Source: an uncultured Bacteroidales bacterium (GTDB lineage: Bacteria > Bacteroidota > Bacteroidia > Bacteroidales > P3). Taken from it: a stretch of DNA of 64,000 nt. Shown here one piece after another: positions 1 through 64,000 of this stretch. A model generated the notes under the pieces. That model worked only from the letters and a program-made list of their open reading frames with translations, searched no databases and had not been told where the DNA came from. Where the stretch lies: assembly GCA_900317285.1 (NCBI GenBank), contig ONGA01000006.1:17683-81682 (forward strand), written 5' to 3'. The translations under genes were made by a program, and so were the position numbers. Within the stretch, counting starts at the first letter, position 1. Each line of letters starts with the position of its first letter.

Positions 1-1268
1 GTCACTGACGTAATAGCAGAACAATTACTAAAAGCATAGTTTGGTATATTTTGTACGTTATTCCCAAATACAACGGTTGACAGGTTTCCACATCCAAAAA
101 ATACACGTAAATACATTGACGAACCCATGGATGTGCAATTCGTAGCATTAAAATATACTGTTGTTATTCCAGTACAATTGCCAAAGGCGTGATCTCCAAT
201 TGTAACTATAGATTCTGGTATTGTTACTGAAGTAATACCCGAGCATTGATAGAACGATTGGGTTCCTATACTAGTGACTGTATTGGGTATTGTTACAGAC
301 GTGATGCTAGAACATCCAAGAAAAGCTTTTTCTCCAATACTGGTTACTGTACTAGGAATCACTATCACCGGTGCAGTTCCCGAATAAGCTGTGAGAGTCG
401 TTTTTGTTGCATCCATGTAAACAAATCCATTTTCGAGGTATCCATTCACCGTTTTTGCACCCCAAGGACTCCCGGAAGCAGAACCACTATAAACAATATT
501 GGCAATTCGTTCAAATGCCCCATACCCAATGCTATTAACAGAATTTGGAATTGTCAAAGATGCTATACCCGTACAATACCCAAAAGCAGAGCTGCCGATT
601 GTTGTTACTGAATTTGGAATCGACACCGAGTTAAGGTTTTTACACATATAGAAGGAAGTGTTTCCAATAGTTGTCACGGAATTGGGAATTATTATAGATG
701 TAATATTATTATTATTTCTAAATGCTGCATTTCCAATACTATTTACTGTATTCGGAATAGTAACCATTGTGGCAGTCCCATAATAACCTGTAAGTAAACT
801 CTTCGTTTGGTCAGAAAAAACAAAACCATCTTCTAGGTATCCATTAACAGTTTTCGCACCCCATGGACTTCCTGTTGCCATTCCAGAATAAACCACATTA
901 TTGACAAACTGAAATGCCTGGTATCCAATGGTTGTAACTGTACTAGGAATTGTTACAGAATAAAGACCTGTGCAATTGTAAAAAGCTTGATCGTTAATTG
1001 CAGTCACAGAATATGTTGTTCCGTTAAAATCCACATTATCTGGGATGATAAGATTGCCTGTCGGTTCAATATAACCATACCAAGAACCTTGTGACATTCC
1101 AGCATTCATTATAGTGGTTGGGCTGCTTACAGTAGCATTTACTCCATCTATTTTGTAATATAAGGTTTGTCCCGTGGGAGCTACTGCGGAGAAATCATAG
1201 GCGTTCGCCACCTTTGGCAATGTCATCGCCATCATAATGACGGCAAGAAATGTAAAAATCTGTTTCAT
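1..1268 (-). CDS. BspA-like leucine-rich-repeat surface protein, 3' part outside the window
   Basis: The reading frame is open from an ATG at 1268 to the window edge, giving about 422 residues without a stop. It begins with a signal peptide (MKQIFTFLAVIMMAMTLPKV, then ANA before YDFSA). The rest is a chain of about 23-residue LRR_5 repeats of the form 'xSIGxxAFxxCxxLxSVxIPxxV', the Treponema pallidum/BspA type found in exported and surface proteins of Bacteroidales and often involved in adhesion. A longer block containing GSPWGAKTVNGYLE occurs twice, at about residues 120-180 and 260-320, so the gene grew by internal duplication. The DNA is more AT-rich than the core genes. The C-terminus, where a sorting signal would be expected, is not in the window. 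A smaller relative lies at 23,891. Family assignment is firm; ligand and anchoring are unknown. Confidence 0.88.
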   Translation of the reverse strand, partial: MKQIFTFLAVIMMAMTLPKVANAYDFSAVAPTGQTLYYKIDGVNATVSSPTTIMNAGMSQGSWYGYIEPTGNLIIPDNVDFNGTTYSVTAINDQAFYNCTGLYSVTIPSTVTTIGYQAFQFVNNVVYSGMATGSPWGAKTVNGYLEDGFVFSDQTKSLLTGYYGTATMVTIPNTVNSIGNAAFRNNNNITSIIIPNSVTTIGNTSFYMCKNLNSVSIPNSVTTIGSSAFGYCTGIASLTIPNSVNSIGYGAFERIANIVYSGSASGSPWGAKTVNGYLENGFVYMDATKTTLTAYSGTAPVIVIPSTVTSIGEKAFLGCSSITSVTIPNTVTSIGTQSFYQCSGITSVTIPESIVTIGDHAFGNCTGITTVYFNATNCTSMGSSMYLRVFFGCGNLSTVVFGNNVQNIPNYAFSNCSAITSV

Positions 1269-1353
1269 ATAAAAAAGGCGTTGAATTATTCTTTTATGTC
1301 ACTTATCATCCTGTGGGCTCTGGATTGCCTTGTACCTGTTAAGCGACGAATAA

Positions 1354-1371
1354 TTCACGCCTAAGCGTGAA
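1354..1371 (-). terminator. Small hairpin after the PIN toxin gene
   Basis: A 7-bp inverted repeat (TTCACGC, 4-nt loop, GCGTGAA) lies in the 243-bp gap between the PIN toxin stop and the start of the BspA-like gene. There is only a weak A/T tail on the minus strand, so terminator function is a guess. I see nothing else clear in this gap. Confidence 0.3.
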
Positions 1372-1511
1372 CTCTCGCAAACTTATTCTCGGTACAAAGA
1401 ATTTTCCAGATTCACAGGTGAGAACAAGAGCGTCAGCTCAATATGATGTCTTTACAATATTTTGCTTGTCACATAAGCATTGTTTTTTTAGTTATTATTC
1501 TATTGGTTGTA

Positions 1512-1916
1512 TTACAGTGTATTGCTAAACTCATCCAATGTCAGCACATTCACCTTGGGGAACGGTATGCTTTGTAGTACACGGAAATGACTATCGTCGC
1601 TGACAATGAAATCGGCATTGGCTATGATGGCACAGTCGACAAACTTGTTGTCGTCGGGGTCGGATTCGATAAGGTTGAAATGAAACTGAGGATCGAAACG
1701 CAGCACGAAAGGACTACGGAGAATGGCACCTACAATGTTTGCGGCAAAAGAGGCGTTGACTTTCTCAGTAAGAATCTCCATATATTCACTGACAATCTCA
1801 TTGCTTACACAAAGGGTATACTTTCCGTCGAGGAACGATTCCCACGCCAGGCGATATTTGCTGCGCAGGGGTATCATGCGGAGCAGGCAGTTGGTATCAA
1901 TCACAACGTACCTCAT
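1512..1916 (-). CDS. PIN-domain toxin (VapC-like RNase) of a type II toxin-antitoxin pair
   Basis: The 134 residues form one PIN domain. The acidic metal-binding set is visible: D7 in VVIDTN, E40/E44 in SNEIVSEYMEIL, D94 in DPDDNKFVDCA, and D107/D108 in IVSDDSH. PIN proteins of this size are usually endoribonucleases acting on tRNA or rRNA, neutralised by a small antitoxin encoded just upstream. Here the upstream antitoxin gene overlaps by ATGA, which fits translational coupling. A clear paralogue with the same SDPDDNKF/ADPDDNKF core lies at 27,257. The RNA target cannot be read from sequence. Confidence 0.87.
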   Translation of the reverse strand: MRYVVIDTNCLLRMIPLRSKYRLAWESFLDGKYTLCVSNEIVSEYMEILTEKVNASFAANIVGAILRSPFVLRFDPQFHFNLIESDPDDNKFVDCAIIANADFIVSDDSHFRVLQSIPFPKVNVLTLDEFSNTL

Positions 1917-2161
1917 GCCGTAACGGTAGCGGTTGTACGATAGGGAGTGCGCATGTGTTCATGTTCCCATGATTTGAGGGTTTCCTCGTTGATGGTACCG
2001 TTTTCCCACAGACGTTCCATCTCGCGGTCGGCACGCTCCGCGAAGAAACGCGCGATAACCTGCTTCAACTCGATCAGGTCGGCCTCCGATTTGAGGTTGG
2101 CCATAGTGCTGAGCAATTCGAGTTGCGCCTGATTGAAGGGCTGTCTGATAGTTGCTTCCAT
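1913..2161 (-). CDS. Antitoxin partner of the PIN toxin
   Basis: An 82-residue acidic, helix-rich protein. The start at 2161 (MEATIRQPFNQAQ) was chosen over an upstream in-frame codon because a Bacteroidota promoter sits directly upstream at 2187-2217. Its C-terminal half (RFFAERADREMERLWENG, then TINEETLKSWE) is clearly related to the antitoxin at 27,655, with a shared R-F/Y-F...LW(E/D)xG core. The N-terminal half has no recognisable DNA-binding motif. By position it should neutralise the toxin, and may autoregulate the operon as such antitoxins usually do. Confidence 0.8.
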   Translation of the reverse strand: MEATIRQPFNQAQLELLSTMANLKSEADLIELKQVIARFFAERADREMERLWENGTINEETLKSWEHEHMRTPYRTTATVTA

Positions 2162-2177
2162 TTTAAATTTCTTTTTA

Positions 2178-2208
2178 TTCAGTTTGCAAAAATACGAAAC
2201 ATTTCCGA
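2178..2208. repeat. 31-nt promoter repeat, copy 1
   Basis: These 31 nt are identical to 3236-3266, in the same orientation. The block contains the -7 box and most of the spacer of the toxin-antitoxin promoter. Flanking sequence differs between copies. Confidence 0.9.
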
Positions 2209-2217
2209 CATGGCAAA
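2187..2217 (-). promoter_or_regulatory. Promoter of the PIN toxin-antitoxin operon
   Basis: On the minus strand TTTG (2214-2217), a 19-nt spacer and TATTTTTG (2187-2194) match the Bacteroidota housekeeping promoter exactly. The antitoxin start is 25 nt downstream of the -7 box. Confidence 0.82.
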
Positions 2218-2286
2218 AAAAAGTTGCCTCCGGTAGCAAAAACCATCGGAGGCAAAGGGTTAAAGATGTTGTTTATTCAAAATCCT

Positions 2287-2520
2287 TTAAGATGCCACTT
2301 TGGCATCTTGGCTTTTCATCAGCTCATACAGATACGCGGGGCTTTGCACATACAGTTCACCCTCCTCGTCCTGCAACAGTTCCATCAGAGAGGAACTGTA
2401 CACCTTTTCCATTGCCTGCTCGATGCCGCAGCCAGTGTCCTCTATCACGTAACGCACCAACTCGCTCAATGCATAGTCGGTGAGATAAGTGGCTATCTGG
2501 TGATGGGTAGGATAATTCAT
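2287..2520 (-). CDS. Third gene of the DUF3791/DUF3990 module, small unknown protein
   Basis: A 77-residue acidic protein, MNYPTHHQIATYLTDYAL..., ending in MKSQDAKVAS. Its start overlaps the DUF3990 stop by ATGA, so it is translated in the same module. The sequence looks all-helical (ELVRYVIEDTGCGIEQAMEK, then an EEGELYVQSP turn). I cannot assign a family. Its size, charge and coupling to a predicted ADP-ribosyltransferase make it a candidate second antitoxin or accessory factor; that is inference from context only. Confidence 0.72.
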   Translation of the reverse strand: MNYPTHHQIATYLTDYALSELVRYVIEDTGCGIEQAMEKVYSSSLMELLQDEEGELYVQSPAYLYELMKSQDAKVAS

Positions 2521-3005
2521 ACGGCTTCAACGCTTGATTTGTGGAGGTGCCGAAGTGCTTCCTCTGTGCCAAAAAAGTACTGCTGATCAAGGTATTTGTC
2601 TTGCAACAGCTGGGCTGCTTGCTCAGGGGAATAGATGCCCTCGCGATAGTTGGTCAATTGCAGCACCACTCCGTCGTTGGCTATCGGACCAATGACGATG
2701 TCGTAATCGTGAATGGGTGTGGAATTCTTCCGGTCACGGTTGGCATCCACAAACAAAAACCATTCGACAGAGGCTTTCTCGGGGAAACGCTTAATTTTTA
2801 AATCCGACTGCAAGGCTGATTCGTCAAAGTCATAAGTTATCAGCGTCGCTGTTCCGCCGAAAAGCCGTGCCCTTTTCTGTGCCATGCGGACAGCGGTCGT
2901 CCTGTCGGGGGTAGCATAGAACCCCTTGCCAAAGTCCTTGTATCGCAGTCCTCGGTCAAGGTCAATGGTCTCTATGTCAACGTTTGTTCCGTGATACAGT
3001 TTCAT
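2517..3005 (-). CDS. DUF3990 protein, predicted ADP-ribosyltransferase-like toxin
   Basis: This 162-residue protein begins MKLYHGTNVDIETIDLDRG. The opening YHGT, then the KDFGKGFYATPD segment at about residues 23-34, reproduce the first two conserved patches of the ADP-ribosyltransferase fold (His in YHGT, aromatic pair in GFYAT). DUF3990 is placed in that superfamily. It lies between DUF3791 upstream and a 77-residue protein downstream, with 4-nt ATGA overlaps on both sides. A toxin role is inferred from fold and context. The third catalytic position of the H-Y-E triad cannot be fixed by eye. Confidence 0.82.
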   Translation of the reverse strand: MKLYHGTNVDIETIDLDRGLRYKDFGKGFYATPDRTTAVRMAQKRARLFGGTATLITYDFDESALQSDLKIKRFPEKASVEWFLFVDANRDRKNSTPIHDYDIVIGPIANDGVVLQLTNYREGIYSPEQAAQLLQDKYLDQQYFFGTEEALRHLHKSSVEAV

Positions 3006-3217
3006 GCCAGCGCGCCTCCGTTTTTTTGGCAGACAATGAGCAGGTCGTCAATGGTTTCGTCCATCGACTGAAGATGTTCCACATCGTAGAATTCTATTAG
3101 AAACGCCAATCCCTTATGCCTGTGCAGATAGTTGAAAGCGGCCTGCCGCGTCATTGCGAAGCGCTGCCCAAAGGCCTGTACAGTTGCCGTTAGGAAAGGT
3201 ATCTCATACTTGCTCAT
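3002..3217 (-). CDS. DUF3791 small protein, likely antitoxin of DUF3990
   Basis: A 71-residue protein starting MSKYEIPFLTATVQAFGQRF with the family hallmark LAFLIEFYDVEHLQSMDETI near the middle. DUF3791 genes habitually precede DUF3990 genes in Bacteroidota and Firmicutes. Here the promoter lies 27 nt upstream of the start and the stop overlaps the DUF3990 start by ATGA. Antitoxin function is inferred from this order. Confidence 0.82.
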   Translation of the reverse strand: MSKYEIPFLTATVQAFGQRFAMTRQAAFNYLHRHKGLAFLIEFYDVEHLQSMDETIDDLLIVCQKNGGALA

Positions 3218-3235
3218 GGTTGATTAAATGTTAAT

Positions 3236-3266
3236 TTCAGTTTGCAAAAATACGAAACATTTCCGA
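3236..3266. repeat. 31-nt promoter repeat, copy 2
   Basis: Identical to 2178-2208 over 31 nt. It carries the -7 box and spacer of the DUF3791 operon promoter. Confidence 0.9.
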
Positions 3267-3276
3267 TATGACCAAA
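3245..3276 (-). promoter_or_regulatory. Promoter of the DUF3791/DUF3990 module
   Basis: On the minus strand TTTG (3273-3276), a 20-nt spacer and TATTTTTG (3245-3252). Nearly the same sequence drives the neighbouring PIN toxin-antitoxin operon. Confidence 0.82.
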
Positions 3277-3356
3277 TCCCGACACAATAAAAAAAAATCT
3301 TTTCAGTTATTAATAGGTATAAATTTATAGTCGGATTAGCATAAAAATCTAGCAGA

Positions 3357-4847
3357 ATGGGAATTATAGCACGGCAGAGCATCAAGGGCGCTATCGCCAA
3401 CTATATTGGGGTGGCGATAGGCTTCTTCGTGTCGTTTTTCGTGCTGACGAGATACCTGACGCAGGAGGAAATCGGCCTGACGCGCGTGATGGTCGACGCC
3501 GCCATGCTCTTCTCGTCGCTGGCCGCCCTGGGCACCGGCTCGTCGATTGTCAAGTTCTTCCCGTGGTTCAAGGACGACCGTGACAACCACGGCATCTTCG
3601 GGTTGAGTTTGCTGCTTCCCTTGGCGGGCTTCGCGCTCTTCGCGCTGGCGTTCCTGCTTTTCCGCGAACCCCTGCTGGCGGTCTATTCAAAGAACGCGCC
3701 CCTGCTGGCCGACTACTTCTACCTGCTGCCGATGCTGACCTTCTTCGCACTCTATATGGGTGTGTTCGAGACCAATGCGTCGGTGCTGATGCGCATCACG
3801 GTACCCAAGCTGGTGCGCGAAGTGGGCATCCGCCTCTTCAACCTGGTGACCTACCTGCTCTACGGTTTCGACCTCATCTCCATCGACACCTTCGTCTGGC
3901 TGTTCTGTGGCAGCTACGGCATGGCCATGCTGCTCAACGTCTTCTACCTCTTTACTTTAGGACATATCTCGTTCCGCATCGACCGCCATTTCCTCACGCC
4001 CGACCGCCTGAAAGAAATCGGGCGTTATACACTGTATATGACCGCCGTGGCGCTGGCGGGCAACATCCCGCTCTTCAACTCGCTCTTCCTCGGTGCCAAA
4101 GCGGGGCTTGCTTTGACGGGCGTCTACACCATCGCCTCCTACATTGCCAACGTGGTCGAGGTGCCCTACCGCTCGCTGGGTGCCATCTCGCGTCCGGTTA
4201 TTGCCACCGCCGTCAAGGAGAACAACTGGGGCGAGGTCAACCGCCTCGCACGCCAGGTGAGCCTGCATCAGTTCCTTGTTAGTCTGCTGATTTTCTATGT
4301 GATATGGATTAATATCGACGCCCTTTTTGCCGTCATCCCCAATGGAAAAGACTATGTCGGCGGTGTGGGCGTGGTGTTCATCCTGGGCATGGCCAAGGTC
4401 ATCAACTCCTCTTTCTCGGTAGGCGCCGACATACTGAACTTCTCGCGCTACTACTCTCGTGGTCTGCCGTTTATCGCCGTGCTCACCCTCACGGCCATCG
4501 TCTTCAACGACCTCTTTATCGGCACCATGGGCATCAACGGCGCCGCCTATGCCACCCTCTGCTCCTATCTGCTCTATTTCACGCTGTTGCACAGCTATCT
4601 GTGGTGGCGCCTCAAGGTCAATATCTTCTCCCGCGGGCAGCTGAAGACCGTGGTGGTTGTCGTCCTCCTGCTTTCGCTCGATTGGGCTTGGAACCAGTGG
4701 CTTACGCCTGCCATGAACCTGAATGTCATCCTCGGCGCCGTCCTCAAGACCGCCGTCCTCGGCTCCCTCGCCGCTGCCGCCGTTATCCTGTGGAACATCT
4801 CGCCCACTGTCAACCGGCTCCTCCTCAAATTCAAAAAAAAGTTGTAA
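3357..4847 (+). CDS. Oligosaccharide flippase (Wzx/MATE-type, MOP superfamily)
   Basis: The 496-residue protein is almost entirely hydrophobic, with about 14 membrane segments, and begins MGIIARQSIKGAIANYIGVA. The N-terminal pattern (RQSIKGAIANYIGVAIGFF, then RYLTQEEIGLTRV) is typical of polysaccharide flippases that move lipid-linked sugar units across the inner membrane. No glycosyltransferase genes are adjacent, so the substrate is unknown. The gene is divergent from the DUF3791 module. Its TAA stop overlaps the -7 box of prfA. I found no convincing promoter in the 140 nt upstream. Confidence 0.85.
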   Translation: MGIIARQSIKGAIANYIGVAIGFFVSFFVLTRYLTQEEIGLTRVMVDAAMLFSSLAALGTGSSIVKFFPWFKDDRDNHGIFGLSLLLPLAGFALFALAFLLFREPLLAVYSKNAPLLADYFYLLPMLTFFALYMGVFETNASVLMRITVPKLVREVGIRLFNLVTYLLYGFDLISIDTFVWLFCGSYGMAMLLNVFYLFTLGHISFRIDRHFLTPDRLKEIGRYTLYMTAVALAGNIPLFNSLFLGAKAGLALTGVYTIASYIANVVEVPYRSLGAISRPVIATAVKENNWGEVNRLARQVSLHQFLVSLLIFYVIWINIDALFAVIPNGKDYVGGVGVVFILGMAKVINSSFSVGADILNFSRYYSRGLPFIAVLTLTAIVFNDLFIGTMGINGAAYATLCSYLLYFTLLHSYLWWRLKVNIFSRGQLKTVVVVVLLLSLDWAWNQWLTPAMNLNVILGAVLKTAVLGSLAAAAVILWNISPTVNRLLLKFKKKL

Positions 4848-4852
4848 TTTTG
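4845..4852 (+). promoter_or_regulatory. -7 box of prfA, overlapping the flippase stop codon
   Basis: TAATTTTG matches TAnnTTTG, and its first three bases are the flippase stop codon. The prfA ATG starts 8 nt after the box, so the transcript should have almost no leader. No exact -33 TTTG at 19-20 nt was found. Confidence 0.6.
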
Positions 4853-4860
4853 CACCCGTT

Positions 4861-5931
4861 ATGTTAGATAAATTAGAAGCCATATACGCTCGTTATCAAG
4901 AGATTGAGCAACAGATGAACGACCCGCAGGTCACTGCGGACATGAAACGCTACGTCAAACTGTCGAAAGATTACAAGGACCTGCAGCCCGTGGTCAAGGC
5001 CTACCACGAATACAAGTCCCTTCTCGACACCATCGCCGAGTGCAAGGAACTGCTCGAGAGCGAGAAAGACCCTGAGCTGCGCGAGATGGCGAAGGAGGAG
5101 CTCACCGCCGCCCAGGAGCGCCGCGAGCCCATGGAGGACGACATCCGCCTCCTCCTCATCCCCGCCGACCCCACCGACTCCAAGAATGCCGTCGTCGAAA
5201 TCCGTGGCGGCACCGGCGGCGACGAGGCCTGCATCTTCGCCGGCGACCTCTTCCGCATGTACACCCGCTTCTGCGAAAAGAAGCATTGGAAGATAGAAAT
5301 CAACGACTTCAACGAGGGCACCTCCGGCGGCTACAAGGACATCTCCTTCTCCGTCACCGGCGACGGTGCCTACGGTCTGCTGAAATACGAATCGGGAGTG
5401 CACCGCGTCCAGCGTGTCCCCGCCACCGAGACCCAGGGCCGCATCCACACCTCCGCCGCCGGCGTGGTGGTGCTGCCCGAGGCCGAGGAGTTCGACGTCG
5501 AGCTGAACATGAGCGACGTGCGCATCGACACCTTCTGCGCCTCCGGTCCCGGCGGCCAGTGCGTCAACACTACCTATAGTGCTGTGCGTCTGACACATAT
5601 CCCCACTGGCATCGTCGTTTCCATGCAGGACCAGAAGTCCCAAATCAAGAACAAGGAGAAGGCCATCTCCATCCTCCGCACCCGCCTCTACGAGCGCGAG
5701 TACAACAAATACATGGAGGAACTCTCCTCCAAGCGCAAGACCATGGTCGCCACCGGCGACCGCTCCGAGAAGGTGCGCACCTACAACTACCCCCAGTCTC
5801 GCGTCACCGACCACCGCATCGGCTGGTCCATGCACAACCTCCCCGCCTTCATGGATGGCGACATCGAGGACTGCATCGAAGCCCTCCAGCTCGCCGAAAA
5901 TGCCGAAAAGCTCAAGGCATCTGTGGGCTGA
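4861..5931 (+). CDS. prfA: Peptide chain release factor 1
   Basis: The 356-residue protein is the usual RF1 length. It recognises UAA and UAG in the ribosomal A site and triggers hydrolysis of peptidyl-tRNA. The PAT tripeptide that reads the stop codon is at residues 187-189 (QRVPATETQGR) and the GGQ catalytic motif is at 231-233 (SGPGGQCVNTTYSAVR). The start at 4861 (MLDKLEAIYARYQEIEQQM) is preferred over an upstream in-frame extension because it begins the conserved N-terminal helix and lies just after a -7 box. No prmC methyltransferase gene is next to it. Confidence 0.97.
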   Translation: MLDKLEAIYARYQEIEQQMNDPQVTADMKRYVKLSKDYKDLQPVVKAYHEYKSLLDTIAECKELLESEKDPELREMAKEELTAAQERREPMEDDIRLLLIPADPTDSKNAVVEIRGGTGGDEACIFAGDLFRMYTRFCEKKHWKIEINDFNEGTSGGYKDISFSVTGDGAYGLLKYESGVHRVQRVPATETQGRIHTSAAGVVVLPEAEEFDVELNMSDVRIDTFCASGPGGQCVNTTYSAVRLTHIPTGIVVSMQDQKSQIKNKEKAISILRTRLYEREYNKYMEELSSKRKTMVATGDRSEKVRTYNYPQSRVTDHRIGWSMHNLPAFMDGDIEDCIEALQLAENAEKLKASVG

Positions 5932-6050
5932 TCATCACCTCGAATGCCGAGAAACATAAACTTAAAATCAAATGGATTGGCTCCTGCCGCCTCCTCGACG
6001 GCCAGCAGACCGCCGGACAGGTCATCTCCACCATGGTCCGCCTCAACTGA
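5928..6050 (+). pseudogene. Possible gene remnant after prfA
   Basis: A frame of about 40 codons overlaps the prfA stop by 4 nt and ends in TGA at 6048-6050. It reads TSNAEKHKLKIKWIGSCR, then LLDGQQTAGQVISTMVRLN, with codon use like real genes but without a start codon. It may be the tail of a decayed gene or simply GC-rich noise. I recognise no family. Confidence 0.25.
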
Positions 6051-6055
6051 CCCCC

Positions 6056-6310
6056 AAACACCCCTGACATAGGAGAAACATATACGCATCATATACGCAT
6101 CATAGGAGAATGATAGTACAACGGTAGTACAACCGATATAGAAAGGTAGTAAAACAGTAGTACAACCATAGGACAAAATTCACCCTGACATAGGAGGATT
6201 TTCCGCCATACGTCTTAAAAATTGTTAAAATCCCACTTATCCCACCCCTCCGCATTTCGTCCCACCCACCCCCCGATTCCTCCTATCTTTCTCCTATCTC
6301 CTCCTATCTC
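6056..6310. repeat. Dispersed intergenic element, copy A
   Basis: About 255 bp strongly similar to 17,908-18,158. A 58-nt block (6211-6268) and a 29-nt block (6280-6308) are identical in both copies and are spaced identically. The left part is rich in ATAGGAG words, the unit ATATACGCATC repeated twice, and GTAGTACAAC words. The right part carries the complementary CTCCTATC three times, so the two ends could pair. No protein is encoded. It lies between prfA and the 1520-residue gene. Confidence 0.88.
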
Positions 6311-6342
6311 CCGAAGTAAACAATCAACTATTGATAACTTTT

Positions 6343-6368
6343 CCGCCACACGCCTCCCCGTGTGGCGG
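6343..6368 (+). other. Strong GC-rich hairpin upstream of the 1520-residue gene
   Basis: A perfect 9-bp stem (CCGCCACAC, 8-nt loop, GTGTGGCGG) ends 8 nt before the next -7 box. It could end transcription entering from prfA or act as an operator. There is no real T-tract. Confidence 0.55.
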
Positions 6369-6376
6369 ATTTGCTG

Positions 6377-6384
6377 TATTTTTG
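6377..6384 (+). promoter_or_regulatory. -7 box for the 1520-residue protein gene
   Basis: TATTTTTG matches TAnnTTTG, 42 nt before the ATG at 6426. The -33 region is occupied by the hairpin at 6343-6368. Confidence 0.55.
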
Positions 6385-6425
6385 CATTTTGAATTATAAA
6401 GTGTAAAAGGCAAAAAAACACCACC

Positions 6426-9400
6426 ATGAAGAAATATATCCTCCTCGCCTGCGTCGGAATAATTCTCAATTTCCAATTCCCAATTTCCAATTCCGTCCAG
6501 GCGCAGAAACCCAAAACCGTCGAGTTCACCGCCGACGGTCTGCCCGACCAGCTCCTCGAATACATGAACGGCTCCACCTCCGTCAGCGACAAGCAGAAGG
6601 AAAACACCAAAATCATCAAAACCTTCCGCTCCGTCTACCCCAACCTCGACTCCCGACTCCAGGAGCGCCTCGTCGCCTTCTACTCCTATGCCGTCAAGGC
6701 GAAAATGAAGGGCAACCCCGAGATGAGCTCCCTTACCGCTCTCCTCACCGACATCGCCACCACCCCCGCCGGCGGCAAGAACGTCGCCGACGCCTACGGC
6801 AACGTCCCCAACCTCGACGGATTCGTCGCCTCGCTCGAAACCTTCATGAAACGCAGCGCCAAGCCCAAGGCCGTCATCGAATACGTCGAATTCTGCCGAC
6901 CCCTCCTCTCCGACCGCATCCTCTACCACTCCAACAGCAGCGAGTGGCGCTTCGACCCCCGAACCCCCTTCCGCCTCGGTGTCGCCGACGGCATGCCCCT
7001 CGTGTGGTTCGACACTCCCGCCGACCTCCACTATTCCTCCGCCAAGGACGAAGGCGTCATCCACGCCACCACCGGCGTCTACAACTACAAGGACAACGAG
7101 TGGTCGGGCAACGGCGGCCGCATCGACTGGACCCGCGCCGGCCTCGCCGCCGATGTCTGCTACGCCGACCTCGCCGCCTACAAGGCTGTCACCAAATTCC
7201 CCAAGTTCACCGCCGACAGCGTCGACTTCGTCCACACCGGCTACTTCTCCTCGCCCATCCGCGGCCGCGTCGAGGAGCAGGTCTCCAACGCCATGGAGCC
7301 CGAAAAATACAGCTATCCCCGCTTTCGCTCCTACCAGCGCGACTTCGTCATCAGCGACATCATGCCCGACGTCGACTACAACGGCAGCTTCATGATGAAC
7401 GGCTCCAAGTTCATCACCGCTTCCAGCAAGCACCCCGCCTCCCTCGTCTTCCGCCGCGACGGCGTCAAGCGGCTCACCGTCACCTCCCTCAAGTTCACCA
7501 TCACCCCCACACGCCTCGTCGCCGAGAATGCCGCCATTGCCCTCTATGTCGGCTCCGAAGACTCCATCAGCAACACCGGCATCAACGTCCGCTACGTTCC
7601 CGCCGACCGCAAGGTCACGCTCGTCAACGACCCCAAGCGCAACTTCTACAGCCCCTACATCGACTCCTACCACAGCCTCGACATCTACAGCGAGTCCATC
7701 ACCTGGCGCCTCGACAAGGATGACCTCCTCTTCGCCAACCTCAGCTCCGCCGGCACCATCAGCATGGCGACCTTCGAATCCAGCAGCTTCTACACCTTCC
7801 AGAAATACCGCGAAATCAAGGGTATCGACGATGTCAGCCCCGTCGAGCGCGCCTATGAGTACGCCTCCTCCATGGGCTCCGACTTCTCCGTCAAGGGCTT
7901 CTCCAACAGCATCGGCCTCGACATGTCGCAGACCCTCCTCATGATTCACAACCTTTCCAAGCACGGCTTGGTCTCCTACAACGAAATCACCGGCCGCGTC
8001 CAGATCAAGGACAAGCTGGTCGACTACCAGAAAGCCTACTCACGCGACAAGAGCTACGACTACGACGCCCTCAACCTCCAGTCCACCACCAACGGTACCA
8101 ACGCATGCCTCGACTTCTCCAACGACAACCTCATCATCCGCGGCGTCAACACCTTCGTCGTCTCCGACAGCCAGATGGTCGTCGTCTACCCCGACAGCCT
8201 CACCGGCTACCAGGTCACCGTCGGTCGCAACCGTGCGCTCCATTTCTCCGGCCGCATCCATGTTGGCAAGTTCATCCTCTCCGTCACCGACTGCGACTTC
8301 AACTACGAGACCTTCAGCTTCAACATGCCCAAGATCGACCACCTCGAGTTCTACGTCCCCGACTTCAACGAGCCCACCAAGTACGAGCAGCTTGTCCGCA
8401 CCCCCTTGAGCAACCTCGTCGGTACCCTCGAGGTCGACCGCCCCGACAACCATTCGGGCCTCACCAAGAACAAGGAATATCCCATCTTCAACAGCCTCCA
8501 GAACAGCAACGTCTTCTACGACCGTCCCGAAATCCAGAACCGCCAGTACGCCCGCGACCGCTTCTTCTACGTCCTCCACCCCTTCACCATCAACAGCATG
8601 GCCGACTTCGTCACCGACAGCCTCCAGTTCAACGGCGTCCTCACCTCTGCGGGCATCTTCCCCGACATCGTCGAGCCCCTGCGTGTGCAGAAGGACTACT
8701 ACCTCGGCTTCCGCACCGAAGCCCCCGCGGGCGGCTACCCCGCCTACGGTGGCAAGGGCACCTACAGCAAGAAGATTCGCCTTGACCACAACGGTCTCCG
8801 CGGCAGCGGCAGCCTCGACTACCTCGCCGCCCGCGCCTCCTCCAAGGACTTCCTCTTCCTTCCCGACTCGGCAGTGGCAATCACCGACACCTTCGCCGTC
8901 CGCGAGGAACAGGGCTTCCCCGATATCCGCAACGGCAAAGCTGACCTCCACTGGCTCCCCTATGCCGACTCCATGTCGGTGGCGTCGCTCGACAAGGGTC
9001 GCCCCTTCGTTATGTACCGCGGCGAAGCCTCGCTGCGCGGCCATGTGGCGCTGATGCCTAAGGGCGCTTCGGCTTCCGGCACCGCCACCGTCCACGAGGG
9101 CACCTTCGCCTCCGACCATTTCGCTCTCGCCCCGCGTGAGATGAACGCCGAGGTCAGCACCTTCACCCTCCGCTCCACGCGCTACAAGGACATAGCCTTC
9201 TCCGCCACCGACGTCAAGTCTGCCGTCAACTACGATACCCGCCGTGCCGACATCCAGTCGCGTTCGGGCGTGGGCGTCACCCATCTCCCCATCCTCCAGT
9301 ACGACGCCTATGCCGACCTCTTCACCTGGGAGATGGACCGCAAGGAACTCGCCATCGTCAACTCCACCCGCCAGACCTCCGAAGGCCTCGACGGCATGGA

Positions 9401-10988
9401 TATCCGCATGCGTCTCATGAAGCTCTCCGACATGCCCGGTGTGCGTTTTGTCAGCACCGACCCCAAGCAGAACGGCCTCACCTTCCACTCGCTCAACAGC
9501 ATCTACAAGTATGACGACGCCCAGCTCTCCGGTCGCAGCGTCTACCTCCTCACCGTCGCCGATGCAGCCATAGCCCCCGCTGGCGACTCCGTGCATATCG
9601 AAAAGGGCGGCCGCATGTCGCCGCTCAAGAATGCCTCGCTCGTCTGCAACCGCACCGACGCCTATCATTATATATATAATGCCGACCTCACCGTCAGCGG
9701 TGCCGACAGCTACTCCGGCAAGGGCTATATCAACTACTTCGACGACATCAAGAAGTCGCAGCGTATCTTCCTCTCCGACATCGCTGTCAAGAACGGCACC
9801 ACCATCGCCAACGGCAGCATCAGCGACAGTGCCAGCTTCACCCTCAGCTCCGCCTTCGGCTTCGCCGGCAAGGTGCGCGCCGAGGGCAACAAGCAGTGGC
9901 TCTTCTTCGAGGGCGGTGTGCGTCTCATCCAGCCCTGCATCCCCGCTGCCCAGCTCGGTCTCCTAGCCTATGCCGACTACACCGACCCCGAGCACATCCA
10001 CGTCACTGTCCCCGAGTTGCCCACCGACTGGAAGGGCCACCGCATTACGGCATCCATCCTCCTCGACAAGAAGAATCTCCGTCCCCAGCCGGCATTCCTC
10101 ACCGCCGACAAGGTGGCTGACAACGAGCTCCTCTCCGCCCATGGAGTCCTCACTTATCTCGGCGACAAGAAGCAGTACATGATTGCCTCCGAAGCCAAGG
10201 TCGCCGACCCCGAAGCCGTCGTCGAACCCTACCTCGCCATGTCCACCACCGACTGCATGGTGGAGGGTGAGGGCCTCATGAACTTCGCCCTCAAGCGCAC
10301 CCAGGCTTCCTTCTACTCCTACGGTACCGCCCAGGTGGGCATCCAGAACAATGCCGACGACAACCTCACTACCGTCTTCGGCGTCACCTTCCCCATCGCC
10401 GCCGACCTGGTGACGGCTATGGCCAACAACATCAAGGAGGACCTCCGCCTCTCTCCCCTGGGCATCACCACCAATCCCGAGATGCGCCACGCCATGATGC
10501 ACCACCTCGGTGCCGACAAGGGCGCCGCCGCCTATGCCCTCTATTCCGCCACGGGCAACCTCACCACTCTCCCCGATGCCATGAAGTCCATGCTGCTCTT
10601 CGACAATATCAAGTGGCAGTACAGCCCCGCCATGGGTCTCTACTACGACGGCAAGGTGGGTCTGGTCGCCGTGGGCGACAAGCCGATGGGTGTCGAAATC
10701 AACCTCAAGGCCCAAATCTACAAACGCAACAACAGCCAGCAGATGGTCTTCTACGTCCAGGCTGCCAAGGACCACTGGTACTACTTCAAGTTCGACCTCG
10801 GCACGCAGGAGCTTACCATCTACAGCTCCATGGGCACATGGGCCGACCAGGTCAAAGCCCTGCCGCTCGACCAGCGCAAGATTGAAAAAGAAGGTCTCGG
10901 CGTGTTCCGCTACTTTGTGGGCAGCAACTCCTCCGAGGTGCCCAACTGGCTCTCCTGGTTCGCCAAGACAGCCTATCCGGAAAACTAA
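6426..10988 (+). CDS. Very large exported protein of unknown function (1520 residues)
   Basis: The protein starts with a signal peptide (MKKYILLACVGIILNF..., cleavage near VQAQ) and has no other obvious membrane segment, so it should be periplasmic or outer-membrane associated. The first 250 residues look helical; the rest appears to be long beta-rich sequence with many Tyr, Asp and Ser residues and no exact repeats. I recognise no domain. Its length and beta character resemble envelope-bridging or outer-membrane biogenesis proteins, but that is only analogy. Unusually, part of the signal-peptide core is encoded by a low-complexity repeat (6461-6494). The gene converges on aroE with a 4-nt overlap. 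Confidence 0.85.
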   Translation: MKKYILLACVGIILNFQFPISNSVQAQKPKTVEFTADGLPDQLLEYMNGSTSVSDKQKENTKIIKTFRSVYPNLDSRLQERLVAFYSYAVKAKMKGNPEMSSLTALLTDIATTPAGGKNVADAYGNVPNLDGFVASLETFMKRSAKPKAVIEYVEFCRPLLSDRILYHSNSSEWRFDPRTPFRLGVADGMPLVWFDTPADLHYSSAKDEGVIHATTGVYNYKDNEWSGNGGRIDWTRAGLAADVCYADLAAYKAVTKFPKFTADSVDFVHTGYFSSPIRGRVEEQVSNAMEPEKYSYPRFRSYQRDFVISDIMPDVDYNGSFMMNGSKFITASSKHPASLVFRRDGVKRLTVTSLKFTITPTRLVAENAAIALYVGSEDSISNTGINVRYVPADRKVTLVNDPKRNFYSPYIDSYHSLDIYSESITWRLDKDDLLFANLSSAGTISMATFESSSFYTFQKYREIKGIDDVSPVERAYEYASSMGSDFSVKGFSNSIGLDMSQTLLMIHNLSKHGLVSYNEITGRVQIKDKLVDYQKAYSRDKSYDYDALNLQSTTNGTNACLDFSNDNLIIRGVNTFVVSDSQMVVVYPDSLTGYQVTVGRNRALHFSGRIHVGKFILSVTDCDFNYETFSFNMPKIDHLEFYVPDFNEPTKYEQLVRTPLSNLVGTLEVDRPDNHSGLTKNKEYPIFNSLQNSNVFYDRPEIQNRQYARDRFFYVLHPFTINSMADFVTDSLQFNGVLTSAGIFPDIVEPLRVQKDYYLGFRTEAPAGGYPAYGGKGTYSKKIRLDHNGLRGSGSLDYLAARASSKDFLFLPDSAVAITDTFAVREEQGFPDIRNGKADLHWLPYADSMSVASLDKGRPFVMYRGEASLRGHVALMPKGASASGTATVHEGTFASDHFALAPREMNAEVSTFTLRSTRYKDIAFSATDVKSAVNYDTRRADIQSRSGVGVTHLPILQYDAYADLFTWEMDRKELAIVNSTRQTSEGLDGMDIRMRLMKLSDMPGVRFVSTDPKQNGLTFHSLNSIYKYDDAQLSGRSVYLLTVADAAIAPAGDSVHIEKGGRMSPLKNASLVCNRTDAYHYIYNADLTVSGADSYSGKGYINYFDDIKKSQRIFLSDIAVKNGTTIANGSISDSASFTLSSAFGFAGKVRAEGNKQWLFFEGGVRLIQPCIPAAQLGLLAYADYTDPEHIHVTVPELPTDWKGHRITASILLDKKNLRPQPAFLTADKVADNELLSAHGVLTYLGDKKQYMIASEAKVADPEAVVEPYLAMSTTDCMVEGEGLMNFALKRTQASFYSYGTAQVGIQNNADDNLTTVFGVTFPIAADLVTAMANNIKEDLRLSPLGITTNPEMRHAMMHHLGADKGAAAYALYSATGNLTTLPDAMKSMLLFDNIKWQYSPAMGLYYDGKVGLVAVGDKPMGVEINLKAQIYKRNNSQQMVFYVQAAKDHWYYFKFDLGTQELTIYSSMGTWADQVKALPLDQRKIEKEGLGVFRYFVGSNSSEVPNWLSWFAKTAYPEN
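6461..6494 (+). repeat. In-frame low-complexity repeat inside a signal peptide
   Basis: The imperfect unit AATTTCCAATTCCC is repeated here and encodes the hydrophobic core ILNFQFPISNS of the signal peptide. It is far more AT-rich than the rest of the gene. Confidence 0.7.
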
Positions 10989-11707
10989 CGCTTGTACAAC
11001 TCCCAACTCAGGGCGGCTTGCAGATGCAACATCTCCAGGCCGTCCTTTGTCTTTGCCCCCTGGGCCGCCGCCTGGCGCATCAGCAGGGTGGGGGAGGGGT
11101 TGTAGGTAAGGTCATAGACCATGCAGTGCCCGTTCAGCACCTCGGGACACGGCCACGGGCTCCTCTCCGTGTCGGGGAACATCCCCACGGGTGTGGCATT
11201 GACAATCAACGTCGGATGCGAAAAGTCGAAACTTCGGAGCTCCCCGTAACCGATTGCCATTCCCTCTTTTTGCTTTCGGCTGACGAAAGTGTAGGCAACG
11301 CCAAGTTTTCGCAGGGCGTAGGCTACCGCTTGTGCCGCCCCGCCGGTACCCAGAATCAGTGCACGGTTCCATCGCTCTTCGCCTAGGGTTTTCAGGAACG
11401 CGGGGGCATCGGTATTGTGCCCCGTCAGCACATCGCCCTCTACTGTTACACAGTTCACTGCCCCAACGGTTTCTGCCACAGGGTCCAGACTGTCGAGCAG
11501 CGGCACTATCGCCTGCTTGTAGGGCACAGTAACATTGAAACCGCAGATGCCCTCCTCCCTGATCCAGTCGCGCAAGCTCTCAAGGCTCGCCATCTCGTGC
11601 AGCCTGTAGCTGTGGTCCGACAGCCCAAGCTCCTTGAAAAGCCCATCGAAATACTGCTGCGAGTACGAGTGCCCGAGTTTCTTCCCTATCAGTGCGAAAC
11701 GTTTCAT
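10985..11707 (-). CDS. aroE: Shikimate dehydrogenase
   Basis: A 240-residue protein, slightly shorter than the usual 270, that reduces 3-dehydroshikimate to shikimate with NADPH in aromatic amino-acid synthesis. The substrate site is present: SYSQ near residue 14, the catalytic lysine K64 in NVTVPYK, and D100 in GHNTDA. The dinucleotide loop GTGGAAQAV lies at about residues 120-128 and the C-terminal DGLEMLHLQA motif is conserved. It stands alone, convergent with the large upstream gene, with its own -7 box. Confidence 0.95.
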   Translation of the reverse strand: MKRFALIGKKLGHSYSQQYFDGLFKELGLSDHSYRLHEMASLESLRDWIREEGICGFNVTVPYKQAIVPLLDSLDPVAETVGAVNCVTVEGDVLTGHNTDAPAFLKTLGEERWNRALILGTGGAAQAVAYALRKLGVAYTFVSRKQKEGMAIGYGELRSFDFSHPTLIVNATPVGMFPDTERSPWPCPEVLNGHCMVYDLTYNPSPTLLMRQAAAQGAKTKDGLEMLHLQAALSWELYKR

Positions 11708-11729
11708 CTTTTTTCTGGATTTCGAAATG

Positions 11730-11737
11730 CAAAAATA
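11730..11737 (-). promoter_or_regulatory. -7 box of aroE
   Basis: TATTTTTG on the minus strand, 22 nt before the aroE ATG. The -33 element is not at the ideal distance. Confidence 0.55.
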
Positions 11738-11852
11738 CGAAAAAAATCACAAATTGCTCCCTCTAAGGAACTTTTTGCAGGTACGCAGGCTTCGGTTTAT
11801 CGTTTTTATTAGCGTTAAGAATCAATGTTTTGCGAAAAAAAATAAAAAATAT

Positions 11853-11883
11853 TTTGCCATATCGAAAAATGTTTATACTTTTG
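11853..11883 (+). promoter_or_regulatory. Promoter of the tRNA-Leu pair
   Basis: TTTG (11853-11856), a 19-nt spacer and TACTTTTG (11876-11883). The first tRNA begins 35 nt after the box. The initial transcript starts CACCCGCTTTCGAGAG, similar to the start of the candidate RNA at 23,320. Confidence 0.75.
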
Positions 11884-11918
11884 CACCCGCTTTCGAGAGA
11901 AAAATCGAACAGAAAGCA

Positions 11919-12001
11919 GCCCAGGTGGTGGAATTGGTAGACACGCTACTTTGAGGGGGTAGTCGCCATAGGCGGTGCAAGTTCAAGTCTTGTCCTGGGC
12001 A
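11919..12001 (+). tRNA. tRNA-Leu (anticodon GAG)
   Basis: Acceptor arms GCCCAGG and CCTGGGC pair fully. The anticodon stem CTACT/GGTAG holds the loop TTGAGGG, giving anticodon GAG. A long variable arm (TCGCCATAGGCGGT) and the T-arm GTTCAAGTC are present, as expected for a class II tRNA-Leu. The 3' CCA is not encoded. Confidence 0.93.
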
Positions 12002-12041
12002 CAAATCTAAAAGATTCATTCCATGAGTTGGAATGCTACCA

Positions 12042-12126
<85 letters not shown>

Positions 12127-12151
12127 AAAAGACCTCACTGGTCTTTTTTTT
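12127..12151 (+). terminator. Intrinsic terminator of the tRNA-Leu operon
   Basis: An 8-bp stem (AAAAGACC, loop TCACT, GGTCTTTT) continues into a T-tract, immediately after the encoded CCA end. Confidence 0.85.
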
Positions 12152-12238
12152 ATTTCCCTTTCTCTTTTGCGTCTGCTGGAAGTGTGAAAATATTCCTAAT
12201 TTCTTGCCACTTATTCCTGTTTTTTAAATCTTTTTTTG

Positions 12239-12246
12239 TATCTTTG
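12239..12246 (+). promoter_or_regulatory. -7 box of the EEP-nth-BatA-ABC operon
   Basis: TATCTTTG lies 13 nt before the ATG at 12260, leaving a leader of only a few nucleotides. Confidence 0.6.
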
Positions 12247-12259
12247 CAGTCTGTTTATT

Positions 12260-13324
12260 ATGAAGATTCTGCGCATTATACTATTAGTAATCAATATAAT
12301 TGCTGCCGTTGGGCTGATTCTCACCACCCTCGCGGGCTCCGTGGCGCCCTCCCGCAGCATCTGGCCGTCGCTCCTTGCCTATGGCTACCTCCCCATGCTT
12401 GCGCTGAATGTCGCTTTCGTAATCCTCTGGCTCTTCATGGGACGTTGGGAATTCCTGTTGTCCGTGGCTGTGATTGTTTTCCGCTTCTCTTTCATCGGAT
12501 TCTTTTTCCAGGTTGGTGGCACCTCGAAGGTACCGCCGGCGGAAGAGCATCCCGCAATGGTGACCCTCATGACATTCAATGTCCATCAGTTCGGTGGCAA
12601 CGGCAAAGAGGCCATCCCCAAGGACAGCATCGCCAGTGAGTTCCTCTTGCTGGTGCGCGAGCATACTCCCGATGTCCTGTGCCTTCAGGAGTTCAGCAAC
12701 CCCAAGAAGGTCAAGGTGGTCGACAGCCTCGAGCTCATGGGCTACAACCATTACTACAGTGCTTCCGGCTCCAGCACCACCCCCGCTGGCACGGCTGTTT
12801 TCTCGCGTTTGCCCATCATGTATGTCAAAAAAATCGACCGTCAGAAGATCATGGTGGAGATTCTCCGCGGCGACCGTCCCTTCCGCCTCTGCTGCGTCCA
12901 CATGGACAGCTACGCCTTCGACGATGCCGACAAGGAGGAAATCTCGCAGATGGCCCTTGGCAAGGTCGACTCCTCCTCGCGTCGCACCCTCTCCAAGGTC
13001 AAGGAAACCATCCTGCGTCACGAGACCGAGTGGAATGAGATGCTGTACCCCGTAATCGCCGAGTGCAGCAAGCCCCTGATTCTGGCGGGCGACATGAACG
13101 ATATCCCCGGCTCATGGCTCTATGGACGCATCGGCGAGTCCCTCCGCGACACCTACCGCGACAAGGGTCTCGGCTTCTGCACCACCTACAACGGCGGCTT
13201 CCCGCGTTTCCGCATCGATATGGTGTTCCGCAACGACGACTTCGAGACCCTCAGCTACAAACGCATCAAAAGCAACCTCTCCGACCATTACCCCGTCCTG
13301 GTTGCCCTCGAACTGAAAGAATGA
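12260..13324 (+). CDS. Membrane-anchored endonuclease/exonuclease/phosphatase (EEP) family protein
   Basis: The 354-residue protein has three N-terminal membrane segments (residues 1-30, 35-60 and 65-90) followed by a periplasm- or cytoplasm-facing EEP domain. Motifs include MTFNVHQF, VLCLQEF with the metal-binding Glu, LAGDMNDIP, and SDHYPVLVAL with the catalytic Asp-His at the end. EEP domains cleave phosphodiester or phosphomonoester bonds in nucleic acids, lipids or inositol phosphates; the substrate is not evident. The start at 12260 is preferred over an upstream TTG because a -7 box overlaps that region. The stop overlaps nth by ATGA. Confidence 0.88.
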   Translation: MKILRIILLVINIIAAVGLILTTLAGSVAPSRSIWPSLLAYGYLPMLALNVAFVILWLFMGRWEFLLSVAVIVFRFSFIGFFFQVGGTSKVPPAEEHPAMVTLMTFNVHQFGGNGKEAIPKDSIASEFLLLVREHTPDVLCLQEFSNPKKVKVVDSLELMGYNHYYSASGSSTTPAGTAVFSRLPIMYVKKIDRQKIMVEILRGDRPFRLCCVHMDSYAFDDADKEEISQMALGKVDSSSRRTLSKVKETILRHETEWNEMLYPVIAECSKPLILAGDMNDIPGSWLYGRIGESLRDTYRDKGLGFCTTYNGGFPRFRIDMVFRNDDFETLSYKRIKSNLSDHYPVLVALELKE

Positions 13325-13971
13325 TGAAAAAACAGGAGCGATACGACAAGATGATTGCCTGGTTTGAGCAGGCGATGCCCGTGGCGGAGACCGAGCTGCA
13401 CTACGAGACTCCCTTCCAGTTGCTGGTAGCCGTCATTCTCTCTGCCCAGTGCACCGACAAGCGTGTCAACATGGTGACGCCGGCGCTCTTTCGCGCCTAC
13501 CCCGATGCCGAATCGATGGCTGCTGCCAGCAGTGATGACATTTTCCAGTATATCAAGTCGGTATCCTATCCCAACAACAAGAGCCGCCACCTGGTGGGTA
13601 TGGCGCAGCGGCTCCTGAGCGACTTCGGCGGCATAGTGCCCTGCGATGTCGACGACCTCCAGCGGCTTCCGGGTGTGGGACGCAAGACCGCCAACGTCAT
13701 CGCCGCCGTCATCTTCGACCAGCCCGCCATGCCTGTCGATACCCATGTGTTCCGCGTCTCCAACCGCATCGGCCTGACGCACAACTCGAAGACTCCCCTC
13801 GAGACCGAGCGCGAACTTGTCAAGCATATCCCGCCCGAGAAGATTCCCACCGCGCACCATTGGCTCATCCTCCATGGACGCTATGTCTGCCAGGCACGCA
13901 AGCCCCATTGCGGCGAGTGCGGCATCAGCGACCTCTGTGCCTATTATGCCAAGAAAGGAGGCTGCGAATGA
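13321..13971 (+). CDS. nth: Endonuclease III, DNA glycosylase/AP lyase
   Basis: A 216-residue protein that removes oxidised pyrimidines and nicks the abasic site in base-excision repair. The helix-hairpin-helix LPGVGRKTANVI supplies the catalytic lysine, and VDTHVFRV the catalytic aspartate. The C-terminal iron-sulfur site has the canonical spacing C-x6-C-x2-C-x5-C (CQARKPHCGECGISDLC). The start may be 13321 or 13324, since two ATGs are adjacent. Both ends overlap neighbours by ATGA, so it is expressed with the EEP and BatA-like genes, a neighbourhood with no obvious repair link. Confidence 0.96.
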   Translation: MMKKQERYDKMIAWFEQAMPVAETELHYETPFQLLVAVILSAQCTDKRVNMVTPALFRAYPDAESMAAASSDDIFQYIKSVSYPNNKSRHLVGMAQRLLSDFGGIVPCDVDDLQRLPGVGRKTANVIAAVIFDQPAMPVDTHVFRVSNRIGLTHNSKTPLETERELVKHIPPEKIPTAHHWLILHGRYVCQARKPHCGECGISDLCAYYAKKGGCE

Positions 13972-16025
13972 TTTTCAGTGAACCTCTCTTTCTCTGGGGC
14001 CTTTTGGCGCTGGCTTTGCCGGTGGTGGTGCACCTGTTCAATTTCCGCCGCTACCGTAAGGTCTATTTCAGCAATGTCGACCGCCTGAGCGAGCTGCGCA
14101 ACGAGAGCCGTCGTCGCAGCACCGTGCGGCAGTGGCTGGTGCTCCTGACGCGCCTTCTGGCGGTGGCATTCCTTGTGCTGGCGTTTGCGCGTCCCGTGCT
14201 CCCCGGCAAGGGAAAGGCGCTGCACTCCGGCGCCACTGTGGTGAGCGTCTTCGTCGACAATTCCTTCAGCATGGAAAACAGCGGCGCCGACGGCACCCAA
14301 CTCGAGACTGCCAAGCAGAAAGCGCGTGAAATCGTCTCCGCACATCATGCCAACGACCGCTACCAGCTTCTCTCCAACGACATGCGTGGCGAGGAGTTCC
14401 GTTGGCTCAGCCGCGAGGAATTCCTCGATGCCGTCGATGCCCTGCAGATTTCCCCTGCCAGCCACAATCTGGGCGAGGTCGTCCAGCGGCAGTGCGATTT
14501 TATGGCGTCCAGCGGCGCTGCCAACCGCCACGGCTATGTTGTCAGCGATTTCCAGACCTCCTTCTTCGATGGCGGGCATTCGGCATTCGACGTTCAGCAT
14601 CCTTCCTTTAACCATACCCTTGTCCCGCTTGATGCTGTCGCCGCCGACAACCTCTACATCGACACGCTCGTCCTCGATGCTCCGGCCTATTTCGTGGGCG
14701 GCAGTGTGACCGTGGAGGTCACTGTGCGCAACGGCGGCAGGGACGATGTGGAGAAGCTGCCCGTGAAACTCTTTGTCGACGGTCGCGAGCGGGCCATCGC
14801 CACCCTCGACCTCCCCGAGGGCGCCGCCGCCAAGGCGCAGCTCCGCTTCTCGCTCGACAGCCCCGGCTGGCACGACGGCCGTGTCGAGATTGCCGACCAC
14901 CCCGTAGTGTTCGACGACAATTATTATTTCACCCTCCTTGCCGGCGAACCTGTGCGCATGCTCGAGGTCGACGGCTCCCGCCCCAACCCCTCCCTCCAGA
15001 AACTCTTCGCCTCCGATTCGGCGGTGTGCTATGCCTGCTCCTCGCTCGAGGCGCAGTTCTCCGACTATGACTTCATTGTCCTCAACGAGCTCTCCGCCCT
15101 TCCCTCCGGTAGGGCGCAGGCGTTGGCGGCATGGGTCAACGACGGCGGCACCCTCCTCGTCGTCCCGTCAGCCGACGGTGCCCCCGATGTCCTCAACCCG
15201 CTCCTCTCCATGCTGGGGGCTCCCCAATTGGAGAAATGGAACCGCCGGCAGTACAAGGCCTCGCAGGTCGACTTCGCCAACAGCCTTTTCCGCAACGTCT
15301 TCTCCGGCAAAAACGATGAGATGGAGATGCCCTCGGTGCAGGGCCGCTACAACCATGCCAACGCCCGTGCCGTCAGGCAGTCGGTCATCTCTTTCGCCGA
15401 CGGTGCCGACTTCCTCTCCCTCACCCCCTGCGGCAGCGGGCGCCTCTATCTTTTCTCGACGCCTCTCTCTGCCGAATGGACCGACTTTGTCGCCCAGGCG
15501 CTCTTCGTGCCCACGCTCTACAATATGGCGCTCTACAGCCGTCCCTTGCCCCCGGTGGCGTACACTCTCGGCGACCCCTCGCCGATATTCCTCCAGCGTT
15601 CCTACGACCCCGCAGCCACGCCACCCGAGCTTTGTAGCGTGAACGCCTCTCCTGACGCCCGGCAGTCATCCTTCCTCCCCGACATACGCAGGGTGGGGAG
15701 CCGTAGCGTCCTTATGCTCCATGGCGAACTTTCCGCCGCCGGGCACTATCGCATTGGCGACGAGCACCTGGCCTTCAACTACGACCGCCGCGAGTCGCAA
15801 CTCGAATATCTCACTCCCTCCGAGGTGCAGCGCAAGGTGGCCGACATCGAGGGTGTCAGTGTCATCAAGAATGCCGCGCGCCCCCTCGACGCCGAGCTCC
15901 GTGCCCGCGAGGGAGGCACCCCCCTCTGGCGCTGGTGCCTCCTGCTGGTCCTTGCTGCCCTCCTCGCCGAGACCCTCCTTCTCAAAGACAGGGACCTTAA
16001 AGACCTTAAATCCGTAACCTCCTGA
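13968..16025 (+). CDS. BatA-like membrane protein with VWA-type domain
   Basis: The 685-residue protein begins MIFSEPLFLWGLLALALPVV, the BatA/aerotolerance N-terminal membrane domain (LFNFRRYRKVYFSN follows). A second membrane segment near residue 60 leads to a von Willebrand A-like domain with the metal-site start VDNSFSM. Beta-rich domains follow, then a C-terminal membrane helix near residue 660. Such proteins are common in Bacteroidota and are thought to assemble envelope complexes; direct function is unknown. The tail LKDRDLKDLKSVTS is encoded by a short 'GACCTTAAA' repeat. It overlaps nth by ATGA and is followed after 4 nt by the ABC ATPase. Confidence 0.88.
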   Translation: MIFSEPLFLWGLLALALPVVVHLFNFRRYRKVYFSNVDRLSELRNESRRRSTVRQWLVLLTRLLAVAFLVLAFARPVLPGKGKALHSGATVVSVFVDNSFSMENSGADGTQLETAKQKAREIVSAHHANDRYQLLSNDMRGEEFRWLSREEFLDAVDALQISPASHNLGEVVQRQCDFMASSGAANRHGYVVSDFQTSFFDGGHSAFDVQHPSFNHTLVPLDAVAADNLYIDTLVLDAPAYFVGGSVTVEVTVRNGGRDDVEKLPVKLFVDGRERAIATLDLPEGAAAKAQLRFSLDSPGWHDGRVEIADHPVVFDDNYYFTLLAGEPVRMLEVDGSRPNPSLQKLFASDSAVCYACSSLEAQFSDYDFIVLNELSALPSGRAQALAAWVNDGGTLLVVPSADGAPDVLNPLLSMLGAPQLEKWNRRQYKASQVDFANSLFRNVFSGKNDEMEMPSVQGRYNHANARAVRQSVISFADGADFLSLTPCGSGRLYLFSTPLSAEWTDFVAQALFVPTLYNMALYSRPLPPVAYTLGDPSPIFLQRSYDPAATPPELCSVNASPDARQSSFLPDIRRVGSRSVLMLHGELSAAGHYRIGDEHLAFNYDRRESQLEYLTPSEVQRKVADIEGVSVIKNAARPLDAELRAREGGTPLWRWCLLLVLAALLAETLLLKDRDLKDLKSVTS
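15983..16013 (+). repeat. Short word repeat at the 3' end of the BatA-like gene
   Basis: The GACCTTAAA word recurs imperfectly in frame (AAAGACAGGGACCTTAAAG then ACCTTAAATC), encoding a charged tail after the last membrane helix. Confidence 0.6.
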
Positions 16026-16029
16026 TACC

Positions 16030-16641
16030 ATGCTCCTCGAAGTCCAAGAAATCACCAAGTCTTTTGGCTCCCGCCAGGTTCTCGACGGGCTCTCCTTCGC
16101 CGTCGACAGCGGCGAGGCGGTGGGTCTCCTCGGTGCCAACGGTGCCGGCAAGACCACCCTCCTCCGCATCGTCAACCGTATCCTCCTGCCCGACGAGGGC
16201 GTGGTGCTCTTCGACGGTCATCCGATGGACAGCCGCGACCTCGACGCGGTGGGCTACCTCCCCGAGGAGCGCGGCCTCTACCGCCGTGCCGCCGCGGGCG
16301 AGCAGGTGTGCTACCTTGCGCGCCTCAAGGGTATGACCAAGACCGATGCCGAGGCTTCGGCACGCGAATGGTTCGAGCGTCTCGGTGTGGCGGAATGGTG
16401 GAACCGTCCGGTGGGCAAGCTCAGCAAGGGCATGCAGCAGAAGGTGCAGTTTATCGCCACCGTGGTGCACCGCCCCCGCCTGCTGGTCCTCGACGAACCC
16501 TTCTCGGGCTTCGATGCCGACAATTCCCTCATGCTCAAACAGCAGCTCATGCGCCTCAAGGCCAGTGGCACGGGTATCCTCTTCTCTACCCACAACCTGC
16601 AGGCTGCCAGCGAGATGTGTGACAAAACCGTACAGCTATGA
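16030..16641 (+). CDS. ABC transporter ATP-binding protein (NatA-like)
   Basis: The 203-residue ATPase has Walker A GANGAGKTT at residues 35-43, signature LSKGMQQKV at 131-139, Walker B LLVLDEP at 151-157 and the switch histidine in STHNLQAA. It ends soon after the switch region, without the usual 80-100 residue C-terminal extension of NatA/CcmA-type ATPases. Its stop overlaps the permease start by ATGA. It should power the permease encoded next. Confidence 0.92.
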   Translation: MLLEVQEITKSFGSRQVLDGLSFAVDSGEAVGLLGANGAGKTTLLRIVNRILLPDEGVVLFDGHPMDSRDLDAVGYLPEERGLYRRAAAGEQVCYLARLKGMTKTDAEASAREWFERLGVAEWWNRPVGKLSKGMQQKVQFIATVVHRPRLLVLDEPFSGFDADNSLMLKQQLMRLKASGTGILFSTHNLQAASEMCDKTVQL

Positions 16642-17906
16642 AAAAACTCCTCCTCATCCTCTCGCGCGAATACCGCCTCCGTCTCCGCCGACCCTCCTTC
16701 TGGGTCCTGACCCTCCTCGTGCCACTCCTCCTGGCTGCCCTCTATGCGCTGCCCGTGGTTGTGGCGTCGGGCGAAAAAGAGCAGGCCGAAGTGCTTGTCG
16801 TCGACGAAACGGGGCTCTTCGAGAACGGCCTACGGCCCACCCCCGAGGTCTCTTTCCGGCGCATGCCCTCCCTCGACTATGCGCGGCGCACCATGGACAC
16901 CTCCGACCGCGTCGCCGCCATCCTCTTCATCCCCATGCGCGAGTTCACCATCCCCCGCGACGCCTTCTTCTACCACCGCTCTTCCACTCCCCCGTTGGCC
17001 CTGCAGAGCCTCGTCGACAGCCAGTTGCAGATGCTCCTCCGCAACGCCATCATCGAGGGTGTCTACCATCTTGAACCCTCCGTCTACCATTCGGTCGAGT
17101 CGACCAACATACGCCTCCATCCCCACGATGCAGTCACCGGTCGTGAGAGTTTCGCCCGCGTCAAGTCCGTCCTTGCCGTGGTCCTGGCGGCGCTCATGGT
17201 GCTGGCGCTCATCGTTTTCGGCGTGCAGGTCATGCGCAGCGTCCGTGAAGAGAAAAACTCGCGCGTCGTCGAGGTTGTCATTGCCTCCGTCCGCCCGCTG
17301 CAGCTCTTGGTCGGCAAGGTCGTCGCCGTCTCCCTCGCCGCGCTGACGCAACTCGCCCTCTGGGTCGTTCTCACCTCCCTGGCTGTCAGCCTGGTGCGCT
17401 CCTCCAGTCCCGAACTTTTTGCCTATGCCGAGCAACAGCTTGAGGCACCGTCGGTAGCCTCCAAAGGCACCGAGGCGACACTCCAGTATGCCGCACCCCT
17501 CTCCCTCCCCGACGAGGCAATGCAGGGGCTCGCCGCCGTCGACCTCCCCACCGTCGCTGCCCTCTTCGCGCTCTTCTTCCTCCTCGGCCTCCTGCTCTAC
17601 GGCGCCCTCCTGGCAGCCCTCGCCTCGCGTCTCGACCCCGACGCCGACACCCTCCAGTGGACCCTCGTCGCCGCCTCGCCCATGCTCCTCGTCCTCGTCC
17701 TTGCCCCCTGGCTCCTCCAGCAGCCCGCGGGCACCCTCGCCCAGTGCTTCACCCTCATCCCCTTCACCGCCCCGGCAGCGGCCATGCTCCGGCTCCCCTT
17801 CGGCATCGGAACCCTCCAGCTCGCCCTAGCCGTCCTCCTCCTCCTCGCCTCATTTTTCCTCGCCGCGCTCCTCGCCGCGCGCACCTACCGCCGCCACCTC
17901 CTCTGA
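16638..17906 (+). CDS. ABC-2 type permease (NatB-like)
   Basis: The 422-residue protein has an N-terminal membrane helix (residues 15-45), a large extracytoplasmic domain (50-180) and a block of six helices at the C-terminus. The signature EEKNSRVVEVVIASVRPLQL between the first two helices of the block is the NatB/ABC-2 motif (usually EEKTSR-VEVLLSSV). With the ATPase it forms an exporter; NatAB relatives extrude sodium or drugs, but substrate is not readable here. It is the last gene of the operon and is followed by the dispersed element copy B. Confidence 0.9.
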   Translation: MKKLLLILSREYRLRLRRPSFWVLTLLVPLLLAALYALPVVVASGEKEQAEVLVVDETGLFENGLRPTPEVSFRRMPSLDYARRTMDTSDRVAAILFIPMREFTIPRDAFFYHRSSTPPLALQSLVDSQLQMLLRNAIIEGVYHLEPSVYHSVESTNIRLHPHDAVTGRESFARVKSVLAVVLAALMVLALIVFGVQVMRSVREEKNSRVVEVVIASVRPLQLLVGKVVAVSLAALTQLALWVVLTSLAVSLVRSSSPELFAYAEQQLEAPSVASKGTEATLQYAAPLSLPDEAMQGLAAVDLPTVAALFALFFLLGLLLYGALLAALASRLDPDADTLQWTLVAASPMLLVLVLAPWLLQQPAGTLAQCFTLIPFTAPAAAMLRLPFGIGTLQLALAVLLLLASFFLAALLAARTYRRHLL

Positions 17907-17907
17907 A

Positions 17908-18158
17908 ACACCCCTACATAGGAGCAACATAGGAGCATCTAAGAAGCGGTATAGGAGAATGATAGTACAACTATAGGACAACCGATATAGAAAGGTAGTA
18001 AAACGGTAGTACAACCATAGGACAATTTCCACCCCGACATAGGAGGATTTTCCGCCCACCCGTCTTAAAAATTGTTAAAATCCCACTTATCCCACCCCTC
18101 CGCATTTCGTCCCACCCAACCCGTTTTTTCTCCTATCTTTCTCCTATCTCCTCCTATC
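17908..18158. repeat. Dispersed intergenic element, copy B
   Basis: Strongly similar to 6056-6310 in the same orientation. The identical 58-nt block is at 18061-18118 and the identical 29-nt CTCCTATC block at 18130-18158. The left end differs most: it lacks the ATATACGCATC units and has extra ATAGGAGCA words instead. It fills most of the gap between the ABC permease and recJ. Confidence 0.88.
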
Positions 18159-18207
18159 AAAAACCTCTTCCCCGAAAATTTTTTTTCCTCATTCAAAAAA
18201 AATGTCG

Positions 18208-18215
18208 TATCTTTA
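18208..18215 (+). promoter_or_regulatory. -7 box of recJ
   Basis: TATCTTTA, one mismatch to TAnnTTTG, 13 nt before the ATG at 18229. It supports this start over an ATG at 18202. Confidence 0.5.
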
Positions 18216-18228
18216 CGCCCAGAAAAAT

Positions 18229-20064
18229 ATGAAGGAAAAACATTGGATAATTAGAGAAGACTATGATATAGAGACTGTTGGGAATTTGGCTGCTTCGTTG
18301 GGTGTCGACAAAATCATCGCCACGCTGCTCGTTGAGCGGGGCGTTACAACGTTTGAGGAGGCTCGTAGGTTTTTCCGTCCCGGACTGGACCAGATCCACG
18401 ACCCCTTCCTCATGAAAGGCATGAAACAAGCCATCGAGCGCATCAACAGCGCCATCTCCCGCCAGGAGCGCATCATGGTCTACGGCGACTACGACGTCGA
18501 CGGTACGTCGGCCGTCGCCTTGGTCTACTCCTACCTCAAGGAGCACGACCATAACATCGATTTCTACATCCCCGACCGCGAACGTGAGGGCTACGGCATC
18601 TCCTACCAGGGCATCGACTACGCCCGCGAGACCGGCGTGCGCCTCATCATCGCCCTCGACTGCGGCATCAAGGCCGTCGAGGAAGTCGCCTACGCAAAGC
18701 AACATGGCATCGACTTCATCATCGGCGACCACCACCTCCCGGGCGAAGAAGTGCCCCAGGCCGTCGCCGTCCTCGACCCCAAGCAGGACGACTGCCCCTA
18801 CCCCTACAAGGAACTCTCCGGCTGCGGCATCGGCTTCAAAATCGTCGAAGCCCACCTCGAGCAGCACCTCGGTGTACGCCTCTGCGACCTCCCCGAGCAG
18901 CTCGATGCACGCCGCTGCCAGCGTCAGGAAGAGCTCAAACTCAAGCTCTTGAAATACCTCGACCTTGTCGCCGTCTCCATCGCCAGCGATATCGTCCCCA
19001 TCATGGGCGAGAACCGCGTGCTCGCCTACTTCGGACTGCGCGTACTCAACACCAAGCCGCGTGCCGGCATCGAGGCCATCCTCAAATATGGCCATGTCGA
19101 CCGCCGCAAGGCTGACACCGAAGAACAGCCCGACACCGAGAAAACCAAGACCGGATACTTCGAGAAGGAGCTCACCATCACCGACCTTGTCTTCCTCGTC
19201 GGCCCCCGCATCAACGCCGCCGGCCGCATACGCTCCGCCTTCGACTCCGTCCGCCTCATGCTCACCGACGACGCCACCATCGCGCGCCGCCTGGCCGAGG
19301 ACATCAACCAATACAACATGGAGCGCAAGGAACTCGACACCTCCGCCACCGAAGAGGCAAAGCGCCGCATCGATACCGACCCCGCCTATCAGGGACGCCA
19401 GTCGCTCGTGCTCTACGACCCGGGCTGGCACCGCGGCGTAGTGGGCATCGTCGCCTCGCGCATCGTCGAGGCATACTACAAGCCCACCATCGTCTTCACC
19501 CGCGGCAGCGACGACCTCATCACAGGCTCCGCACGCTCCACTGGCTTCTTCGACGTGCACGAGGCCCTCGAGAAATGCGCCGACCTGCTCGAACATTTCG
19601 GCGGCCACAAGTGCGCCGCAGGCGTCTCCCTCAAGCCCGAGAACATGGACGCTTTCGTCGAACGTTTCGAACAGCTCGTCCGCGAAAGCATGGGCCAGCA
19701 GGAGGCCGTACCCGAAATCGAGATCGACGCCGAAATCGGTTTCTCGCAAATCACCCCCAAGTTCCTCCGCATCCTCAAGCAGTTCGCCCCCTTCGGACCC
19801 GACAACAACGTGCCCGTCTTCGTCACGCGCGAACTTGTCGACACCGGCAACGCACGCATCGTGGGCACCAACCACCTCAAGATGTCCGCCATCCCCATCT
19901 CCGAGCGCTCGGCACCCTATCCCGCCATCGCCTTCCAGCTGGGCGAATGCCTGCCGCGTGTGCGCCGCGAGCGTTTCGACCTCTGCTACCAGCTCGAGGA
20001 GAACTACTGGCGCGGAAAAACCGAAATCCAGCTCAACGTCAAGGATATCAAGTTCAACTATTGA
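18229..20064 (+). CDS. recJ: Single-stranded-DNA-specific exonuclease RecJ
   Basis: The 611-residue protein degrades single-stranded DNA 5' to 3' in recombination and mismatch repair. The DHH-family motifs are in order: DYDVDG at residues 87-92, IALDCGI near 142, DHH at 167-169, and PRINAAGRI near 325. The DHHA1 part follows (GWHRGVVGIVASRI, then GSARS, then FGGHKCAAG), and the C-terminal OB-type domain is present. The start at 18229 was chosen because a -7 box sits between it and the earlier ATG. Confidence 0.96.
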   Translation: MKEKHWIIREDYDIETVGNLAASLGVDKIIATLLVERGVTTFEEARRFFRPGLDQIHDPFLMKGMKQAIERINSAISRQERIMVYGDYDVDGTSAVALVYSYLKEHDHNIDFYIPDREREGYGISYQGIDYARETGVRLIIALDCGIKAVEEVAYAKQHGIDFIIGDHHLPGEEVPQAVAVLDPKQDDCPYPYKELSGCGIGFKIVEAHLEQHLGVRLCDLPEQLDARRCQRQEELKLKLLKYLDLVAVSIASDIVPIMGENRVLAYFGLRVLNTKPRAGIEAILKYGHVDRRKADTEEQPDTEKTKTGYFEKELTITDLVFLVGPRINAAGRIRSAFDSVRLMLTDDATIARRLAEDINQYNMERKELDTSATEEAKRRIDTDPAYQGRQSLVLYDPGWHRGVVGIVASRIVEAYYKPTIVFTRGSDDLITGSARSTGFFDVHEALEKCADLLEHFGGHKCAAGVSLKPENMDAFVERFEQLVRESMGQQEAVPEIEIDAEIGFSQITPKFLRILKQFAPFGPDNNVPVFVTRELVDTGNARIVGTNHLKMSAIPISERSAPYPAIAFQLGECLPRVRRERFDLCYQLEENYWRGKTEIQLNVKDIKFNY

Positions 20065-20086
20065 CCCCCGTCGGGGTGATTGACCA

Positions 20087-20746
20087 ATGGAACCCATCCG
20101 CAACTGCCCCGACCTCATGGAGGCCATCCAGAAGATTGGTCTCGTTCCCTTGTTGGACAGCGGCATCCCCGGCTTCTCGGCCGACGAGCTCGTGGCACCC
20201 GAATGCCGCTACGTGATGACCGACGACGGATGGGACTGGCCGCTCTGGGACTGGAAAGGGCCGATGGTCACCGAAGGGCATTTCGCCTACGGCAAGTTCT
20301 TTAACGGGAAAGCGGGCTTCGTCACCATGGACTGGTGGCCCGACCTCTGCAACTACCGCCGTGCCAAGTATCCGGAACCTCCGGAGGACAGCATCGAGGG
20401 CACCGTCCTCGAAATCCTCCGCGTCAACGGCAGCGTGATCACCCGTGAGCTCCGCTCTGCTTGCGGCTTCGACGGAGCAAAGATGCGCTCCCGCTTCGAC
20501 GGCTATGTCACACGCCTGCAGATGGCCTGCCGCGTGGTGACCGAGGACTTCGTCTACCCGACAGACCGTCACGGCAACCGCTACGGCTGGGGCTGGGCGC
20601 TGCTGAATACACCCGAGCGTCTCTTCGGCCACGATTCATGCCTGTGCGACCGCTCGCCGGAGGAGAGCCATTCGCGTCTTTACGACCACCTGCGCAAATT
20701 GTTGCCACAAGCCACAGACAAGCAACTCGCCAAGCTACTGGGCTGA
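20087..20746 (+). CDS. AlkZ-related protein
   Basis: The 219-residue protein has many Trp residues in WDWPLWDWKGPMV and a winged-helix-like middle (EGTVLEILRVNGSVITRELR). It ends with a conserved YGWGWALLNTPERLFG segment. This arrangement matches a Bacteroidota/Firmicutes family annotated as AlkZ-related, distant to the YcaQ/AlkZ glycosylases, but I see no proven catalytic residues. It follows recJ by 22 nt and is probably co-transcribed. Its end overlaps the convergent DUF3089 gene by 12 nt. Confidence 0.72.
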   Translation: MEPIRNCPDLMEAIQKIGLVPLLDSGIPGFSADELVAPECRYVMTDDGWDWPLWDWKGPMVTEGHFAYGKFFNGKAGFVTMDWWPDLCNYRRAKYPEPPEDSIEGTVLEILRVNGSVITRELRSACGFDGAKMRSRFDGYVTRLQMACRVVTEDFVYPTDRHGNRYGWGWALLNTPERLFGHDSCLCDRSPEESHSRLYDHLRKLLPQATDKQLAKLLG

Positions 20747-21655
20747 CGCCCGGTTGGCACGTAGGGCGATGTTGCGCCGCAGGCAGTCGCAAAAGAGTGA
20801 TATTTCAAGACAGTGATAGTTGCCCTCGCAACCGACGAGGGGCAGCATGTAGTCGTTGCGCGTGTAGCCGTCGATATGCAGCAGCAGACTCGTGGTGTCG
20901 AGCGTGACGGTGAGGGTGTCGCCATAGCGCGGGTCTACAAGCATTGCCGGCGTGGCATCGGTGCGCCAGTTGACGGGATTGATGGCCATAAGATTGCCGG
21001 CGCTGAGGAATGGAATGGCACAGCTGTTGTCGCGCACCGAGTTATAGCATATGGTCACACCCAGGTCGGCGCTGTCCTGCGCCGGGCTGATATGGGCATT
21101 GGTGTCGGTCACCTTGTATCCGATGACATAGGCTGCCACCAAGCGGCTGTAGGTGCTGTCGTCCATGGACTTCAACAGGTCGACAACAGCCATAGCCCCT
21201 TGGCTGAAACCAGCGAGGATAAAAGGCCTGCCATTGTTATAGTGCTCCAGATAATAGTCAAAAGCCTTGCGCACGTCGCCATAAGCCAGCGGCATACGGG
21301 CGTCGACCAGACTGTCGCTTGTGTATGTCTCCATGGTCACCTGGCGGTAGTAGGGCGAGTAATAGTTGAGCTCACCGGCCAGCAGCTGGTCCACACCCAC
21401 CATCTCGCCGTACAGCAGCGCACGGATGCTGTCGTTGCGGGTGTCGGCATAATGCATGGGCTTGCCGCCCAAAGTGTAGTCGTCGCACTCGGTGGAGACG
21501 ATATAGAACACATCCACCGCCGCATCGCGGTCGGCAACGTACCACTGCGTAGTGTCACTGTAGTCCGGTTCTGCCGGAACAACATCGCCTTTCGGCGCAC
21601 AAGCGACAAAGCAAAAAGCCAGCCCCAAAACGGCAGCCATCTTCATTGTATGCAT
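20735..21655 (-). CDS. DUF3089 lipoprotein, predicted alpha/beta hydrolase
   Basis: The 306-residue protein starts with a lipoprotein signal (MKMAAVLGLAFCFVAC, lipid on the Cys). The DUF3089 hallmark NYYSPYYRQVTMETY is at about residue 110, and a nucleophile elbow GFSQG near residue 165 gives the likely catalytic serine. These features point to an esterase or lipase on the periplasmic or cell-surface side; the substrate is unknown. The start at 21655 lies 5 nt after the phosphoesterase stop, so the two form an operon. It converges on the AlkZ-related gene. Confidence 0.87.
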   Translation of the reverse strand: MHTMKMAAVLGLAFCFVACAPKGDVVPAEPDYSDTTQWYVADRDAAVDVFYIVSTECDDYTLGGKPMHYADTRNDSIRALLYGEMVGVDQLLAGELNYYSPYYRQVTMETYTSDSLVDARMPLAYGDVRKAFDYYLEHYNNGRPFILAGFSQGAMAVVDLLKSMDDSTYSRLVAAYVIGYKVTDTNAHISPAQDSADLGVTICYNSVRDNSCAIPFLSAGNLMAINPVNWRTDATPAMLVDPRYGDTLTVTLDTTSLLLHIDGYTRNDYMLPLVGCEGNYHCLEISLFCDCLRRNIALRANRASAQ

Positions 21656-21660
21656 AATCT

Positions 21661-22743
21661 TCACGGTATTAAGTTGATTACAAGGTATTCTGATTGTGTC
21701 CCTATGCGGTACTTGGCGCCCCAGATACCGAGGCCGGAGGTGACGCAGACGGTGGTCTCCCCTTTCTTCAACGTGCCCCACGAGCACTCGTACATTGCGT
21801 CGGTAATCCACGACAACGGCCACACCTGCCCGCGGTGGGTGTGACCGCTCACCTGTAGCCCTATGCCTGCGCGCTCAGCCTTCTCCAAGTGGTAGGGCTG
21901 GTGGTCGAGGAGGATGGTGAATGCGCCGGTGTGGAAATGCGCCAAGGCATTGACGCTCCTGCGGTGGCGGTTGGTGCGGTCGTCGCGGCCGATGACGGCG
22001 ACGTTGCCGACTTTGGCCACCGAGTCACGCAGCAGGGTGATGTTGGCGTCGCGGTAGAAGCGCTCCGCCTCGCCGGGAGTATAGTAGTCGGCGTAGTACT
22101 CGTGGTTGCCCAAACAGGCATAGACGGGCATCTGCAGCTTTCGCAGCCCTTCGGCCATCTCCTCATGCAGCAAGGGGCGCAGCGAGCGGTCCACAAGGTC
22201 GCCGGCCATGAGCAGCATGTCGCCGCCCTCGCAGTTGAGCATCGCCACCCAGCGGTCGAGGTCGGCACGGCGGTTGTGGTAGCCCAGATGCAGGTCGCTC
22301 ACGGCCAGCACCTTCACGGGGTGGTCCACCTTGCCGTGGGTGTCGACGGTCAGCTCCACACGCCGCTTGTGCTCGTAGTTCAGGGAGCCATAGATGAACA
22401 GGGCCGCCATAACCACCAGCAGCACGCCGCAGGTCCACCAGTTGTCGCGCAGCCAGGCCGTGGGCAGCACGTGCACCAGCCGCAACAGGTCGGCCAACAG
22501 GAACGCCATGAAGAGGTACAGGAGTATTATCAAGCCTTTGTTGCCGACATTATAGACAGCCACCGCGAGCCCGTAAGGCATGCGGTCGAGGTAGCGCGTC
22601 AGCGACAGCACAGCCATAGCCACGCAGGCGGCCTCCACACCCACCAGCGTCCACCGCAGCCACAGCACCGGCGGCAGCATCCACAGATGCCACCCCACAT
22701 AGCCAGACAAGGCAATGATAACGAACAGAATAGCCAACATCAT
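21661..22743 (-). CDS. Membrane metallophosphoesterase
   Basis: The 360-residue protein has four N-terminal membrane helices (residues 1-20, 28-50, 65-90 and 103-120), then a calcineurin-like domain. All metal-site motifs are present: DLHLG near residue 149, GDLVD near 182, GNHEY near 218, and GHTHRGQ near 307. The family includes YkuE/UDP-diacylglucosamine-type hydrolases and unknown phosphodiesterases, and the membrane anchor suggests a lipid or envelope substrate. Its start overlaps the stop of a 30-residue peptide gene by ATGA. Confidence 0.92.
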   Translation of the reverse strand: MMLAILFVIIALSGYVGWHLWMLPPVLWLRWTLVGVEAACVAMAVLSLTRYLDRMPYGLAVAVYNVGNKGLIILLYLFMAFLLADLLRLVHVLPTAWLRDNWWTCGVLLVVMAALFIYGSLNYEHKRRVELTVDTHGKVDHPVKVLAVSDLHLGYHNRRADLDRWVAMLNCEGGDMLLMAGDLVDRSLRPLLHEEMAEGLRKLQMPVYACLGNHEYYADYYTPGEAERFYRDANITLLRDSVAKVGNVAVIGRDDRTNRHRRSVNALAHFHTGAFTILLDHQPYHLEKAERAGIGLQVSGHTHRGQVWPLSWITDAMYECSWGTLKKGETTVCVTSGLGIWGAKYRIGTQSEYLVINLIP

Positions 22744-22832
22744 ATATCGTCGTTTTTAGCGTTAGGAACAAAGAGCACCACCGTCAGCGCACCCACGGCA
22801 CCGGCCACAGGCACTATGTATAAATGCTTCAT
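22740..22832 (-). CDS. 30-residue membrane peptide leading the phosphoesterase operon
   Basis: A short frame encodes MKHLYIVPVAGAVGALTVVL, then FVPNAKNDDI: one membrane helix with a polar tail. It begins about 50 nt after a -7 box and ends in an ATGA overlap with the phosphoesterase, so it is very likely translated. It may be a small membrane partner or a leader peptide that couples translation. Confidence 0.6.
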   Translation of the reverse strand: MKHLYIVPVAGAVGALTVVLFVPNAKNDDI

Positions 22833-22883
22833 AACACCACTAATCACAGTCTTATCTGCAAAGTTGTCTACAAAAACCGGCTG

Positions 22884-22891
22884 CAAAGATA
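22884..22891 (-). promoter_or_regulatory. -7 box of the membrane-peptide/phosphoesterase/DUF3089 operon
   Basis: TATCTTTG on the minus strand, about 51 nt before the peptide ATG at 22832. The -33 element is poor. Confidence 0.5.
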
Positions 22892-22936
22892 CCACTTTTT
22901 GCCGACACCGGAAAGATTTGTTTAAAAAAAACACAC

Positions 22937-23286
22937 AATGCACCACCTCCGACCCCTCTCCGACTCCCCTCCGACCCCTCTCCGACAAAAAACCGTTAAA
23001 CAACCGGTGAACAGTCGGAGCGGGTACGGAGCGACGACGTAGCGCCACTGGCGCTACAGTGGACCGGCACCGGTGTCCCGATGGCTCCCATCCGGGGGTA
23101 TGTCGAGGGCCTATTGAAGACCTTTTGAAGGCCTATTGCGGGATTGGCGAGACAGGAATATCCACACCATCTTTTTTCCGAACACGAATGGCACGAATAG
23201 CACGAATAATTCGTTGGATTAGTCCGATTCGTGGTCGTTTCCTTTCAACGCGAATTACCGTAAATGACCGTGAATTTCCGTTAATT
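22937..23286. repeat. Non-coding stretch of short word repeats
   Basis: This part of an 814-bp gap has no plausible gene. CTCCGACCCC-type words repeat four times at about 22,947-22,986, with the complementary GTCGGAGCGGG and CGGAGCG just downstream at 23,012-23,033. CACGAAT words repeat at 23,182-23,213, and CGAATTACCG/CGTGAATTTCCG words at 23,250-23,280. The pattern is like the other word repeats in this window. Confidence 0.65.
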
Positions 23287-23288
23287 AT

Positions 23289-23319
23289 TTTGCCGGTTAA
23301 AATAATATTCGTATTTTTG
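23289..23319 (+). promoter_or_regulatory. Promoter of the candidate structured RNA
   Basis: TTTG (23289-23292), a 19-nt spacer and TATTTTTG (23312-23319): an exact consensus match, with no start codon of a real gene for more than 300 nt downstream. Confidence 0.82.
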
Positions 23320-23324
23320 CACTT

Positions 23325-23600
23325 GCTTTCGAGAGCGAAAGCAGTAAGCAAGAAAAGCATTGCGATACTGTCCTAGTATTAAAATCGCCAATTTTAAGCA
23401 GGAGGAGGTGAGCATTTATGCTTTCGCTTGAGTGTGTATGCTATATCACTGTAGCATATCTTCAGGCGTGAGATATGTTCCATAAGACCCCGTTCCTGCA
23501 AGGTGTTTGGCGATACCTAATACTAACGGATATGAGCACATACCCTCATGCCTTTTCTTATTGTATTTCTTATTGTTATAGAATAACGTTCCGTTGGAGG
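23325..23600 (+). ncRNA. Candidate structured RNA or long structured leader
   Basis: The transcript from the 23,312 promoter would begin with a tight hairpin (GCTTTCG, AGAG, CGAAAGC; within an outer CTTGCTT/AAGCAAG). A three-part long-range stem then closes a domain: 23374-23381 (TAGTATTA) with 23518-23525, 23384-23389 (ATCGCC) with 23509-23514, and 23398-23403 (GCAGGA) with 23494-23499. Inside are TATGCTA/TAGCATA (23437-23443, 23452-23458) and CATATCT/AGATATG (23455-23461, 23471-23477), which overlap and cannot form together. It does not look like tmRNA, RNase P, SRP RNA or a riboswitch I know. No terminator separates it from the gene at 23,647, so it may be a leader. The 3' end is approximate. 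Confidence 0.55.
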
Positions 23601-23646
23601 GTCGGAGTAATAAAAGTTGCGCCCGGCACGTATAAGGGATTACTTT

Positions 23647-23889
23647 ATGCAAAAAAAAACGTACAATGAAGACCAACTACTTCATGCATCAGAACATGAG
23701 ATTAAGAGTTGGGATGGCAAATGGGCATCTGTCGAATTAAATGACGGCGAAAAAATAAATGGCAAAATTAAACAGGTGGAGTATTCTGCATCAACCCCAA
23801 CTTCCAATGGGGATACTTGGGTCTGCCTTGTAATGGAGCATCGCATTTTTGTCAACAATATAAAGTCAATGACCATTAATGAAGAATAA
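23647..23889 (+). CDS. Small 80-residue protein of unknown function
   Basis: Starts MQKKTYNEDQLLHASEHEIK. The core (WDGKWASVELNDGEKINGKI, then HRIFVNNIKSMTI at the end) alternates like a small beta-barrel of the SH3 or Sm type, but I recognise no family. There is no signal peptide. It lies directly after the candidate structured RNA and 1 nt before the BspA-like gene, so the three are probably one transcript. The ATG at 23647 is the only sensible start. Confidence 0.68.
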   Translation: MQKKTYNEDQLLHASEHEIKSWDGKWASVELNDGEKINGKIKQVEYSASTPTSNGDTWVCLVMEHRIFVNNIKSMTINEE

Positions 23890-23890
23890 C

Positions 23891-24751
23891 ATGAAGAAAA
23901 CATTATTATTTGCCAGTATTTTTCTCTTATTGGCTGGATTTGCACAGGCACAGTATGATATATACAATTATCCATTGGGCAATGGAGATACCATATGGTA
24001 TACCATTAATTATGCACAAGGGTCATATGACTCTACTTATGCCATAATAACAACGCCATATACTGATCGTACCTGGAGAGATCATCAAAAGCCAAGTGGT
24101 CAACTGATTATTCCAGACAGTTTACCTTTACCCTGGTGGAGATGCGACACTACAGGATGGGAAAACTATCCCGGCGGTTTTGACCAAGCATGGAGAGATC
24201 TTGCACAAAGAGTTCCTGTAATAATTCTTGGCATGGAGGCATTTGGAGATTGCCATAATATCGTTAGTGTAATTATTCCAAATACAGTCAGAAAAGTCTG
24301 GGCATTCGGTGGCTGCACCGGATTGACATCCGTTGAAATTGGAAAGTTTGTTGAAGACATGAGCTATGCCTTTGATGGCTGCACCCACCTCACGACTATC
24401 CGAAGCCGTGCCGAATATCCTCCCATTTGTGACGAACATACGTTCGATGGCGTGCCAAACTACGCCGATATTATCGTCCCTTGCGGAGCTGCTTACCGAT
24501 ACCAGTTGAGTGACTACTGGAATGCTTTCAGTCGGATCACTGAAGATTGTAGCGATATTAATGACGTGGAGAACGACGGCATACATGTATGGGTAGATGG
24601 CAGACAAATAAAGGTCGAAGGTGCCAAAGGACAACCGTTATTCATATTCGATATAACTGGTCGACAAATAGCAAACAACAATATTCCCACTGGAGCTTAT
24701 CTTGTCAAAATCGGCGATTACCCCGTCCGCAAGGTGGTGGTGATAAGGTAA
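23891..24751 (+). CDS. Small BspA-like protein with secretion-tail-like C-terminus
   Basis: The 286-residue protein begins with a signal peptide (MKKTLLFASIFLLLAGFAQA). The middle contains LRR_5-type units (IPNTVRKVWAFGGCTGLTSV, then MSYAFDGCTHLTTI), a short version of the protein at 1-1268. The last 50 residues (FIFDITGRQIANNN, then GAYLVKIGDYPVRKVVV) resemble the type IX secretion C-terminal sorting domain. It is therefore likely exported and anchored at the surface. The start at 23891 follows the previous stop by 1 nt; an overlapping ATG at 23879 adds four residues and is less likely. Confidence 0.82.
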   Translation: MKKTLLFASIFLLLAGFAQAQYDIYNYPLGNGDTIWYTINYAQGSYDSTYAIITTPYTDRTWRDHQKPSGQLIIPDSLPLPWWRCDTTGWENYPGGFDQAWRDLAQRVPVIILGMEAFGDCHNIVSVIIPNTVRKVWAFGGCTGLTSVEIGKFVEDMSYAFDGCTHLTTIRSRAEYPPICDEHTFDGVPNYADIIVPCGAAYRYQLSDYWNAFSRITEDCSDINDVENDGIHVWVDGRQIKVEGAKGQPLFIFDITGRQIANNNIPTGAYLVKIGDYPVRKVVVIR

Positions 24752-24767
24752 CACCTATACCCTCTAC

Positions 24768-24809
24768 CAAATGATAAGCCATGCACACATGTGCATGGCT
24801 TATCATTTG
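24768..24809 (+). terminator. Perfect 20-bp hairpin after the BspA-like gene
   Basis: CAAATGATAAGCCATGCACA (24768-24787) pairs perfectly with 24790-24809 around a 2-nt apex. This is much longer than normal terminators and has no T-tract. It may stop transcription on both strands or protect the 3' end. Confidence 0.7.
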
Positions 24810-24812
24810 TAT

Positions 24813-24910
24813 GGGTACACTATAGGAACACTATAGGAACCATAGCGTTACCATATACCGAGGCAAAAGGGGAACAATAGATGAGCAAAAGGGGAGCAAA
24901 ACCGATAGAC
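24813..24910. repeat. Word-repeat tract related to the dispersed elements
   Basis: ACTATAGGAAC is repeated twice and AAAAGGGGA/GAGCAAAAGGGGAGC words follow. The style and the ATAGGA and CCGATAGA words recall the elements at 6056 and 17,908, but no long block is shared. It fills the gap before the AbiEii-like gene. Confidence 0.5.
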
Positions 24911-25010
24911 ATATTTAGATACCTTCTTGTTCTTTTTTGCGGAGAAAAAATATATTATTCTCCGCAAATATGCGGAGAATAATTCGTATATTTGCCGCAT
25001 GGAATAAATA

Positions 25011-25628
25011 CTATCTCTGAAGTTTCTTGACTTCGGCGATAATAGTCGATTTTATCTCTTCCCAGCTAACAGGGATTTGCATCTTGGGCATAGCTTGTTG
25101 TTCAGCATCCTCAAAATAGTTGAGGCTGAGCAATGCACGGAAAAAAGAATGGTTGGGATATTTCTGAGCGTAAAAATCGAGGAGCTCAGAAAGTGTGTAG
25201 TTCTGCAATAAAAAGTAAATGTCGACAAAGTCTTTGCGAGTGCCTCGGCCTTCGATGGCGTTTATCTTCATGGCGGCAATGTCTCGGGGAGAGGCCAGGG
25301 TAATGCCGTCTTCAACAATGGCCGCATCTATCCATGGATACTGGCTGTAATCAATCACATCAACCTTGATACCACGCAAAGCGCCTTGCAATATTCTTTT
25401 TGTGCGGTTGTGAACGGTAAAAGAATCCATTGAGGAAAACATTTCTATAATGTCATCCTGCTCTACTGCAAGAGTTCCAAAGAAATCCAGGTCGATAGAC
25501 TGACGATGACCATACTGCAAAGCAAGGGCTGTACCACCAACCAACCGAAGACCGCTCATTTCGGGTCGGGAGGATAACTCTTTCAGGAGTTCCAGAGTGT
25601 CGGAAAAGACTGTCTGAAGTTGTAACAC
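25011..25628 (-). CDS. AbiEii-type nucleotidyltransferase toxin
   Basis: The 205-residue protein begins MLQLQTVFSDTLELLKELSS and has the AbiEii core LVGGTALALQYGHRQSIDLD at residues 29-48, including the GG and the D-x-D metal pair of the DNA-polymerase-beta-type fold. Relatives transfer nucleotides to tRNA or similar targets and act in type IV toxin-antitoxin systems and phage abortive infection. The partner gene lies upstream with a 46-nt overlap. The conserved opening supports the start at 25628 despite that overlap. Confidence 0.85.
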   Translation of the reverse strand: MLQLQTVFSDTLELLKELSSRPEMSGLRLVGGTALALQYGHRQSIDLDFFGTLAVEQDDIIEMFSSMDSFTVHNRTKRILQGALRGIKVDVIDYSQYPWIDAAIVEDGITLASPRDIAAMKINAIEGRGTRKDFVDIYFLLQNYTLSELLDFYAQKYPNHSFFRALLSLNYFEDAEQQAMPKMQIPVSWEEIKSTIIAEVKKLQR

Positions 25629-25888
25629 CGGTATTCTTCTTTTTGGGTATCGGTCATGTTACAGACAAACGCCAGTGCTTCGGGAGATAGCGACCGCAGT
25701 CCTTTGCAGTCGCTGGCTATGCGGTCCAATCCATAGTAGTCGCGCACCATACGCCAGTCGTCCAGTTCGCCGCACTCAAGCACATGCTGTATCAGCTGTG
25801 CCGAATTCTTCTCGGGGTCGAACTGCTCGCGGTCAATGTCCCAGAACAGGACTGGCGAGAGCTTTTCTATTTGAAGTCGTTTGTCCAT
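25583..25888 (-). CDS. DUF6922-like protein, likely antitoxin of the AbiEii-like toxin
   Basis: The 101-residue protein starts MDKRLQIEKLSPVLFWDIDR. The segment SPVLFWDIDREQFDPEKN is typical of a family encoded beside AbiEii toxins in Bacteroidota (I believe DUF6922, not certain). It continues with a helical section (ELDDWRMVRDYYGLDRIASD) that could bind DNA or the toxin. Its 3' end overlaps the toxin by 46 nt in another frame. No promoter is evident and a hairpin separates it from the DUF1015 gene upstream. Confidence 0.78.
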   Translation of the reverse strand: MDKRLQIEKLSPVLFWDIDREQFDPEKNSAQLIQHVLECGELDDWRMVRDYYGLDRIASDCKGLRSLSPEALAFVCNMTDTQKEEYRCYNFRQSFPTLWNS

Positions 25889-25897
25889 TGTTAAAAG

Positions 25898-25931
25898 AAG
25901 GGTATACGCCAACGGGTTGACGTATACCCTT
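25898..25931 (-). terminator. Hairpin between DUF1015 and the AbiEii-like pair
   Basis: An 11-bp perfect stem (AAGGGTATACG with CGTATACCCTT, 12-nt loop). On the minus strand it is followed by CTTTTAAC, a weak T-tract, and lies after the DUF1015 stop. Confidence 0.65.
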
Positions 25932-25967
25932 TGGTTTTGTTATTATCTCCCTCTGCGGGAGAACCCG

Positions 25968-27233
25968 CTAGCAGAGCTCGTGGATCACGAGGCCGGAGCG
26001 GAGTTTGGGCTCGAACCAGGTGGTCTTCGGGGGCATGATGTTGCCGGTGTCGGCAATGTCGATGATCTGCTTCATGCTGACGGGATAGAGGGCGAAGGCG
26101 ACCTTCATCTCGCCGTTGTCGACGCGACGTTTCAGCTCGCCGAGGCCGCGGATGCCGCCGACGAAGTCGATGCGCTTGTCGGTGCGGAGATCCTTGATGC
26201 CGAGCACCTTGTCGAGCACGAGGTTGCTGAGGATGGTGACATCGAGCACGCCGATGGGGTCGTTGTCGTTGTAGGTGCCGGGCTTGGCGGTCATCTTGTA
26301 CCAGTGGCCGTCGAGGTACATGCTGTGCTCATGCAGCTTGGCGGGCTTGTAGATGTCGGTGCCCATGTCGGTGAGCTTGTAGCTCTCGCCGACGGCTTTG
26401 AGGAACTGCTCCTTGCTGAGGCCGTTGAGGTCCTTCACCACGCGGTTGTAGTCGATGACGTTGAGCTGGTTGTCGGGGAAGATGACGGTCATGAAGTAGT
26501 TGTACTCCTCCTTGCCGGTGTGGTGGGGGTTCTGCTCCTTCTTCTCCTGGCCCACGAGGGCGGCGGCGGCGCTGCGGTGGTGGCCGTCGGCGATGTACAT
26601 GGCGGGAACCTGTTTGTCGAAGATGTCGACGAGCTCGGCGATGGTCTTCTTGTCGTCGATGACCCAGAAGCGGTGGCCGAAGCCGTCTTCCTTGGCGATG
26701 AAGTCATAGATAGGCTTCTTGGCGGTGATGCCGGCCACGATCTCGTCGATGCGGGCGATGGCGGGATAGGCGAAGAAGACGGGCTCCACGTTGGCGTTGG
26801 TGATGCGGACGTGTTTCATGCGGTCCTCTTCCTTGTCCTTGCGGGTGAGTTCGTGTTTCTTGATGACCTTGTTGACATAGTCCTCGCTGTAGGCGCAGGC
26901 CACGATGCCGTACTGCCACTTGGCGTCCTTGTCCTTGGGGTTCATGCTCTGGGCGTAGATGTAGAGTTTCTCCTCTTCATCCTTCACCAGCCAGCCAAGG
27001 TCCTTGAACAGGTTGTAGTTCTTGACGACCTGGAGGTACACTTCGGGCGAGTGCTCGTCGGTGCCTTTGGGGAGGTCGATCTCAGCCTTGGTGACGTGCA
27101 GCAGGCTGTAGGGGTTGCCCTCGCATTCCACGCGGGCCTCTTCGGAGTTCAGCACGTCGTAGGGACGCGAAGCCAGTTTCTCGACGATGTCCACCGGGGG
27201 GCGGAATCCTTTAAAGGGTTTGATAATTGACAT
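25968..27233 (-). CDS. DUF1015 family protein
   Basis: The 421-residue protein begins MSIIKPFKGFRPPVDIVEKL and contains the family's RPYDVLNSEEAR, YGIVACAYSEDY, and MYIADGHHRSAAA (near residue 220) motifs. It ends with NIMPPKTTWFEPKLRSG, also conserved. The family is widespread, sometimes beside serine-biosynthesis genes, but has no established function. Here it sits 23 nt after a PIN toxin gene on the same strand and has no visible promoter, so it may depend on the toxin-antitoxin promoter. Codon use is strongly biased, as in highly expressed genes. Confidence 0.9.
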   Translation of the reverse strand: MSIIKPFKGFRPPVDIVEKLASRPYDVLNSEEARVECEGNPYSLLHVTKAEIDLPKGTDEHSPEVYLQVVKNYNLFKDLGWLVKDEEEKLYIYAQSMNPKDKDAKWQYGIVACAYSEDYVNKVIKKHELTRKDKEEDRMKHVRITNANVEPVFFAYPAIARIDEIVAGITAKKPIYDFIAKEDGFGHRFWVIDDKKTIAELVDIFDKQVPAMYIADGHHRSAAAALVGQEKKEQNPHHTGKEEYNYFMTVIFPDNQLNVIDYNRVVKDLNGLSKEQFLKAVGESYKLTDMGTDIYKPAKLHEHSMYLDGHWYKMTAKPGTYNDNDPIGVLDVTILSNLVLDKVLGIKDLRTDKRIDFVGGIRGLGELKRRVDNGEMKVAFALYPVSMKQIIDIADTGNIMPPKTTWFEPKLRSGLVIHELC

Positions 27234-27256
27234 GGTGTTCTAATTTTATTTGTTGT

Positions 27257-27658
27257 TTATAATATCTTCATTGCTTCGTCCAATCCGATGATGTCAACCT
27301 TGGGGAATTCCACCTCGCGGAGCACATCATAGTGGCGATCTTCGGTGACGATGTATTTGGCTTGTGCCGCCACTGCGCAATCGATGAACTTGTTGTCATC
27401 GGGGTCGGCAGTAATAAGATTGAACTTGTAGAATGTATTGATGAACAGCGTGTGTGGATTGTTAAGAATGACTTCCAGCACCAGTGAGGCGAAAGTCTCG
27501 GATGTCTCCCGTTGGAGAATCTCGACATATTCATTTAGTATCTCTGTCGTAACACACAAATGGTTACTTCCGTCGATAAACGATAACCACAATCCGTGGT
27601 AACGGCTACGACGGGATACACATTGTATCAAACTATTTGTGTCAAGGACGAGTCTCAT
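27257..27658 (-). CDS. PIN-domain toxin, second copy
   Basis: The 133-residue protein (MRLVLDTNSLIQCVSRRSRY...) has the PIN acidic residues: D6 in LVLDTN, E39/E43 in TTEILNEYVEIL, D93 in DPDDNKFIDCA and D107 in IVTEDRH. It is clearly paralogous to the toxin at 1512. The start at 27658 overlaps the antitoxin stop by ATGA; an upstream in-frame codon would only add Arg/Pro-rich sequence read from the antitoxin gene in another frame. The target RNA is unknown. Confidence 0.87.
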   Translation of the reverse strand: MRLVLDTNSLIQCVSRRSRYHGLWLSFIDGSNHLCVTTEILNEYVEILQRETSETFASLVLEVILNNPHTLFINTFYKFNLITADPDDNKFIDCAVAAQAKYIVTEDRHYDVLREVEFPKVDIIGLDEAMKIL

Positions 27659-27870
27659 TGCTTGGCGTGAAGGTCTTTGTTGCGCAGCTGGTCGAGACGT
27701 TCTTGGTCGAGCACGCCCTCGTCCCACAGACGATCGGACTCAGCATCGAGGCGACCTTGGAAGTAGCGCATCAGCACATCCTTGATTTCCAAAGCACGGC
27801 TTTCGCTTTTGTCGAACGAAAAGAGCTTTAGCAGATGCATCTGCGTTGGCGTTATTTGCGTTGCGTTCAT
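27655..27870 (-). CDS. Antitoxin of the second PIN pair
   Basis: A 71-residue protein, MNATQITPTQMHLLKLFSFD..., ending LRNKDLHAKQ. Its core (VLMRYFQGRLDAESDRLWDE, then GVLDQERL) matches the antitoxin at 1913. ATGs at 27870 and 27873 are adjacent and either may be used. A -7 box lies about 27 nt upstream. Confidence 0.8.
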   Translation of the reverse strand: MNATQITPTQMHLLKLFSFDKSESRALEIKDVLMRYFQGRLDAESDRLWDEGVLDQERLDQLRNKDLHAKQ

Positions 27871-27897
27871 CATAATTATACACTTTATTTCACGGTG

Positions 27898-27905
27898 CAA
27901 AGATA
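27898..27905 (-). promoter_or_regulatory. -7 box of the second PIN toxin-antitoxin operon
   Basis: TATCTTTG on the minus strand. It is back-to-back with the -7 box of the candidate RNA at 27959, with 53 nt between the two. Confidence 0.55.
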
Positions 27906-27958
27906 CTAACTTTTCTTGATATGGGGAAATAATATTTTTCTATATCAGAAAAATGTCG

Positions 27959-27966
27959 TAATTTTG
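27959..27966 (+). promoter_or_regulatory. -7 box of the 6S-like RNA
   Basis: TAATTTTG matches TAnnTTTG. Upstream spacing to a T-rich -33 region is 18-19 nt, but the TTTG is imperfect. Confidence 0.6.
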
Positions 27967-27971
27967 CAGTC

Positions 27972-28135
27972 GATTTCAATAGATGGAATCACCGAGGCGT
28001 TATGCTCCGACTGCTAGTTGAAACGTAGGAAATTTCTAACTGAGAACAGGGACGTGTAACGGTTCGCGTGTATTAGCGTGGACTGTTCCCATTTCTTTTC
28101 TCAAAGGCAATTCCTACGGCCTCAACTAGGAGAAA
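27972..28135 (+). ncRNA. Candidate 6S-like RNA or structured leader
   Basis: After a small 5' hairpin (27972-27990), a long hairpin closes with CTAGTTGA/TCAACTAG (28014-28021, 28122-28129) and CGTAGGAA/TTCCTACG (28024-28031, 28111-28118). An asymmetric central bubble (28032-28040 opposite 28104-28110) follows, then TGAGAA/TTCTCA (28041-28046, 28098-28103) and GGGAC/GTTCCC with one bulged base. A long hairpin with a central bubble and a 116-nt span recalls 6S RNA and the 6S-Flavo class of Bacteroidota. I matched architecture only, not a covariance model. It may instead be the leader of the lipoprotein gene at 28,210, since no clear terminator separates them. Confidence 0.5.
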
Positions 28136-28209
28136 CGGCATACGGCGCCACGCTTCTTTTATTGTTGCTTGTTGCGGCACGGGAGAGCGGAACAAAAACA
28201 TCAAACGAA

Positions 28210-28671
28210 ATGAAAAAGCTAAAAGTATTGGCAATGATGCTTTGCATCGCAGCAATTGGATTAACAACGTCCTGCACCAAAGACGATGAAGACTTAATTG
28301 TTGGTGAATGGAAACTTACCTACGCCGCACAGACTGTTGTTCAAGTTGATTATTACGGTGAGGTGCATAATATTAGTTGGACGACCAAAGAGGACCCTCT
28401 TGATGCAAAATGGCAGTTCACAAAAGATGGAATAATCTACTCCCAAGCAAAATACAGCAATGGGGAAGTTTACGAACACCAGGACAGATACGTTGTGCGT
28501 GACGGATATCTTGTATTATCACAGGATGAGGACATGTTCTGGGTAAAAAAATACAAAATCGAGAAACTTACCAACGACAAATTAATCCTCACATATAATT
28601 ACGATGGTGAAATACCTGACCACATGGCCGAGTACACACAGGTCGTCTGGGTGGAGTTTGAAAAAATCTGA
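28210..28671 (+). CDS. Lipocalin-like lipoprotein, first of a tandem pair
   Basis: A 153-residue lipoprotein (signal MKKLKVLAMMLCIAAIGLTT, then SC with lipid on the Cys). LIVGEWKLTY after the Cys opens a lipocalin-like beta-barrel domain, and the rest alternates in short strands. The next gene, 55 nt downstream, is a clear duplicate. The start at 28210 gives the complete signal peptide; upstream in-frame sequence belongs to the structured RNA. Role at the outer membrane is unknown. Confidence 0.83.
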   Translation: MKKLKVLAMMLCIAAIGLTTSCTKDDEDLIVGEWKLTYAAQTVVQVDYYGEVHNISWTTKEDPLDAKWQFTKDGIIYSQAKYSNGEVYEHQDRYVVRDGYLVLSQDEDMFWVKKYKIEKLTNDKLILTYNYDGEIPDHMAEYTQVVWVEFEKI

Positions 28672-28726
28672 TACATTATTGGCGGATAAAACTGAAGAGC
28701 CGACAGAATAACACGGCACACGAAAA

Positions 28727-29188
28727 ATGAAGAAAATGAAGTTTTTTGCAATGGTGCTTTGCATCACGACATTTGGGATGATAACAACATCCTGTTCCAA
28801 AGACGACAAAGACCTGATTGTTGGCGAATGGAAACTTACGTACTTGACATCAACTAGTGTTGAAATCGACGATAACGGTCGTATTTACCGACTAACAGGA
28901 ACCTCCGACGAATATCCCGATGATTTCGAAGAAAAAATGAAGTTTACAAAAGATGGAATAGTCTACACATGGGCGTACGTGAATGGGGAAGTTAACGAAA
29001 ATCAAGATAGATATGTTGTGCGCGACGGATATCTAGTATTGGAAGGGGGTATTGGGGGAGTAAAGAAATTTCAAATCGAGAAACTTGTTAAAAAAGAATT
29101 AATTCTTTCGTACAACTACGATGGCGAAATTCCAGATCACGATGCTAATTATTTAGAGCGACTCTGGATGGAATTTAAGAAAATCTGA
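28727..29188 (+). CDS. Lipocalin-like lipoprotein, second of a tandem pair
   Basis: Also 153 residues, with lipoprotein signal MKKMKFFAMVLCITTFGMIT, then TSC. It shares LIVGEWKLTY, QDRYVVRDGYLVL and YNYDGEIPDH with its upstream neighbour, while the middle (residues 45-75) has diverged. The duplication kept length and ends but changed the barrel loops, which suggests different ligands or partners. Confidence 0.83.
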   Translation: MKKMKFFAMVLCITTFGMITTSCSKDDKDLIVGEWKLTYLTSTSVEIDDNGRIYRLTGTSDEYPDDFEEKMKFTKDGIVYTWAYVNGEVNENQDRYVVRDGYLVLEGGIGGVKKFQIEKLVKKELILSYNYDGEIPDHDANYLERLWMEFKKI

Positions 29189-29299
29189 TACATTATCCCT
29201 TGACACGAAAACCGCTTGTCGCACGGAGAATACGACAAAGAGCCCCGAAAGGGGGGCGGCGCAGAATAGAATAAATATTGTGTAGCTATGACTACAAAG

Positions 29300-29335
29300 A
29301 AAGGCTTGGGTCGTTGGACCCAAGCCTTTGCTTTT
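29300..29335. terminator. Bidirectional terminator between lipoprotein and gcvT genes
   Basis: A perfect 13-bp stem (AAAGGCTTGGGTC, loop GTTG, GACCCAAGCCTTT) followed by GCTTTTC. It sits between convergent genes and can serve both. Confidence 0.85.
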
Positions 29336-29350
29336 CGTTATACGTAAAGA

Positions 29351-30457
29351 TTAACCTTCGTAGAAGGGCATCTTAACGGTGACGGCCTTGAGGAGTTTCT
29401 CGCGGATCTTGATGTAGATCTCGGTGCCGGTCTTAGCGTATTCGGCGCAGATGAGGGCGGTGCCGATGTTCTTGCCGGTGCTGGGGCTGGGGCTGCCCGA
29501 GCGCACCTCACCGATCTTCTTGCCTTCGGCGTTGCAGACCTCGTAGCCGTTGCGGGCGATACCGCGGTCGATCATCTCGAAGCCAGCCACTTTGCGCTTG
29601 AAGCCGGCGGCCTTCTGGGCGAGGAGGAGCTCCTTGTTGATGAAGTTGTTGTTCTCGGCTTTCAGCTTGACGATGAAGGCCAGCGGAGCCTCGAGGGGGC
29701 TGACGGTGTCGTCCATCTCGTGGCCGTAGAGGGCAAAGCCCTTCTCCAGACGCAGGGTGTCGCGGCAACCGAGACCGGCAGGCATGATGCCGAACTCCTT
29801 GCCAGCCTCGAAGACCTTGTCCCACACCTCGAGGGCTTTCTCCTTGGGGATGTAGATCTCGCATCCGCCTGCGCCGGTGTAGCCGGTGGTGGAGAGGATG
29901 ATGTTGGGGATGCCGGCGAAGGTGAGGATCTTGAAGGTGTAGTACTCCATGTCGACGATGTTCTCGCTGGTCAGCTTCTGCATGGCCTTGAGGGCGTTGG
30001 GGCCCTGGACGGCGAGCTGAGCCCACTGCTCGCTCTCGTTGACGAAGTCCTTGCCGAGCTCCATGCCCATCTTGTCGGCAATCTGGCTCATCCAGTTCCA
30101 GTCCTTGTCGATGTTGGCTGCGTTGGGCACCATGAAGTATTCGTCGTCATGGACGCGATAGACGAGCATGTCGTCGACGACGCCACCCTGACCGTTGGGG
30201 AGGCAGGTGTACTGCACCTTGCCGTCGAAGAGGTCCTCGACGTTGTTGGTGGTGACATACTGCATGAAGTGCTTGGCGATGGGGCCTTTGGCGCGGAACT
30301 CGCCCATGTGGCTCACGTCGAACACGCCCACGTTGTTGCGGACGTTGTTGTGCTCCTCGATGAGGGTGGTGTACTGGATGGGCATGTTGTAGCCTGCAAA
30401 CTCTGCCATCTTGGCGCCGAGCTTGATGTGTAAATCGGTGTACGGTGTGGTTTTCAT
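29351..30457 (-). CDS. gcvT: Aminomethyltransferase of the glycine cleavage system (T protein)
   Basis: The 368-residue protein transfers the methylene group of aminomethyl-lipoyl H protein to tetrahydrofolate and releases ammonia. Family motifs are MAEFAGYNMPIQY at about residue 17, VGVFDVSHMGE near 43, STTGYTGAGGCEIY near 195, and GLGCRDTLRLEKGFALYGHE near 233. The other glycine cleavage genes (gcvH, gcvP) are not adjacent. The start at 30457 gives the conserved MKTTPYTDLH opening; upstream in-frame sequence is untranslated leader. Confidence 0.96.
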   Translation of the reverse strand: MKTTPYTDLHIKLGAKMAEFAGYNMPIQYTTLIEEHNNVRNNVGVFDVSHMGEFRAKGPIAKHFMQYVTTNNVEDLFDGKVQYTCLPNGQGGVVDDMLVYRVHDDEYFMVPNAANIDKDWNWMSQIADKMGMELGKDFVNESEQWAQLAVQGPNALKAMQKLTSENIVDMEYYTFKILTFAGIPNIILSTTGYTGAGGCEIYIPKEKALEVWDKVFEAGKEFGIMPAGLGCRDTLRLEKGFALYGHEMDDTVSPLEAPLAFIVKLKAENNNFINKELLLAQKAAGFKRKVAGFEMIDRGIARNGYEVCNAEGKKIGEVRSGSPSPSTGKNIGTALICAEYAKTGTEIYIKIREKLLKAVTVKMPFYEG

Positions 30458-30624
30458 TATGACGTTATTTTTTGTTAATATTTTATTTTCTATTTTCCGA
30501 TAACGGACAGGTGGGGGATTTATTGTGTGTTTTTCACAGAAATGTGGAAAAGTGAGTGTATGTTGATGATAATCAGTATGATACAAAATTTGAACAAAAA
30601 AATGAAGCCTTGGCGAAAAACGGG

Positions 30625-30632
30625 CAAAAATA
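30625..30632 (-). promoter_or_regulatory. Possible -7 box of gcvT
   Basis: TATTTTTG on the minus strand, 167 nt before the gcvT ATG. That long leader is notable, but I see no glycine riboswitch pattern in it. Confidence 0.4.
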
Positions 30633-30664
30633 ACAATTTGCAAATAATTGATTCTGCGGTGGTT

Positions 30665-30724
30665 ATACCTATCAACTCTTACTCAACTCTTACCCCTCTC
30701 CTATGTCGCTCCTATGTCGATGGG
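30665..30724. repeat. Short word-repeat tract related to the dispersed elements
   Basis: TCAACTCTTAC is repeated twice, then CTCCTATGTCG is repeated twice. The reverse complement of the second part resembles the CATAGGAG words of copy B. It lies in the 346-bp gap between gcvT and the methyltransferase gene; apart from the possible -7 box nothing else is clear there. Confidence 0.5.
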
Positions 30725-30803
30725 GTAAAAACGGAACACCCTCCCGTTGGGGTGGGAGGGCGGTGGGATGGGGTCGGAATTCTGGAAAGGAGGGGAGGGG
30801 CGG

Positions 30804-31595
30804 CTAGCGGGTGAGTTCGTAGAAGGCCACGGCGGCGGCAGCGGCGACGTTGAGGGAATCGACGCCGCGGTGCATGGGGATGCGCGCCACGTGGTCGCAC
30901 TGCTGCAAGACGCTGTTGCTCAGACCGTCGCCCTCGGTGCCCATGATGATTGCCAGGCGGTCGTGGGCGCGGAGGGAGGGGTGGTCGATGGGTACGCTGC
31001 GGTCGGTGAGTGCCAGCGCGACGGTAGCGAAGTTGTTGTCGTGCAGCTGGTTATAGTTGTCGAGGAAGGTCCAGGGGAGCTGGAAGACGGTGCCCATGCT
31101 GACGCGGCAGGCGCGCCGGTTGAGTGGGTCGCAGCAGGTGCGCGTGAGCAGCACGGCGTCGATGCCCAAGGCTGCCGCAGCGCGGAAGATGGCGCCGATG
31201 TTCTCAGAGTTGACCACGGAGTCGATGACCGCCACGCGCCGGGCATTGGCGCAAGTGGCTGCTACCGAGGGGAGTGGAGGTCTCCGCATGGCGCAGAGCA
31301 CGCCGCGGGAGAGGGCGTAGCCCGTGAGGTTCTGAAGCACGTCGCGCGGTGCGGTGTAGACGGGGACGTTGCAGTTCAGGGGTGCTACCTGGCTGGAGAT
31401 GAATTTTTCTTCGCAGAGGAACGACACGGGCTGGATGCCTGCCGCCAGCGCCACGCGTATCACCTTGAGGCTCTCGCAGATGAAGAGTCCTTCCTCGGGG
31501 TGGAGGCGGTTGAGGAGCTGCGCCTCGGTGAGCCGGGCGTAGGGCGCGAGGGCGGGGTTGTCGAGCGAGTCGAGGTGTATGATGGTCTGTTCCAT
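30804..31595 (-). CDS. SpoU/TrmH-family RNA 2'-O-methyltransferase
   Basis: The 263-residue protein has the SPOUT trefoil-knot motifs in order: DSVVNSENIGAIFR near residue 125 (motif 1), LAIIMGTEGDGLS near 218 (motif 2) and IPMHRGVDSLNVAAAAA near 240 (motif 3). An N-terminal RNA-binding domain (FICESLKVIRVALAAG) precedes them. It methylates a ribose in rRNA or tRNA; the site cannot be told. It follows the outer-membrane protein gene by 6 nt and is probably co-transcribed. Confidence 0.92.
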   Translation of the reverse strand: MEQTIIHLDSLDNPALAPYARLTEAQLLNRLHPEEGLFICESLKVIRVALAAGIQPVSFLCEEKFISSQVAPLNCNVPVYTAPRDVLQNLTGYALSRGVLCAMRRPPLPSVAATCANARRVAVIDSVVNSENIGAIFRAAAALGIDAVLLTRTCCDPLNRRACRVSMGTVFQLPWTFLDNYNQLHDNNFATVALALTDRSVPIDHPSLRAHDRLAIIMGTEGDGLSNSVLQQCDHVARIPMHRGVDSLNVAAAAAVAFYELTR

Positions 31596-31601
31596 AGGAT
31601 G

Positions 31602-32270
31602 TTAGAGCCAGTAGCCGATGCTGAAGGTGAGAAAATGTTGGCGATAGCCGTCGAGGTTGGTGTAGCGCCGGGTTTGGGTGGTGATGATTGACGATTTGGT
31701 GGGTGTGCCGACGAGGGGTTCGCTTTCCTGCTGGAAGGGGTTGCCCATGGCTATGTAGCTGACGCCCAGTGAGAGGTGGTTCCAGAGGAGGAGGTCGGCG
31801 CCTGCCTTGAGGGCGAATCCGTAGCCCCACAGTTCGTTGATGATGATGTGCCGGGGGCGACCCTGCCGATGGCAGTTGACGGCGTGGAAGTGGAACCCGG
31901 CAGCAGCGTGGAGGTGGAACGCACCCCATTGGGTGAGAGGTATTTGGTAGTCGACGCCGAAGAGCAGCGGGTAGAACATGTACTTGTCGGCGTGGAGGAT
32001 AGAGTCTTTGGGCACGGCCTCGACGTCAACGCCGTCGAGGTAGCGGTGGCGCAGGTTGCAGAGTTCGGCGAAGAGGGTCCACTGGGGATGCGAACGGAGG
32101 GTGTAGCGGACGCGCAGGCTGCCGAGGAAGGTGGCCCGGAGGGGAGGCGCGTTGTGGCTGGCGAAGGTGGGAGTGGCGGAGCCGATGGAAAGGGCGGCGC
32201 CCCATTGGGCATTGGAAACCAACGGGGTGAGAGCGAACAGCAGTGCCAGCGCAGTGAGGGTACGTTTCAT
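31602..32270 (-). CDS. Predicted outer-membrane beta-barrel protein
   Basis: The 222-residue protein starts with a signal peptide (MKRTLTALALLFALTPLVSN, cleaved near NAQWG). It then alternates amphipathic strands with many aromatic ends (FLGSLRVRYTLRSHPQWTLF) and finishes HFLTFSIGYWL, a terminal aromatic strand typical of outer-membrane barrels of about eight strands. I cannot name a family. The start at 32270 is chosen because it opens the signal peptide. Confidence 0.72.
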   Translation of the reverse strand: MKRTLTALALLFALTPLVSNAQWGAALSIGSATPTFASHNAPPLRATFLGSLRVRYTLRSHPQWTLFAELCNLRHRYLDGVDVEAVPKDSILHADKYMFYPLLFGVDYQIPLTQWGAFHLHAAAGFHFHAVNCHRQGRPRHIIINELWGYGFALKAGADLLLWNHLSLGVSYIAMGNPFQQESEPLVGTPTKSSIITTQTRRYTNLDGYRQHFLTFSIGYWL

Positions 32271-32330
32271 GGCATTATCAACGAGAATGGGGCGAAAAAA
32301 TTGTGCCGTGGAGAGAAAGATGAAAAAATA

Positions 32331-32362
32331 TTTGCACAGGTGAAAAAAAATGCGTAATTTTG
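32331..32362 (+). promoter_or_regulatory. Promoter of the 32,387-ettA operon
   Basis: TTTG (32331-32334), a 20-nt spacer and TAATTTTG (32355-32362), a consensus match 24 nt before the ATG at 32387. Confidence 0.8.
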
Positions 32363-32386
32363 CAGCATCAAAAAACACGATGGATT

Positions 32387-33157
32387 ATGACCTACAGAGA
32401 CAAAGAAGAGAAACTGTTCACCCGCTGGGGGCAGCGTGCACGCAAGTTGCATGAGAGCGACATGATAACGAAGGACGGGTTGCTTTACCGCGGCGAGATA
32501 TGGTGGGACGGCATAGCGCAGTTGCACCGGTCGGCCAACGAGGAGCAGCTGTGGAACGATGCCGGCATGCGCCTGATGATCCTCACCAAGGAGCTTGACG
32601 AGGAGGACGGCTGGGATATCCGCGGAGAGAGCGGCCGCGTGCCGTCGCCGCGCCTCACCTGCCGCACGGCCATGCGCTTTTTTCCCAACCTGGAGCTGTG
32701 GGCCTATGGCTTGATGACCATCCCCGAGCGCAAGGTCATCCCCTTCGGCAAGGCCGACAACCCCACACGCCTGCAGGGCTTCTATGAGAACGCCCCCATA
32801 GTGCGCATCAACTGCAAGAAACAGTCGGACGGCAACGCGGCGAGCAATGCCGTGCTGCAGCGCTACATGGAGAACTATGCCGACTTGCTGAAGGAGCAGA
32901 TTACGATGTACGGTGCCGACGTTATCCTGTGCACTGGCGGCCAGGGAATTATGGTTGACTTCATCCGCAAGCATGTGTGGAGCGACCTTGAGGCCGTGAA
33001 TGCACACTGCTACTACTCGCCCAGCGCCAACGTGGTGGTTGTCAAGCAGTACCATCCATGCTACAGTGTCTACGGCCGCAAGGACATGTACAGTGACATG
33101 ATTCGCGACTACCAGGCGTTCCTGAAGGCTACGCCGCAGTTCCCCACCCAACGCTAA
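32387..33157 (+). CDS. Conserved protein of unknown function
   Basis: A 256-residue soluble protein, MTYRDKEEKLFTRWGQRARK... The C-terminal half (NAPIVRINCKKQSDGNAASN, then ADVILCTGG near residue 180) has an alpha/beta look with a buried strand ending in a Gly-Gly turn, somewhat like uracil-DNA-glycosylase-type folds, but I see no catalytic motif that would prove it. The stop is 15 nt before ettA, so the two are probably co-expressed. Confidence 0.7.
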   Translation: MTYRDKEEKLFTRWGQRARKLHESDMITKDGLLYRGEIWWDGIAQLHRSANEEQLWNDAGMRLMILTKELDEEDGWDIRGESGRVPSPRLTCRTAMRFFPNLELWAYGLMTIPERKVIPFGKADNPTRLQGFYENAPIVRINCKKQSDGNAASNAVLQRYMENYADLLKEQITMYGADVILCTGGQGIMVDFIRKHVWSDLEAVNAHCYYSPSANVVVVKQYHPCYSVYGRKDMYSDMIRDYQAFLKATPQFPTQR

Positions 33158-33172
33158 ACCCAACGAAAACAG

Positions 33173-34843
33173 ATGGCAGACGACAAAAAGATTATTTTCT
33201 CGATGGTGGGCGTGGGCAAGCTTATTCCGCCCAGCCGCCAGATATTGAAAGACATATACTTGAGCTTCTTCTACGGAGCCAAGATTGGTATTATCGGCTT
33301 GAACGGCAGCGGCAAGTCGAGCTTGATGAAAATCATCGCCGGAGTGGACAAGGACTACCAGGGCGAGGTGGTTTTCTCGCCGGGCTACTCGGTTGGATAC
33401 CTTGAGCAGGAGCCCAAACTGGACGACACGAAGACCGTCAAGGAAGTGGTCCAGGAGGCTGTGCAAGAGGTTGTTGACTTGCTGAAAGAGTATGACGAGG
33501 TGAACAATGCCTTTGCCGAGCCCGATGCCGACTTCGACAAGCTCATCGCCCGACAGGGAGAACTGACCGAACTGCTTGAGGCTCACGATGCATGGAACCT
33601 CGACACTAAACTCGAGCGTGCTATGGACGCCCTCCGCTGTCCCGACGAGGACCAACTGGTGAAGAACCTCAGCGGTGGCGAGCGGCGCAGGGTGGCCTTG
33701 TGCAGATTGTTGTTGCAAGAGCCTGATATCCTGTTGCTCGACGAGCCTACCAACCATTTGGATGCCGAGAGTATCGACTGGTTGGAGCAGCACCTGCAGC
33801 AGTACAAGGGCACCGTCATTGCGGTGACCCACGACCGCTACTTCCTCGACCATGTGGCCGGATGGATACTCGAGCTGGATAGGGGCGAGGGCATTCCCTG
33901 GAAGGGCAACTACAGCAGCTGGCTGGAGCAGAAGACCGCCCGTCTGGCGATGGAGGAGAAGCAGGAGAGCAAGAGAAGAAAGACCCTGCAGCGCGAGCTG
34001 GAATGGGTGAGGATGGCTCCCAAGGCGCGTCACGCCAAGGGGAAAGCCCGTCTGGCTGCCTATGACCGCCTGCTTAACGAGGATGTCAAGGAAAAAGAGC
34101 AGAACCTGGAGATATTCATTCCTAACGGTCCGAGACTGGGTAACAAGGTACTGGAAGTCAACGGTGTGAGCAAAGCCTACGGCGACAAACTACTCTACGA
34201 GAACCTTACCTTCAGCCTGCCGCCTGCCGGCATCGTGGGCATCATAGGTCCCAACGGCTGTGGCAAGACCACCTTGTTCCGCCTCATCATGGGGCTGGAG
34301 AAACCCGACAGCGGCACCTTCGAGGTGGGCGAGACCGTCAAGATTGGCTACATTGACCAGCAGCATGCCGAGATAGACCCCGAGAAGAGTGTCTATGAGA
34401 TGATTAGCGGCGGCAATGAGAACCTGCAGGTGGGAGGGCGGCTGGTGAATTCGCGCGCCTACATCAGCCGATTCAATTTCAGCGGCACCGACCAGAGCAA
34501 GAAGGTCGGTGTGCTCAGCGGCGGTGAGCGTAACCGCCTGCACTTGGCGTTGACGCTCAAGAGCGAAGCCAATGTGCTGCTCCTCGACGAGCCCACCAAC
34601 GACATCGATGTCAACACGATGCGAGCATTGGAAGAGGGTCTGGAGAACTTCGCCGGCTGCGCTGTGGTCATCAGTCACGACCGCTGGTTCCTCGACCGCA
34701 TCTGCACCCATATCCTCGCCTTCGAGGGCGACTCGCAGGTGTACTTCTTCGAGGGCGGATACACTGAGTATGAAGAGAATAGGAGGAAGAGACTTGGCGA
34801 CGACACGCCGCACAGAATCCACTACAAGAAACTGATGGTTTGA
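33173..34843 (+). CDS. ettA: ABC-F translational throttle protein EttA
   Basis: The 556-residue protein has two ABC ATPase domains and no membrane part. Walker A motifs are GLNGSGKSS at 42-50 and GPNGCGKTT near 362. Signatures are NLSGGERRRVAL and VLSGGERNRLHL, and Walker B segments are DILLLDEPTNHLD and NVLLLDEPTNDID. The linker between the domains is charged (RKTLQRELEWVRMAPKARHA), as in EttA, which binds the ribosomal E site and gates the first elongation cycle according to energy charge. Length and motif spelling favour EttA over Uup or antibiotic-resistance ABC-F members. Confidence 0.94.
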   Translation: MADDKKIIFSMVGVGKLIPPSRQILKDIYLSFFYGAKIGIIGLNGSGKSSLMKIIAGVDKDYQGEVVFSPGYSVGYLEQEPKLDDTKTVKEVVQEAVQEVVDLLKEYDEVNNAFAEPDADFDKLIARQGELTELLEAHDAWNLDTKLERAMDALRCPDEDQLVKNLSGGERRRVALCRLLLQEPDILLLDEPTNHLDAESIDWLEQHLQQYKGTVIAVTHDRYFLDHVAGWILELDRGEGIPWKGNYSSWLEQKTARLAMEEKQESKRRKTLQRELEWVRMAPKARHAKGKARLAAYDRLLNEDVKEKEQNLEIFIPNGPRLGNKVLEVNGVSKAYGDKLLYENLTFSLPPAGIVGIIGPNGCGKTTLFRLIMGLEKPDSGTFEVGETVKIGYIDQQHAEIDPEKSVYEMISGGNENLQVGGRLVNSRAYISRFNFSGTDQSKKVGVLSGGERNRLHLALTLKSEANVLLLDEPTNDIDVNTMRALEEGLENFAGCAVVISHDRWFLDRICTHILAFEGDSQVYFFEGGYTEYEENRRKRLGDDTPHRIHYKKLMV

Positions 34844-34844
34844 G

Positions 34845-34883
34845 GAGTCTGAAAGCCTAAAGGTCAAAAAGTCTAAAAGTCAA
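34845..34883. repeat. AGTC-word repeat after ettA
   Basis: AAAGTC/AAAAGTCTAAAAGTC words repeat imperfectly just after the ettA stop. The same vocabulary fills the dnaE leader at 36321-36371. Confidence 0.7.
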
Positions 34884-34919
34884 TAAAAACCCAATTTTAA
34901 ACATTAAAAAACAATTATT

Positions 34920-35405
34920 ATGAAAATGCACAAATTGATGATGTTTGTGGCAGCTGCCACGATGATTTTTGCTGCCGCATGCAGCAAGGACGATGACAAG
35001 GATACCGCCACTGAGGCTGCGCCCAATACGTTGGTCATCAACGGGACGACCTACCAGCTCAACAGCGGGTTCCATGGGACCGACCGCGGCTATGCCGATG
35101 CCTCCACGGTTGAAACAAATGGTGCGGGTGACCCCAAGTATACCATCGTTGCCGATGTGGAGGTTGAGACCTTCAATCACACCTACGATTTCCCATTGGG
35201 GGATCAGGGAGCCATGCTGTTTTTCAGCATCCACGACCAGAACTACAACTATGTGCGCGGTCCGCAGGATTTTGTCAGCGGCACGCTGTCCATCGTCAAG
35301 GATGCGTCGGTGTTCGTCTACAAGGTGATGGGAAAGACGAGCCAGGGCGAGAATATCAGCTTCCAGATCAGAGTCCTCTCCTCGGATTGGGGAAGTGACG
35401 ATTAA
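34920..35405 (+). CDS. Small lipoprotein of unknown function
   Basis: A 161-residue lipoprotein: signal MKMHKLMMFVAAATMIFAA, lipidated Cys in AACSKDDDKD. The mature part (TLVINGTTYQLNSGFHG onwards) is beta-rich and acidic, with no family I recognise. The Asp/Lys-rich stretch after the Cys is typical of Bacteroidales lipoproteins and may act as an export signal to the surface. A strong terminator follows. Confidence 0.8.
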   Translation: MKMHKLMMFVAAATMIFAAACSKDDDKDTATEAAPNTLVINGTTYQLNSGFHGTDRGYADASTVETNGAGDPKYTIVADVEVETFNHTYDFPLGDQGAMLFFSIHDQNYNYVRGPQDFVSGTLSIVKDASVFVYKVMGKTSQGENISFQIRVLSSDWGSDD

Positions 35406-35427
35406 TAGGTACAGAAAAGAGAGAAAA

Positions 35428-35467
35428 CAGGGGCGCCGCTCTCCGAGCGGCGCCCCTGTTTGTTTGT
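35428..35467. terminator. Strong GC-rich terminator between convergent genes
   Basis: A perfect 13-bp stem (CAGGGGCGCCGCT, loop CTCCG, AGCGGCGCCCCTG) followed by TTTGTTTG, between the lipoprotein gene and the convergent coiled-coil protein gene. Confidence 0.85.
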
Positions 35468-35478
35468 AGCGGTTGTGA

Positions 35479-36204
35479 TTACTCGCTGAGGGTGCGGTAT
35501 TTCTCTACCTCGCCCTGCACATTCCTTACATTGTCGTTAGCATCCTCGACATCTTTCTGGGCATCTTTCTTTTTCTCCTGGTTATTGGCTATGTTTGCCT
35601 CCAGTTTCTTGATGTCCTCTTGACATTCGATGATTTTCTGTTTGTATTTCTCGATGTCTTTTTTCTTGTCTGCAATCTTCTCCTGGTCGTTTTTGATGCT
35701 CTTATCGAGTTTTTCAACCACAGATACGGCAGAAGCATGCTTTTTCTGTGCTTTCTTCAGGTTGCCTTGCTCGACTTCCATGTTGTTGCGTGCCTCGAAC
35801 TTGTTGACATACTGCACAAAATTCGACAGGAAATTGTGCAGGTTATTCTGCAATTCCTTTTGGTCGGCACTGAGGTCGGTGGGGATGGCGCAGACGGTCA
35901 CTTGAGTCTTGTTTTTGCCAGCCTTTTCCACCTTGGTGTAGAAGTTGATGGGCTCTGGGTCAATTTCGGAAAAACGCTGACTGAAAGCGACCACGAAGCC
36001 CTCGCTCTTCTTGGTTTTCAGTTTGGCGTCGTCGAGGCGTTGCTCCATGGCGTCTTTCACCAGGTCGACATTCTTCTCGATGGTGACAGTGAATCCCTGA
36101 GGCGTGATGGAACCAATTTGAACATTTTTACTTTCCACCTTCTGTGCGAAAGCGGAGCCAAAAGCCAGCAGCAAAGCCGGCAGGAGGATAAGTTTCTTCA
36201 TCAT
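35479..36204 (-). CDS. Exported coiled-coil protein
   Basis: The 241-residue protein begins with a signal peptide (MMKKLILLPALLLAFGSAFA, then QKVESK). Residues 25-130 form a small alpha/beta region; from about 130 to the end the sequence is a long charged coiled coil (KSIKNDQEKIADKKKDIEKY and similar). It should be periplasmic and probably forms a rod or oligomer. I recognise no family. A perfect promoter lies upstream. ATGs at 36204 and 36201 are adjacent. Confidence 0.8.
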   Translation of the reverse strand: MMKKLILLPALLLAFGSAFAQKVESKNVQIGSITPQGFTVTIEKNVDLVKDAMEQRLDDAKLKTKKSEGFVVAFSQRFSEIDPEPINFYTKVEKAGKNKTQVTVCAIPTDLSADQKELQNNLHNFLSNFVQYVNKFEARNNMEVEQGNLKKAQKKHASAVSVVEKLDKSIKNDQEKIADKKKDIEKYKQKIIECQEDIKKLEANIANNQEKKKDAQKDVEDANDNVRNVQGEVEKYRTLSE

Positions 36205-36234
36205 GATATAGGTTTTTAGGTTTGTTTTTCGATG

Positions 36235-36265
36235 CAAAGATACGAATAAAAAAATAAATGGCAAA
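36235..36265 (-). promoter_or_regulatory. Promoter of the coiled-coil protein gene
   Basis: On the minus strand TTTG (36262-36265), a 19-nt spacer and TATCTTTG (36235-36242): exact consensus. Confidence 0.82.
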
Positions 36266-36305
36266 ATAGTTATCAACAATGGGTGTTTGGATGAAGAAAA
36301 AGTTG

Positions 36306-36313
36306 TATTTTTG
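36306..36313 (+). promoter_or_regulatory. -7 box of dnaE
   Basis: TATTTTTG, about 67 nt before the dnaE ATG. A TTTG lies 16 nt upstream of the box, closer than the ideal. It is divergent from the coiled-coil protein promoter. Confidence 0.55.
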
Positions 36314-36320
36314 CATCCCG

Positions 36321-36371
36321 AAGTCAAAGAGTCTAAAAGTCAAAAGGTCAGATAGTCAAAGAGTCAAAAAG
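36321..36371 (+). repeat. AGTC-word repeat filling the dnaE leader
   Basis: AAGTCAAAGAGTCTAAAAG, then TCAAAAGGTCAGATAGTC and further copies make up nearly the whole 5' untranslated region between the dnaE promoter and ATG. The vocabulary matches 34845-34883. Confidence 0.75.
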
Positions 36372-36379
36372 AAAATGTT

Positions 36380-39300
36380 ATGACGCAGTTCACGCACTTG
36401 CACGTACACTCGCACTATTCGATGCTTGACGGCATGTCGAAAGTTCCCGACCTCATCAAGAAGGCGCGGAAAAACGGCATGTACGCCATGGCCCTCACCG
36501 ACCATGGTAATATGTTCGGCATCAAGGATTTCCTCGATACTGCCAATAAGATTAACGCCAGTCGCGAGGAGGGCGAGCCGGAGTTTAAGCCCATCGTGGG
36601 CACTGAGGCGTACTGTGCCCGTCGCACGCTGCATGACAAGGACAAGAACTTCAAAGACATCAATCCGGAGAACGGGCGTGAGCGCATTGTCGACCGTTCG
36701 GGCTATCACCTTATCCTGCTTGCCAAGAACCTTAAAGGCTACCATTCGCTCTGCAAACTTGCTTCCATTGCCTACACCGAAGGTTTCTATGACCGTCCCC
36801 GCATCGACCATGATGTGCTTGAGAAATATCGCGAGGGACTTATCGTTTGTTCCGCTTGCCTTGGTGGCGAGATTCCGCAACTTATCATGGCCGGCAAACT
36901 TGACGAGGCTGAGAAACAGGTGTTATGGTTCAAGGAACGCTTCGGTGACGACTACTACATTGAGCTTATGCGTCACAAGACCGACAAGCCCAATGCCAAT
37001 ACTGAGACCTATGAATGGCAGATGAAAGTTGAGCCCGAACTCATCCGTCTGGCACGCAAGCATAACATCAAAATTATTGCCACCAATGATGCCCATTTCG
37101 TCGAGGAGGAACACGGTGACGCCCATGACCACTTGATTTGCCTCGCCACACAGAAGGACTATGATGACCCCAACCGCATGCATTACACCAAGCAGGAGTG
37201 GCTGAAGAGTCCCGACGAAATGGCGGCGGTCTTTGCCGACCTGCCCGAGGCGCTGGAGAATACAATGGAAATTGCCGCCAAGGTCGAAACCTACAGTATT
37301 GATAGCGACCCTCTCATGCCTGTCTTCCCCATCCCCGAAAGTTTTGGAAGAGAGGAAGAGTGGCGTGCGAAGTTCACCGAAGAGGACCTCTTCAACGAAT
37401 TCACTCGCAACGAGAAGGGTGAGGTGGTGATGAGCCAGGAGGCTGCCGAGAAGAAAATCAAGAAATTGGGTGGGTATGACAAACTCTATCGCATAAAATT
37501 CGAGGCAGACTACCTTTCCCATCTTGTATGGGAAGGTGCCCATAAACGTTATGGCGAGGAATTGAGCGACGAGGTGAAGGAACGTATCATCTTCGAGCTG
37601 CATACCATAAAAACCATGGGCTTCCCGGGATATTTCCTCATAGTGAGCGATTATATCCGTGCTGCCCGTGAGGAATTGGGCGTCAGTGTGGGTCCCGGGC
37701 GTGGCAGTGCGGCAGGTTCTGTTGTTGCCTACTGCCTATGGATTACCGACCTCGACCCCCTGCGCTATGACCTCCTGTTTGAACGCTTCCTCAACCCCGA
37801 CCGTATCTCGCTGCCAGATATTGATGTCGACTTTGACGATGCCGGTCGCGGCAAGGTACTTGATTGGGTGACACACAAATACGGAAAGGAGCGTGTGGCC
37901 CACATCATCACCTATGGCACCATGGCAACCAAGAGTTCCATTGCCGATGTGGGTCGTGTGGAGAAGGTGCCCCTCAGCACTGTCAACCAGCTGAAAACCT
38001 ATATCCCCGACCGTGGTTTCCCCGACAATATCAAGGATGACAAGGGCAAGAGCCCCAAGGTGAACCTCAAGAACTGCTATAAATATGTTCCCGAGCTGAA
38101 AAATATCATGCAGAATGGTCCCGACGACTTGCGCCGCATGCTCACCTATGCCGAAGAGCTTGAGGACACCAACCGCCAGATAGGCATTCATGCCTGTGGC
38201 GTCATTATCGGCTCACAGGACATAACTAATGTTGCTCCAGTCTGCGTCATCAACGATAAGGACAGTGGGGAGGATGTGCTGGTGACCCAATACGATGGTC
38301 ATGTCGTCGAGAATGTAGGACTCATCAAGATGGACTTCTTGGGTCTGAAGAACCTTACCATCATCAAGAACTGCATCAATATGGTGAAGAAGGGCAGGGG
38401 AGAGAACGTTGATATAGATCACCTGCCGCTAGATGACGAGCTTACCTACGAACTATTCTGTGACGGCAATACCGTAGGCGTGTTCCAGTTTGAAAGTGCC
38501 GGCATGCAGAAATACTTGCGTGAGTTGCAGCCACATGTCATTGACGACCTTATCGCAATGAATGCCCTTTACCGTCCAGGTCCCATGGACAACATCCCAG
38601 AGTTCATCGACCGAAAACAGGGACGCAAGCCTATCACCTACGACATTCCGGTGATGGAGAAGTATCTCAAGGATACCTATGGCATCACTGTCTATCAAGA
38701 GCAGGTCATGTTGCTTTCCCGTCTACTTGCCGGCTTTACCCGAGGTCAGAGCGATACGCTCCGAAAGGCTATGGGCAAGAAGCAGATAGAGAAGATGAAT
38801 GAGTTGGAGGTGCTTTTCTATGAGGGCGGTGAGAAAAACGGCCATCCCAAGGAAACCCTCTCTAAGATATGGGAGGAATGGAAGAAGTTCGCGTCCTACG
38901 CTTTCAATAAATCGCATGCCGCCTGTTACTCATGGGTGGCATATCAGACCGCCTACCTCAAGGCACACTATCCGGCAGAGTACATGGCTGCCGTGATGAC
39001 AAGTGCGCAGACTGATATCAAGCGCGTCACCGAACTTATGGATGACTGCAAGAAACAAGGCGTCGAGGTGGCGGCACCCAGCGTCAATTATTCCGACATG
39101 GACTTCAGTGTCGACCGTGACGGTAAGATACGCTTTGGACTCCAGGCCATCAGCGGTATGGGAGAGGCGGCATCAAGTGTCATCATCGCCGAACGCGAGA
39201 AGAACGGTCCCTACCAGGATATCTTCGATTTCCTCAAACGTGTCGATATGCATTCGGTGAACAAGAAGAACCTCGAAGTCCTTGTTAAGGCAGGGGCTTT

Positions 39301-40180
39301 TGATGGTATCGGTACCATGCACCGTGCACAGTATTTCTATAAAGAGAACCAACTTGACACTACTCCCACCTACCTTGACCAACTGGTCAGGTGGGCTATC
39401 CGCCGACAGGACGGTGCCGCTTCGAACCAGATGTCCATCTTCAGCATGAGTGAAGAACTTGCCGAGGAGGACCACCCGCCTATTCCCGATTGCCCGGAGT
39501 GGAGCACCATTGAGCGCTGCCGCTACGAGAAAGAGGTCATCTCCACCTATCTCTCCGGTCACCCCCTTGATGACTTTAGGGACGAGATGGAACTCTTCAC
39601 CAATATCGGAGTGTCGCAGCTTGCTTCGCTCGACAGCCTGGCGGGACGTGAGGTGCATTTCGGTGGTCTGGTGTCGGGTTGCAAGGGCGGTGTCTCCTCC
39701 AAAGGAAGCCCTTACGGCTCCATGGTTATCGACGACTATTCGGGCAGTTACGAACTCCGTCTTTACGACAGTGAATATACCGATTTCAAAAACTTTTTCA
39801 CTGACGACACCTTCATTTACTGCCGTGCGTTGGTGCGCAGCAGTACCTACAAGGACAAGAAGACAGGTGCCGACCGCACCTTCATCCGGCTGAAGATTCT
39901 CTCGATGTCGCTTCTGGGCAAGGTGATGGATAAATTCACCGCAAAGCTCGCTTTCACTATGAATCTGAAGGATGTCAACGAGGAATTTTGCAAGCAACTC
40001 GTCAAGATGGCTCGCAAGAACCGTGGTGACGTGCCATTGCAGGCCATTGTTGTCGATTCTGAAGATAATCTTACCCTTACTCTCAACACGCAAGACCTTC
40101 GTGTTTCGGCGCACGATGCCATCCCTGAATTGCGCCAGATGCCGGAGGTGAAGCAGGTGAAACCTATTTTGAAGAGTTAA
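36380..40180 (+). CDS. dnaE: DNA polymerase III alpha subunit
   Basis: The 1266-residue replicative polymerase. It opens with a PHP domain (THLHVHSHYSMLDG, histidines 6-12). The catalytic aspartates are in LPDIDVDFDDAGR, with D480 and D482. The fingers region (GRGSAAGSVVAYCL) is near residue 440, tandem helix-hairpin-helix motifs are near 940, and an OB-type domain near 1080 (EVHFGGLVSGCKGGVSSKG). It lacks an internal 3'-5' exonuclease domain, as expected for DnaE rather than PolC. The gene starts a run of four genes with short gaps or overlaps (GSCFA, ddl, methyltransferase). Confidence 0.97.
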   Translation: MTQFTHLHVHSHYSMLDGMSKVPDLIKKARKNGMYAMALTDHGNMFGIKDFLDTANKINASREEGEPEFKPIVGTEAYCARRTLHDKDKNFKDINPENGRERIVDRSGYHLILLAKNLKGYHSLCKLASIAYTEGFYDRPRIDHDVLEKYREGLIVCSACLGGEIPQLIMAGKLDEAEKQVLWFKERFGDDYYIELMRHKTDKPNANTETYEWQMKVEPELIRLARKHNIKIIATNDAHFVEEEHGDAHDHLICLATQKDYDDPNRMHYTKQEWLKSPDEMAAVFADLPEALENTMEIAAKVETYSIDSDPLMPVFPIPESFGREEEWRAKFTEEDLFNEFTRNEKGEVVMSQEAAEKKIKKLGGYDKLYRIKFEADYLSHLVWEGAHKRYGEELSDEVKERIIFELHTIKTMGFPGYFLIVSDYIRAAREELGVSVGPGRGSAAGSVVAYCLWITDLDPLRYDLLFERFLNPDRISLPDIDVDFDDAGRGKVLDWVTHKYGKERVAHIITYGTMATKSSIADVGRVEKVPLSTVNQLKTYIPDRGFPDNIKDDKGKSPKVNLKNCYKYVPELKNIMQNGPDDLRRMLTYAEELEDTNRQIGIHACGVIIGSQDITNVAPVCVINDKDSGEDVLVTQYDGHVVENVGLIKMDFLGLKNLTIIKNCINMVKKGRGENVDIDHLPLDDELTYELFCDGNTVGVFQFESAGMQKYLRELQPHVIDDLIAMNALYRPGPMDNIPEFIDRKQGRKPITYDIPVMEKYLKDTYGITVYQEQVMLLSRLLAGFTRGQSDTLRKAMGKKQIEKMNELEVLFYEGGEKNGHPKETLSKIWEEWKKFASYAFNKSHAACYSWVAYQTAYLKAHYPAEYMAAVMTSAQTDIKRVTELMDDCKKQGVEVAAPSVNYSDMDFSVDRDGKIRFGLQAISGMGEAASSVIIAEREKNGPYQDIFDFLKRVDMHSVNKKNLEVLVKAGAFDGIGTMHRAQYFYKENQLDTTPTYLDQLVRWAIRRQDGAASNQMSIFSMSEELAEEDHPPIPDCPEWSTIERCRYEKEVISTYLSGHPLDDFRDEMELFTNIGVSQLASLDSLAGREVHFGGLVSGCKGGVSSKGSPYGSMVIDDYSGSYELRLYDSEYTDFKNFFTDDTFIYCRALVRSSTYKDKKTGADRTFIRLKILSMSLLGKVMDKFTAKLAFTMNLKDVNEEFCKQLVKMARKNRGDVPLQAIVVDSEDNLTLTLNTQDLRVSAHDAIPELRQMPEVKQVKPILKS

Positions 40181-40187
40181 TATAATA

Positions 40188-41108
40188 ATGTATAATATAG
40201 AGTTGCAAACACGGGTCGAGGTGCCGACAATGCCTTTTAGTCTGGATTATGCTTCCGGCATCATCAGTTTGGGCTCCTGCTTCTCGGATGAGATAGGAAA
40301 CCGGCTAAAGGATAGTGGCTTCCATGTAGAATTGAACCCCTTTGGCACACTCTATAATCCGGCATCCATAGCTTCTGCGTTGCGGCGTATGATTTATCAG
40401 CGTGAGATAGGTATGGATGACTTGGTTGAGCATGAGAGGTTGTGGCATTCATGGCATCACCACGGTTCATTCTCGCGAGCCACGGCGGAAGAGTGCCTCG
40501 AGGCTTGCAACAGCCGCCTCCATCAGGCGTATGAGGCATTGAAGCATGCCAACCTGCTGATGATAACCTTCGGCTCGGCATGGGTTTATGAGTATGAAGG
40601 TGCAGTGGTGGCGAACTGCCATAAGTTGCCACAGCGGAACTTCGTCCGCCGTTGCCTGTCGGTGGATGATATCGTCACCCTTTGGCAGCCGCTGCTGGAG
40701 GAACTCCATGCCTGCTATCCTACTTTACATACGGTCTTTTCGGTCTCACCTATTCGTCATATTGGCGACGGGCTCCATGGCAACCAGCTCAGCAAGGCAA
40801 CGCTGCTGCTGGCGATAGAGGAGCTGGTGGACAAAGACCTGCCGCCGATGCCGAGAAAGAAAAAGGGGAGCAGGACACCTGAACCCGACAAGGCACAGAC
40901 CCTCTACTTCCCTGCCTATGAGATAGTCCTTGACGAGTTGCGCGACTACCGCTTCTATGACCCGGATATGATACATCCATCAACGTTGGCTGTCGAAGTG
41001 GTCTGGGACCGTTTCCAGCATGTCACCATGTCCCCGGCTGTTCGCGACCAGGCACACTACAATAGAAAACAAATGAAATATCAACAACATATACCATTGC
41101 ACAAATGA
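40188..41108 (+). CDS. GSCFA family protein
   Basis: The 306-residue protein has the family name motif as SLGSCFSDEIG near residue 29, followed by NPFGTLYNPASI near 50 and ITFGSAWVYE near 125. A late VSPIRHIGDGLHGNQLSK supplies His residues, consistent with an SGNH/GDSL-like hydrolase or acyltransferase fold. Function is not established. The start is 7 nt after the dnaE stop and the end overlaps ddl by ATGA. Confidence 0.9.
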   Translation: MYNIELQTRVEVPTMPFSLDYASGIISLGSCFSDEIGNRLKDSGFHVELNPFGTLYNPASIASALRRMIYQREIGMDDLVEHERLWHSWHHHGSFSRATAEECLEACNSRLHQAYEALKHANLLMITFGSAWVYEYEGAVVANCHKLPQRNFVRRCLSVDDIVTLWQPLLEELHACYPTLHTVFSVSPIRHIGDGLHGNQLSKATLLLAIEELVDKDLPPMPRKKKGSRTPEPDKAQTLYFPAYEIVLDELRDYRFYDPDMIHPSTLAVEVVWDRFQHVTMSPAVRDQAHYNRKQMKYQQHIPLHK

Positions 41109-42088
41109 AAAAGAATATAGCACTTGTTATGGGTGGTTTCAGTGGCGAGCATGATATCTCGATTGCCAGTGGAAACCAGGTGTATGGTCAGTTGGACCAC
41201 ACCAAATATAATGTATACAAAATCGTCATTGAGCGTGAGGGTTGGTTCTGGATGGACGGAGACGAGCGACGCCCGATGGACCGCAACGACTTCACCCTTG
41301 AAGACAATGGGCAGGTTGTCCGTTTCGACCTTGCCTTCATTATTGTGCATGGCAATCCGGGCGAGAACGGCATCCTCCAGGCCTATTTCGATATTCTGGG
41401 CATCAAATACACCACTTGTGGATATTACACGTCGGCACTCACTTTCCATAAAGGACATTGTAATCCCGTGGTGAAGAACTATGGTGTCGTCAATATCGCC
41501 GAGTCGGAGTTGCTCTACACCATGGCTGACCTTCCCAAAACCGACCGCCTCCAGCTGCCGGTATTTGTCAAGCCTGCCGCTGGCGGCAGCAGTGTTGCCA
41601 CCACCAAGGTCAAGAAGCGCGAAGACCTTGCCGAAGCCGTGAAACTGGCTTTTACCGAGGATCATGAAGTGCTTGTTGAGGAATGCATTGTGGGACGTGA
41701 ACTTGACTGCGGTGTTTTCCGCAAGGCCGACGGTGAAAAACTGGTTTTCCCCATCACCGAAATCATTCCCAAGGGTGGGCATGAGTTCTTTGACTATGAG
41801 GCGAAATATCAGGGATTCAGCAACGAGGTGACCCCCGCCGAAATTGATGAGCGCATCTCGAAACATGTCCAGGAGGTCTCTTCCCAGCTCTATGACCTGC
41901 TTGGATGCAAGGGTATTGTGCGTTTCGACTACATCCATGAAACTGCCACCGACAAACTCTACTACCTTGAGGTGAACACCATCCCCGGCCAGAGCGCCGA
42001 GAGTATTGTCCCGAAGCAGGCAAAAGCCATGGGTATTAGTCCTGCCGAGCTTTATGAGATGAGTATCCAGGCTGCGCTGAGAAGTTAA
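41105..42088 (+). CDS. ddl: D-alanine--D-alanine ligase
   Basis: The 327-residue ATP-grasp enzyme joins two D-alanines for peptidoglycan. It shows ALVMGGFSGEHDISI at the start, VHGNPGENGILQAYFD near residue 80, VFVKPAAGGSSVATTKV near 153 (ATP-grasp lid), LVEECIVGREL near 194 and the metal site YYLEVNTIPGQSAES near 290. Length and motifs are normal. Confidence 0.96.
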   Translation: MKKNIALVMGGFSGEHDISIASGNQVYGQLDHTKYNVYKIVIEREGWFWMDGDERRPMDRNDFTLEDNGQVVRFDLAFIIVHGNPGENGILQAYFDILGIKYTTCGYYTSALTFHKGHCNPVVKNYGVVNIAESELLYTMADLPKTDRLQLPVFVKPAAGGSSVATTKVKKREDLAEAVKLAFTEDHEVLVEECIVGRELDCGVFRKADGEKLVFPITEIIPKGGHEFFDYEAKYQGFSNEVTPAEIDERISKHVQEVSSQLYDLLGCKGIVRFDYIHETATDKLYYLEVNTIPGQSAESIVPKQAKAMGISPAELYEMSIQAALRS

Positions 42089-42093
42089 GAGTT

Positions 42094-42906
42094 ATGAGTT
42101 GGCTTGACGACATACTATGCGAGGCCCCCAAAGAGGTGCGCGACGGTATTCCGTCGTTCCTTGGTGAGCAGCCTACCCCGTCGGAGGGTTTCGACTATGC
42201 AAGGCATTATACCGAGGATGCCGAGCAATTTGATTATTTTGGAGAAAAGAGCGACCGCCTCACGGTTACCCACCTGCGTCTGTTGCGCTCGTCGGCCATG
42301 AGGATGGTGCCGAAAGATACCGCTTTGCTGCTGGATGTGGGCTGCGGGAGTGCTTTTGTCGCCGGTCATTTCTGTCCTCGTGGTGTCAAGGTGGTCTCGA
42401 TGGACATTGCCCAAGCCAATGCCCGCAAGGCACTCGACAAGTATCTGTATGACAACCATGCCGCCGTGGTGGCAGATGCCTACCACCTGCCCTTTGCCGA
42501 CCATGTTTTCGATTGCATCATCGCATCCGAAATCATCGAGCATACAGTTGACCCCAAGGGCTTTGTTGACTCGCTGCTCGCGAAACTCAAGCCCGGCGGC
42601 ATCCTTATTGTCTCCACTCCCTACAAGGAGAGGATAGCCTATTCGCTCTGCATACATTGCAATTGCAAAACGCCCCACAATGCACATCTGCACTCTTTCG
42701 ACAAGGAGAAGATGCAGCGCATGGTGTCGGCGCTTCCCGCCGACATCGTCAAGATGCGTCTTGTGGGCAACAAACTGCTGCTGCGCACCCATTTGGTAGT
42801 GCTGGTAGCCAAGCTCGGCTTCTGGGTTTGGAGGTTTGTCGACGGGCTGCTCAACAGGATATTGCCCAAGGCGGAACATTTCATTATTGTGATGAAGAAG
42901 AGATAG
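42094..42906 (+). CDS. Class I SAM-dependent methyltransferase
   Basis: The 270-residue protein has the SAM-binding glycine loop LLLDVGCGSAFVAGHF near residue 79, an acidic partner in VVSMDIAQANA near 103, and FDCIIASEIIEH near 146. After the Rossmann core comes CIHCNCKTPHNAHLHSFDKE, a Cys/His-rich insertion seen in a subset of these enzymes that might bind metal. A hydrophobic segment follows (LVVLVAKLGFWVWRF), suggesting membrane association. Substrate unknown; neighbours point to the cell envelope. Confidence 0.85.
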   Translation: MSWLDDILCEAPKEVRDGIPSFLGEQPTPSEGFDYARHYTEDAEQFDYFGEKSDRLTVTHLRLLRSSAMRMVPKDTALLLDVGCGSAFVAGHFCPRGVKVVSMDIAQANARKALDKYLYDNHAAVVADAYHLPFADHVFDCIIASEIIEHTVDPKGFVDSLLAKLKPGGILIVSTPYKERIAYSLCIHCNCKTPHNAHLHSFDKEKMQRMVSALPADIVKMRLVGNKLLLRTHLVVLVAKLGFWVWRFVDGLLNRILPKAEHFIIVMKKR

Positions 42907-42916
42907 ATGGGAAACG

Positions 42917-42947
42917 AAAAAGGAACTCATACGGAGTTCCTTTTTTT
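42917..42947. terminator. Intrinsic terminator after the methyltransferase
   Basis: A 7-bp stem GGAACTC/GAGTTCC with loop ATACG, flanked by A5 and T7, so it works on both strands: for the dnaE-methyltransferase run and for tRNA-Cys. Confidence 0.88.
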
Positions 42948-42952
42948 GTTTG

Positions 42953-43023
42953 AGGTCGCTTCCGGATTTGAACCGGAGTAGCAGGTTTTGCAGACCTGTG
43001 CCTAGCCCCTCGGCCAAACGACC
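42953..43023 (-). tRNA. tRNA-Cys (anticodon GCA)
   Basis: On the minus strand GGTCGTT pairs with AGCGACC apart from a wobble. The anticodon stem CAGGT/ACCTG holds CTGCAAA, giving anticodon GCA. The T-arm GGTTCAAATCC is normal. The gene is 71 nt and the CCA end is not encoded. Confidence 0.93.
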
Positions 43024-43125
43024 TTATTGTCATTTTTCGAGTTGCAAAAGTACAAACAATTTCCGAACTGGCAAAATAATTTTGCAATATTTTCTTTAAT
43101 TCGGTGATTTTTAGAATTATTTTTG

Positions 43126-43133
43126 TATTTTTG
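43126..43133 (+). promoter_or_regulatory. -7 box of the histidine kinase gene
   Basis: TATTTTTG ends 4 nt before the GTG start at 43138, which predicts a leaderless transcript. Confidence 0.5.
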
Positions 43134-43137
43134 CAGC

Positions 43138-45102
43138 GTGAAACCGATTATAAAACACTGTCTTTTTGCAGCCGTTTTGCTGCTTTTCGGGTGTCATGGA
43201 CACCCCTCTGTCGACCCGCTGAAACGTTCGCATGTCGACGGATTGAACAAGGAAGCATTCCTTAATCGCTACAAGGATCCGGATACTTGCATCTTCCTGT
43301 CGGAACGGGCGTTGGACTATGTCCGTGATTCGTTGCCGGAATATGTCGACGGCGCGATGCGTGCGATGAACAACATGGCGTTCGCCTATTTCCTGGTGTC
43401 GGACCATGAGAATGCCAATCAGATGTTGGACCGTGTGGAGCAGATGGCGCAGGGGGAAATGCAGAATGCGAAAGGTGGAACTGTGGAGAATGGAGAGATT
43501 GAGATGGTTATCAGTCGCCTGCTGCGTGCACGTCTGCTGCAGCGCAACTGCCAGATTGCCGACTCTTACCGTCTGCTGTACGACATCGGACGGTCGGGTA
43601 TACTGGAGGAGAATCGCGACAACCTGCTGTACAGCTATGCCCAGACGGAGTATTACATCACGCTGCTGACACTTAATTTCCACTACCGTAACGGCAAGGA
43701 AGCCGATGTGATGACGCTTGTTGACGAGATTGAGCGACAGCGCGGTGCGCTGAAGGTGGACTATGCGCAGGACATGGCGTTGAACTATGCCCTTGCCTAC
43801 GGCCTGCAGTCGGCCGGAGAGAGCCGTCGGGCGCTGGACTATTGCGACCGCACCTACGATATCATGGACCGGAGCGCTTCGGCGTTCAGCCTCTATAACT
43901 ATGCCAATACGCTGCAGATGACCGCTGCTGCGCTGAAGAGCCTCCCCGGAGAGGTGCCTCCTGACAGTATTTTGGCTCTGTACGACCGTGCGCGGCGCTG
44001 CTTTTTCGAGTATGGCGACCCCTACCAGATGCTCGGCGGTGTCATCTCGACGGCGCGCTACGCCCTGCTTATTGACGACACGGCTTTTGCCTACAATGTC
44101 CTCGACGAGTGGCGCTCCATGCGTGGCACGTGGAAGCCTTTTGCGGCACCCAAGATGGAGATGGGCTACTTCGACGTCCTTATCCGCAGCGGTCTTGCCA
44201 ACAGTCCCGACGAGAATCGCCGCTGGTATGAGCACCGCAGCGAGTTGCAGGACTACATCTCGCAGAATGAGAAAGAGGATTTTGCTTTGCAGAACACCCT
44301 AGAGACCAGTCTCCGGCGCAGCCGCCTGTTTTCGCGCTTCTCGCTGGTGCTGGGCGGCTTGTTGCTGGTGCTGCTGACGCTGACGGTCCTTCTGTGGCGT
44401 GCCACGTGGCGTCTGCGTCGCGAGAAACGGCAGCTGCAGGAAGCCAAGCGCCGCGATGTGGAGCGGATAGCCAATGTGGAGACCTGCCTCAGCGTGATGC
44501 GCCACGATGTGAGCCCGTTCATAGGTTATCTGCGCAACCCCAACCTTGGGGAGGAGCTGCGGTCGGAGGTGCTGGAGCAACTGCTCCGTACTTTCGACAA
44601 CATCAAGAGCTGGACGTCGCTGTCGATTCCCAGCGGTCTGGTGTTTACGCCGTCGGTGTGCAGTGTGCAGGAGGTGCTTGAGGAGGTGAGCCGCCAGACG
44701 GTGAGTCCCGCCGAGGGTGTCGGGCTGCGGTTCGTGCCGACGGAGGCACAGCTGTGGGGCGACCGGCTGCTGGTGACGATACTGTTGCGCAATTTGGTGA
44801 ACAATGCCCTGCAGCACACGCGCAAGGGTAGGGTGGAGGTGTCGGCCGAAGGTGCCGACGGATGGGTGCACCTGAAGGTGTCGGACACCGGGGATGGCAT
44901 GACTGCCGAGCAGCAGGAGAACCTCTTCAGCGCCGCACGTCCGCAGGGCGACCACGGGTTTGGACTGATTCTCTGCCGCTACATCGTCAAGAAGCACGAC
45001 GACAACACGCGCCGCGGGTGCAAGATATGGGTGGAGAGCGCTGTCGGACAAGGCACCACGATGCATGTGCTGCTGGCAGGGAGTGAAATAATAAAGGATT
45101 AG
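43138..45102 (+). CDS. Histidine kinase with a lipoprotein-like N-terminus and helical sensor region
   Basis: The 654-residue protein starts at GTG 43138 (VKPIIKHCLFAAVLLLFGC), a signal with a lipobox-like LLFGC. Residues 30-385 are all-helical, TPR-like, and outside the inner membrane; a membrane helix lies near 400-425. The kinase part follows: phosphoacceptor candidate H456 in VMRHDVSPFIGYL, N-box LRNLVNNALQHT near 560, VSDTGDGMT near 585 and GFGLILCRYIVKKH near 613. The H-box is unusual, with H-D rather than H-E. Low-complexity sequence at 43455-43500 encodes a stretch near residue 115. It is followed after 14 nt by its regulator. Confidence 0.87.
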   Translation: MKPIIKHCLFAAVLLLFGCHGHPSVDPLKRSHVDGLNKEAFLNRYKDPDTCIFLSERALDYVRDSLPEYVDGAMRAMNNMAFAYFLVSDHENANQMLDRVEQMAQGEMQNAKGGTVENGEIEMVISRLLRARLLQRNCQIADSYRLLYDIGRSGILEENRDNLLYSYAQTEYYITLLTLNFHYRNGKEADVMTLVDEIERQRGALKVDYAQDMALNYALAYGLQSAGESRRALDYCDRTYDIMDRSASAFSLYNYANTLQMTAAALKSLPGEVPPDSILALYDRARRCFFEYGDPYQMLGGVISTARYALLIDDTAFAYNVLDEWRSMRGTWKPFAAPKMEMGYFDVLIRSGLANSPDENRRWYEHRSELQDYISQNEKEDFALQNTLETSLRRSRLFSRFSLVLGGLLLVLLTLTVLLWRATWRLRREKRQLQEAKRRDVERIANVETCLSVMRHDVSPFIGYLRNPNLGEELRSEVLEQLLRTFDNIKSWTSLSIPSGLVFTPSVCSVQEVLEEVSRQTVSPAEGVGLRFVPTEAQLWGDRLLVTILLRNLVNNALQHTRKGRVEVSAEGADGWVHLKVSDTGDGMTAEQQENLFSAARPQGDHGFGLILCRYIVKKHDDNTRRGCKIWVESAVGQGTTMHVLLAGSEIIKD

Positions 45103-45116
45103 ATGACGAGAATGAT

Positions 45117-45920
45117 ATGAATAGGATACGTGTAATGATGGTTGACGACGAGCCTCTGATTCGCAAGGCCGTCAAGTTTGAGATGAACGAGCGGGGCGCC
45201 GAGATAGAGCGCCATGTCTCCGACGACGGGGCCACCGAGATGCGCCGTGTGGAAATGGTGGACACTTTCGCCTCGGGTCCCAGCCTGCTGGCGTCGTTGG
45301 AGACGCTGGAGGCACCGGACTACCTGCTGGTGGACATGGAGTTCCAGGGTGAGCCGACGGGAGGGCTGATGATTACGCGCCGCGTCCATGAGCGCTACCC
45401 TTCGGTGAAGATCATTATTTTTTCCGGCCGTTTCGACAATCCTCTTCCTTCCGAGGAGCGCCGTCCGCAGCGTATCAACGAGATAGGTCGCGTGGTGATG
45501 GAGGCTTTGCGGCTGGGGGCCAGTGCTTTTGTGAGCAAGAACGCCGCCGGGGGATTCTCTATCGAGAATATTATCCGGGCCATTGCCTGCCTGGAGCGCG
45601 GCGAACATTTCTTCTTCAACTATCCGGTGATGCTGACGATGAAGGAGGCTGCGGAACGCTATTTCAGCCTGACGGGCGCCAACAGCCTGGGCGTGGAACT
45701 CAGCGAGACGGAGCGCAGCCTGCTGCTGCTTGAGGCGGCGGGATGCACGGCGTCGGAGATTTCGAACCGTCTGGGCGAGGGCGAGAAGGCTATACAGGAG
45801 CGGCAGAAAGACCTCTCGCGGCGGCTCGACATTGTGAACAAGTCGGCGTCGCGGGTGGCGAAAGCAATTTCGCTGGGACTGATAAGCCCGGCGGATGTCG
45901 ATTTCCTGCCCCGAGGGTAG
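45117..45920 (+). CDS. Response regulator with enlarged receiver domain and degenerate HTH
   Basis: The 267-residue protein begins with a receiver domain (MMVDDEPLIRKAV, D10/D11). The phosphorylation site is D73 in YLLVDMEF, about 20 residues later than usual, because of an insertion (ERGAEIERHVSDDGATEM) after helix 1. A second insertion (DNPLPSEERRPQRINEI) follows the beta-4 strand (IIIFSGRF); K145 in AFVSKN is the conserved lysine. The C-terminal part (LSETERSLLLLEAAGCTASE) resembles a LuxR/GerE helix-turn-helix but is divergent. It pairs with the kinase upstream; targets are unknown. Confidence 0.85.
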   Translation: MNRIRVMMVDDEPLIRKAVKFEMNERGAEIERHVSDDGATEMRRVEMVDTFASGPSLLASLETLEAPDYLLVDMEFQGEPTGGLMITRRVHERYPSVKIIIFSGRFDNPLPSEERRPQRINEIGRVVMEALRLGASAFVSKNAAGGFSIENIIRAIACLERGEHFFFNYPVMLTMKEAAERYFSLTGANSLGVELSETERSLLLLEAAGCTASEISNRLGEGEKAIQERQKDLSRRLDIVNKSASRVAKAISLGLISPADVDFLPRG

Positions 45921-45926
45921 AAATTT

Positions 45927-46040
45927 GTCCTATGTAGGAGAAAAACCGCCTCCTATGGTTGTACTACCATTCTACTATACTTCTCCTTGGGTTCTCCTAT
46001 GATGCGTATATGATGCGTATATGATGCGTCTATGTCGGGA
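45927..46040. repeat. Dispersed intergenic element, shorter relative in reverse orientation
   Basis: The reverse complement contains three copies of the ATATACGCATC-type unit followed by ATAGGAGAA, which matches copy A at about 6082-6113, and a GTAGTACAACCATAGGA block shared with both full copies. The 58-nt core is absent. It lies between the response regulator and the protease gene. Confidence 0.75.
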
Positions 46041-46058
46041 TGCGGGAGGGAAAAAAAT

Positions 46059-46089
46059 TTTGTTTTTTCAAGCGGAAGGTGTATATTTG
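46059..46089 (+). promoter_or_regulatory. Promoter of the C10 protease gene
   Basis: TTTG (46059-46062), a 19-nt spacer and TATATTTG (46082-46089): exact consensus, with an 85-nt leader before the ATG. Confidence 0.82.
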
Positions 46090-46174
46090 CAGTATGCAAT
46101 ACATGTGAGGGTATTGTGTAAGTTGCTGTATTGCAGATGATTGAGTTGTTTAATAAATTCAAAAATTTGTAATA

Positions 46175-49100
46175 ATGAAGAAAGTGCTGTTTCTTTTGGC
46201 GTTTGTGCTGCTGCTGGGCAGTATGGCCGAGGCCCGTCCGGTGGATGCCGCGACGGCGCGGCGAGTGGCCGACACTTATATGCGGGCGATGGGTATGCAG
46301 AAACCTGCACAGCTGGCGGATGTAACGGCAGAGACTCCTTTCACGGAGTTTTATGTCTTTGCTGCTCCCGAGGGCGGTTTTGTCCTGGTGAGCGGTGACG
46401 ACTGTGCTGTTCCGGTGCTGGGCTGGTCGCTGACGAGCCGTTTCGACGCCAAGGGAATGCCCGAGCATGTGCGCGTCTGGCTCGAAGGCTATGAGCAGGA
46501 AATACGTTTCCAGAAACGGAAAGAGGCGCAGGCCGGGAACCAGCTGATGGAGAGGAGTTTCGAGGTGGCAGAGCAGTGGCGCCGGCTGATGAGTGGCGAG
46601 ATGCCGCTGACGACGATTAGCACGTCGGTGAGTCCTCTGCTGAGCACTACTTGGGACCAGTATCCCATTTACAACAATCTCTGCCCCTATAGCGAGGAGG
46701 AAGAGTATACGGGTAACCATCGCGTGGTGACCGGCTGTGTCGCCACAGCCACGGCGCAGGTGATGAAGTACTGGAACTATCCGACCACGGGCTACGGCAG
46801 CCACAGCTATTATCATGAGAACGTTAATGTGGAATTTGGCATGCAGTCGGCTGACTTTGGCGCCACCACATACCAGTGGGACTCGATGCCCACCGCGCTG
46901 ACTTCCGCCAGCAGCGAAGGCGAGATTAACGCTGTCGCCACGCTGATGTATCATCTGGGCGTGGCCGACGAGATGGACTACGACCTTGCTGTCAATGGCG
47001 GCAGTGGAGCTACTAACTACAACATTTTCGGTGACGTCAGCAGACATGCCTCCTCGCAGACCTCGCTGATGAAGTATTTCAAGTACAGACCCGACATGGT
47101 GGCATACGGGCGTGACGACTACGACGACGAGGAGTATACGGCATATCTCCGTGCAGAGCTTGACCAGAGCCGCCCCATTCTCTATTCGGGTTCGGGCTCC
47201 GGCGGCCACAGCTTTGTGCTCGACGGCTATAACACGCAGAACCAGTTCAATATCAACTGGGGCTGGAGCGGCTCCTACGACGGCTACTTCACCATGGGGG
47301 CACTGACTCCCGGCGGTGGCGGCGCAGGCAGCAGCAGCGACCACCAATACAGCTATTTCAATGTTGCGCTTGTGGGTATCCGTCCCAATGCCGACTGGAC
47401 CACCGCCGATAGCGCCACCACGGTGAATGTGTCGTGGACCGGGGATGGCGACCACTGGGTGGACGGTACGGGCACTTATAATTTCGGCGACACCGTGAAT
47501 GTGGAGGCTTTGGCCGACTATGGCTACCGTTTCGCCGGATGGTCGGACGGCAGCCGCACGAACCCTCGCCAGATGATTGCCACGGGCGGCACCTACTCTT
47601 TCACTGCAAACTTCGTGCCAATGCAGGGCGACACTGTGGGCTATTGCGGCAAGAATTGCCGCTATGCATCACGGTATAATGTCAGTAGCGATCAAAACCG
47701 TTGGGGCATCCGTCTCTTCCCCTCCGACCTTCCCGCAGACCGAGACTTGACGGCAGCCCAGCTCTATGTGTTTGAGCCCGGCACCTATACGCTTACTGTC
47801 TATACGGGTACCGACTCGCCCACCACCCTTGCCTCCTCGTCGGCGAGCACCTATATCGGCGAAGAGGATGTGCGGCAGTGGCACACGTTTGAGTTGATCA
47901 CTCCCGTGGAGCTCGACACCACGCAGACCGTATGGATTACCTTCACCTGCCCCGATGCCGACTATCCCGCCACAGCAACGACATGGAGCGGCAGATACGA
48001 TGGATTCGGATTTGGAGACGATATGACGTTCTATGGCAACCGCGTCTCGTTCATGATTCGCGGCATCCTTGCCGAGCATAACGAAATGCCTGTCGACGGC
48101 AACTGCATCGTCAGGATGTTCCCCTACGAGCAGGATTTTGACGACGTGCCCACCTGCTGGGTGGTCAACGATCTCAACGACGACGATACTCACTGGAGCT
48201 GGAACACGAGCAGTGGCATCGGTTATGACGGAAGCGGGTGCATTTTCATGAACACGCAAAATGGCGCCAACGACCTGATCCGCACTCCTGTCATCGTCAC
48301 TCCCGGCAACTACACCGTTTCGTGGAAAGCCAAGTCTTTCTGGGGCGAGGACTATCCCGAGTCCTATCTGGTGGTGAAAGTGGATGCGGGAGGCAATGTC
48401 GACAGCCTGTTTTTCGAGGCAATCGGCTCGGATGATTTCGTCGACCGTGTTGCCAGCTTCTCTGTGTCGGAGGGTGATACGGTGCGCATCGGATTCTGGG
48501 CGTTTACAGAATCCGGCAGCTACCTGCTTATCGACAATGTGGTCATCGCCCAGAGCGGCGAAACACCCCCTGCGACCTACACTCTGACTGTTGAGAGCGC
48601 CGACCCGACGATGGGCACCGTCAGCGGCAGCGGCACCTTCCTCCCCGGCGCCACGGCGATGCTTACCGCCACCCCCTATGGCGGCTTCCGTTTCCTGCAT
48701 TGGCAGGACGGCAACAACGACAACCCCCGCATGGTCACGGTTGACGGCGATACGACCTACACCGCCTACTTCGAGTTGATTCCCGTGGGCGATACCGTCT
48801 ACTATGGCGGCCCCGAAGAGTACTTGAACAGTATGTCCGTCGACCACGGCAGCAGAAGTTTCTACTGGGGCATGATGATTCCTGCCAGTGCACTCACAGG
48901 ACGCAATTACGTCAACAGCGTCATGTTCTACAACCACTCGAACATCACTTATACCTTATATATATACCAAGGTGGCAGCGAGGCTCCCGAGACGCTCGTC
49001 CATTTCCAACCCTACACTCCGGCAAACGACGATTTCGGCTGGAAGAGTGTCCAGATGGACGCTGTGGTGCCCATCGACCAGACGCAGAACCTATGGGTGA

Positions 49101-50470
49101 TGTTCTACAGCCAGTATGCCCCTTATGGCGACTACGGCAACAACCCCAACGGCACGTGGATAAATTATGATGGTACTTGGCAGACCATGACCTCCATGGG
49201 ATATGATGATTTGTCGTGGTTGATGAAGTGCGTCACCTCCGCCACGCAGCCCGAGGTGGGACCCCCTTCGGCGGCGATTGTCGGCGAGAGCATTGTCGCT
49301 GTCGGCACCCCCGTCACCTATGCCGCCATTGCTACCGCCAGTGCCACTGTCACATGGAGTATCCCCGGTGCCACTCCCGCCACAGCTACGGGCAATGCCC
49401 TTACCGTCACCTTCCCCACAGAAGGTATCTACACCCTCACCGCCACCGCCACCAATGAAAATGGCAGCGCCAGTGCCAGCACAAGTGTACTGGCGGTCAA
49501 CTGCGGCGTTGCCGTCAGCTCCTACCCCTATACGAATACCGTCAACCAGTCGTCAGACGACGCCAGGAACATGTTCTGCTGGAGCACTGTCGACAATGAC
49601 GGGGACGGCCTCGGATGGGAACTGTATCAGGAATCGGGATGGGCGGTCTCCGACTCCTGGAAGAGCAACATGGGAGCCCTTAACCCTGACAACTGGCTGA
49701 TAACACAGGAATTCCAGCTGCAGACGAACCATAGCTACACCCTCACCTGGAACGAGAGTGCCGGCAGTCCAGGCTACTATGCCGAGCACTACGGCGTCTA
49801 TATCTCCACCAACGGCAGCAGTCCGCAGGACTTCACCCTTTTGCAAGACTATACCCTCACTTCGGCAGCCAGCACCGGGCGCACCCTCGACCTCAGTGCC
49901 TACGCTGGAAATACCGTGCGTCTCGCTTTCCGCCACTGGCAGAGTCCTGATGTGATGAACCTGAGACTGGGCAACTTCCAGATTACCGAGACCGAGAATC
50001 CTGTCCAGCAGTACACCCTCACTGTGACGAGTGCCAATCCCGACATGGGCACCGTGACTGGCAGCGGTACCTACGACGAAGGCACCGAGGTGCAGCTGCG
50101 TGCCAGCAGCAACCCCGGCTACCATTTCGTCAGCTGGAACGACCAGGTGACCGACTCGGTGCGCACCGTCACTGTGACTGGCGACGCCACCTACACCGCC
50201 TCGTTCGCCCCGAACGTGGGCATCGACGATATCGACCTCTCCACTATCGAACTCTACCCCAATCCTGCCAGCAGCACCGTTACCCTCACGGGTCTCCCGG
50301 CTACTGCCAAAGTGACGCTGGTGGACATGAACGGTAGGAAAAACCGGGAGTGGACCGTAAAGGAAGGAAAAGAAACCTTTGATGTCAGCACTCTGGCACC
50401 GGGCGCCTATTTCCTCCGCATCGTCACCGACCGCACTTCCGCGGTACGTAAACTGATAGTTAAACACTAA
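46175..50470 (+). CDS. Secreted C10-family cysteine protease with adhesin modules and type IX sorting tail
   Basis: The 1431-residue protein has a signal peptide (1-21), an inhibitory prodomain (about 22-150) and a streptopain/interpain-type peptidase domain. The catalytic cysteine is C188 in VVTGCVATATAQVMKYW and the histidine H345 in GSGSGGHSFVLDGY, followed by FNINWGWSG. Downstream are InlB-B-repeat-like segments (about 425-480, 805-870 and 1285-1345), cleaved-adhesin/jelly-roll modules (about 640-790 and 1110-1280) and a PKD-like domain (about 1035-1110). The last 80 residues (IELYPNPASSTVTLTG, then GAYFLRIVTD) are a type IX C-terminal signal. The architecture matches secreted proteases such as periodontain/PrtT and gingipain-like adhesins. 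Confidence 0.93.
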   Translation: MKKVLFLLAFVLLLGSMAEARPVDAATARRVADTYMRAMGMQKPAQLADVTAETPFTEFYVFAAPEGGFVLVSGDDCAVPVLGWSLTSRFDAKGMPEHVRVWLEGYEQEIRFQKRKEAQAGNQLMERSFEVAEQWRRLMSGEMPLTTISTSVSPLLSTTWDQYPIYNNLCPYSEEEEYTGNHRVVTGCVATATAQVMKYWNYPTTGYGSHSYYHENVNVEFGMQSADFGATTYQWDSMPTALTSASSEGEINAVATLMYHLGVADEMDYDLAVNGGSGATNYNIFGDVSRHASSQTSLMKYFKYRPDMVAYGRDDYDDEEYTAYLRAELDQSRPILYSGSGSGGHSFVLDGYNTQNQFNINWGWSGSYDGYFTMGALTPGGGGAGSSSDHQYSYFNVALVGIRPNADWTTADSATTVNVSWTGDGDHWVDGTGTYNFGDTVNVEALADYGYRFAGWSDGSRTNPRQMIATGGTYSFTANFVPMQGDTVGYCGKNCRYASRYNVSSDQNRWGIRLFPSDLPADRDLTAAQLYVFEPGTYTLTVYTGTDSPTTLASSSASTYIGEEDVRQWHTFELITPVELDTTQTVWITFTCPDADYPATATTWSGRYDGFGFGDDMTFYGNRVSFMIRGILAEHNEMPVDGNCIVRMFPYEQDFDDVPTCWVVNDLNDDDTHWSWNTSSGIGYDGSGCIFMNTQNGANDLIRTPVIVTPGNYTVSWKAKSFWGEDYPESYLVVKVDAGGNVDSLFFEAIGSDDFVDRVASFSVSEGDTVRIGFWAFTESGSYLLIDNVVIAQSGETPPATYTLTVESADPTMGTVSGSGTFLPGATAMLTATPYGGFRFLHWQDGNNDNPRMVTVDGDTTYTAYFELIPVGDTVYYGGPEEYLNSMSVDHGSRSFYWGMMIPASALTGRNYVNSVMFYNHSNITYTLYIYQGGSEAPETLVHFQPYTPANDDFGWKSVQMDAVVPIDQTQNLWVMFYSQYAPYGDYGNNPNGTWINYDGTWQTMTSMGYDDLSWLMKCVTSATQPEVGPPSAAIVGESIVAVGTPVTYAAIATASATVTWSIPGATPATATGNALTVTFPTEGIYTLTATATNENGSASASTSVLAVNCGVAVSSYPYTNTVNQSSDDARNMFCWSTVDNDGDGLGWELYQESGWAVSDSWKSNMGALNPDNWLITQEFQLQTNHSYTLTWNESAGSPGYYAEHYGVYISTNGSSPQDFTLLQDYTLTSAASTGRTLDLSAYAGNTVRLAFRHWQSPDVMNLRLGNFQITETENPVQQYTLTVTSANPDMGTVTGSGTYDEGTEVQLRASSNPGYHFVSWNDQVTDSVRTVTVTGDATYTASFAPNVGIDDIDLSTIELYPNPASSTVTLTGLPATAKVTLVDMNGRKNREWTVKEGKETFDVSTLAPGAYFLRIVTDRTSAVRKLIVKH

Positions 50471-50493
50471 CGCAACAAAAAAAACATCCATCC

Positions 50494-52053
50494 ATGCGTT
50501 ATGAACTTGATTTCCTTGTTGTAGGCTCCGGCATTGCCGGCCTCTCCTTCGCCCTCAAAGTGGCGCCCTACGGCAAGGTGTGTATCCTCACCAAGGGCGA
50601 CGCTGCCGAAGGCTCCACTCGCTACGCCCAGGGAGGTATCGCCGCTGTGATGTACGACAGCGACTCTTTCGACAAGCACATCCACGACACCCTCGTGGCG
50701 GGCGACGGCATCTGCGACCGTGAGGTGGTGGAAATGACCATCCGCGAAGCCCCCGACCGCATCCGCGAGCTGGTGCAGTATGGCGTCAATTTTGACCGCG
50801 AAGGCGGCAAGTTCGACCTCCACCGCGAGGGCGGCCACAGCGAGTTCCGCATCCTCCACCACAAGGACAACACCGGCGAGGAAATAGAACGCGGGCTCCT
50901 CGAAGCGGCACGTGCACATCCCAATATTGAGATAAAGGAACGCCAGTTCGCCATCGACATCATCACCCAGCACCACCTCGGGCAGCGTGTCACCAAGCAC
51001 ACCCCCGACATCGAGTGTTACGGTGTCTATGCCCTCGACTGCGACACCAACCGCATCGACACCTATCTTTCCAAGGTAACGCTCCTTGCCACTGGCGGCA
51101 TGGGCAATGTCTACTCCACCACCACCACCCCAGTCATCTCCACTGGCGACGGTGTGGCAATGGTGCACCGCGCACGTGGCGTACTCAGCGACCTGGAATT
51201 CATGCAGTTCCATCCAACTAGTCTGTATAATCCCGCCGAAAAGCCCGCTTTCCTCATTACCGAGGCAATGCGTGGTGCTGGCGCCATACTTAAGGACCGT
51301 GATGGTAAGGAATTCATGCAGAAATACGACTCGCGCCTAAGCCTTGCGCCGCGCGATATCGTGGCCCGAGCCATCGACAACGAGATGAAACTCAGCGGCA
51401 AGGACTATCTCTACCTCGACGCCCGCGGCATCGGGCGCAAGCACCTCATTGAGGGCTTCCCCACCATCTACGCCAAGTGTCTCTCCATCGGCATCGACAT
51501 CACGCGCGACATGATACCCATTCGCCCGGCAGCCCACTACCAGTGCGGCGGCATCAAGGTCGACCGCAATGGCGAGAGTTCCATCCGCCACCTCTATGCT
51601 GCTGGTGAGTGCAGCTGCACTGGTCTCCATGGCGGCAACCGTCTGGCATCCAATTCCCTCCTCGAAGCTGTGGTCTATGCCCACAACGCAGCGCAGAGTG
51701 CCATTGCGCTAGTGGAAAGCGGAAAGTGGAAAGTGAAAAGCGAGGTACCTGACTGGAACGCCGAGGGTATGGTCCTCAACGAGGAGATGGTCCTCATCAC
51801 ACAGACCAAGAAAGAGCTTCAGGAAATCATGTCGAACTATGTCGGCATCGTGCGCAGCGACCTGCGTCTGCAGCGTGCCTTCGACCGCCTCAACCTCATC
51901 TTCCGCGAGACCGAAGACCTCTACAACCGCAGCGTCCTCACCGAGCCTCTCTCCGAGCTCCGCAACCTCATCGCCTGCGCTTACCTCATCATCAAAATGG
52001 CCCGTGCACGACGTCAGAATGTGGGGCTCCACTACAGTCTCGACCTGCTGTGA
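50494..52053 (+). CDS. nadB: L-aspartate oxidase
   Basis: The 519-residue flavoenzyme oxidises L-aspartate to iminoaspartate, the first step of NAD synthesis. The FAD site FLVVGSGIAGLSFALKVA is at the start, STRYAQGGIAAV near residue 41, the substrate region HREGGHSEFRILHH near 110, the catalytic arginine segment ARAIDNEM near 290, and AAGECSCTGLHGGNRLASNS near 370. A short low-complexity insertion, encoded by 51711-51744, adds VESGKWKVKSEV near residue 410, between the FAD domain and the C-terminal helices. nadA and nadC are not adjacent. Confidence 0.96.
   Translation: MRYELDFLVVGSGIAGLSFALKVAPYGKVCILTKGDAAEGSTRYAQGGIAAVMYDSDSFDKHIHDTLVAGDGICDREVVEMTIREAPDRIRELVQYGVNFDREGGKFDLHREGGHSEFRILHHKDNTGEEIERGLLEAARAHPNIEIKERQFAIDIITQHHLGQRVTKHTPDIECYGVYALDCDTNRIDTYLSKVTLLATGGMGNVYSTTTTPVISTGDGVAMVHRARGVLSDLEFMQFHPTSLYNPAEKPAFLITEAMRGAGAILKDRDGKEFMQKYDSRLSLAPRDIVARAIDNEMKLSGKDYLYLDARGIGRKHLIEGFPTIYAKCLSIGIDITRDMIPIRPAAHYQCGGIKVDRNGESSIRHLYAAGECSCTGLHGGNRLASNSLLEAVVYAHNAAQSAIALVESGKWKVKSEVPDWNAEGMVLNEEMVLITQTKKELQEIMSNYVGIVRSDLRLQRAFDRLNLIFRETEDLYNRSVLTEPLSELRNLIACAYLIIKMARARRQNVGLHYSLDLL
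51711..51744 (+). repeat. In-frame GGAAAGTG word repeat in nadB
   Basis: AGTGGAAAGCGGAAAGTGG, then AAAGTGAAAAGCG: four imperfect copies of an 8-nt word, inserted in frame at a domain boundary. Confidence 0.72.
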
Positions 52054-52102
52054 AAAAGGAGAAAAAGTTTAGTTTTTTAACATTTGTTTGAAAAAAAACA
52101 CT

Positions 52103-52110
52103 TATCTTTG
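52103..52110 (+). promoter_or_regulatory. -7 box of the ATP synthase operon
   Basis: TATCTTTG, 49 nt before the atpE ATG. A TTTG lies 16 nt upstream, closer than the ideal 19-20. Confidence 0.6.
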
Positions 52111-52144
52111 CACCCGAAAATAAAGTGAACTTATTGTTTAATAA

Positions 52145-52417
<273 letters not shown>

Positions 52418-52440
52418 GGCACAGCCTGCTTAAAACCCAT

Positions 52441-52465
52441 GGGCCGGCGATTGGCCGGCCCTTTT
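52441..52465 (+). terminator. Hairpin between atpE and atpF
   Basis: An 8-bp GC-rich stem (GGGCCGGC, loop GATTG, GCCGGCCC) followed by TTTT. Inside the operon it probably ends or stabilises part of the transcripts, raising atpE relative to downstream genes, as ring stoichiometry requires. Confidence 0.75.
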
Positions 52466-52478
52466 AAAACGACCTATC

Positions 52479-52979
52479 ATGAACAATCCCCTGATAAATC
52501 CCGGTCTCGGCACCTTCGTCTGGATGCTCGTTGCTTTTGGCATCCTCGCCTTCATCCTCATGAAATGGGGTTGGCCGGCACTCCTCCAGGCACTTCACAG
52601 CCGCGAGGAAGCCATCACCAAGTCCCTCAACGAGGCCGCCTTGGCCCGTGAGGAAATGAAAGGACTTGTAGCCCACAACGAGGAACTCCTCCGCCAGGCC
52701 AAGATGGAACGCGACGAAATGCTGCGCAACGCACGCCTCACCAGCGAGAAAATCGTTGAGGACGCCCGCAACGCCGCCACCCTCGAGGCCAACCGAATCG
52801 TCGACAATGCACGCGAGAGCATCAACTACGAGAAACTCAAGGCTATGCATGAGCTCAAGAACCAAATTGCCAACCTCAGCATCGAGATTGCCGAGAAACT
52901 CATCCGCGCCGAACTCTCCGACAAGCCCAAGGCTGACGCCCTCATCCAGAAAGAACTCGAAATGATGGAGCTCAAGTAA
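52479..52979 (+). CDS. atpF: ATP synthase Fo subunit b
   Basis: The 166-residue peripheral-stalk subunit has one N-terminal membrane helix (TFVWMLVAFGILAFILMKWG) and then a long charged helix (EAALAREEMKGLVAHNEELL onward) that dimerises and reaches to F1. Length is normal. The stop is 1 nt before atpH. Confidence 0.94.
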   Translation: MNNPLINPGLGTFVWMLVAFGILAFILMKWGWPALLQALHSREEAITKSLNEAALAREEMKGLVAHNEELLRQAKMERDEMLRNARLTSEKIVEDARNAATLEANRIVDNARESINYEKLKAMHELKNQIANLSIEIAEKLIRAELSDKPKADALIQKELEMMELK

Positions 52980-52980
52980 T

Positions 52981-53538
52981 ATGAACGACTATCGTATCAA
53001 CAACCACTACGCCAAGGCGTTGCTTCTCCTCTCCATCGACATGGATGTGGTCGACCGCGTCGCCGACGATATGCGTCTCGTCAGTGCCGTCTGCGCCGAG
53101 AATCGCGAGCTCGTTGTTGTCTTCGCCAACCCCGTCGTGCCTCTCGACAGGAAGCTCGCCATCGTCAATGACCTCTTCGCCTCCCGCGTCACCGACGCCA
53201 CCCTGGCGTTCCTTCTCTTCGTCACCCGCAAGAAACGCTCCATCAACCTCCGCGGCATTGCCGACGCCTATATCACCATGTTCCGCGACTACCGCGGCAT
53301 AGTCTTCAGCGACCTCGTCACCCATCAGCCCATCGACGACGTCGCCCGCCGCATGGTCACCGAGATGGTGGCGGAATATACAGGCAAGACCGTCGAACTC
53401 CACGACCGCACCGATTCCAAGATGCTCGGTTGCTTCAAGCTCGAGTTCGACAACAAGATGTACGACGCCCGCATCCGCACCAAGATACGTCGCCTGCGCA
53501 ACCAGTTCGCTCGCAACGATTACGAAAGCAAATTGTAA
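52981..53538 (+). CDS. atpH: ATP synthase F1 subunit delta
   Basis: The 185-residue subunit links the b stalk to the top of F1. The N-terminal six-helix domain begins [20 protein letters not shown] and the C-terminal part has [20 protein letters not shown], equivalent to the conserved 'G-x-x-x-x-x-D-x-x-I-D-x-S' region but divergent (YDARIRT). Position in the operon makes the call secure. Confidence 0.92.
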
Positions 53539-53543
53539 CAAGT

Positions 53544-55121
<1,578 letters not shown>

Positions 55122-55131
55122 GTTTAAGTTG

Positions 55132-55181
55132 TTAGTTTAAGTTGTTAGTTGTCGCATATTCGCCGCAAGAACTTAAACTAA
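55132..55181 (+). repeat. Inverted word repeat between atpA and atpG
   Basis: TTAGTTTAAGTT (55132-55143) is the exact reverse complement of 55170-55181; the loop is 26 nt. The arms are part of tandem GTTTAAGTTGTTA and AAACTAAAA words that fill the 84-bp gap. Confidence 0.75.
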
Positions 55182-55205
55182 AAGCTGAAAACTAAAACTA
55201 TTACT

Positions 55206-56084
55206 ATGGCAAATCTAAAAGAAGTACGCACGCGCATCTCCTCCGTGAGCTCCACGCAGCAGATTACCTCCGCCATGAAGATGGTCTCTGCTGCCAAGTT
55301 CCGCCGTGCCCAGAACGCCATCGTCGGCATGCGCCCCTACGCCTCGCAGCTCAACGAGATTATCGCCGATATCGACACCGGCGACGGCATCCAGTCGCCC
55401 TACCATACCGTCCGCCCCCTCGGCACTGTCCTCCTCCTCGTTGTCACTTCCAACAAGGGTCTCTGTGGAGCCTTCAACAGCAACGTCCTCAAGCAGGCGC
55501 AACTGCGTATCGACCACTACCGTTCGCTCTCCGGCGTCACCCTCCGCGTCATCGCCGTCGGCAAGAAAGCTTCCGAGCAACTCGCCCGGCAGAAAGGTCT
55601 CGACCTCATCTCGCGCGATGACCTCCTCGACAACCCCTCTTTCGACACCATTGCCGCACTCGCCGACAGCCTCATGGACGACTTCCTCGCCAAGCGCATC
55701 GACCATGTCGAGATAGTCTACAACCAGTTCAAGAACTCCCTCTCCCAGATTCTCACCACCGAGCAGTTCCTCCCGGTAGCCGCAAAGGAGCGTAAGGGCT
55801 CCAAGGACCATAAAAATACCACCAACGATTACATCTTCGAGCCCTCCAAGGAGGAAATCCTCCGCGAGATGGTGCCCCTCACCCTCCGTGCTACCCTCTA
55901 CCGCATCGTCCTCGACTCCCTCGCTTCCGAACATGGCGCACGCATGAACGCCATGCAGAAAGCCACCGACAACGCCACCGAGCTCCTCAAGGACCTCCGG
56001 CTTAACTACAACAAGGCCCGTCAGGCCGCCATCACCAACGAAATCATCGAGATTGTTTCAGGCTCCGAAGCCCTCAAAGGCTAA
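55206..56084 (+). CDS. atpG: ATP synthase F1 subunit gamma
   Basis: The 292-residue rotor shaft. The N-terminal helix (LKEVRTRISSVSSTQQITSA, then MKMVSAAKFRRAQ) and the C-terminal helix (MNAMQKATDNATELLKDLRL, then NYNKARQAAITNEIIEIVSG) form the coiled coil inside the alpha-beta ring. The central VTSNKGLCGAFNSNV motif is canonical. atpD and atpC, which would complete F1, are not in the window. Confidence 0.96.
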   Translation: MANLKEVRTRISSVSSTQQITSAMKMVSAAKFRRAQNAIVGMRPYASQLNEIIADIDTGDGIQSPYHTVRPLGTVLLLVVTSNKGLCGAFNSNVLKQAQLRIDHYRSLSGVTLRVIAVGKKASEQLARQKGLDLISRDDLLDNPSFDTIAALADSLMDDFLAKRIDHVEIVYNQFKNSLSQILTTEQFLPVAAKERKGSKDHKNTTNDYIFEPSKEEILREMVPLTLRATLYRIVLDSLASEHGARMNAMQKATDNATELLKDLRLNYNKARQAAITNEIIEIVSGSEALKG

Positions 56085-56093
56085 AAAATCAAC

Positions 56094-57368
56094 ATGAAGA
56101 AAACCTCCCTCCTCCCCGTCATCGTGATGATCCTGCTCTTCGGCATGATCTCTTTCGTCACCAACCTCGCCTCCCCCATGGGCGACATCCTCAAGAGCCA
56201 GTTCACCATCCCCAACTGGCAGGGCACCCTTGGCGTCTTCGCCAACTTCATCGCCTACGCCCTCATGGGCATCCCTGCGGGCAATCTCCTTCAGCGTCGC
56301 GGCTACAAGACCACCGCCCTCATCGCCGTCTCCGTTGGATTCCTCGGCGTCGGCATCCAGCTCCTCTCAGGACTCATGGGCAGTTTCGGCGTCTACCTCC
56401 TCGGCGCTCTCATTGCAGGCTTTTCCATGTGCCTACTCAACACCGTCGTCAACCCCATGCTCAACCGCCTCGGCGGAGGTGGCAACTGTGGCAACCAGCT
56501 CATCCAGTTCGGCGGCACCTTCAACTCCCTCTGCGGCACTGCCGTCATCGTCATCACGGGCCTCCTCATCCCCTCCATCGTCGATGCCCGCATCTCCGAC
56601 ACCTTCCCCCTCATGTATACTGCTATGGCGGTCTTCGCACTCGCCTTCCTCGTCATCCTCCTCACCGACATCCCCGAAAACTCCTCCGCAAACGACTCCT
56701 CTGTCGAGAAACTGCCCCTCCGCGGACTCCTCGCCTACCGCCATTTCCTCCTCGGCGCCATCGCCATCTTCATCTATGTCGGCGTCGAAGTGGGCACCCC
56801 CAATATCCTCAACAAATGGCTTCAGAACCCTGACCTCGACATCCTTTCCGACACCCTCAACGACGACGACATTGCCGCTTCCGTCACCGGCTTCTATTGG
56901 CTCCTCATGCTCGTCGGTCGCCTCATCGGAGGCGTCATCGGTGCTAAGGTTTCCCCGCGTCGCATGCTCGCTGTTGCTGCCTCGGCAGCCGTCGTGCTCG
57001 TCCTCCTCGCCATCTTCGTCCCCGCCTCCGTCTCCGTCCTCTTCCTCGGATTCAATGGCGCCCATGGCTTCGGCTTCAACCACATACCCCTCTCTGCCGC
57101 ACTCCTCGTCTGCGTGGGACTCTGCACCTCCGTCATGTGGGGCGGCATCTTCAACCTCGCCGTCGAGGGACTTGGCCGCTACACCGAGCGTGCTTCGGGA
57201 CTCTTCATGGCACTGGTCTGTGGTGGCGGCATCCTGCCGCTGCTCATGAATGGCGTCGTCGACATCTTCGGTCCTGCGGGCTACATGCCCTCCTACTGGA
57301 TTGTCGTCGCCGGCTTCGCCTACATCCTCTTCTACGCCCTCGTCGGCTCCCGCCGCCGCTCCGCCTGA
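56094..57368 (+). CDS. MFS transporter of the FHS (FucP-like) family
   Basis: The 424-residue protein has about 12 membrane helices. FANFIAYALMGIPAGNLLQR near residue 45 and a GAxLxGFxxCLLNTVVNPM stretch near 110 match fucose/glucose-galactose:H+ symporters of the FHS family. It follows atpG by 9 nt, so the two are probably co-transcribed, which would tie a sugar importer to ATP-synthase expression. The sugar is unknown. Confidence 0.85.
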   Translation: MKKTSLLPVIVMILLFGMISFVTNLASPMGDILKSQFTIPNWQGTLGVFANFIAYALMGIPAGNLLQRRGYKTTALIAVSVGFLGVGIQLLSGLMGSFGVYLLGALIAGFSMCLLNTVVNPMLNRLGGGGNCGNQLIQFGGTFNSLCGTAVIVITGLLIPSIVDARISDTFPLMYTAMAVFALAFLVILLTDIPENSSANDSSVEKLPLRGLLAYRHFLLGAIAIFIYVGVEVGTPNILNKWLQNPDLDILSDTLNDDDIAASVTGFYWLLMLVGRLIGGVIGAKVSPRRMLAVAASAAVVLVLLAIFVPASVSVLFLGFNGAHGFGFNHIPLSAALLVCVGLCTSVMWGGIFNLAVEGLGRYTERASGLFMALVCGGGILPLLMNGVVDIFGPAGYMPSYWIVVAGFAYILFYALVGSRRRSA

Positions 57369-57522
57369 GCTCTTATATTCCCCGCTCCGCGAAATCCATA
57401 AATCCAGAGATTAATCAGATTTATAGATTACAGCCCGCCAGGGCTGGGAGAATAATCCACAAGATTTACAGGATCTCTGCCGCGGCAGCGGCAAGGATTT
57501 TCTCCGTTTTTTTTTCATTTTT
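57369..57522. repeat. Non-coding gap with word repeats
   Basis: Imperfect AATCCATAAATCCAGAGATT and TTTATAGATTACAG words, then GCCCGCCAGGGC and TGCCGCGGCAGCGGCA palindromic words. No gene is seen here. The leader of the giant adhesin (57,554-57,661) is also without features. Confidence 0.55.
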
Positions 57523-57553
57523 TTTGACGAAAACAAAAAAAAGCGTATATTTG
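57523..57553 (+). promoter_or_regulatory. Promoter of the giant adhesin gene
   Basis: TTTG (57523-57526), a 19-nt spacer and TATATTTG (57546-57553): exact consensus. The leader to the ATG at 57662 is about 103 nt. Confidence 0.83.
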
Positions 57554-57661
57554 CACTTATACCCGTCCATAAGCATTCCGCGCAAGCGGCTGTGGATGCG
57601 TTGGTTATAAAAAAACAACACGTTAAATAAACAAAGTATTAATCATCAAAAACACAACACC

Positions 57662-60600
57662 ATGAAAAAGTTTTTACGAACTTTGGTGATCCTGACACTG
57701 ATGTGTGTCCCATGGGTCACTCAGGCACAGGACACCGTGACAATCGGTGACGGAACGTCTCAGTATTACCACCCATTTCCAGGCTGGTATGGCTGGCAGT
57801 ACGAGGTGTATCTTTACACTCCATCTGCCTCCGAGGCTTTGAATGAATCCAGCCTCATCTCCAGCATCGCGTTCAATGTGAGCTCTAACAACACTAGCTC
57901 TGGAGCCCAGATGACCATCTGGCTCAAGGATGTGGATGCCGACTACGCTTTGACCGCTTCCACCACTTTCAGTGATTTCACCACTGATGCCACCGAGGTC
58001 TATTCGAACACTAGTTTCACCTCAACCTCTGGTTGGAACTTCTTCGAGCTCTCTGAGCAATTCACCCATGAAGCTGGTAATGCCATTCTTGTCATTGTCC
58101 GCAGTGTTGGTTGCGCCACCAACGGCGGATGCTCCCGCCAGTGCTACTATACTACAGCTGCTGGCACTCACTGGAACAAACGTCAGGACTCCTCCGACCC
58201 CGGCACGACAGCGACTGGTACAATAGATGCTCAGCGTGTCAACATCCAGTTGGTCACCAGCGAGGCCTCTGGAGAAATCTCCTGCTACGCCGTGAAGAAT
58301 CTTCGTATTGATGATGCTCTGACCACTAGCGAGAGTATGACTCTCAATTGGAAGGACAACTCCAACAGCAGTGCTACCTACAGTGTCTATATGATTACTC
58401 CTACCGACACCATCCCTGTAAGCGACGTGGTTATTGACGACACTAGTGCCGTCATTTCCGGCCTGACCCCCAATACTGCTTACATCTTTGGTGTGAAGGC
58501 GGACTGCGATAGCTATGGCGAATCCAACATCCGTACCGTGAGCGGACGCACAGCATGTGTGGCTACTATTGTTGATGCAGAAAATCCTTTCACCGAAGGC
58601 TTTGAGGGTAATGTTTTTCCGCCGCTTTGCTGGACAACGGAGCATACTCAGGGTTCTGCTGCCACATTGTGGCAGAGTGGCACTACGGTCCACACGGGTG
58701 CCGGTTCAGCCAAGCTTCCCGACCAACAAGTTGGTAACAAGACCAATCTCGTCACTCCTTTGCTTACCCTTTCCGAGAACGAAGACTATCTGGTTACCTT
58801 CTGGATGTATCGCGTATCTAGCACCAAACCCAACGAGGGCGTCAAGGTGTGGGTGAATACCACTCCTGATACTGTGAATGGTACTCCGTTGATACATATC
58901 CGTCGTGGTTTTGCTATGGGAGAAATTACTGAGGCTGCGGAAGGTTGGTATCAGTATTATGCCAATATTCCCAGCACGATGACTGGCGATGTTTATGTGA
59001 TTTTCGAAGGTATTAGTGAATATGGCAATGCCAGCTTTATTGACGATATCACTGTGGAGAAACAGTGGACCTGCTTTCCCCTCACCAAAGTGCATGCTAT
59101 CGACAGCCTGGCTACTTCCAGCAGTATCACCATTAGCTGGATTGACCAGGACAATGAGGATGCTACCTATACCATCATCAATATGGCTGATTCCACTGAG
59201 TGGATGAGTGTGGTTTTTGAGGATACTTCTGCCGTAATCAGTGACCTCAATGCCAACACGTTCTACACCTTTGGTGTGGTGCCCGTCTGTAGCGAGGGCC
59301 AGGGCAATATCCGCTATGTCAGCGGCCGCACCGCCTGTGCCGACGCTGTCACGCTGCCTTGGAGCGAGACCTTCGAAGGCTATGCCAGCGGCAATGGCAA
59401 CCGTCCCCAGTGCTGGGAGGTTCTCTCGGAATATGTCTCCGGTAGCACTCGTTACCCCTATATCAGCGCTACAGCCCACAACAGCAGCCGCGGTTATTAT
59501 CTCTATAGCTCTGGCACAGCCAACAGCAATGTGGTGGTTACGCCTATGATTGCTGCCCCCGCCAACCAGCTGCATGTCACTTTCTGGGCCTCTGCCAGTT
59601 CTTCCGGTACCCTGACCTTCGGTATCCTGCCCGACACCGCCGACCAGAGCACCTTTATTCCCCTGATGACCATGAATGGCAACAGCTCGACCTGGAAGGA
59701 ATATGAGTTCTACACCGACACGGTGAGCTATACCGAAAATGCCCGCCTGGCCTTCATATGGGTCTCAAGGTCATCATCTGGTTATTCGTGCAACATTGAC
59801 GACCTCCGTGTGGAGCTCGCCAGCGACTGCCGCCGCCCGATGAACCCTGTGGTGACCTCCACCACTTATGAGGGCGCCACCCTCACCTGGGAAGACATCA
59901 GCAGTGCCGACCATATCTATGTGGTGCGTTGCGCCAAGAACAACAATGTCAACGATTCCACCATTATCGACCAGGATTTCGAGAATAATATCGCTACCCT
60001 GACGGGTCTGGAGAGCAACAAGACCTACTATGCCTGGGTGGCCACCGTCTGCGACGGGGACACCACCGACTGGCGCGCCTGCGGCTCCTTCACCACCAAG
60101 GAGGACTGCTATCTTGTGAGTTCCTACAGCGTGAGCGATATCACCACCACCTCGGTTGTTCTCCAGTGGAACTACAACACCGAGGAAGGCCGCGAGGCCA
60201 CCGGTGCCTACATCACCGTATCCGATGTTACCAACACTCCCGCCGACACCCTGGAGGGTTGGGACAGCACCTTCGTGGAGGGCAACTACCTCTTCCTGAC
60301 CGGCCTCACCGAGGGCCACAGCTACCGTGTGGACTTCCAGACCGCTTGCGGCACCTATGTCTCCACCTCTGGCTACGGCAACTTCCAGACTGCCGTGTGT
60401 GGTGAAATCAAGGGTAATACTACCTCTACTTATGCCCCGTTCAACGGCAGCTACAACTATGGATATAGCCAGAACCTCTACACTGCCCGTGAGCTGCAAG
60501 TCCAGGGTCAAATCAACGGTATAGCCTTCCGCACCACTTCGGCTCCGACTAGCTATCCCACTCGTTCCATCAAGGTCTATATGGCCAACACCGCCAAGAG

Positions 60601-63600
60601 CAGTATCGACACCAACGATTATGTCGCCGTCGAGGACCTCACGCTTGTCTACGACAGCACAATAAATGTCTCTGCCGCCGGTTGGCAGAACCTGATGTTC
60701 GATACCCCCTTCACCTGGGACGGCACCAGCAACCTGGTGGTTGCCGTGTTGAACAACACTGGCAGTTGGAATGGTTTCAATTGGGGTGCTCATACTGCTG
60801 CCGCTGAAAATACCGTCTATTGGTATCGTGACGGCACTTGCACCATGTCTGCCGAGAACCCCGCAGCCCCGTGTAACTCTACGACCTTGTATCGTGGCAA
60901 GACAAATGTCATGCCCGACATCCGCTTCTTCGGCGACTGCACGGCTCCCGACTGCGCCGCTCCGTCGGCAGTGGTCTCTGCTGTTTCCGAGAATTCTGTG
61001 ACACTCCAATGGGCTGCCGGTGCCTCCGAGAGCAGCTGGGTGGTGGAATACTACGCCTATGGCGACACCGTGCCTGAGGTGACCGATCCTATCACCGACC
61101 TGGAGTACACCGTGGAAGACCTGACCCCCGGCACGCTCTATCTGTTCCGCGTGGGTTCGCTCTGCGGCGACGACACCCTCTTCGGCACCTTGCGTCAGGG
61201 CCGTACCGCCTGCGGCGAGATTGAAATGCCCTTCGTCGAGAGTTTCGAGGGTTGGAACACTGGTGACTTCCCCAACTGCTGGTACAAGACCATGCCCTAC
61301 AATAGCTATCCTAATATCAGCAGCACTCACCTCGACGGTACACGCAGCCTCTATATCACCGGCAGCGGTGCTGCTGCAATGGTTGCTTCGCCCCTTGTCC
61401 CCGTGGAGGCCGACAATATTAAGGTCACCTTCTGGGCCAACAGCGCTACCCCTGACAACAATGCGTTGAAAGCTGGTGTGATTACCGATCCCGCCGATCC
61501 TGTTACCTTTATCGAGTGCAATGCCGCTCCCACCGGAGAAGTGCGTGGCAACTGGAAGGAGTATGAATTCTATACCGACAATGTCGAGTACGACGACTTC
61601 GTGCATGTGGCCTTCAAGTGGCAGTTGAACGGTGTCAGCAACGGCTACATCGACTCTGTGGCCATCGCCACCGCTGGTTCTTGCCGCAAGCCCAACACCC
61701 CGACTGTCAACCATATCGGCTACTATGCCGCTACACTCCATTGGAACGACCTGAGTCATGGCGAAGCACAGTACGAGGTGCGCTACAGCACGGTCAACGA
61801 CGTGGATTCCAACATCTATGTCTCGCTCGATGCCAGCAACGATAGCATCCGCATCGAAGATCTCCATAACGGTACTCGCTACTATGCATGGATCCGCACC
61901 GTCTGTGAGGGTCACAGCACCGAATGGGTGAGCTTTGCTCCCTTCACCACTATGGTCTCTTGCTATCCTGTGACCAACCCCACCTTCGTGGGTAGCACGC
62001 TCACCACCGCCGCCATTGAGTGGGGTTATGATACCATTCATGGTATGGCTCCGCTGGGTGCCGCGGTCTCGCTGAAGGATGTGGCCACCGGCGACATGCT
62101 GGTCGAGGATGTGGTTGTGGAGGGTCACTCCTATATCTTCACCGGTTTGGAGAATGCCCACAACTACATTGCCTACATCACCACGGTCTGCGATCCCGAC
62201 AGCTCCGCCGCTGTGCAGGTGGCTTTCAGCACCAGCGCTCCCTCTTGCGGCGAGGTGACCGGTACCGCCAACGCTAGTAATAATACTGCGCCTTTCAACC
62301 GCTTCTATAAATATGGATATAGCCAGATACTCTATCCTGCCAGTGCTCTGGTGAACCTCGACAGCATCACCGGTATCTCTTTTGCCTCCACCACGGAGCG
62401 CTCGAAGGTTTACACCATTGATGTCTATGTGGGTCATACCAGCCTCACGGCATTGAGCACCACCAGCTATGTTTCCTTCGACTCGCTCACCCGCGTGGCT
62501 ACCAACTACCACATGACTTCGCATGAAGGCTACAACGACATCATCTTCGACTCGGCCTTTGCCTATGACGGCACCAGCAACCTGGTGGTGGTGGTTGACA
62601 ATAATACTGGTAGTTATGATGCCAGCAGCTTGTACTGGAAATCGCATGACGCCTCGGCTGCGGTCATCAGTGCCCAGAGCGATGGTACGAACTTCAATCC
62701 CACCTCTCTCTCTGCTTCGGACCTGTCGGTTAAAGACTATCGTCCGGATACCAAGTTCTACGGCAACTGCGACATGGAGAACTTCTGCTCCGCCCCGTTA
62801 GTGGTGGTTGACGGTACGACTACCAATAGCATCGCACTGCGGTGGAGTGCCGACAATGCCACTGAGTTCACCGTGGAGTACCGTCGCAATGGCGATACCA
62901 CTTGGACCGAGGCTGCGTCCAATCTTACTGAGACTGCCTATGCTATCGAAAGCCTCAGTGCTTCTACAGCCTATCAGGTGCGTGTCGGTGGACAGTGTGA
63001 CGAGAACATGGCCTTCTGCGAGCCTCTCACGGTGTATACCGAATGTGGCGCCATCGCCACGCTGCCTTGGCATGAGGACTTCGAGAGTTATACCGCCTCT
63101 CAATCTGCCGCATTTGCTCCCTGCTGGGGCAAGGGTACCAATTATACCTCCACTTACCCCTATGTCAATAGCGAGAGCAACAATAAATTCATGTATTTCT
63201 ATGCTAGTTCTAGCAGCTACTACTCCTATCTTATCACTCCTGAGTTTGACGAGGAAATTGACTTCAGCACCCTCGAACTGACCTTCGACGCCCATAAGTA
63301 CAATTCAACTTCCTCTGTTTCTCGTATGGTGGTGGGTATGACCAACAGCGATGAATACACTCCTGCAACGGTCATTGACACTCTTAGAGTCTTCGACTTT
63401 ACCAACACTGATTGGCAGACCTTCGAGGTGAATATGAGTGCCTACCAAGGCAACAAGAACCGTCTAATCTTTGTTGTCAAACACCCCACCTCCTATTCGT
63501 CCAACTACGTCTACCTTGACAATCTTGATCTGCATTTGGCTCCCGCCTGTCCCGCTCCTACCGCCATTGCTGTTGACGCCGTCACTGTGAACAGTATTAC

Positions 63601-64000
63601 CGTCAACGTGACCGCTGCCGAGGGTGCCAACGTCAAGATTCGTTGGACTGCCGCCGGTACCACCGATACCGCCGAGGCTACCAACGTTGCCCTGCCCTAC
63701 ACCATCGAGAACCTCACCAGCGCCACCACCTACACCATCATCGCCTCCGTCATCTGCGAGGAGGACGGCAGCGAGACCCGCAGCCTCAGCGCTACCGCCG
63801 CCACCAACATGGTGCCCACCGCCCTGCCCTACAGCACCGGCTTTGAGACTGGTGATGATGCCGCTTGGCTCTTCGCCAACGGCACCAATGGTTGGTTCAT
63901 TGGCTCCGCAGCCAGCAACGGCGGCACCAATGGTATGTACATCTCCAACAACAACGGCACCGCCAATGCCTACACCAACAGCACCACCACCACCTCCTAC
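57662..64000 (+). CDS. Giant secreted modular adhesin, 3' end outside the window
   Basis: The frame stays open for 2113 codons to the window edge. It starts with a signal peptide (MKKFLRTLVILTLMCVPWVT, then QAQ). Three module types alternate. (a) Fibronectin III-like domains, about nine (for example near residues 205-295, 475-560, 725-815, 1100-1180 and 1965-2050). (b) Cleaved-adhesin/jelly-roll modules opening with FEG- or FES-type motifs (about 310-470, 565-720, 1190-1340, 1800-1960 and 2055 onward). (c) A third module with the GYSQNLYTARELQ/GYSQILYPASALV signature near 930 and 1550, with a relative at the N-terminus (about 33-180). The make-up resembles T9SS cargo that binds host or fibre surfaces; a C-terminal sorting domain should lie beyond the window. 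Confidence 0.92.
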   Translation, partial: MKKFLRTLVILTLMCVPWVTQAQDTVTIGDGTSQYYHPFPGWYGWQYEVYLYTPSASEALNESSLISSIAFNVSSNNTSSGAQMTIWLKDVDADYALTASTTFSDFTTDATEVYSNTSFTSTSGWNFFELSEQFTHEAGNAILVIVRSVGCATNGGCSRQCYYTTAAGTHWNKRQDSSDPGTTATGTIDAQRVNIQLVTSEASGEISCYAVKNLRIDDALTTSESMTLNWKDNSNSSATYSVYMITPTDTIPVSDVVIDDTSAVISGLTPNTAYIFGVKADCDSYGESNIRTVSGRTACVATIVDAENPFTEGFEGNVFPPLCWTTEHTQGSAATLWQSGTTVHTGAGSAKLPDQQVGNKTNLVTPLLTLSENEDYLVTFWMYRVSSTKPNEGVKVWVNTTPDTVNGTPLIHIRRGFAMGEITEAAEGWYQYYANIPSTMTGDVYVIFEGISEYGNASFIDDITVEKQWTCFPLTKVHAIDSLATSSSITISWIDQDNEDATYTIINMADSTEWMSVVFEDTSAVISDLNANTFYTFGVVPVCSEGQGNIRYVSGRTACADAVTLPWSETFEGYASGNGNRPQCWEVLSEYVSGSTRYPYISATAHNSSRGYYLYSSGTANSNVVVTPMIAAPANQLHVTFWASASSSGTLTFGILPDTADQSTFIPLMTMNGNSSTWKEYEFYTDTVSYTENARLAFIWVSRSSSGYSCNIDDLRVELASDCRRPMNPVVTSTTYEGATLTWEDISSADHIYVVRCAKNNNVNDSTIIDQDFENNIATLTGLESNKTYYAWVATVCDGDTTDWRACGSFTTKEDCYLVSSYSVSDITTTSVVLQWNYNTEEGREATGAYITVSDVTNTPADTLEGWDSTFVEGNYLFLTGLTEGHSYRVDFQTACGTYVSTSGYGNFQTAVCGEIKGNTTSTYAPFNGSYNYGYSQNLYTARELQVQGQINGIAFRTTSAPTSYPTRSIKVYMANTAKSSIDTNDYVAVEDLTLVYDSTINVSAAGWQNLMFDTPFTWDGTSNLVVAVLNNTGSWNGFNWGAHTAAAENTVYWYRDGTCTMSAENPAAPCNSTTLYRGKTNVMPDIRFFGDCTAPDCAAPSAVVSAVSENSVTLQWAAGASESSWVVEYYAYGDTVPEVTDPITDLEYTVEDLTPGTLYLFRVGSLCGDDTLFGTLRQGRTACGEIEMPFVESFEGWNTGDFPNCWYKTMPYNSYPNISSTHLDGTRSLYITGSGAAAMVASPLVPVEADNIKVTFWANSATPDNNALKAGVITDPADPVTFIECNAAPTGEVRGNWKEYEFYTDNVEYDDFVHVAFKWQLNGVSNGYIDSVAIATAGSCRKPNTPTVNHIGYYAATLHWNDLSHGEAQYEVRYSTVNDVDSNIYVSLDASNDSIRIEDLHNGTRYYAWIRTVCEGHSTEWVSFAPFTTMVSCYPVTNPTFVGSTLTTAAIEWGYDTIHGMAPLGAAVSLKDVATGDMLVEDVVVEGHSYIFTGLENAHNYIAYITTVCDPDSSAAVQVAFSTSAPSCGEVTGTANASNNTAPFNRFYKYGYSQILYPASALVNLDSITGISFASTTERSKVYTIDVYVGHTSLTALSTTSYVSFDSLTRVATNYHMTSHEGYNDIIFDSAFAYDGTSNLVVVVDNNTGSYDASSLYWKSHDASAAVISAQSDGTNFNPTSLSASDLSVKDYRPDTKFYGNCDMENFCSAPLVVVDGTTTNSIALRWSADNATEFTVEYRRNGDTTWTEAASNLTETAYAIESLSASTAYQVRVGGQCDENMAFCEPLTVYTECGAIATLPWHEDFESYTASQSAAFAPCWGKGTNYTSTYPYVNSESNNKFMYFYASSSSYYSYLITPEFDEEIDFSTLELTFDAHKYNSTSSVSRMVVGMTNSDEYTPATVIDTLRVFDFTNTDWQTFEVNMSAYQGNKNRLIFVVKHPTSYSSNYVYLDNLDLHLAPACPAPTAIAVDAVTVNSITVNVTAAEGANVKIRWTAAGTTDTAEATNVALPYTIENLTSATTYTIIASVICEEDGSETRSLSATAATNMVPTALPYSTGFETGDDAAWLFANGTNGWFIGSAASNGGTNGMYISNNNGTANAYTNSTTTTSY

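What the first reader, a model, noticed from the sequence alone, without database searches (positions are those of the whole stretch)
23289..23646. Candidate new structured RNA with mutually exclusive hairpins upstream of a small protein and a surface protein
An exact promoter drives more than 300 nt with no gene. Three separate segments (8, 6 and 6 bp) pair in nested order to close one domain, and inside it two 7-bp hairpins share bases 23455-23458, so only one can form. That is switch-like architecture. I do not recognise it as tmRNA, RNase P, SRP RNA or a known riboswitch. It may be a stand-alone RNA or a leader controlling the 80-residue protein and the BspA-like protein.
Basis: partly seen in the sequence, partly recalled or inferred. 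Interest (0 to 1): 0.72.

Follow-up and report, generated by a model that had tools for sequence, protein, structure and literature searches.

The report
Candidate Bacteroidota leader RNA switch
The stretch is one copy of a large folded RNA, absent as such from the RNA catalogue searched here, that sits in front of many secreted, surface and defence genes across Bacteroidota and looks built to decide, by choosing between two exclusive base pairings, whether transcription stops or runs on into the gene.

Summary
The structured RNA is real. Its nested helices covary over 61 homologues (245 compensated cells, 76 in shuffles, 0/500). Rfam 15 has no family at the RNA, here or in 90 loci with relatives; in two, a known DUF805-type motif follows it. 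Phylum comparison shows another exclusive pair. Strand B (23464-23472) pairs locally with A (antiterminator) or with A' (23545-23553), just before a U-tract (terminator); both covary. A hairpin loop past the terminator also complements A'. Covariance models find the family in 120 of 295 order genomes and, with an earlier model, 51 of 395 phylum genomes. This genome has at least 12 copies, three in the window. Of 213 distinct copies, the next gene is co-directional in 175, opposed in 8, uncalled in 30; its protein looks secreted three times as often as neighbours' (crude rule). Best reading: a cis-acting strand-exchange transcription attenuator, riboswitch-like, signal unknown. No transcript or ligand data exist here.

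The parts
23289..23319 (+). promoter: TTTG at 23289-23292 and TAnnTTTG at 23312-23319
   Evidence: read; TAnnTTTG in 57 of 62 genus copies
23322..23347 (+). 5' hairpin 1 (GCTTTC/GAAAGC), other copies GCTTAC/GTAAGC
   Evidence: alignments; by inspection, not counted
23374..23381 (+). helix P2, 5' strand (partner 23518-23525)
   Evidence: covariation; phylum
23385..23391 (+). helix P3, 5' strand (partner 23507-23513, in the loop of P7: pseudoknot)
   Evidence: P3 and P7 together 33 double-change cells against 5.8 shuffled, 0/500; other strands in other copies
23399..23406 (+). helix P4, 5' strand (partner 23491-23499)
   Evidence: register-free phylum test, own 19.87 against swapped 14.20, 0/60
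23415..23430 (+). strand A (two overlapping candidates: 23415-23423 and 23422-23430) that pairs with B
   Evidence: phylum counterpart
   Evidence: 96.3% of cells paired
23464..23472 (+). strand B (AGGCGTGAG), shared by antiterminator A:B and terminator B:A'
23501..23518 (+). hairpin P7 (AGGTG/TACCT) whose loop holds the 3' strand of P3
23531..23550 (+). local hairpin TATGAG/CTCATG (CATGAG/CTCATG in most copies), an alternative partner for the 3' arm
   Evidence: mostly invariant
23545..23563 (+). strand A' (CTCATGCCT) and U-tract: terminator-like
   Evidence: U-rich columns after A' in the phylum alignment
23589..23607 (+). downstream hairpin; loop GAGGGT 23597-23602 complementary to ACCCTC 23542-23547
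   Evidence: 61 copies: own 14.46, swapped 12.51, sd 0.28, 0/200
23616..23638 (+). 23-nt motif GTTGCGCCCGGCACGTATAAGGG before the start codon; seen in the genus only, also found without this RNA
23647..23889 (+). 80-aa protein, no Pfam family
23891..24751 (+). secreted BspA-type LRR protein
   Evidence: PF13306, E 1e-7
27959..28168 (+). second copy with its promoter TAATTTTG at 27959-27966; B 28075-28081, A' 28148-28154; before a lipoprotein-like ORF starting near 28210
   Evidence: R2 E 3.7e-4, R3 E 3.4e-11, fold z -5.17
1263..1450 (-). third copy; its U-tract ends a few nt before the ATG of a BspA-type LRR gene
   Evidence: R2 E 5.4e-4, R3 E 2.6e-8, fold z -5.86; LRR_5 E 8.4e-76

Best explanation
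It is a cis-acting 5' leader RNA that controls the gene behind it by transcription attenuation through strand exchange. Shown by comparison: an irregular arm P2-P3-P4 with a pseudoknot (P3 in the loop of P7) encloses a hairpin A:B; a strand A' directly before a U-tract resembles A and can take over B; both pairings covary; in many copies a hairpin loop past the U-tract is complementary to A'; the gene behind is nearly always co-directional. Inferred: when the arm is folded, and perhaps held by a ligand or protein, A:B persists and RNA polymerase reads through. When it is not, the emerging A' displaces A, B:A' forms a terminator, and transcription stops. After read-through the downstream loop would hold A' and keep it from invading B. 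The signal is unknown. The mix of secreted, surface and defence genes suggests a general cue rather than one pathway's metabolite.
For: Covariation of the whole genus structure: 245 double-change cells against 75.9 shuffled, 0/500. Pseudoknot P3 with P7: 33 against 5.8, 0/500. Phylum alignment of 56: P2, P3 and P7 together, 170 against 51.7, 0/500. A:B: 45 against 13.7. B:A': 33 against 9.4, both 0/500. In an unbiased column scan of 54 copies (45 of them not in that alignment), one B column covaries with A and with A' at once. Arm A' against own interior scores 22.25, against other copies' interiors 18.03 (sd 0.26), n=103. A:B and B:A' of at least 6 bp each, overlapping in B, occur in 93 of 103 phylum copies (swapped 79%, shuffled interior 18%). 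Nine columns after A' hold T in 35 to 51 of 56 sequences. Downstream loop against A': 14.46 against 12.51, 0/200, n=61; phylum 14.29 against 12.94, 0/60, n=103. Next gene: 175 co-directional, 8 opposed, 30 none, of 213 distinct copies; upstream gene 121, 76, 16.
Against: No transcript, termination or ligand data. In most copies of this genus A' and B are nearly invariant, so the switch rests on phylum and class-B/C copies; swapping arms among genus copies changes nothing (0.98 against 0.98). The B:A' stem would have a loop of 72 nt in the window, unusual for an intrinsic terminator. Only 33 of 61 genus copies pair A' with the downstream loop over 6 bp or more; most others manage 4 (rows). A pairing that arises after the terminator cannot itself act as an antiterminator, so the latch role is a guess. 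The P1/terminator overlap seen in this genus is not supported across the phylum. The regulated genes share no obvious pathway. One paralogue in this genome has lost the whole domain.
Confidence: 0.55

Rival explanations
1. A protein-dependent antitermination signal: the folded arm recruits a factor (as UpxY/LoaP-type NusG paralogues or put/EAR RNAs do, recalled) that lets polymerase pass the terminator.
For: The RNA precedes a capsule-export-like operon in Bacteroides timonensis (L445; named from the sequence). Conserved arm, terminator and operon behind fit.
Against: Many downstream units look like one or a few short genes. Core helices differ between copies of one genome, so only the shape could be recognised. 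No factor gene was sought.
Confidence: 0.17
2. A stability or translation-control leader: the U-tract is not a terminator, and the exclusive pairings set access to the start codon or RNase cutting.
For: The U-tract lies a few nt from the ATG in some copies (window 1263-1450; L426). The downstream hairpin pairs with A' only in read-through RNA. In two loci a DUF805-type cis-regulatory motif of Rfam follows the U-tract.
Against: A covarying stem followed by nine U-rich columns is what intrinsic terminators look like.
Confidence: 0.16
3. A trans-acting small RNA that happens to be encoded before genes.
For: Own promoter, 5' hairpin and terminator would give an RNA of about 230 nt (read).
Against: Co-directionality 175 to 8 and covariation of A' with the downstream hairpin of its own mRNA point to action in cis.
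Confidence: 0.07
4. A DNA-level repeat or recombination platform (cassette or transposon end).
For: Multi-copy, before unrelated genes; the 23-nt motif recurs before successive genes; copies lie near contig ends in some assemblies.
Against: Compensatory changes in many helices; no integron integrase over cut-off in the 25 genus genomes searched, 1 of 41 genomes overall. Target duplications were not searched for.
Confidence: 0.05

Closest known systems
Transcriptional riboswitches working by strand displacement (ZTP/pfl, fluoride; only the starts of the abstracts PMC10085676 and PMC11077080 seen, in the listing)
   Same: pseudoknotted domain, exclusive antiterminator and terminator, U-tract, gene in cis
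   Different: no ligand known; no constant ligand pocket evident because core helices vary freely; no Rfam riboswitch matches; extra hairpin past the terminator that pairs with it
DUF805 and DUF805b RNA (Rfam RF03081, RF02914, clan CL00115, cis-regulatory)
   Same: follow this leader in two loci, 30 nt (L172) and 16 nt (L394) past its hit, before the gene
   Different: short motifs (68 and 35 positions) that lie after the U-tract, not at the leader; above cut-off in only 2 of the 90 loci with a copy; not in the window. The paper I recall as their source was not held.
Flavo-1, Bacteroidales-1, Bacteroides-1 and other Rfam families of Bacteroidota (Weinberg 2010, passages of PMC2864571)
   Same: multi-copy or conserved RNAs of the same phylum
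   Different: none matches these RNAs in the scans made, including four loci with Flavobacterium and Tenacibaculum copies at E up to 5
UpxY, LoaP and RfaH-type antitermination leaders (recalled; listing only)
   Same: leader with terminator before surface-polysaccharide operons
   Different: no NusG paralogue tested; here often short units
Structured 5' transcripts of Flavobacterium psychrophilum (passages of PMC9723704)
   Same: structured 5' elements outside Rfam in the phylum
   Different: the passages name pheA, hisG, ftsY, acsA, alaS and rimP leaders; no multi-copy family like this is described in the passages seen

Membership tests
Rfam 15 families (4227 models), at the leader itself | score at or above the family's gathering cut-off | tested here: not met
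   none in the window or at the RNA in 90 loci holding a copy, of 93 scanned. Overlapping chance-level matches: WLE3 on the other strand E 2.4, rimP E 4.8, mir-368 E 0.73, all below cut-off.
DUF805 / DUF805b RNA | score at or above cut-off | tested here: not met
   not in the window; above cut-off just past the leader in 2 of 90 loci (L172 68.5 bits, L394 35.9 bits against 35.6)
Transcriptional riboswitch | conserved folded domain with compensatory changes | tested here: met
Transcriptional riboswitch | exclusive antiterminator and terminator sharing a strand | tested here: met
   met by covariation only
Transcriptional riboswitch | invariant unpaired nucleotides forming a ligand pocket | tested here: inconclusive
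   some conserved joining bases (AAAGCGU, GAAA), but no clear pocket
Transcriptional riboswitch | binds a ligand and changes expression | not testable with these tools
   -
Transcriptional riboswitch | downstream genes share a ligand-related pathway | tested here: not met
   of 10 of the 11 downstream ORFs of the R3 copies in this genome: LRR_5 2, OmpA 1, Mrr/ResIII 1, no Pfam family 6
Intrinsic terminator | stem directly followed by U-tract | tested here: met
   B:A' covaries; nine following columns hold T in 35-51 of 56; termination itself not shown
Integron cassette platform | integron integrase in the genome | tested here: not met
   TIGR02249 over cut-off in 1 of 41 genomes, none of the 25 of the genus
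Trans-acting sRNA | independent of the neighbouring gene | tested here: not met
   next gene co-directional 175, opposed 8, none 30 of 213
UpxY-type antitermination leader | cognate NusG paralogue encoded by the operon | not tested
   no search made; none noticed in the ORFs printed

The most novel reading that the evidence does not exclude
A phylum-wide class of Bacteroidota riboregulator in which the recognition core is a self-complementary barcode. By the best-arrangement finder, ten different P3 strands occur in the 12 copies of this genome (the window copy). Near-identical downstream genes can carry leaders whose P2, P3 and P4 differ in a compensated way (98.3% gene against 73.2% RNA; 98.2% against 76.4% within one genome). 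Copies would be kept orthogonal so that they do not cross-pair, and one general signal would gate surface and defence genes through the shared A/B/A' exchange and the downstream latch.
Probability: 0.18. Interest if true: 0.9.

Novelty: new variant of a known kind. Interest (0 to 1): 0.8.

Why it matters
If the attenuation reading holds, a large share of Bacteroidota, including gut Bacteroides and Prevotella, place many secreted, adhesin-like and anti-phage genes behind one type of RNA switch that the RNA catalogue searched here lacks. It would give a handle on how these bacteria turn surface genes on and off, and a possible new class of signal to identify. The A/B/A' strands are defined base by base, so the idea can be tested directly.

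Tried and rejected
A helix between the 5' linker AAAGCAT and ATGCTTT: conserved in most genus copies but not compensated where it changes (alignment). Its phylum counterpart P0b gave 12 against 4.6 double changes but failed the register-free test (own 11.52, swapped 12.36), so it is not claimed. P1 (TGTCC/GGACA) overlapping the terminator: attractive in the genus, not supported in the phylum. P5 is weak. P1b (X with Y) is moderately supported (48 against 23.1; register-free z 10.6) but crosses P2 and is left open. An A/U-rich hairpin around the P3 5' strand, which would make P3 a kissing loop, is weak: 158 of 191 against 144.7 swapped, largest swap 155.

Integron idea: raised by the 23-nt motif before successive genes, not supported. 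Flavo-1 and other Rfam families: no match at the leader. Ten paper searches, one of which returned nothing, plus term look-ups in five papers, one of them without a hit, showed no description of this RNA. The library is open-access only, the 2017 paper that I recall as the source of the DUF805 motifs is not held, and supplements were not available, so the thousands of candidates of PMC8040213 could hold fragments of it.

Rows dropped and limits: L098 (short matched piece only) and L083 (no 3' half) were left out of A1. Of the 119 loci only the 80 listed were used. In one search, L179 had no anchor, 4 of 107 copies had no T-run, and in 5 more (L171, L203, L231, L233, L240) the regex took an earlier T-run; all 103 were kept in the count. 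One search counted 220 copies with 7 repeats; one search repeats it on 213. In one search, 17 of 48 copies exceed every one of 240 shuffles; the observed median is 49, the shuffle 95th percentile 35 and the largest shuffle 49. E-values of the short-calibrated models are rough, only a capped number of candidates per genome was scored, and the fold is nearly palindromic, so weaker hits on the opposite strand occur. A non-Bacteroidota control was attempted (E. coli K-12) but its record was not held for searching, so specificity outside the phylum was not measured. The signal-peptide test is a crude rule of my own. ORFs were called mechanically.

Full report
What is there. The stretch 23289-23646 begins with a Bacteroidota-type promoter (TTTG 23289-23292, TAnnTTTG 23312-23319), and no ORF in it looks like a gene (conservation not tested). 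As RNA, 23322-23650 folds to -109.4 kcal/mol against -82.9 +/- 4.75 for shuffles (z -5.57, 0/100). Rfam 15 has no family there at gathering score. At E up to 10 there are three hits below cut-off, one of which (WLE3, other strand, E 2.4) overlaps the leader.

Homologues. A nucleotide search found relatives in 33 of 61 genomes: 31 of the 37 genus genomes, a few by short pieces only, and two others by short pieces. Of 60 stretches fetched, one (L098) had only a short matched piece and one (L083) lacked the 3' half. The remaining 58, two of them holding two copies each, plus the window make alignment A1 of 61 sequences. In A1 the given structure (P1-P4, the A:B region, the lineage hairpin and the terminator hairpin) keeps 95.3% of cells paired, with 245 double-change cells against 75.9 in shuffles (0/500; sliding the partner by 1-3 columns gives 23-56). 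P3 lies in the loop of a further hairpin P7, so the two form a pseudoknot; together they give 33 double changes against 5.8 (0/500).

Breadth. A covariance model from A1 (R1) hits 98 of 120 genus genomes and 48 of 295 order genomes in 32 of 184 genera. Their titles include Prevotella, Bacteroides, Alistipes, Dysgonomonas, Barnesiella, Coprobacter, Muribaculaceae, Tenacibaculum, Flavobacterium and an Ignavibacteria MAG. A model from 56 diverse copies out of these loci and the order hits (R2) hits 51 of 395 phylum genomes, 39 of 40 genus genomes with up to 14 copies, and 8 of 8 named assemblies, Bacteroides timonensis with 14 (those assemblies were chosen because they hold the pattern). A third model (R3) hits 120 of 295 order genomes, 87 of 184 genera.

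Rfam again. Of 93 loci scanned, 90 of which hold a copy, none has a match over cut-off at the leader. Chance-level overlaps were rimP (E 4.8) and mir-368 (E 0.73). In two loci a known cis-regulatory motif follows directly: DUF805 (RF03081, 68.5 bits) 30 nt past the hit in L172, and DUF805b (RF02914, 35.9 bits, cut-off 35.6) 16 nt past it in L394 (sequence). So the leader itself is not in Rfam, but in some loci Rfam already covers a short motif between it and the gene.

This genome and window. R3 finds 11 copies in the genome (all E at most 4.1e-4). The copy of the finding scores poorly with R3 (E 0.044) but well with R2 (E 3.6e-15), so the count is at least 12. Three lie in the window: 23344-23566 (+), 27984-28168 (+) and 1263-1450 (-). 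The other two fold with z -5.17 and -5.86. A thirteenth locus on contig C7 has the promoter and 5' hairpin joined straight to the terminator's 3' half, with the whole domain missing, before a BspA-like gene.

The switch. In the phylum alignment of 56 (A3), P2, P3 and P7 give 170 double-change cells against 51.7 (0/500). The inner hairpin A:B gives 45 against 13.7, and the alternative pairing of B with A', the strand directly before the U-tract, gives 33 against 9.4, both 0/500. Nine columns after A' hold T in 35 to 51 of the 56 sequences. Register-free tests agree: A' against the own interior 22.25, against interiors of other copies 18.03 (sd 0.26), against shuffled interiors 13.46, n=103 of 107. 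In 93 of 103 phylum copies and 60 of 61 genus copies, A:B and B:A' of at least 6 bp overlap in B. Swapped arms give 79% and 98%, because the arms are conserved; shuffled interiors give 18% and 26%. In 54 copies, 45 of them not in A3 (A5), an unbiased scan of column pairs ranks five P2 pairs first. Next come one A column with one B column, and the same B column with an A' column. A5 was aligned to a model holding P2, P7 and A:B, so the A' pair is the independent one. In the window B is 23464-23472, A' 23545-23553, and A lies in 23415-23430.

Downstream latch. Between U-tract and gene most genus copies have a hairpin whose loop is complementary to A' (window ACCCTC with GAGGGT). Its stem changes with compensation by inspection. 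Of 23 copies with AGTCTC, 21 carry GAGACTT, GGGACTT or GAGGCTT by regex, and the one with AATCTC carries GAGATTT. Own against swapped: 14.46 against 12.51 (0/200, n=61); phylum 14.29 against 12.94 (0/60, n=103). Against it: only 33 of 61 genus copies pair over 6 bp or more, most others (AACCTC with GAGGGT) over 4. Four (L040, L055, L077, L087) show no such hairpin, and many Prevotella-type copies lack a strong match.

Genes. Over 213 distinct copies the next gene within 800 nt is co-directional in 175, opposed in 8 and uncalled in 30; upstream genes are 121, 76 and 16. A crude signal-peptide rule fits 82 of 175 downstream proteins against 72 of 474 neighbours (with repeats 180, 8, 32 of 220 and 86 of 180 against 74 of 491). 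Of ten downstream proteins of this genome, two are BspA LRR, one OmpA, one an Mrr-type restriction enzyme and six have no Pfam family (the 63-aa ORF behind an eleventh copy was left out). The window's own gene pair is an unknown 80-aa protein and a BspA LRR protein. In Bacteroides timonensis one copy precedes a capsule-export-like operon and three precede paralogous secreted-protein operons (named from sequence, not from a family scan).

Variable core. P3 strands differ widely yet stay complementary. For 48 class-B/C copies the best P7/P3/P2 arrangement scores a median 49 against a shuffle 95th percentile of 35; 17 exceed every shuffle and carry 10 different P3 strands. Among 12 pairs of loci with near-identical downstream genes, the RNA is less alike than the gene in 9 and more alike in 3; the extremes are 98.3% against 73.2%, and, within one genome, 98.2% against 76.4%. 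Non-coding RNA may simply drift faster than coding sequence, so orthogonality is only a possibility.

Mechanism. The anatomy fits attenuation by strand exchange: a local A:B hairpin held in a folded, pseudoknotted arm, and a later strand A' that can take over B directly before a U-tract. That is how several transcriptional riboswitches work (abstract starts). It works like them; membership is open, because no ligand, no pocket and no common pathway was found. The direction of the switch (folded arm means read-through) and the latch role are inference.

Limits. No expression data, no control outside the phylum, rough E-values, mechanical ORF calls, and an open-access paper library without supplements.

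Noticed in passing
window 23616-23638; 24 places in 12 of 41 genomes: A 23-nt motif GTTGNGCNCGRCACGNATNAGNG sits 8-10 nt before start codons in the copies inspected, sometimes before successive genes 600-1400 bp apart, and CCC/GGG changes to CAC/GTG together in some. It looks like a small RNA motif or a cassette boundary; the reversed pattern has 0 matches. All matches lie in the genus.
   Followed up: partly
L172:1403-1471 (-) and L394:922-957 (-): Rfam motifs DUF805 and DUF805b directly follow this leader in two loci, so those cis-regulatory motifs and this leader may form one regulatory region.
   Followed up: partly
G000:C7:185601-185732 (L002): A copy of the leader with promoter, 5' hairpin and downstream hairpin but the whole domain deleted, before a BspA-like gene: a natural deletion mutant.
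   Followed up: partly
genus copies such as L052, L063, L065, L073: In a subset the lineage-specific hairpin carries an extra CTCACGCCT or CTCATGCCT, an exact or near-exact complement of B: a third candidate partner.
   Followed up: no
L312-L320 (viral contigs): Nine predicted viral contigs carry the core pattern, and R2 hits all nine. Phage carriage was not examined.
   Followed up: no
G266, G152, G052, G293, G189: Several copies lie a few hundred bases from contig ends, and two in G266 share near-identical downstream sequence, which suggests repeated units that break assemblies.
   Followed up: partly
window 28078-28671 and 28727-29188: Two similar lipoprotein-like genes in tandem behind the second leader copy.
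   Followed up: no
window 25011-25628 (-): AbiEii-type nucleotidyltransferase (PF08843) next to the finding's gene pair.
   Followed up: no
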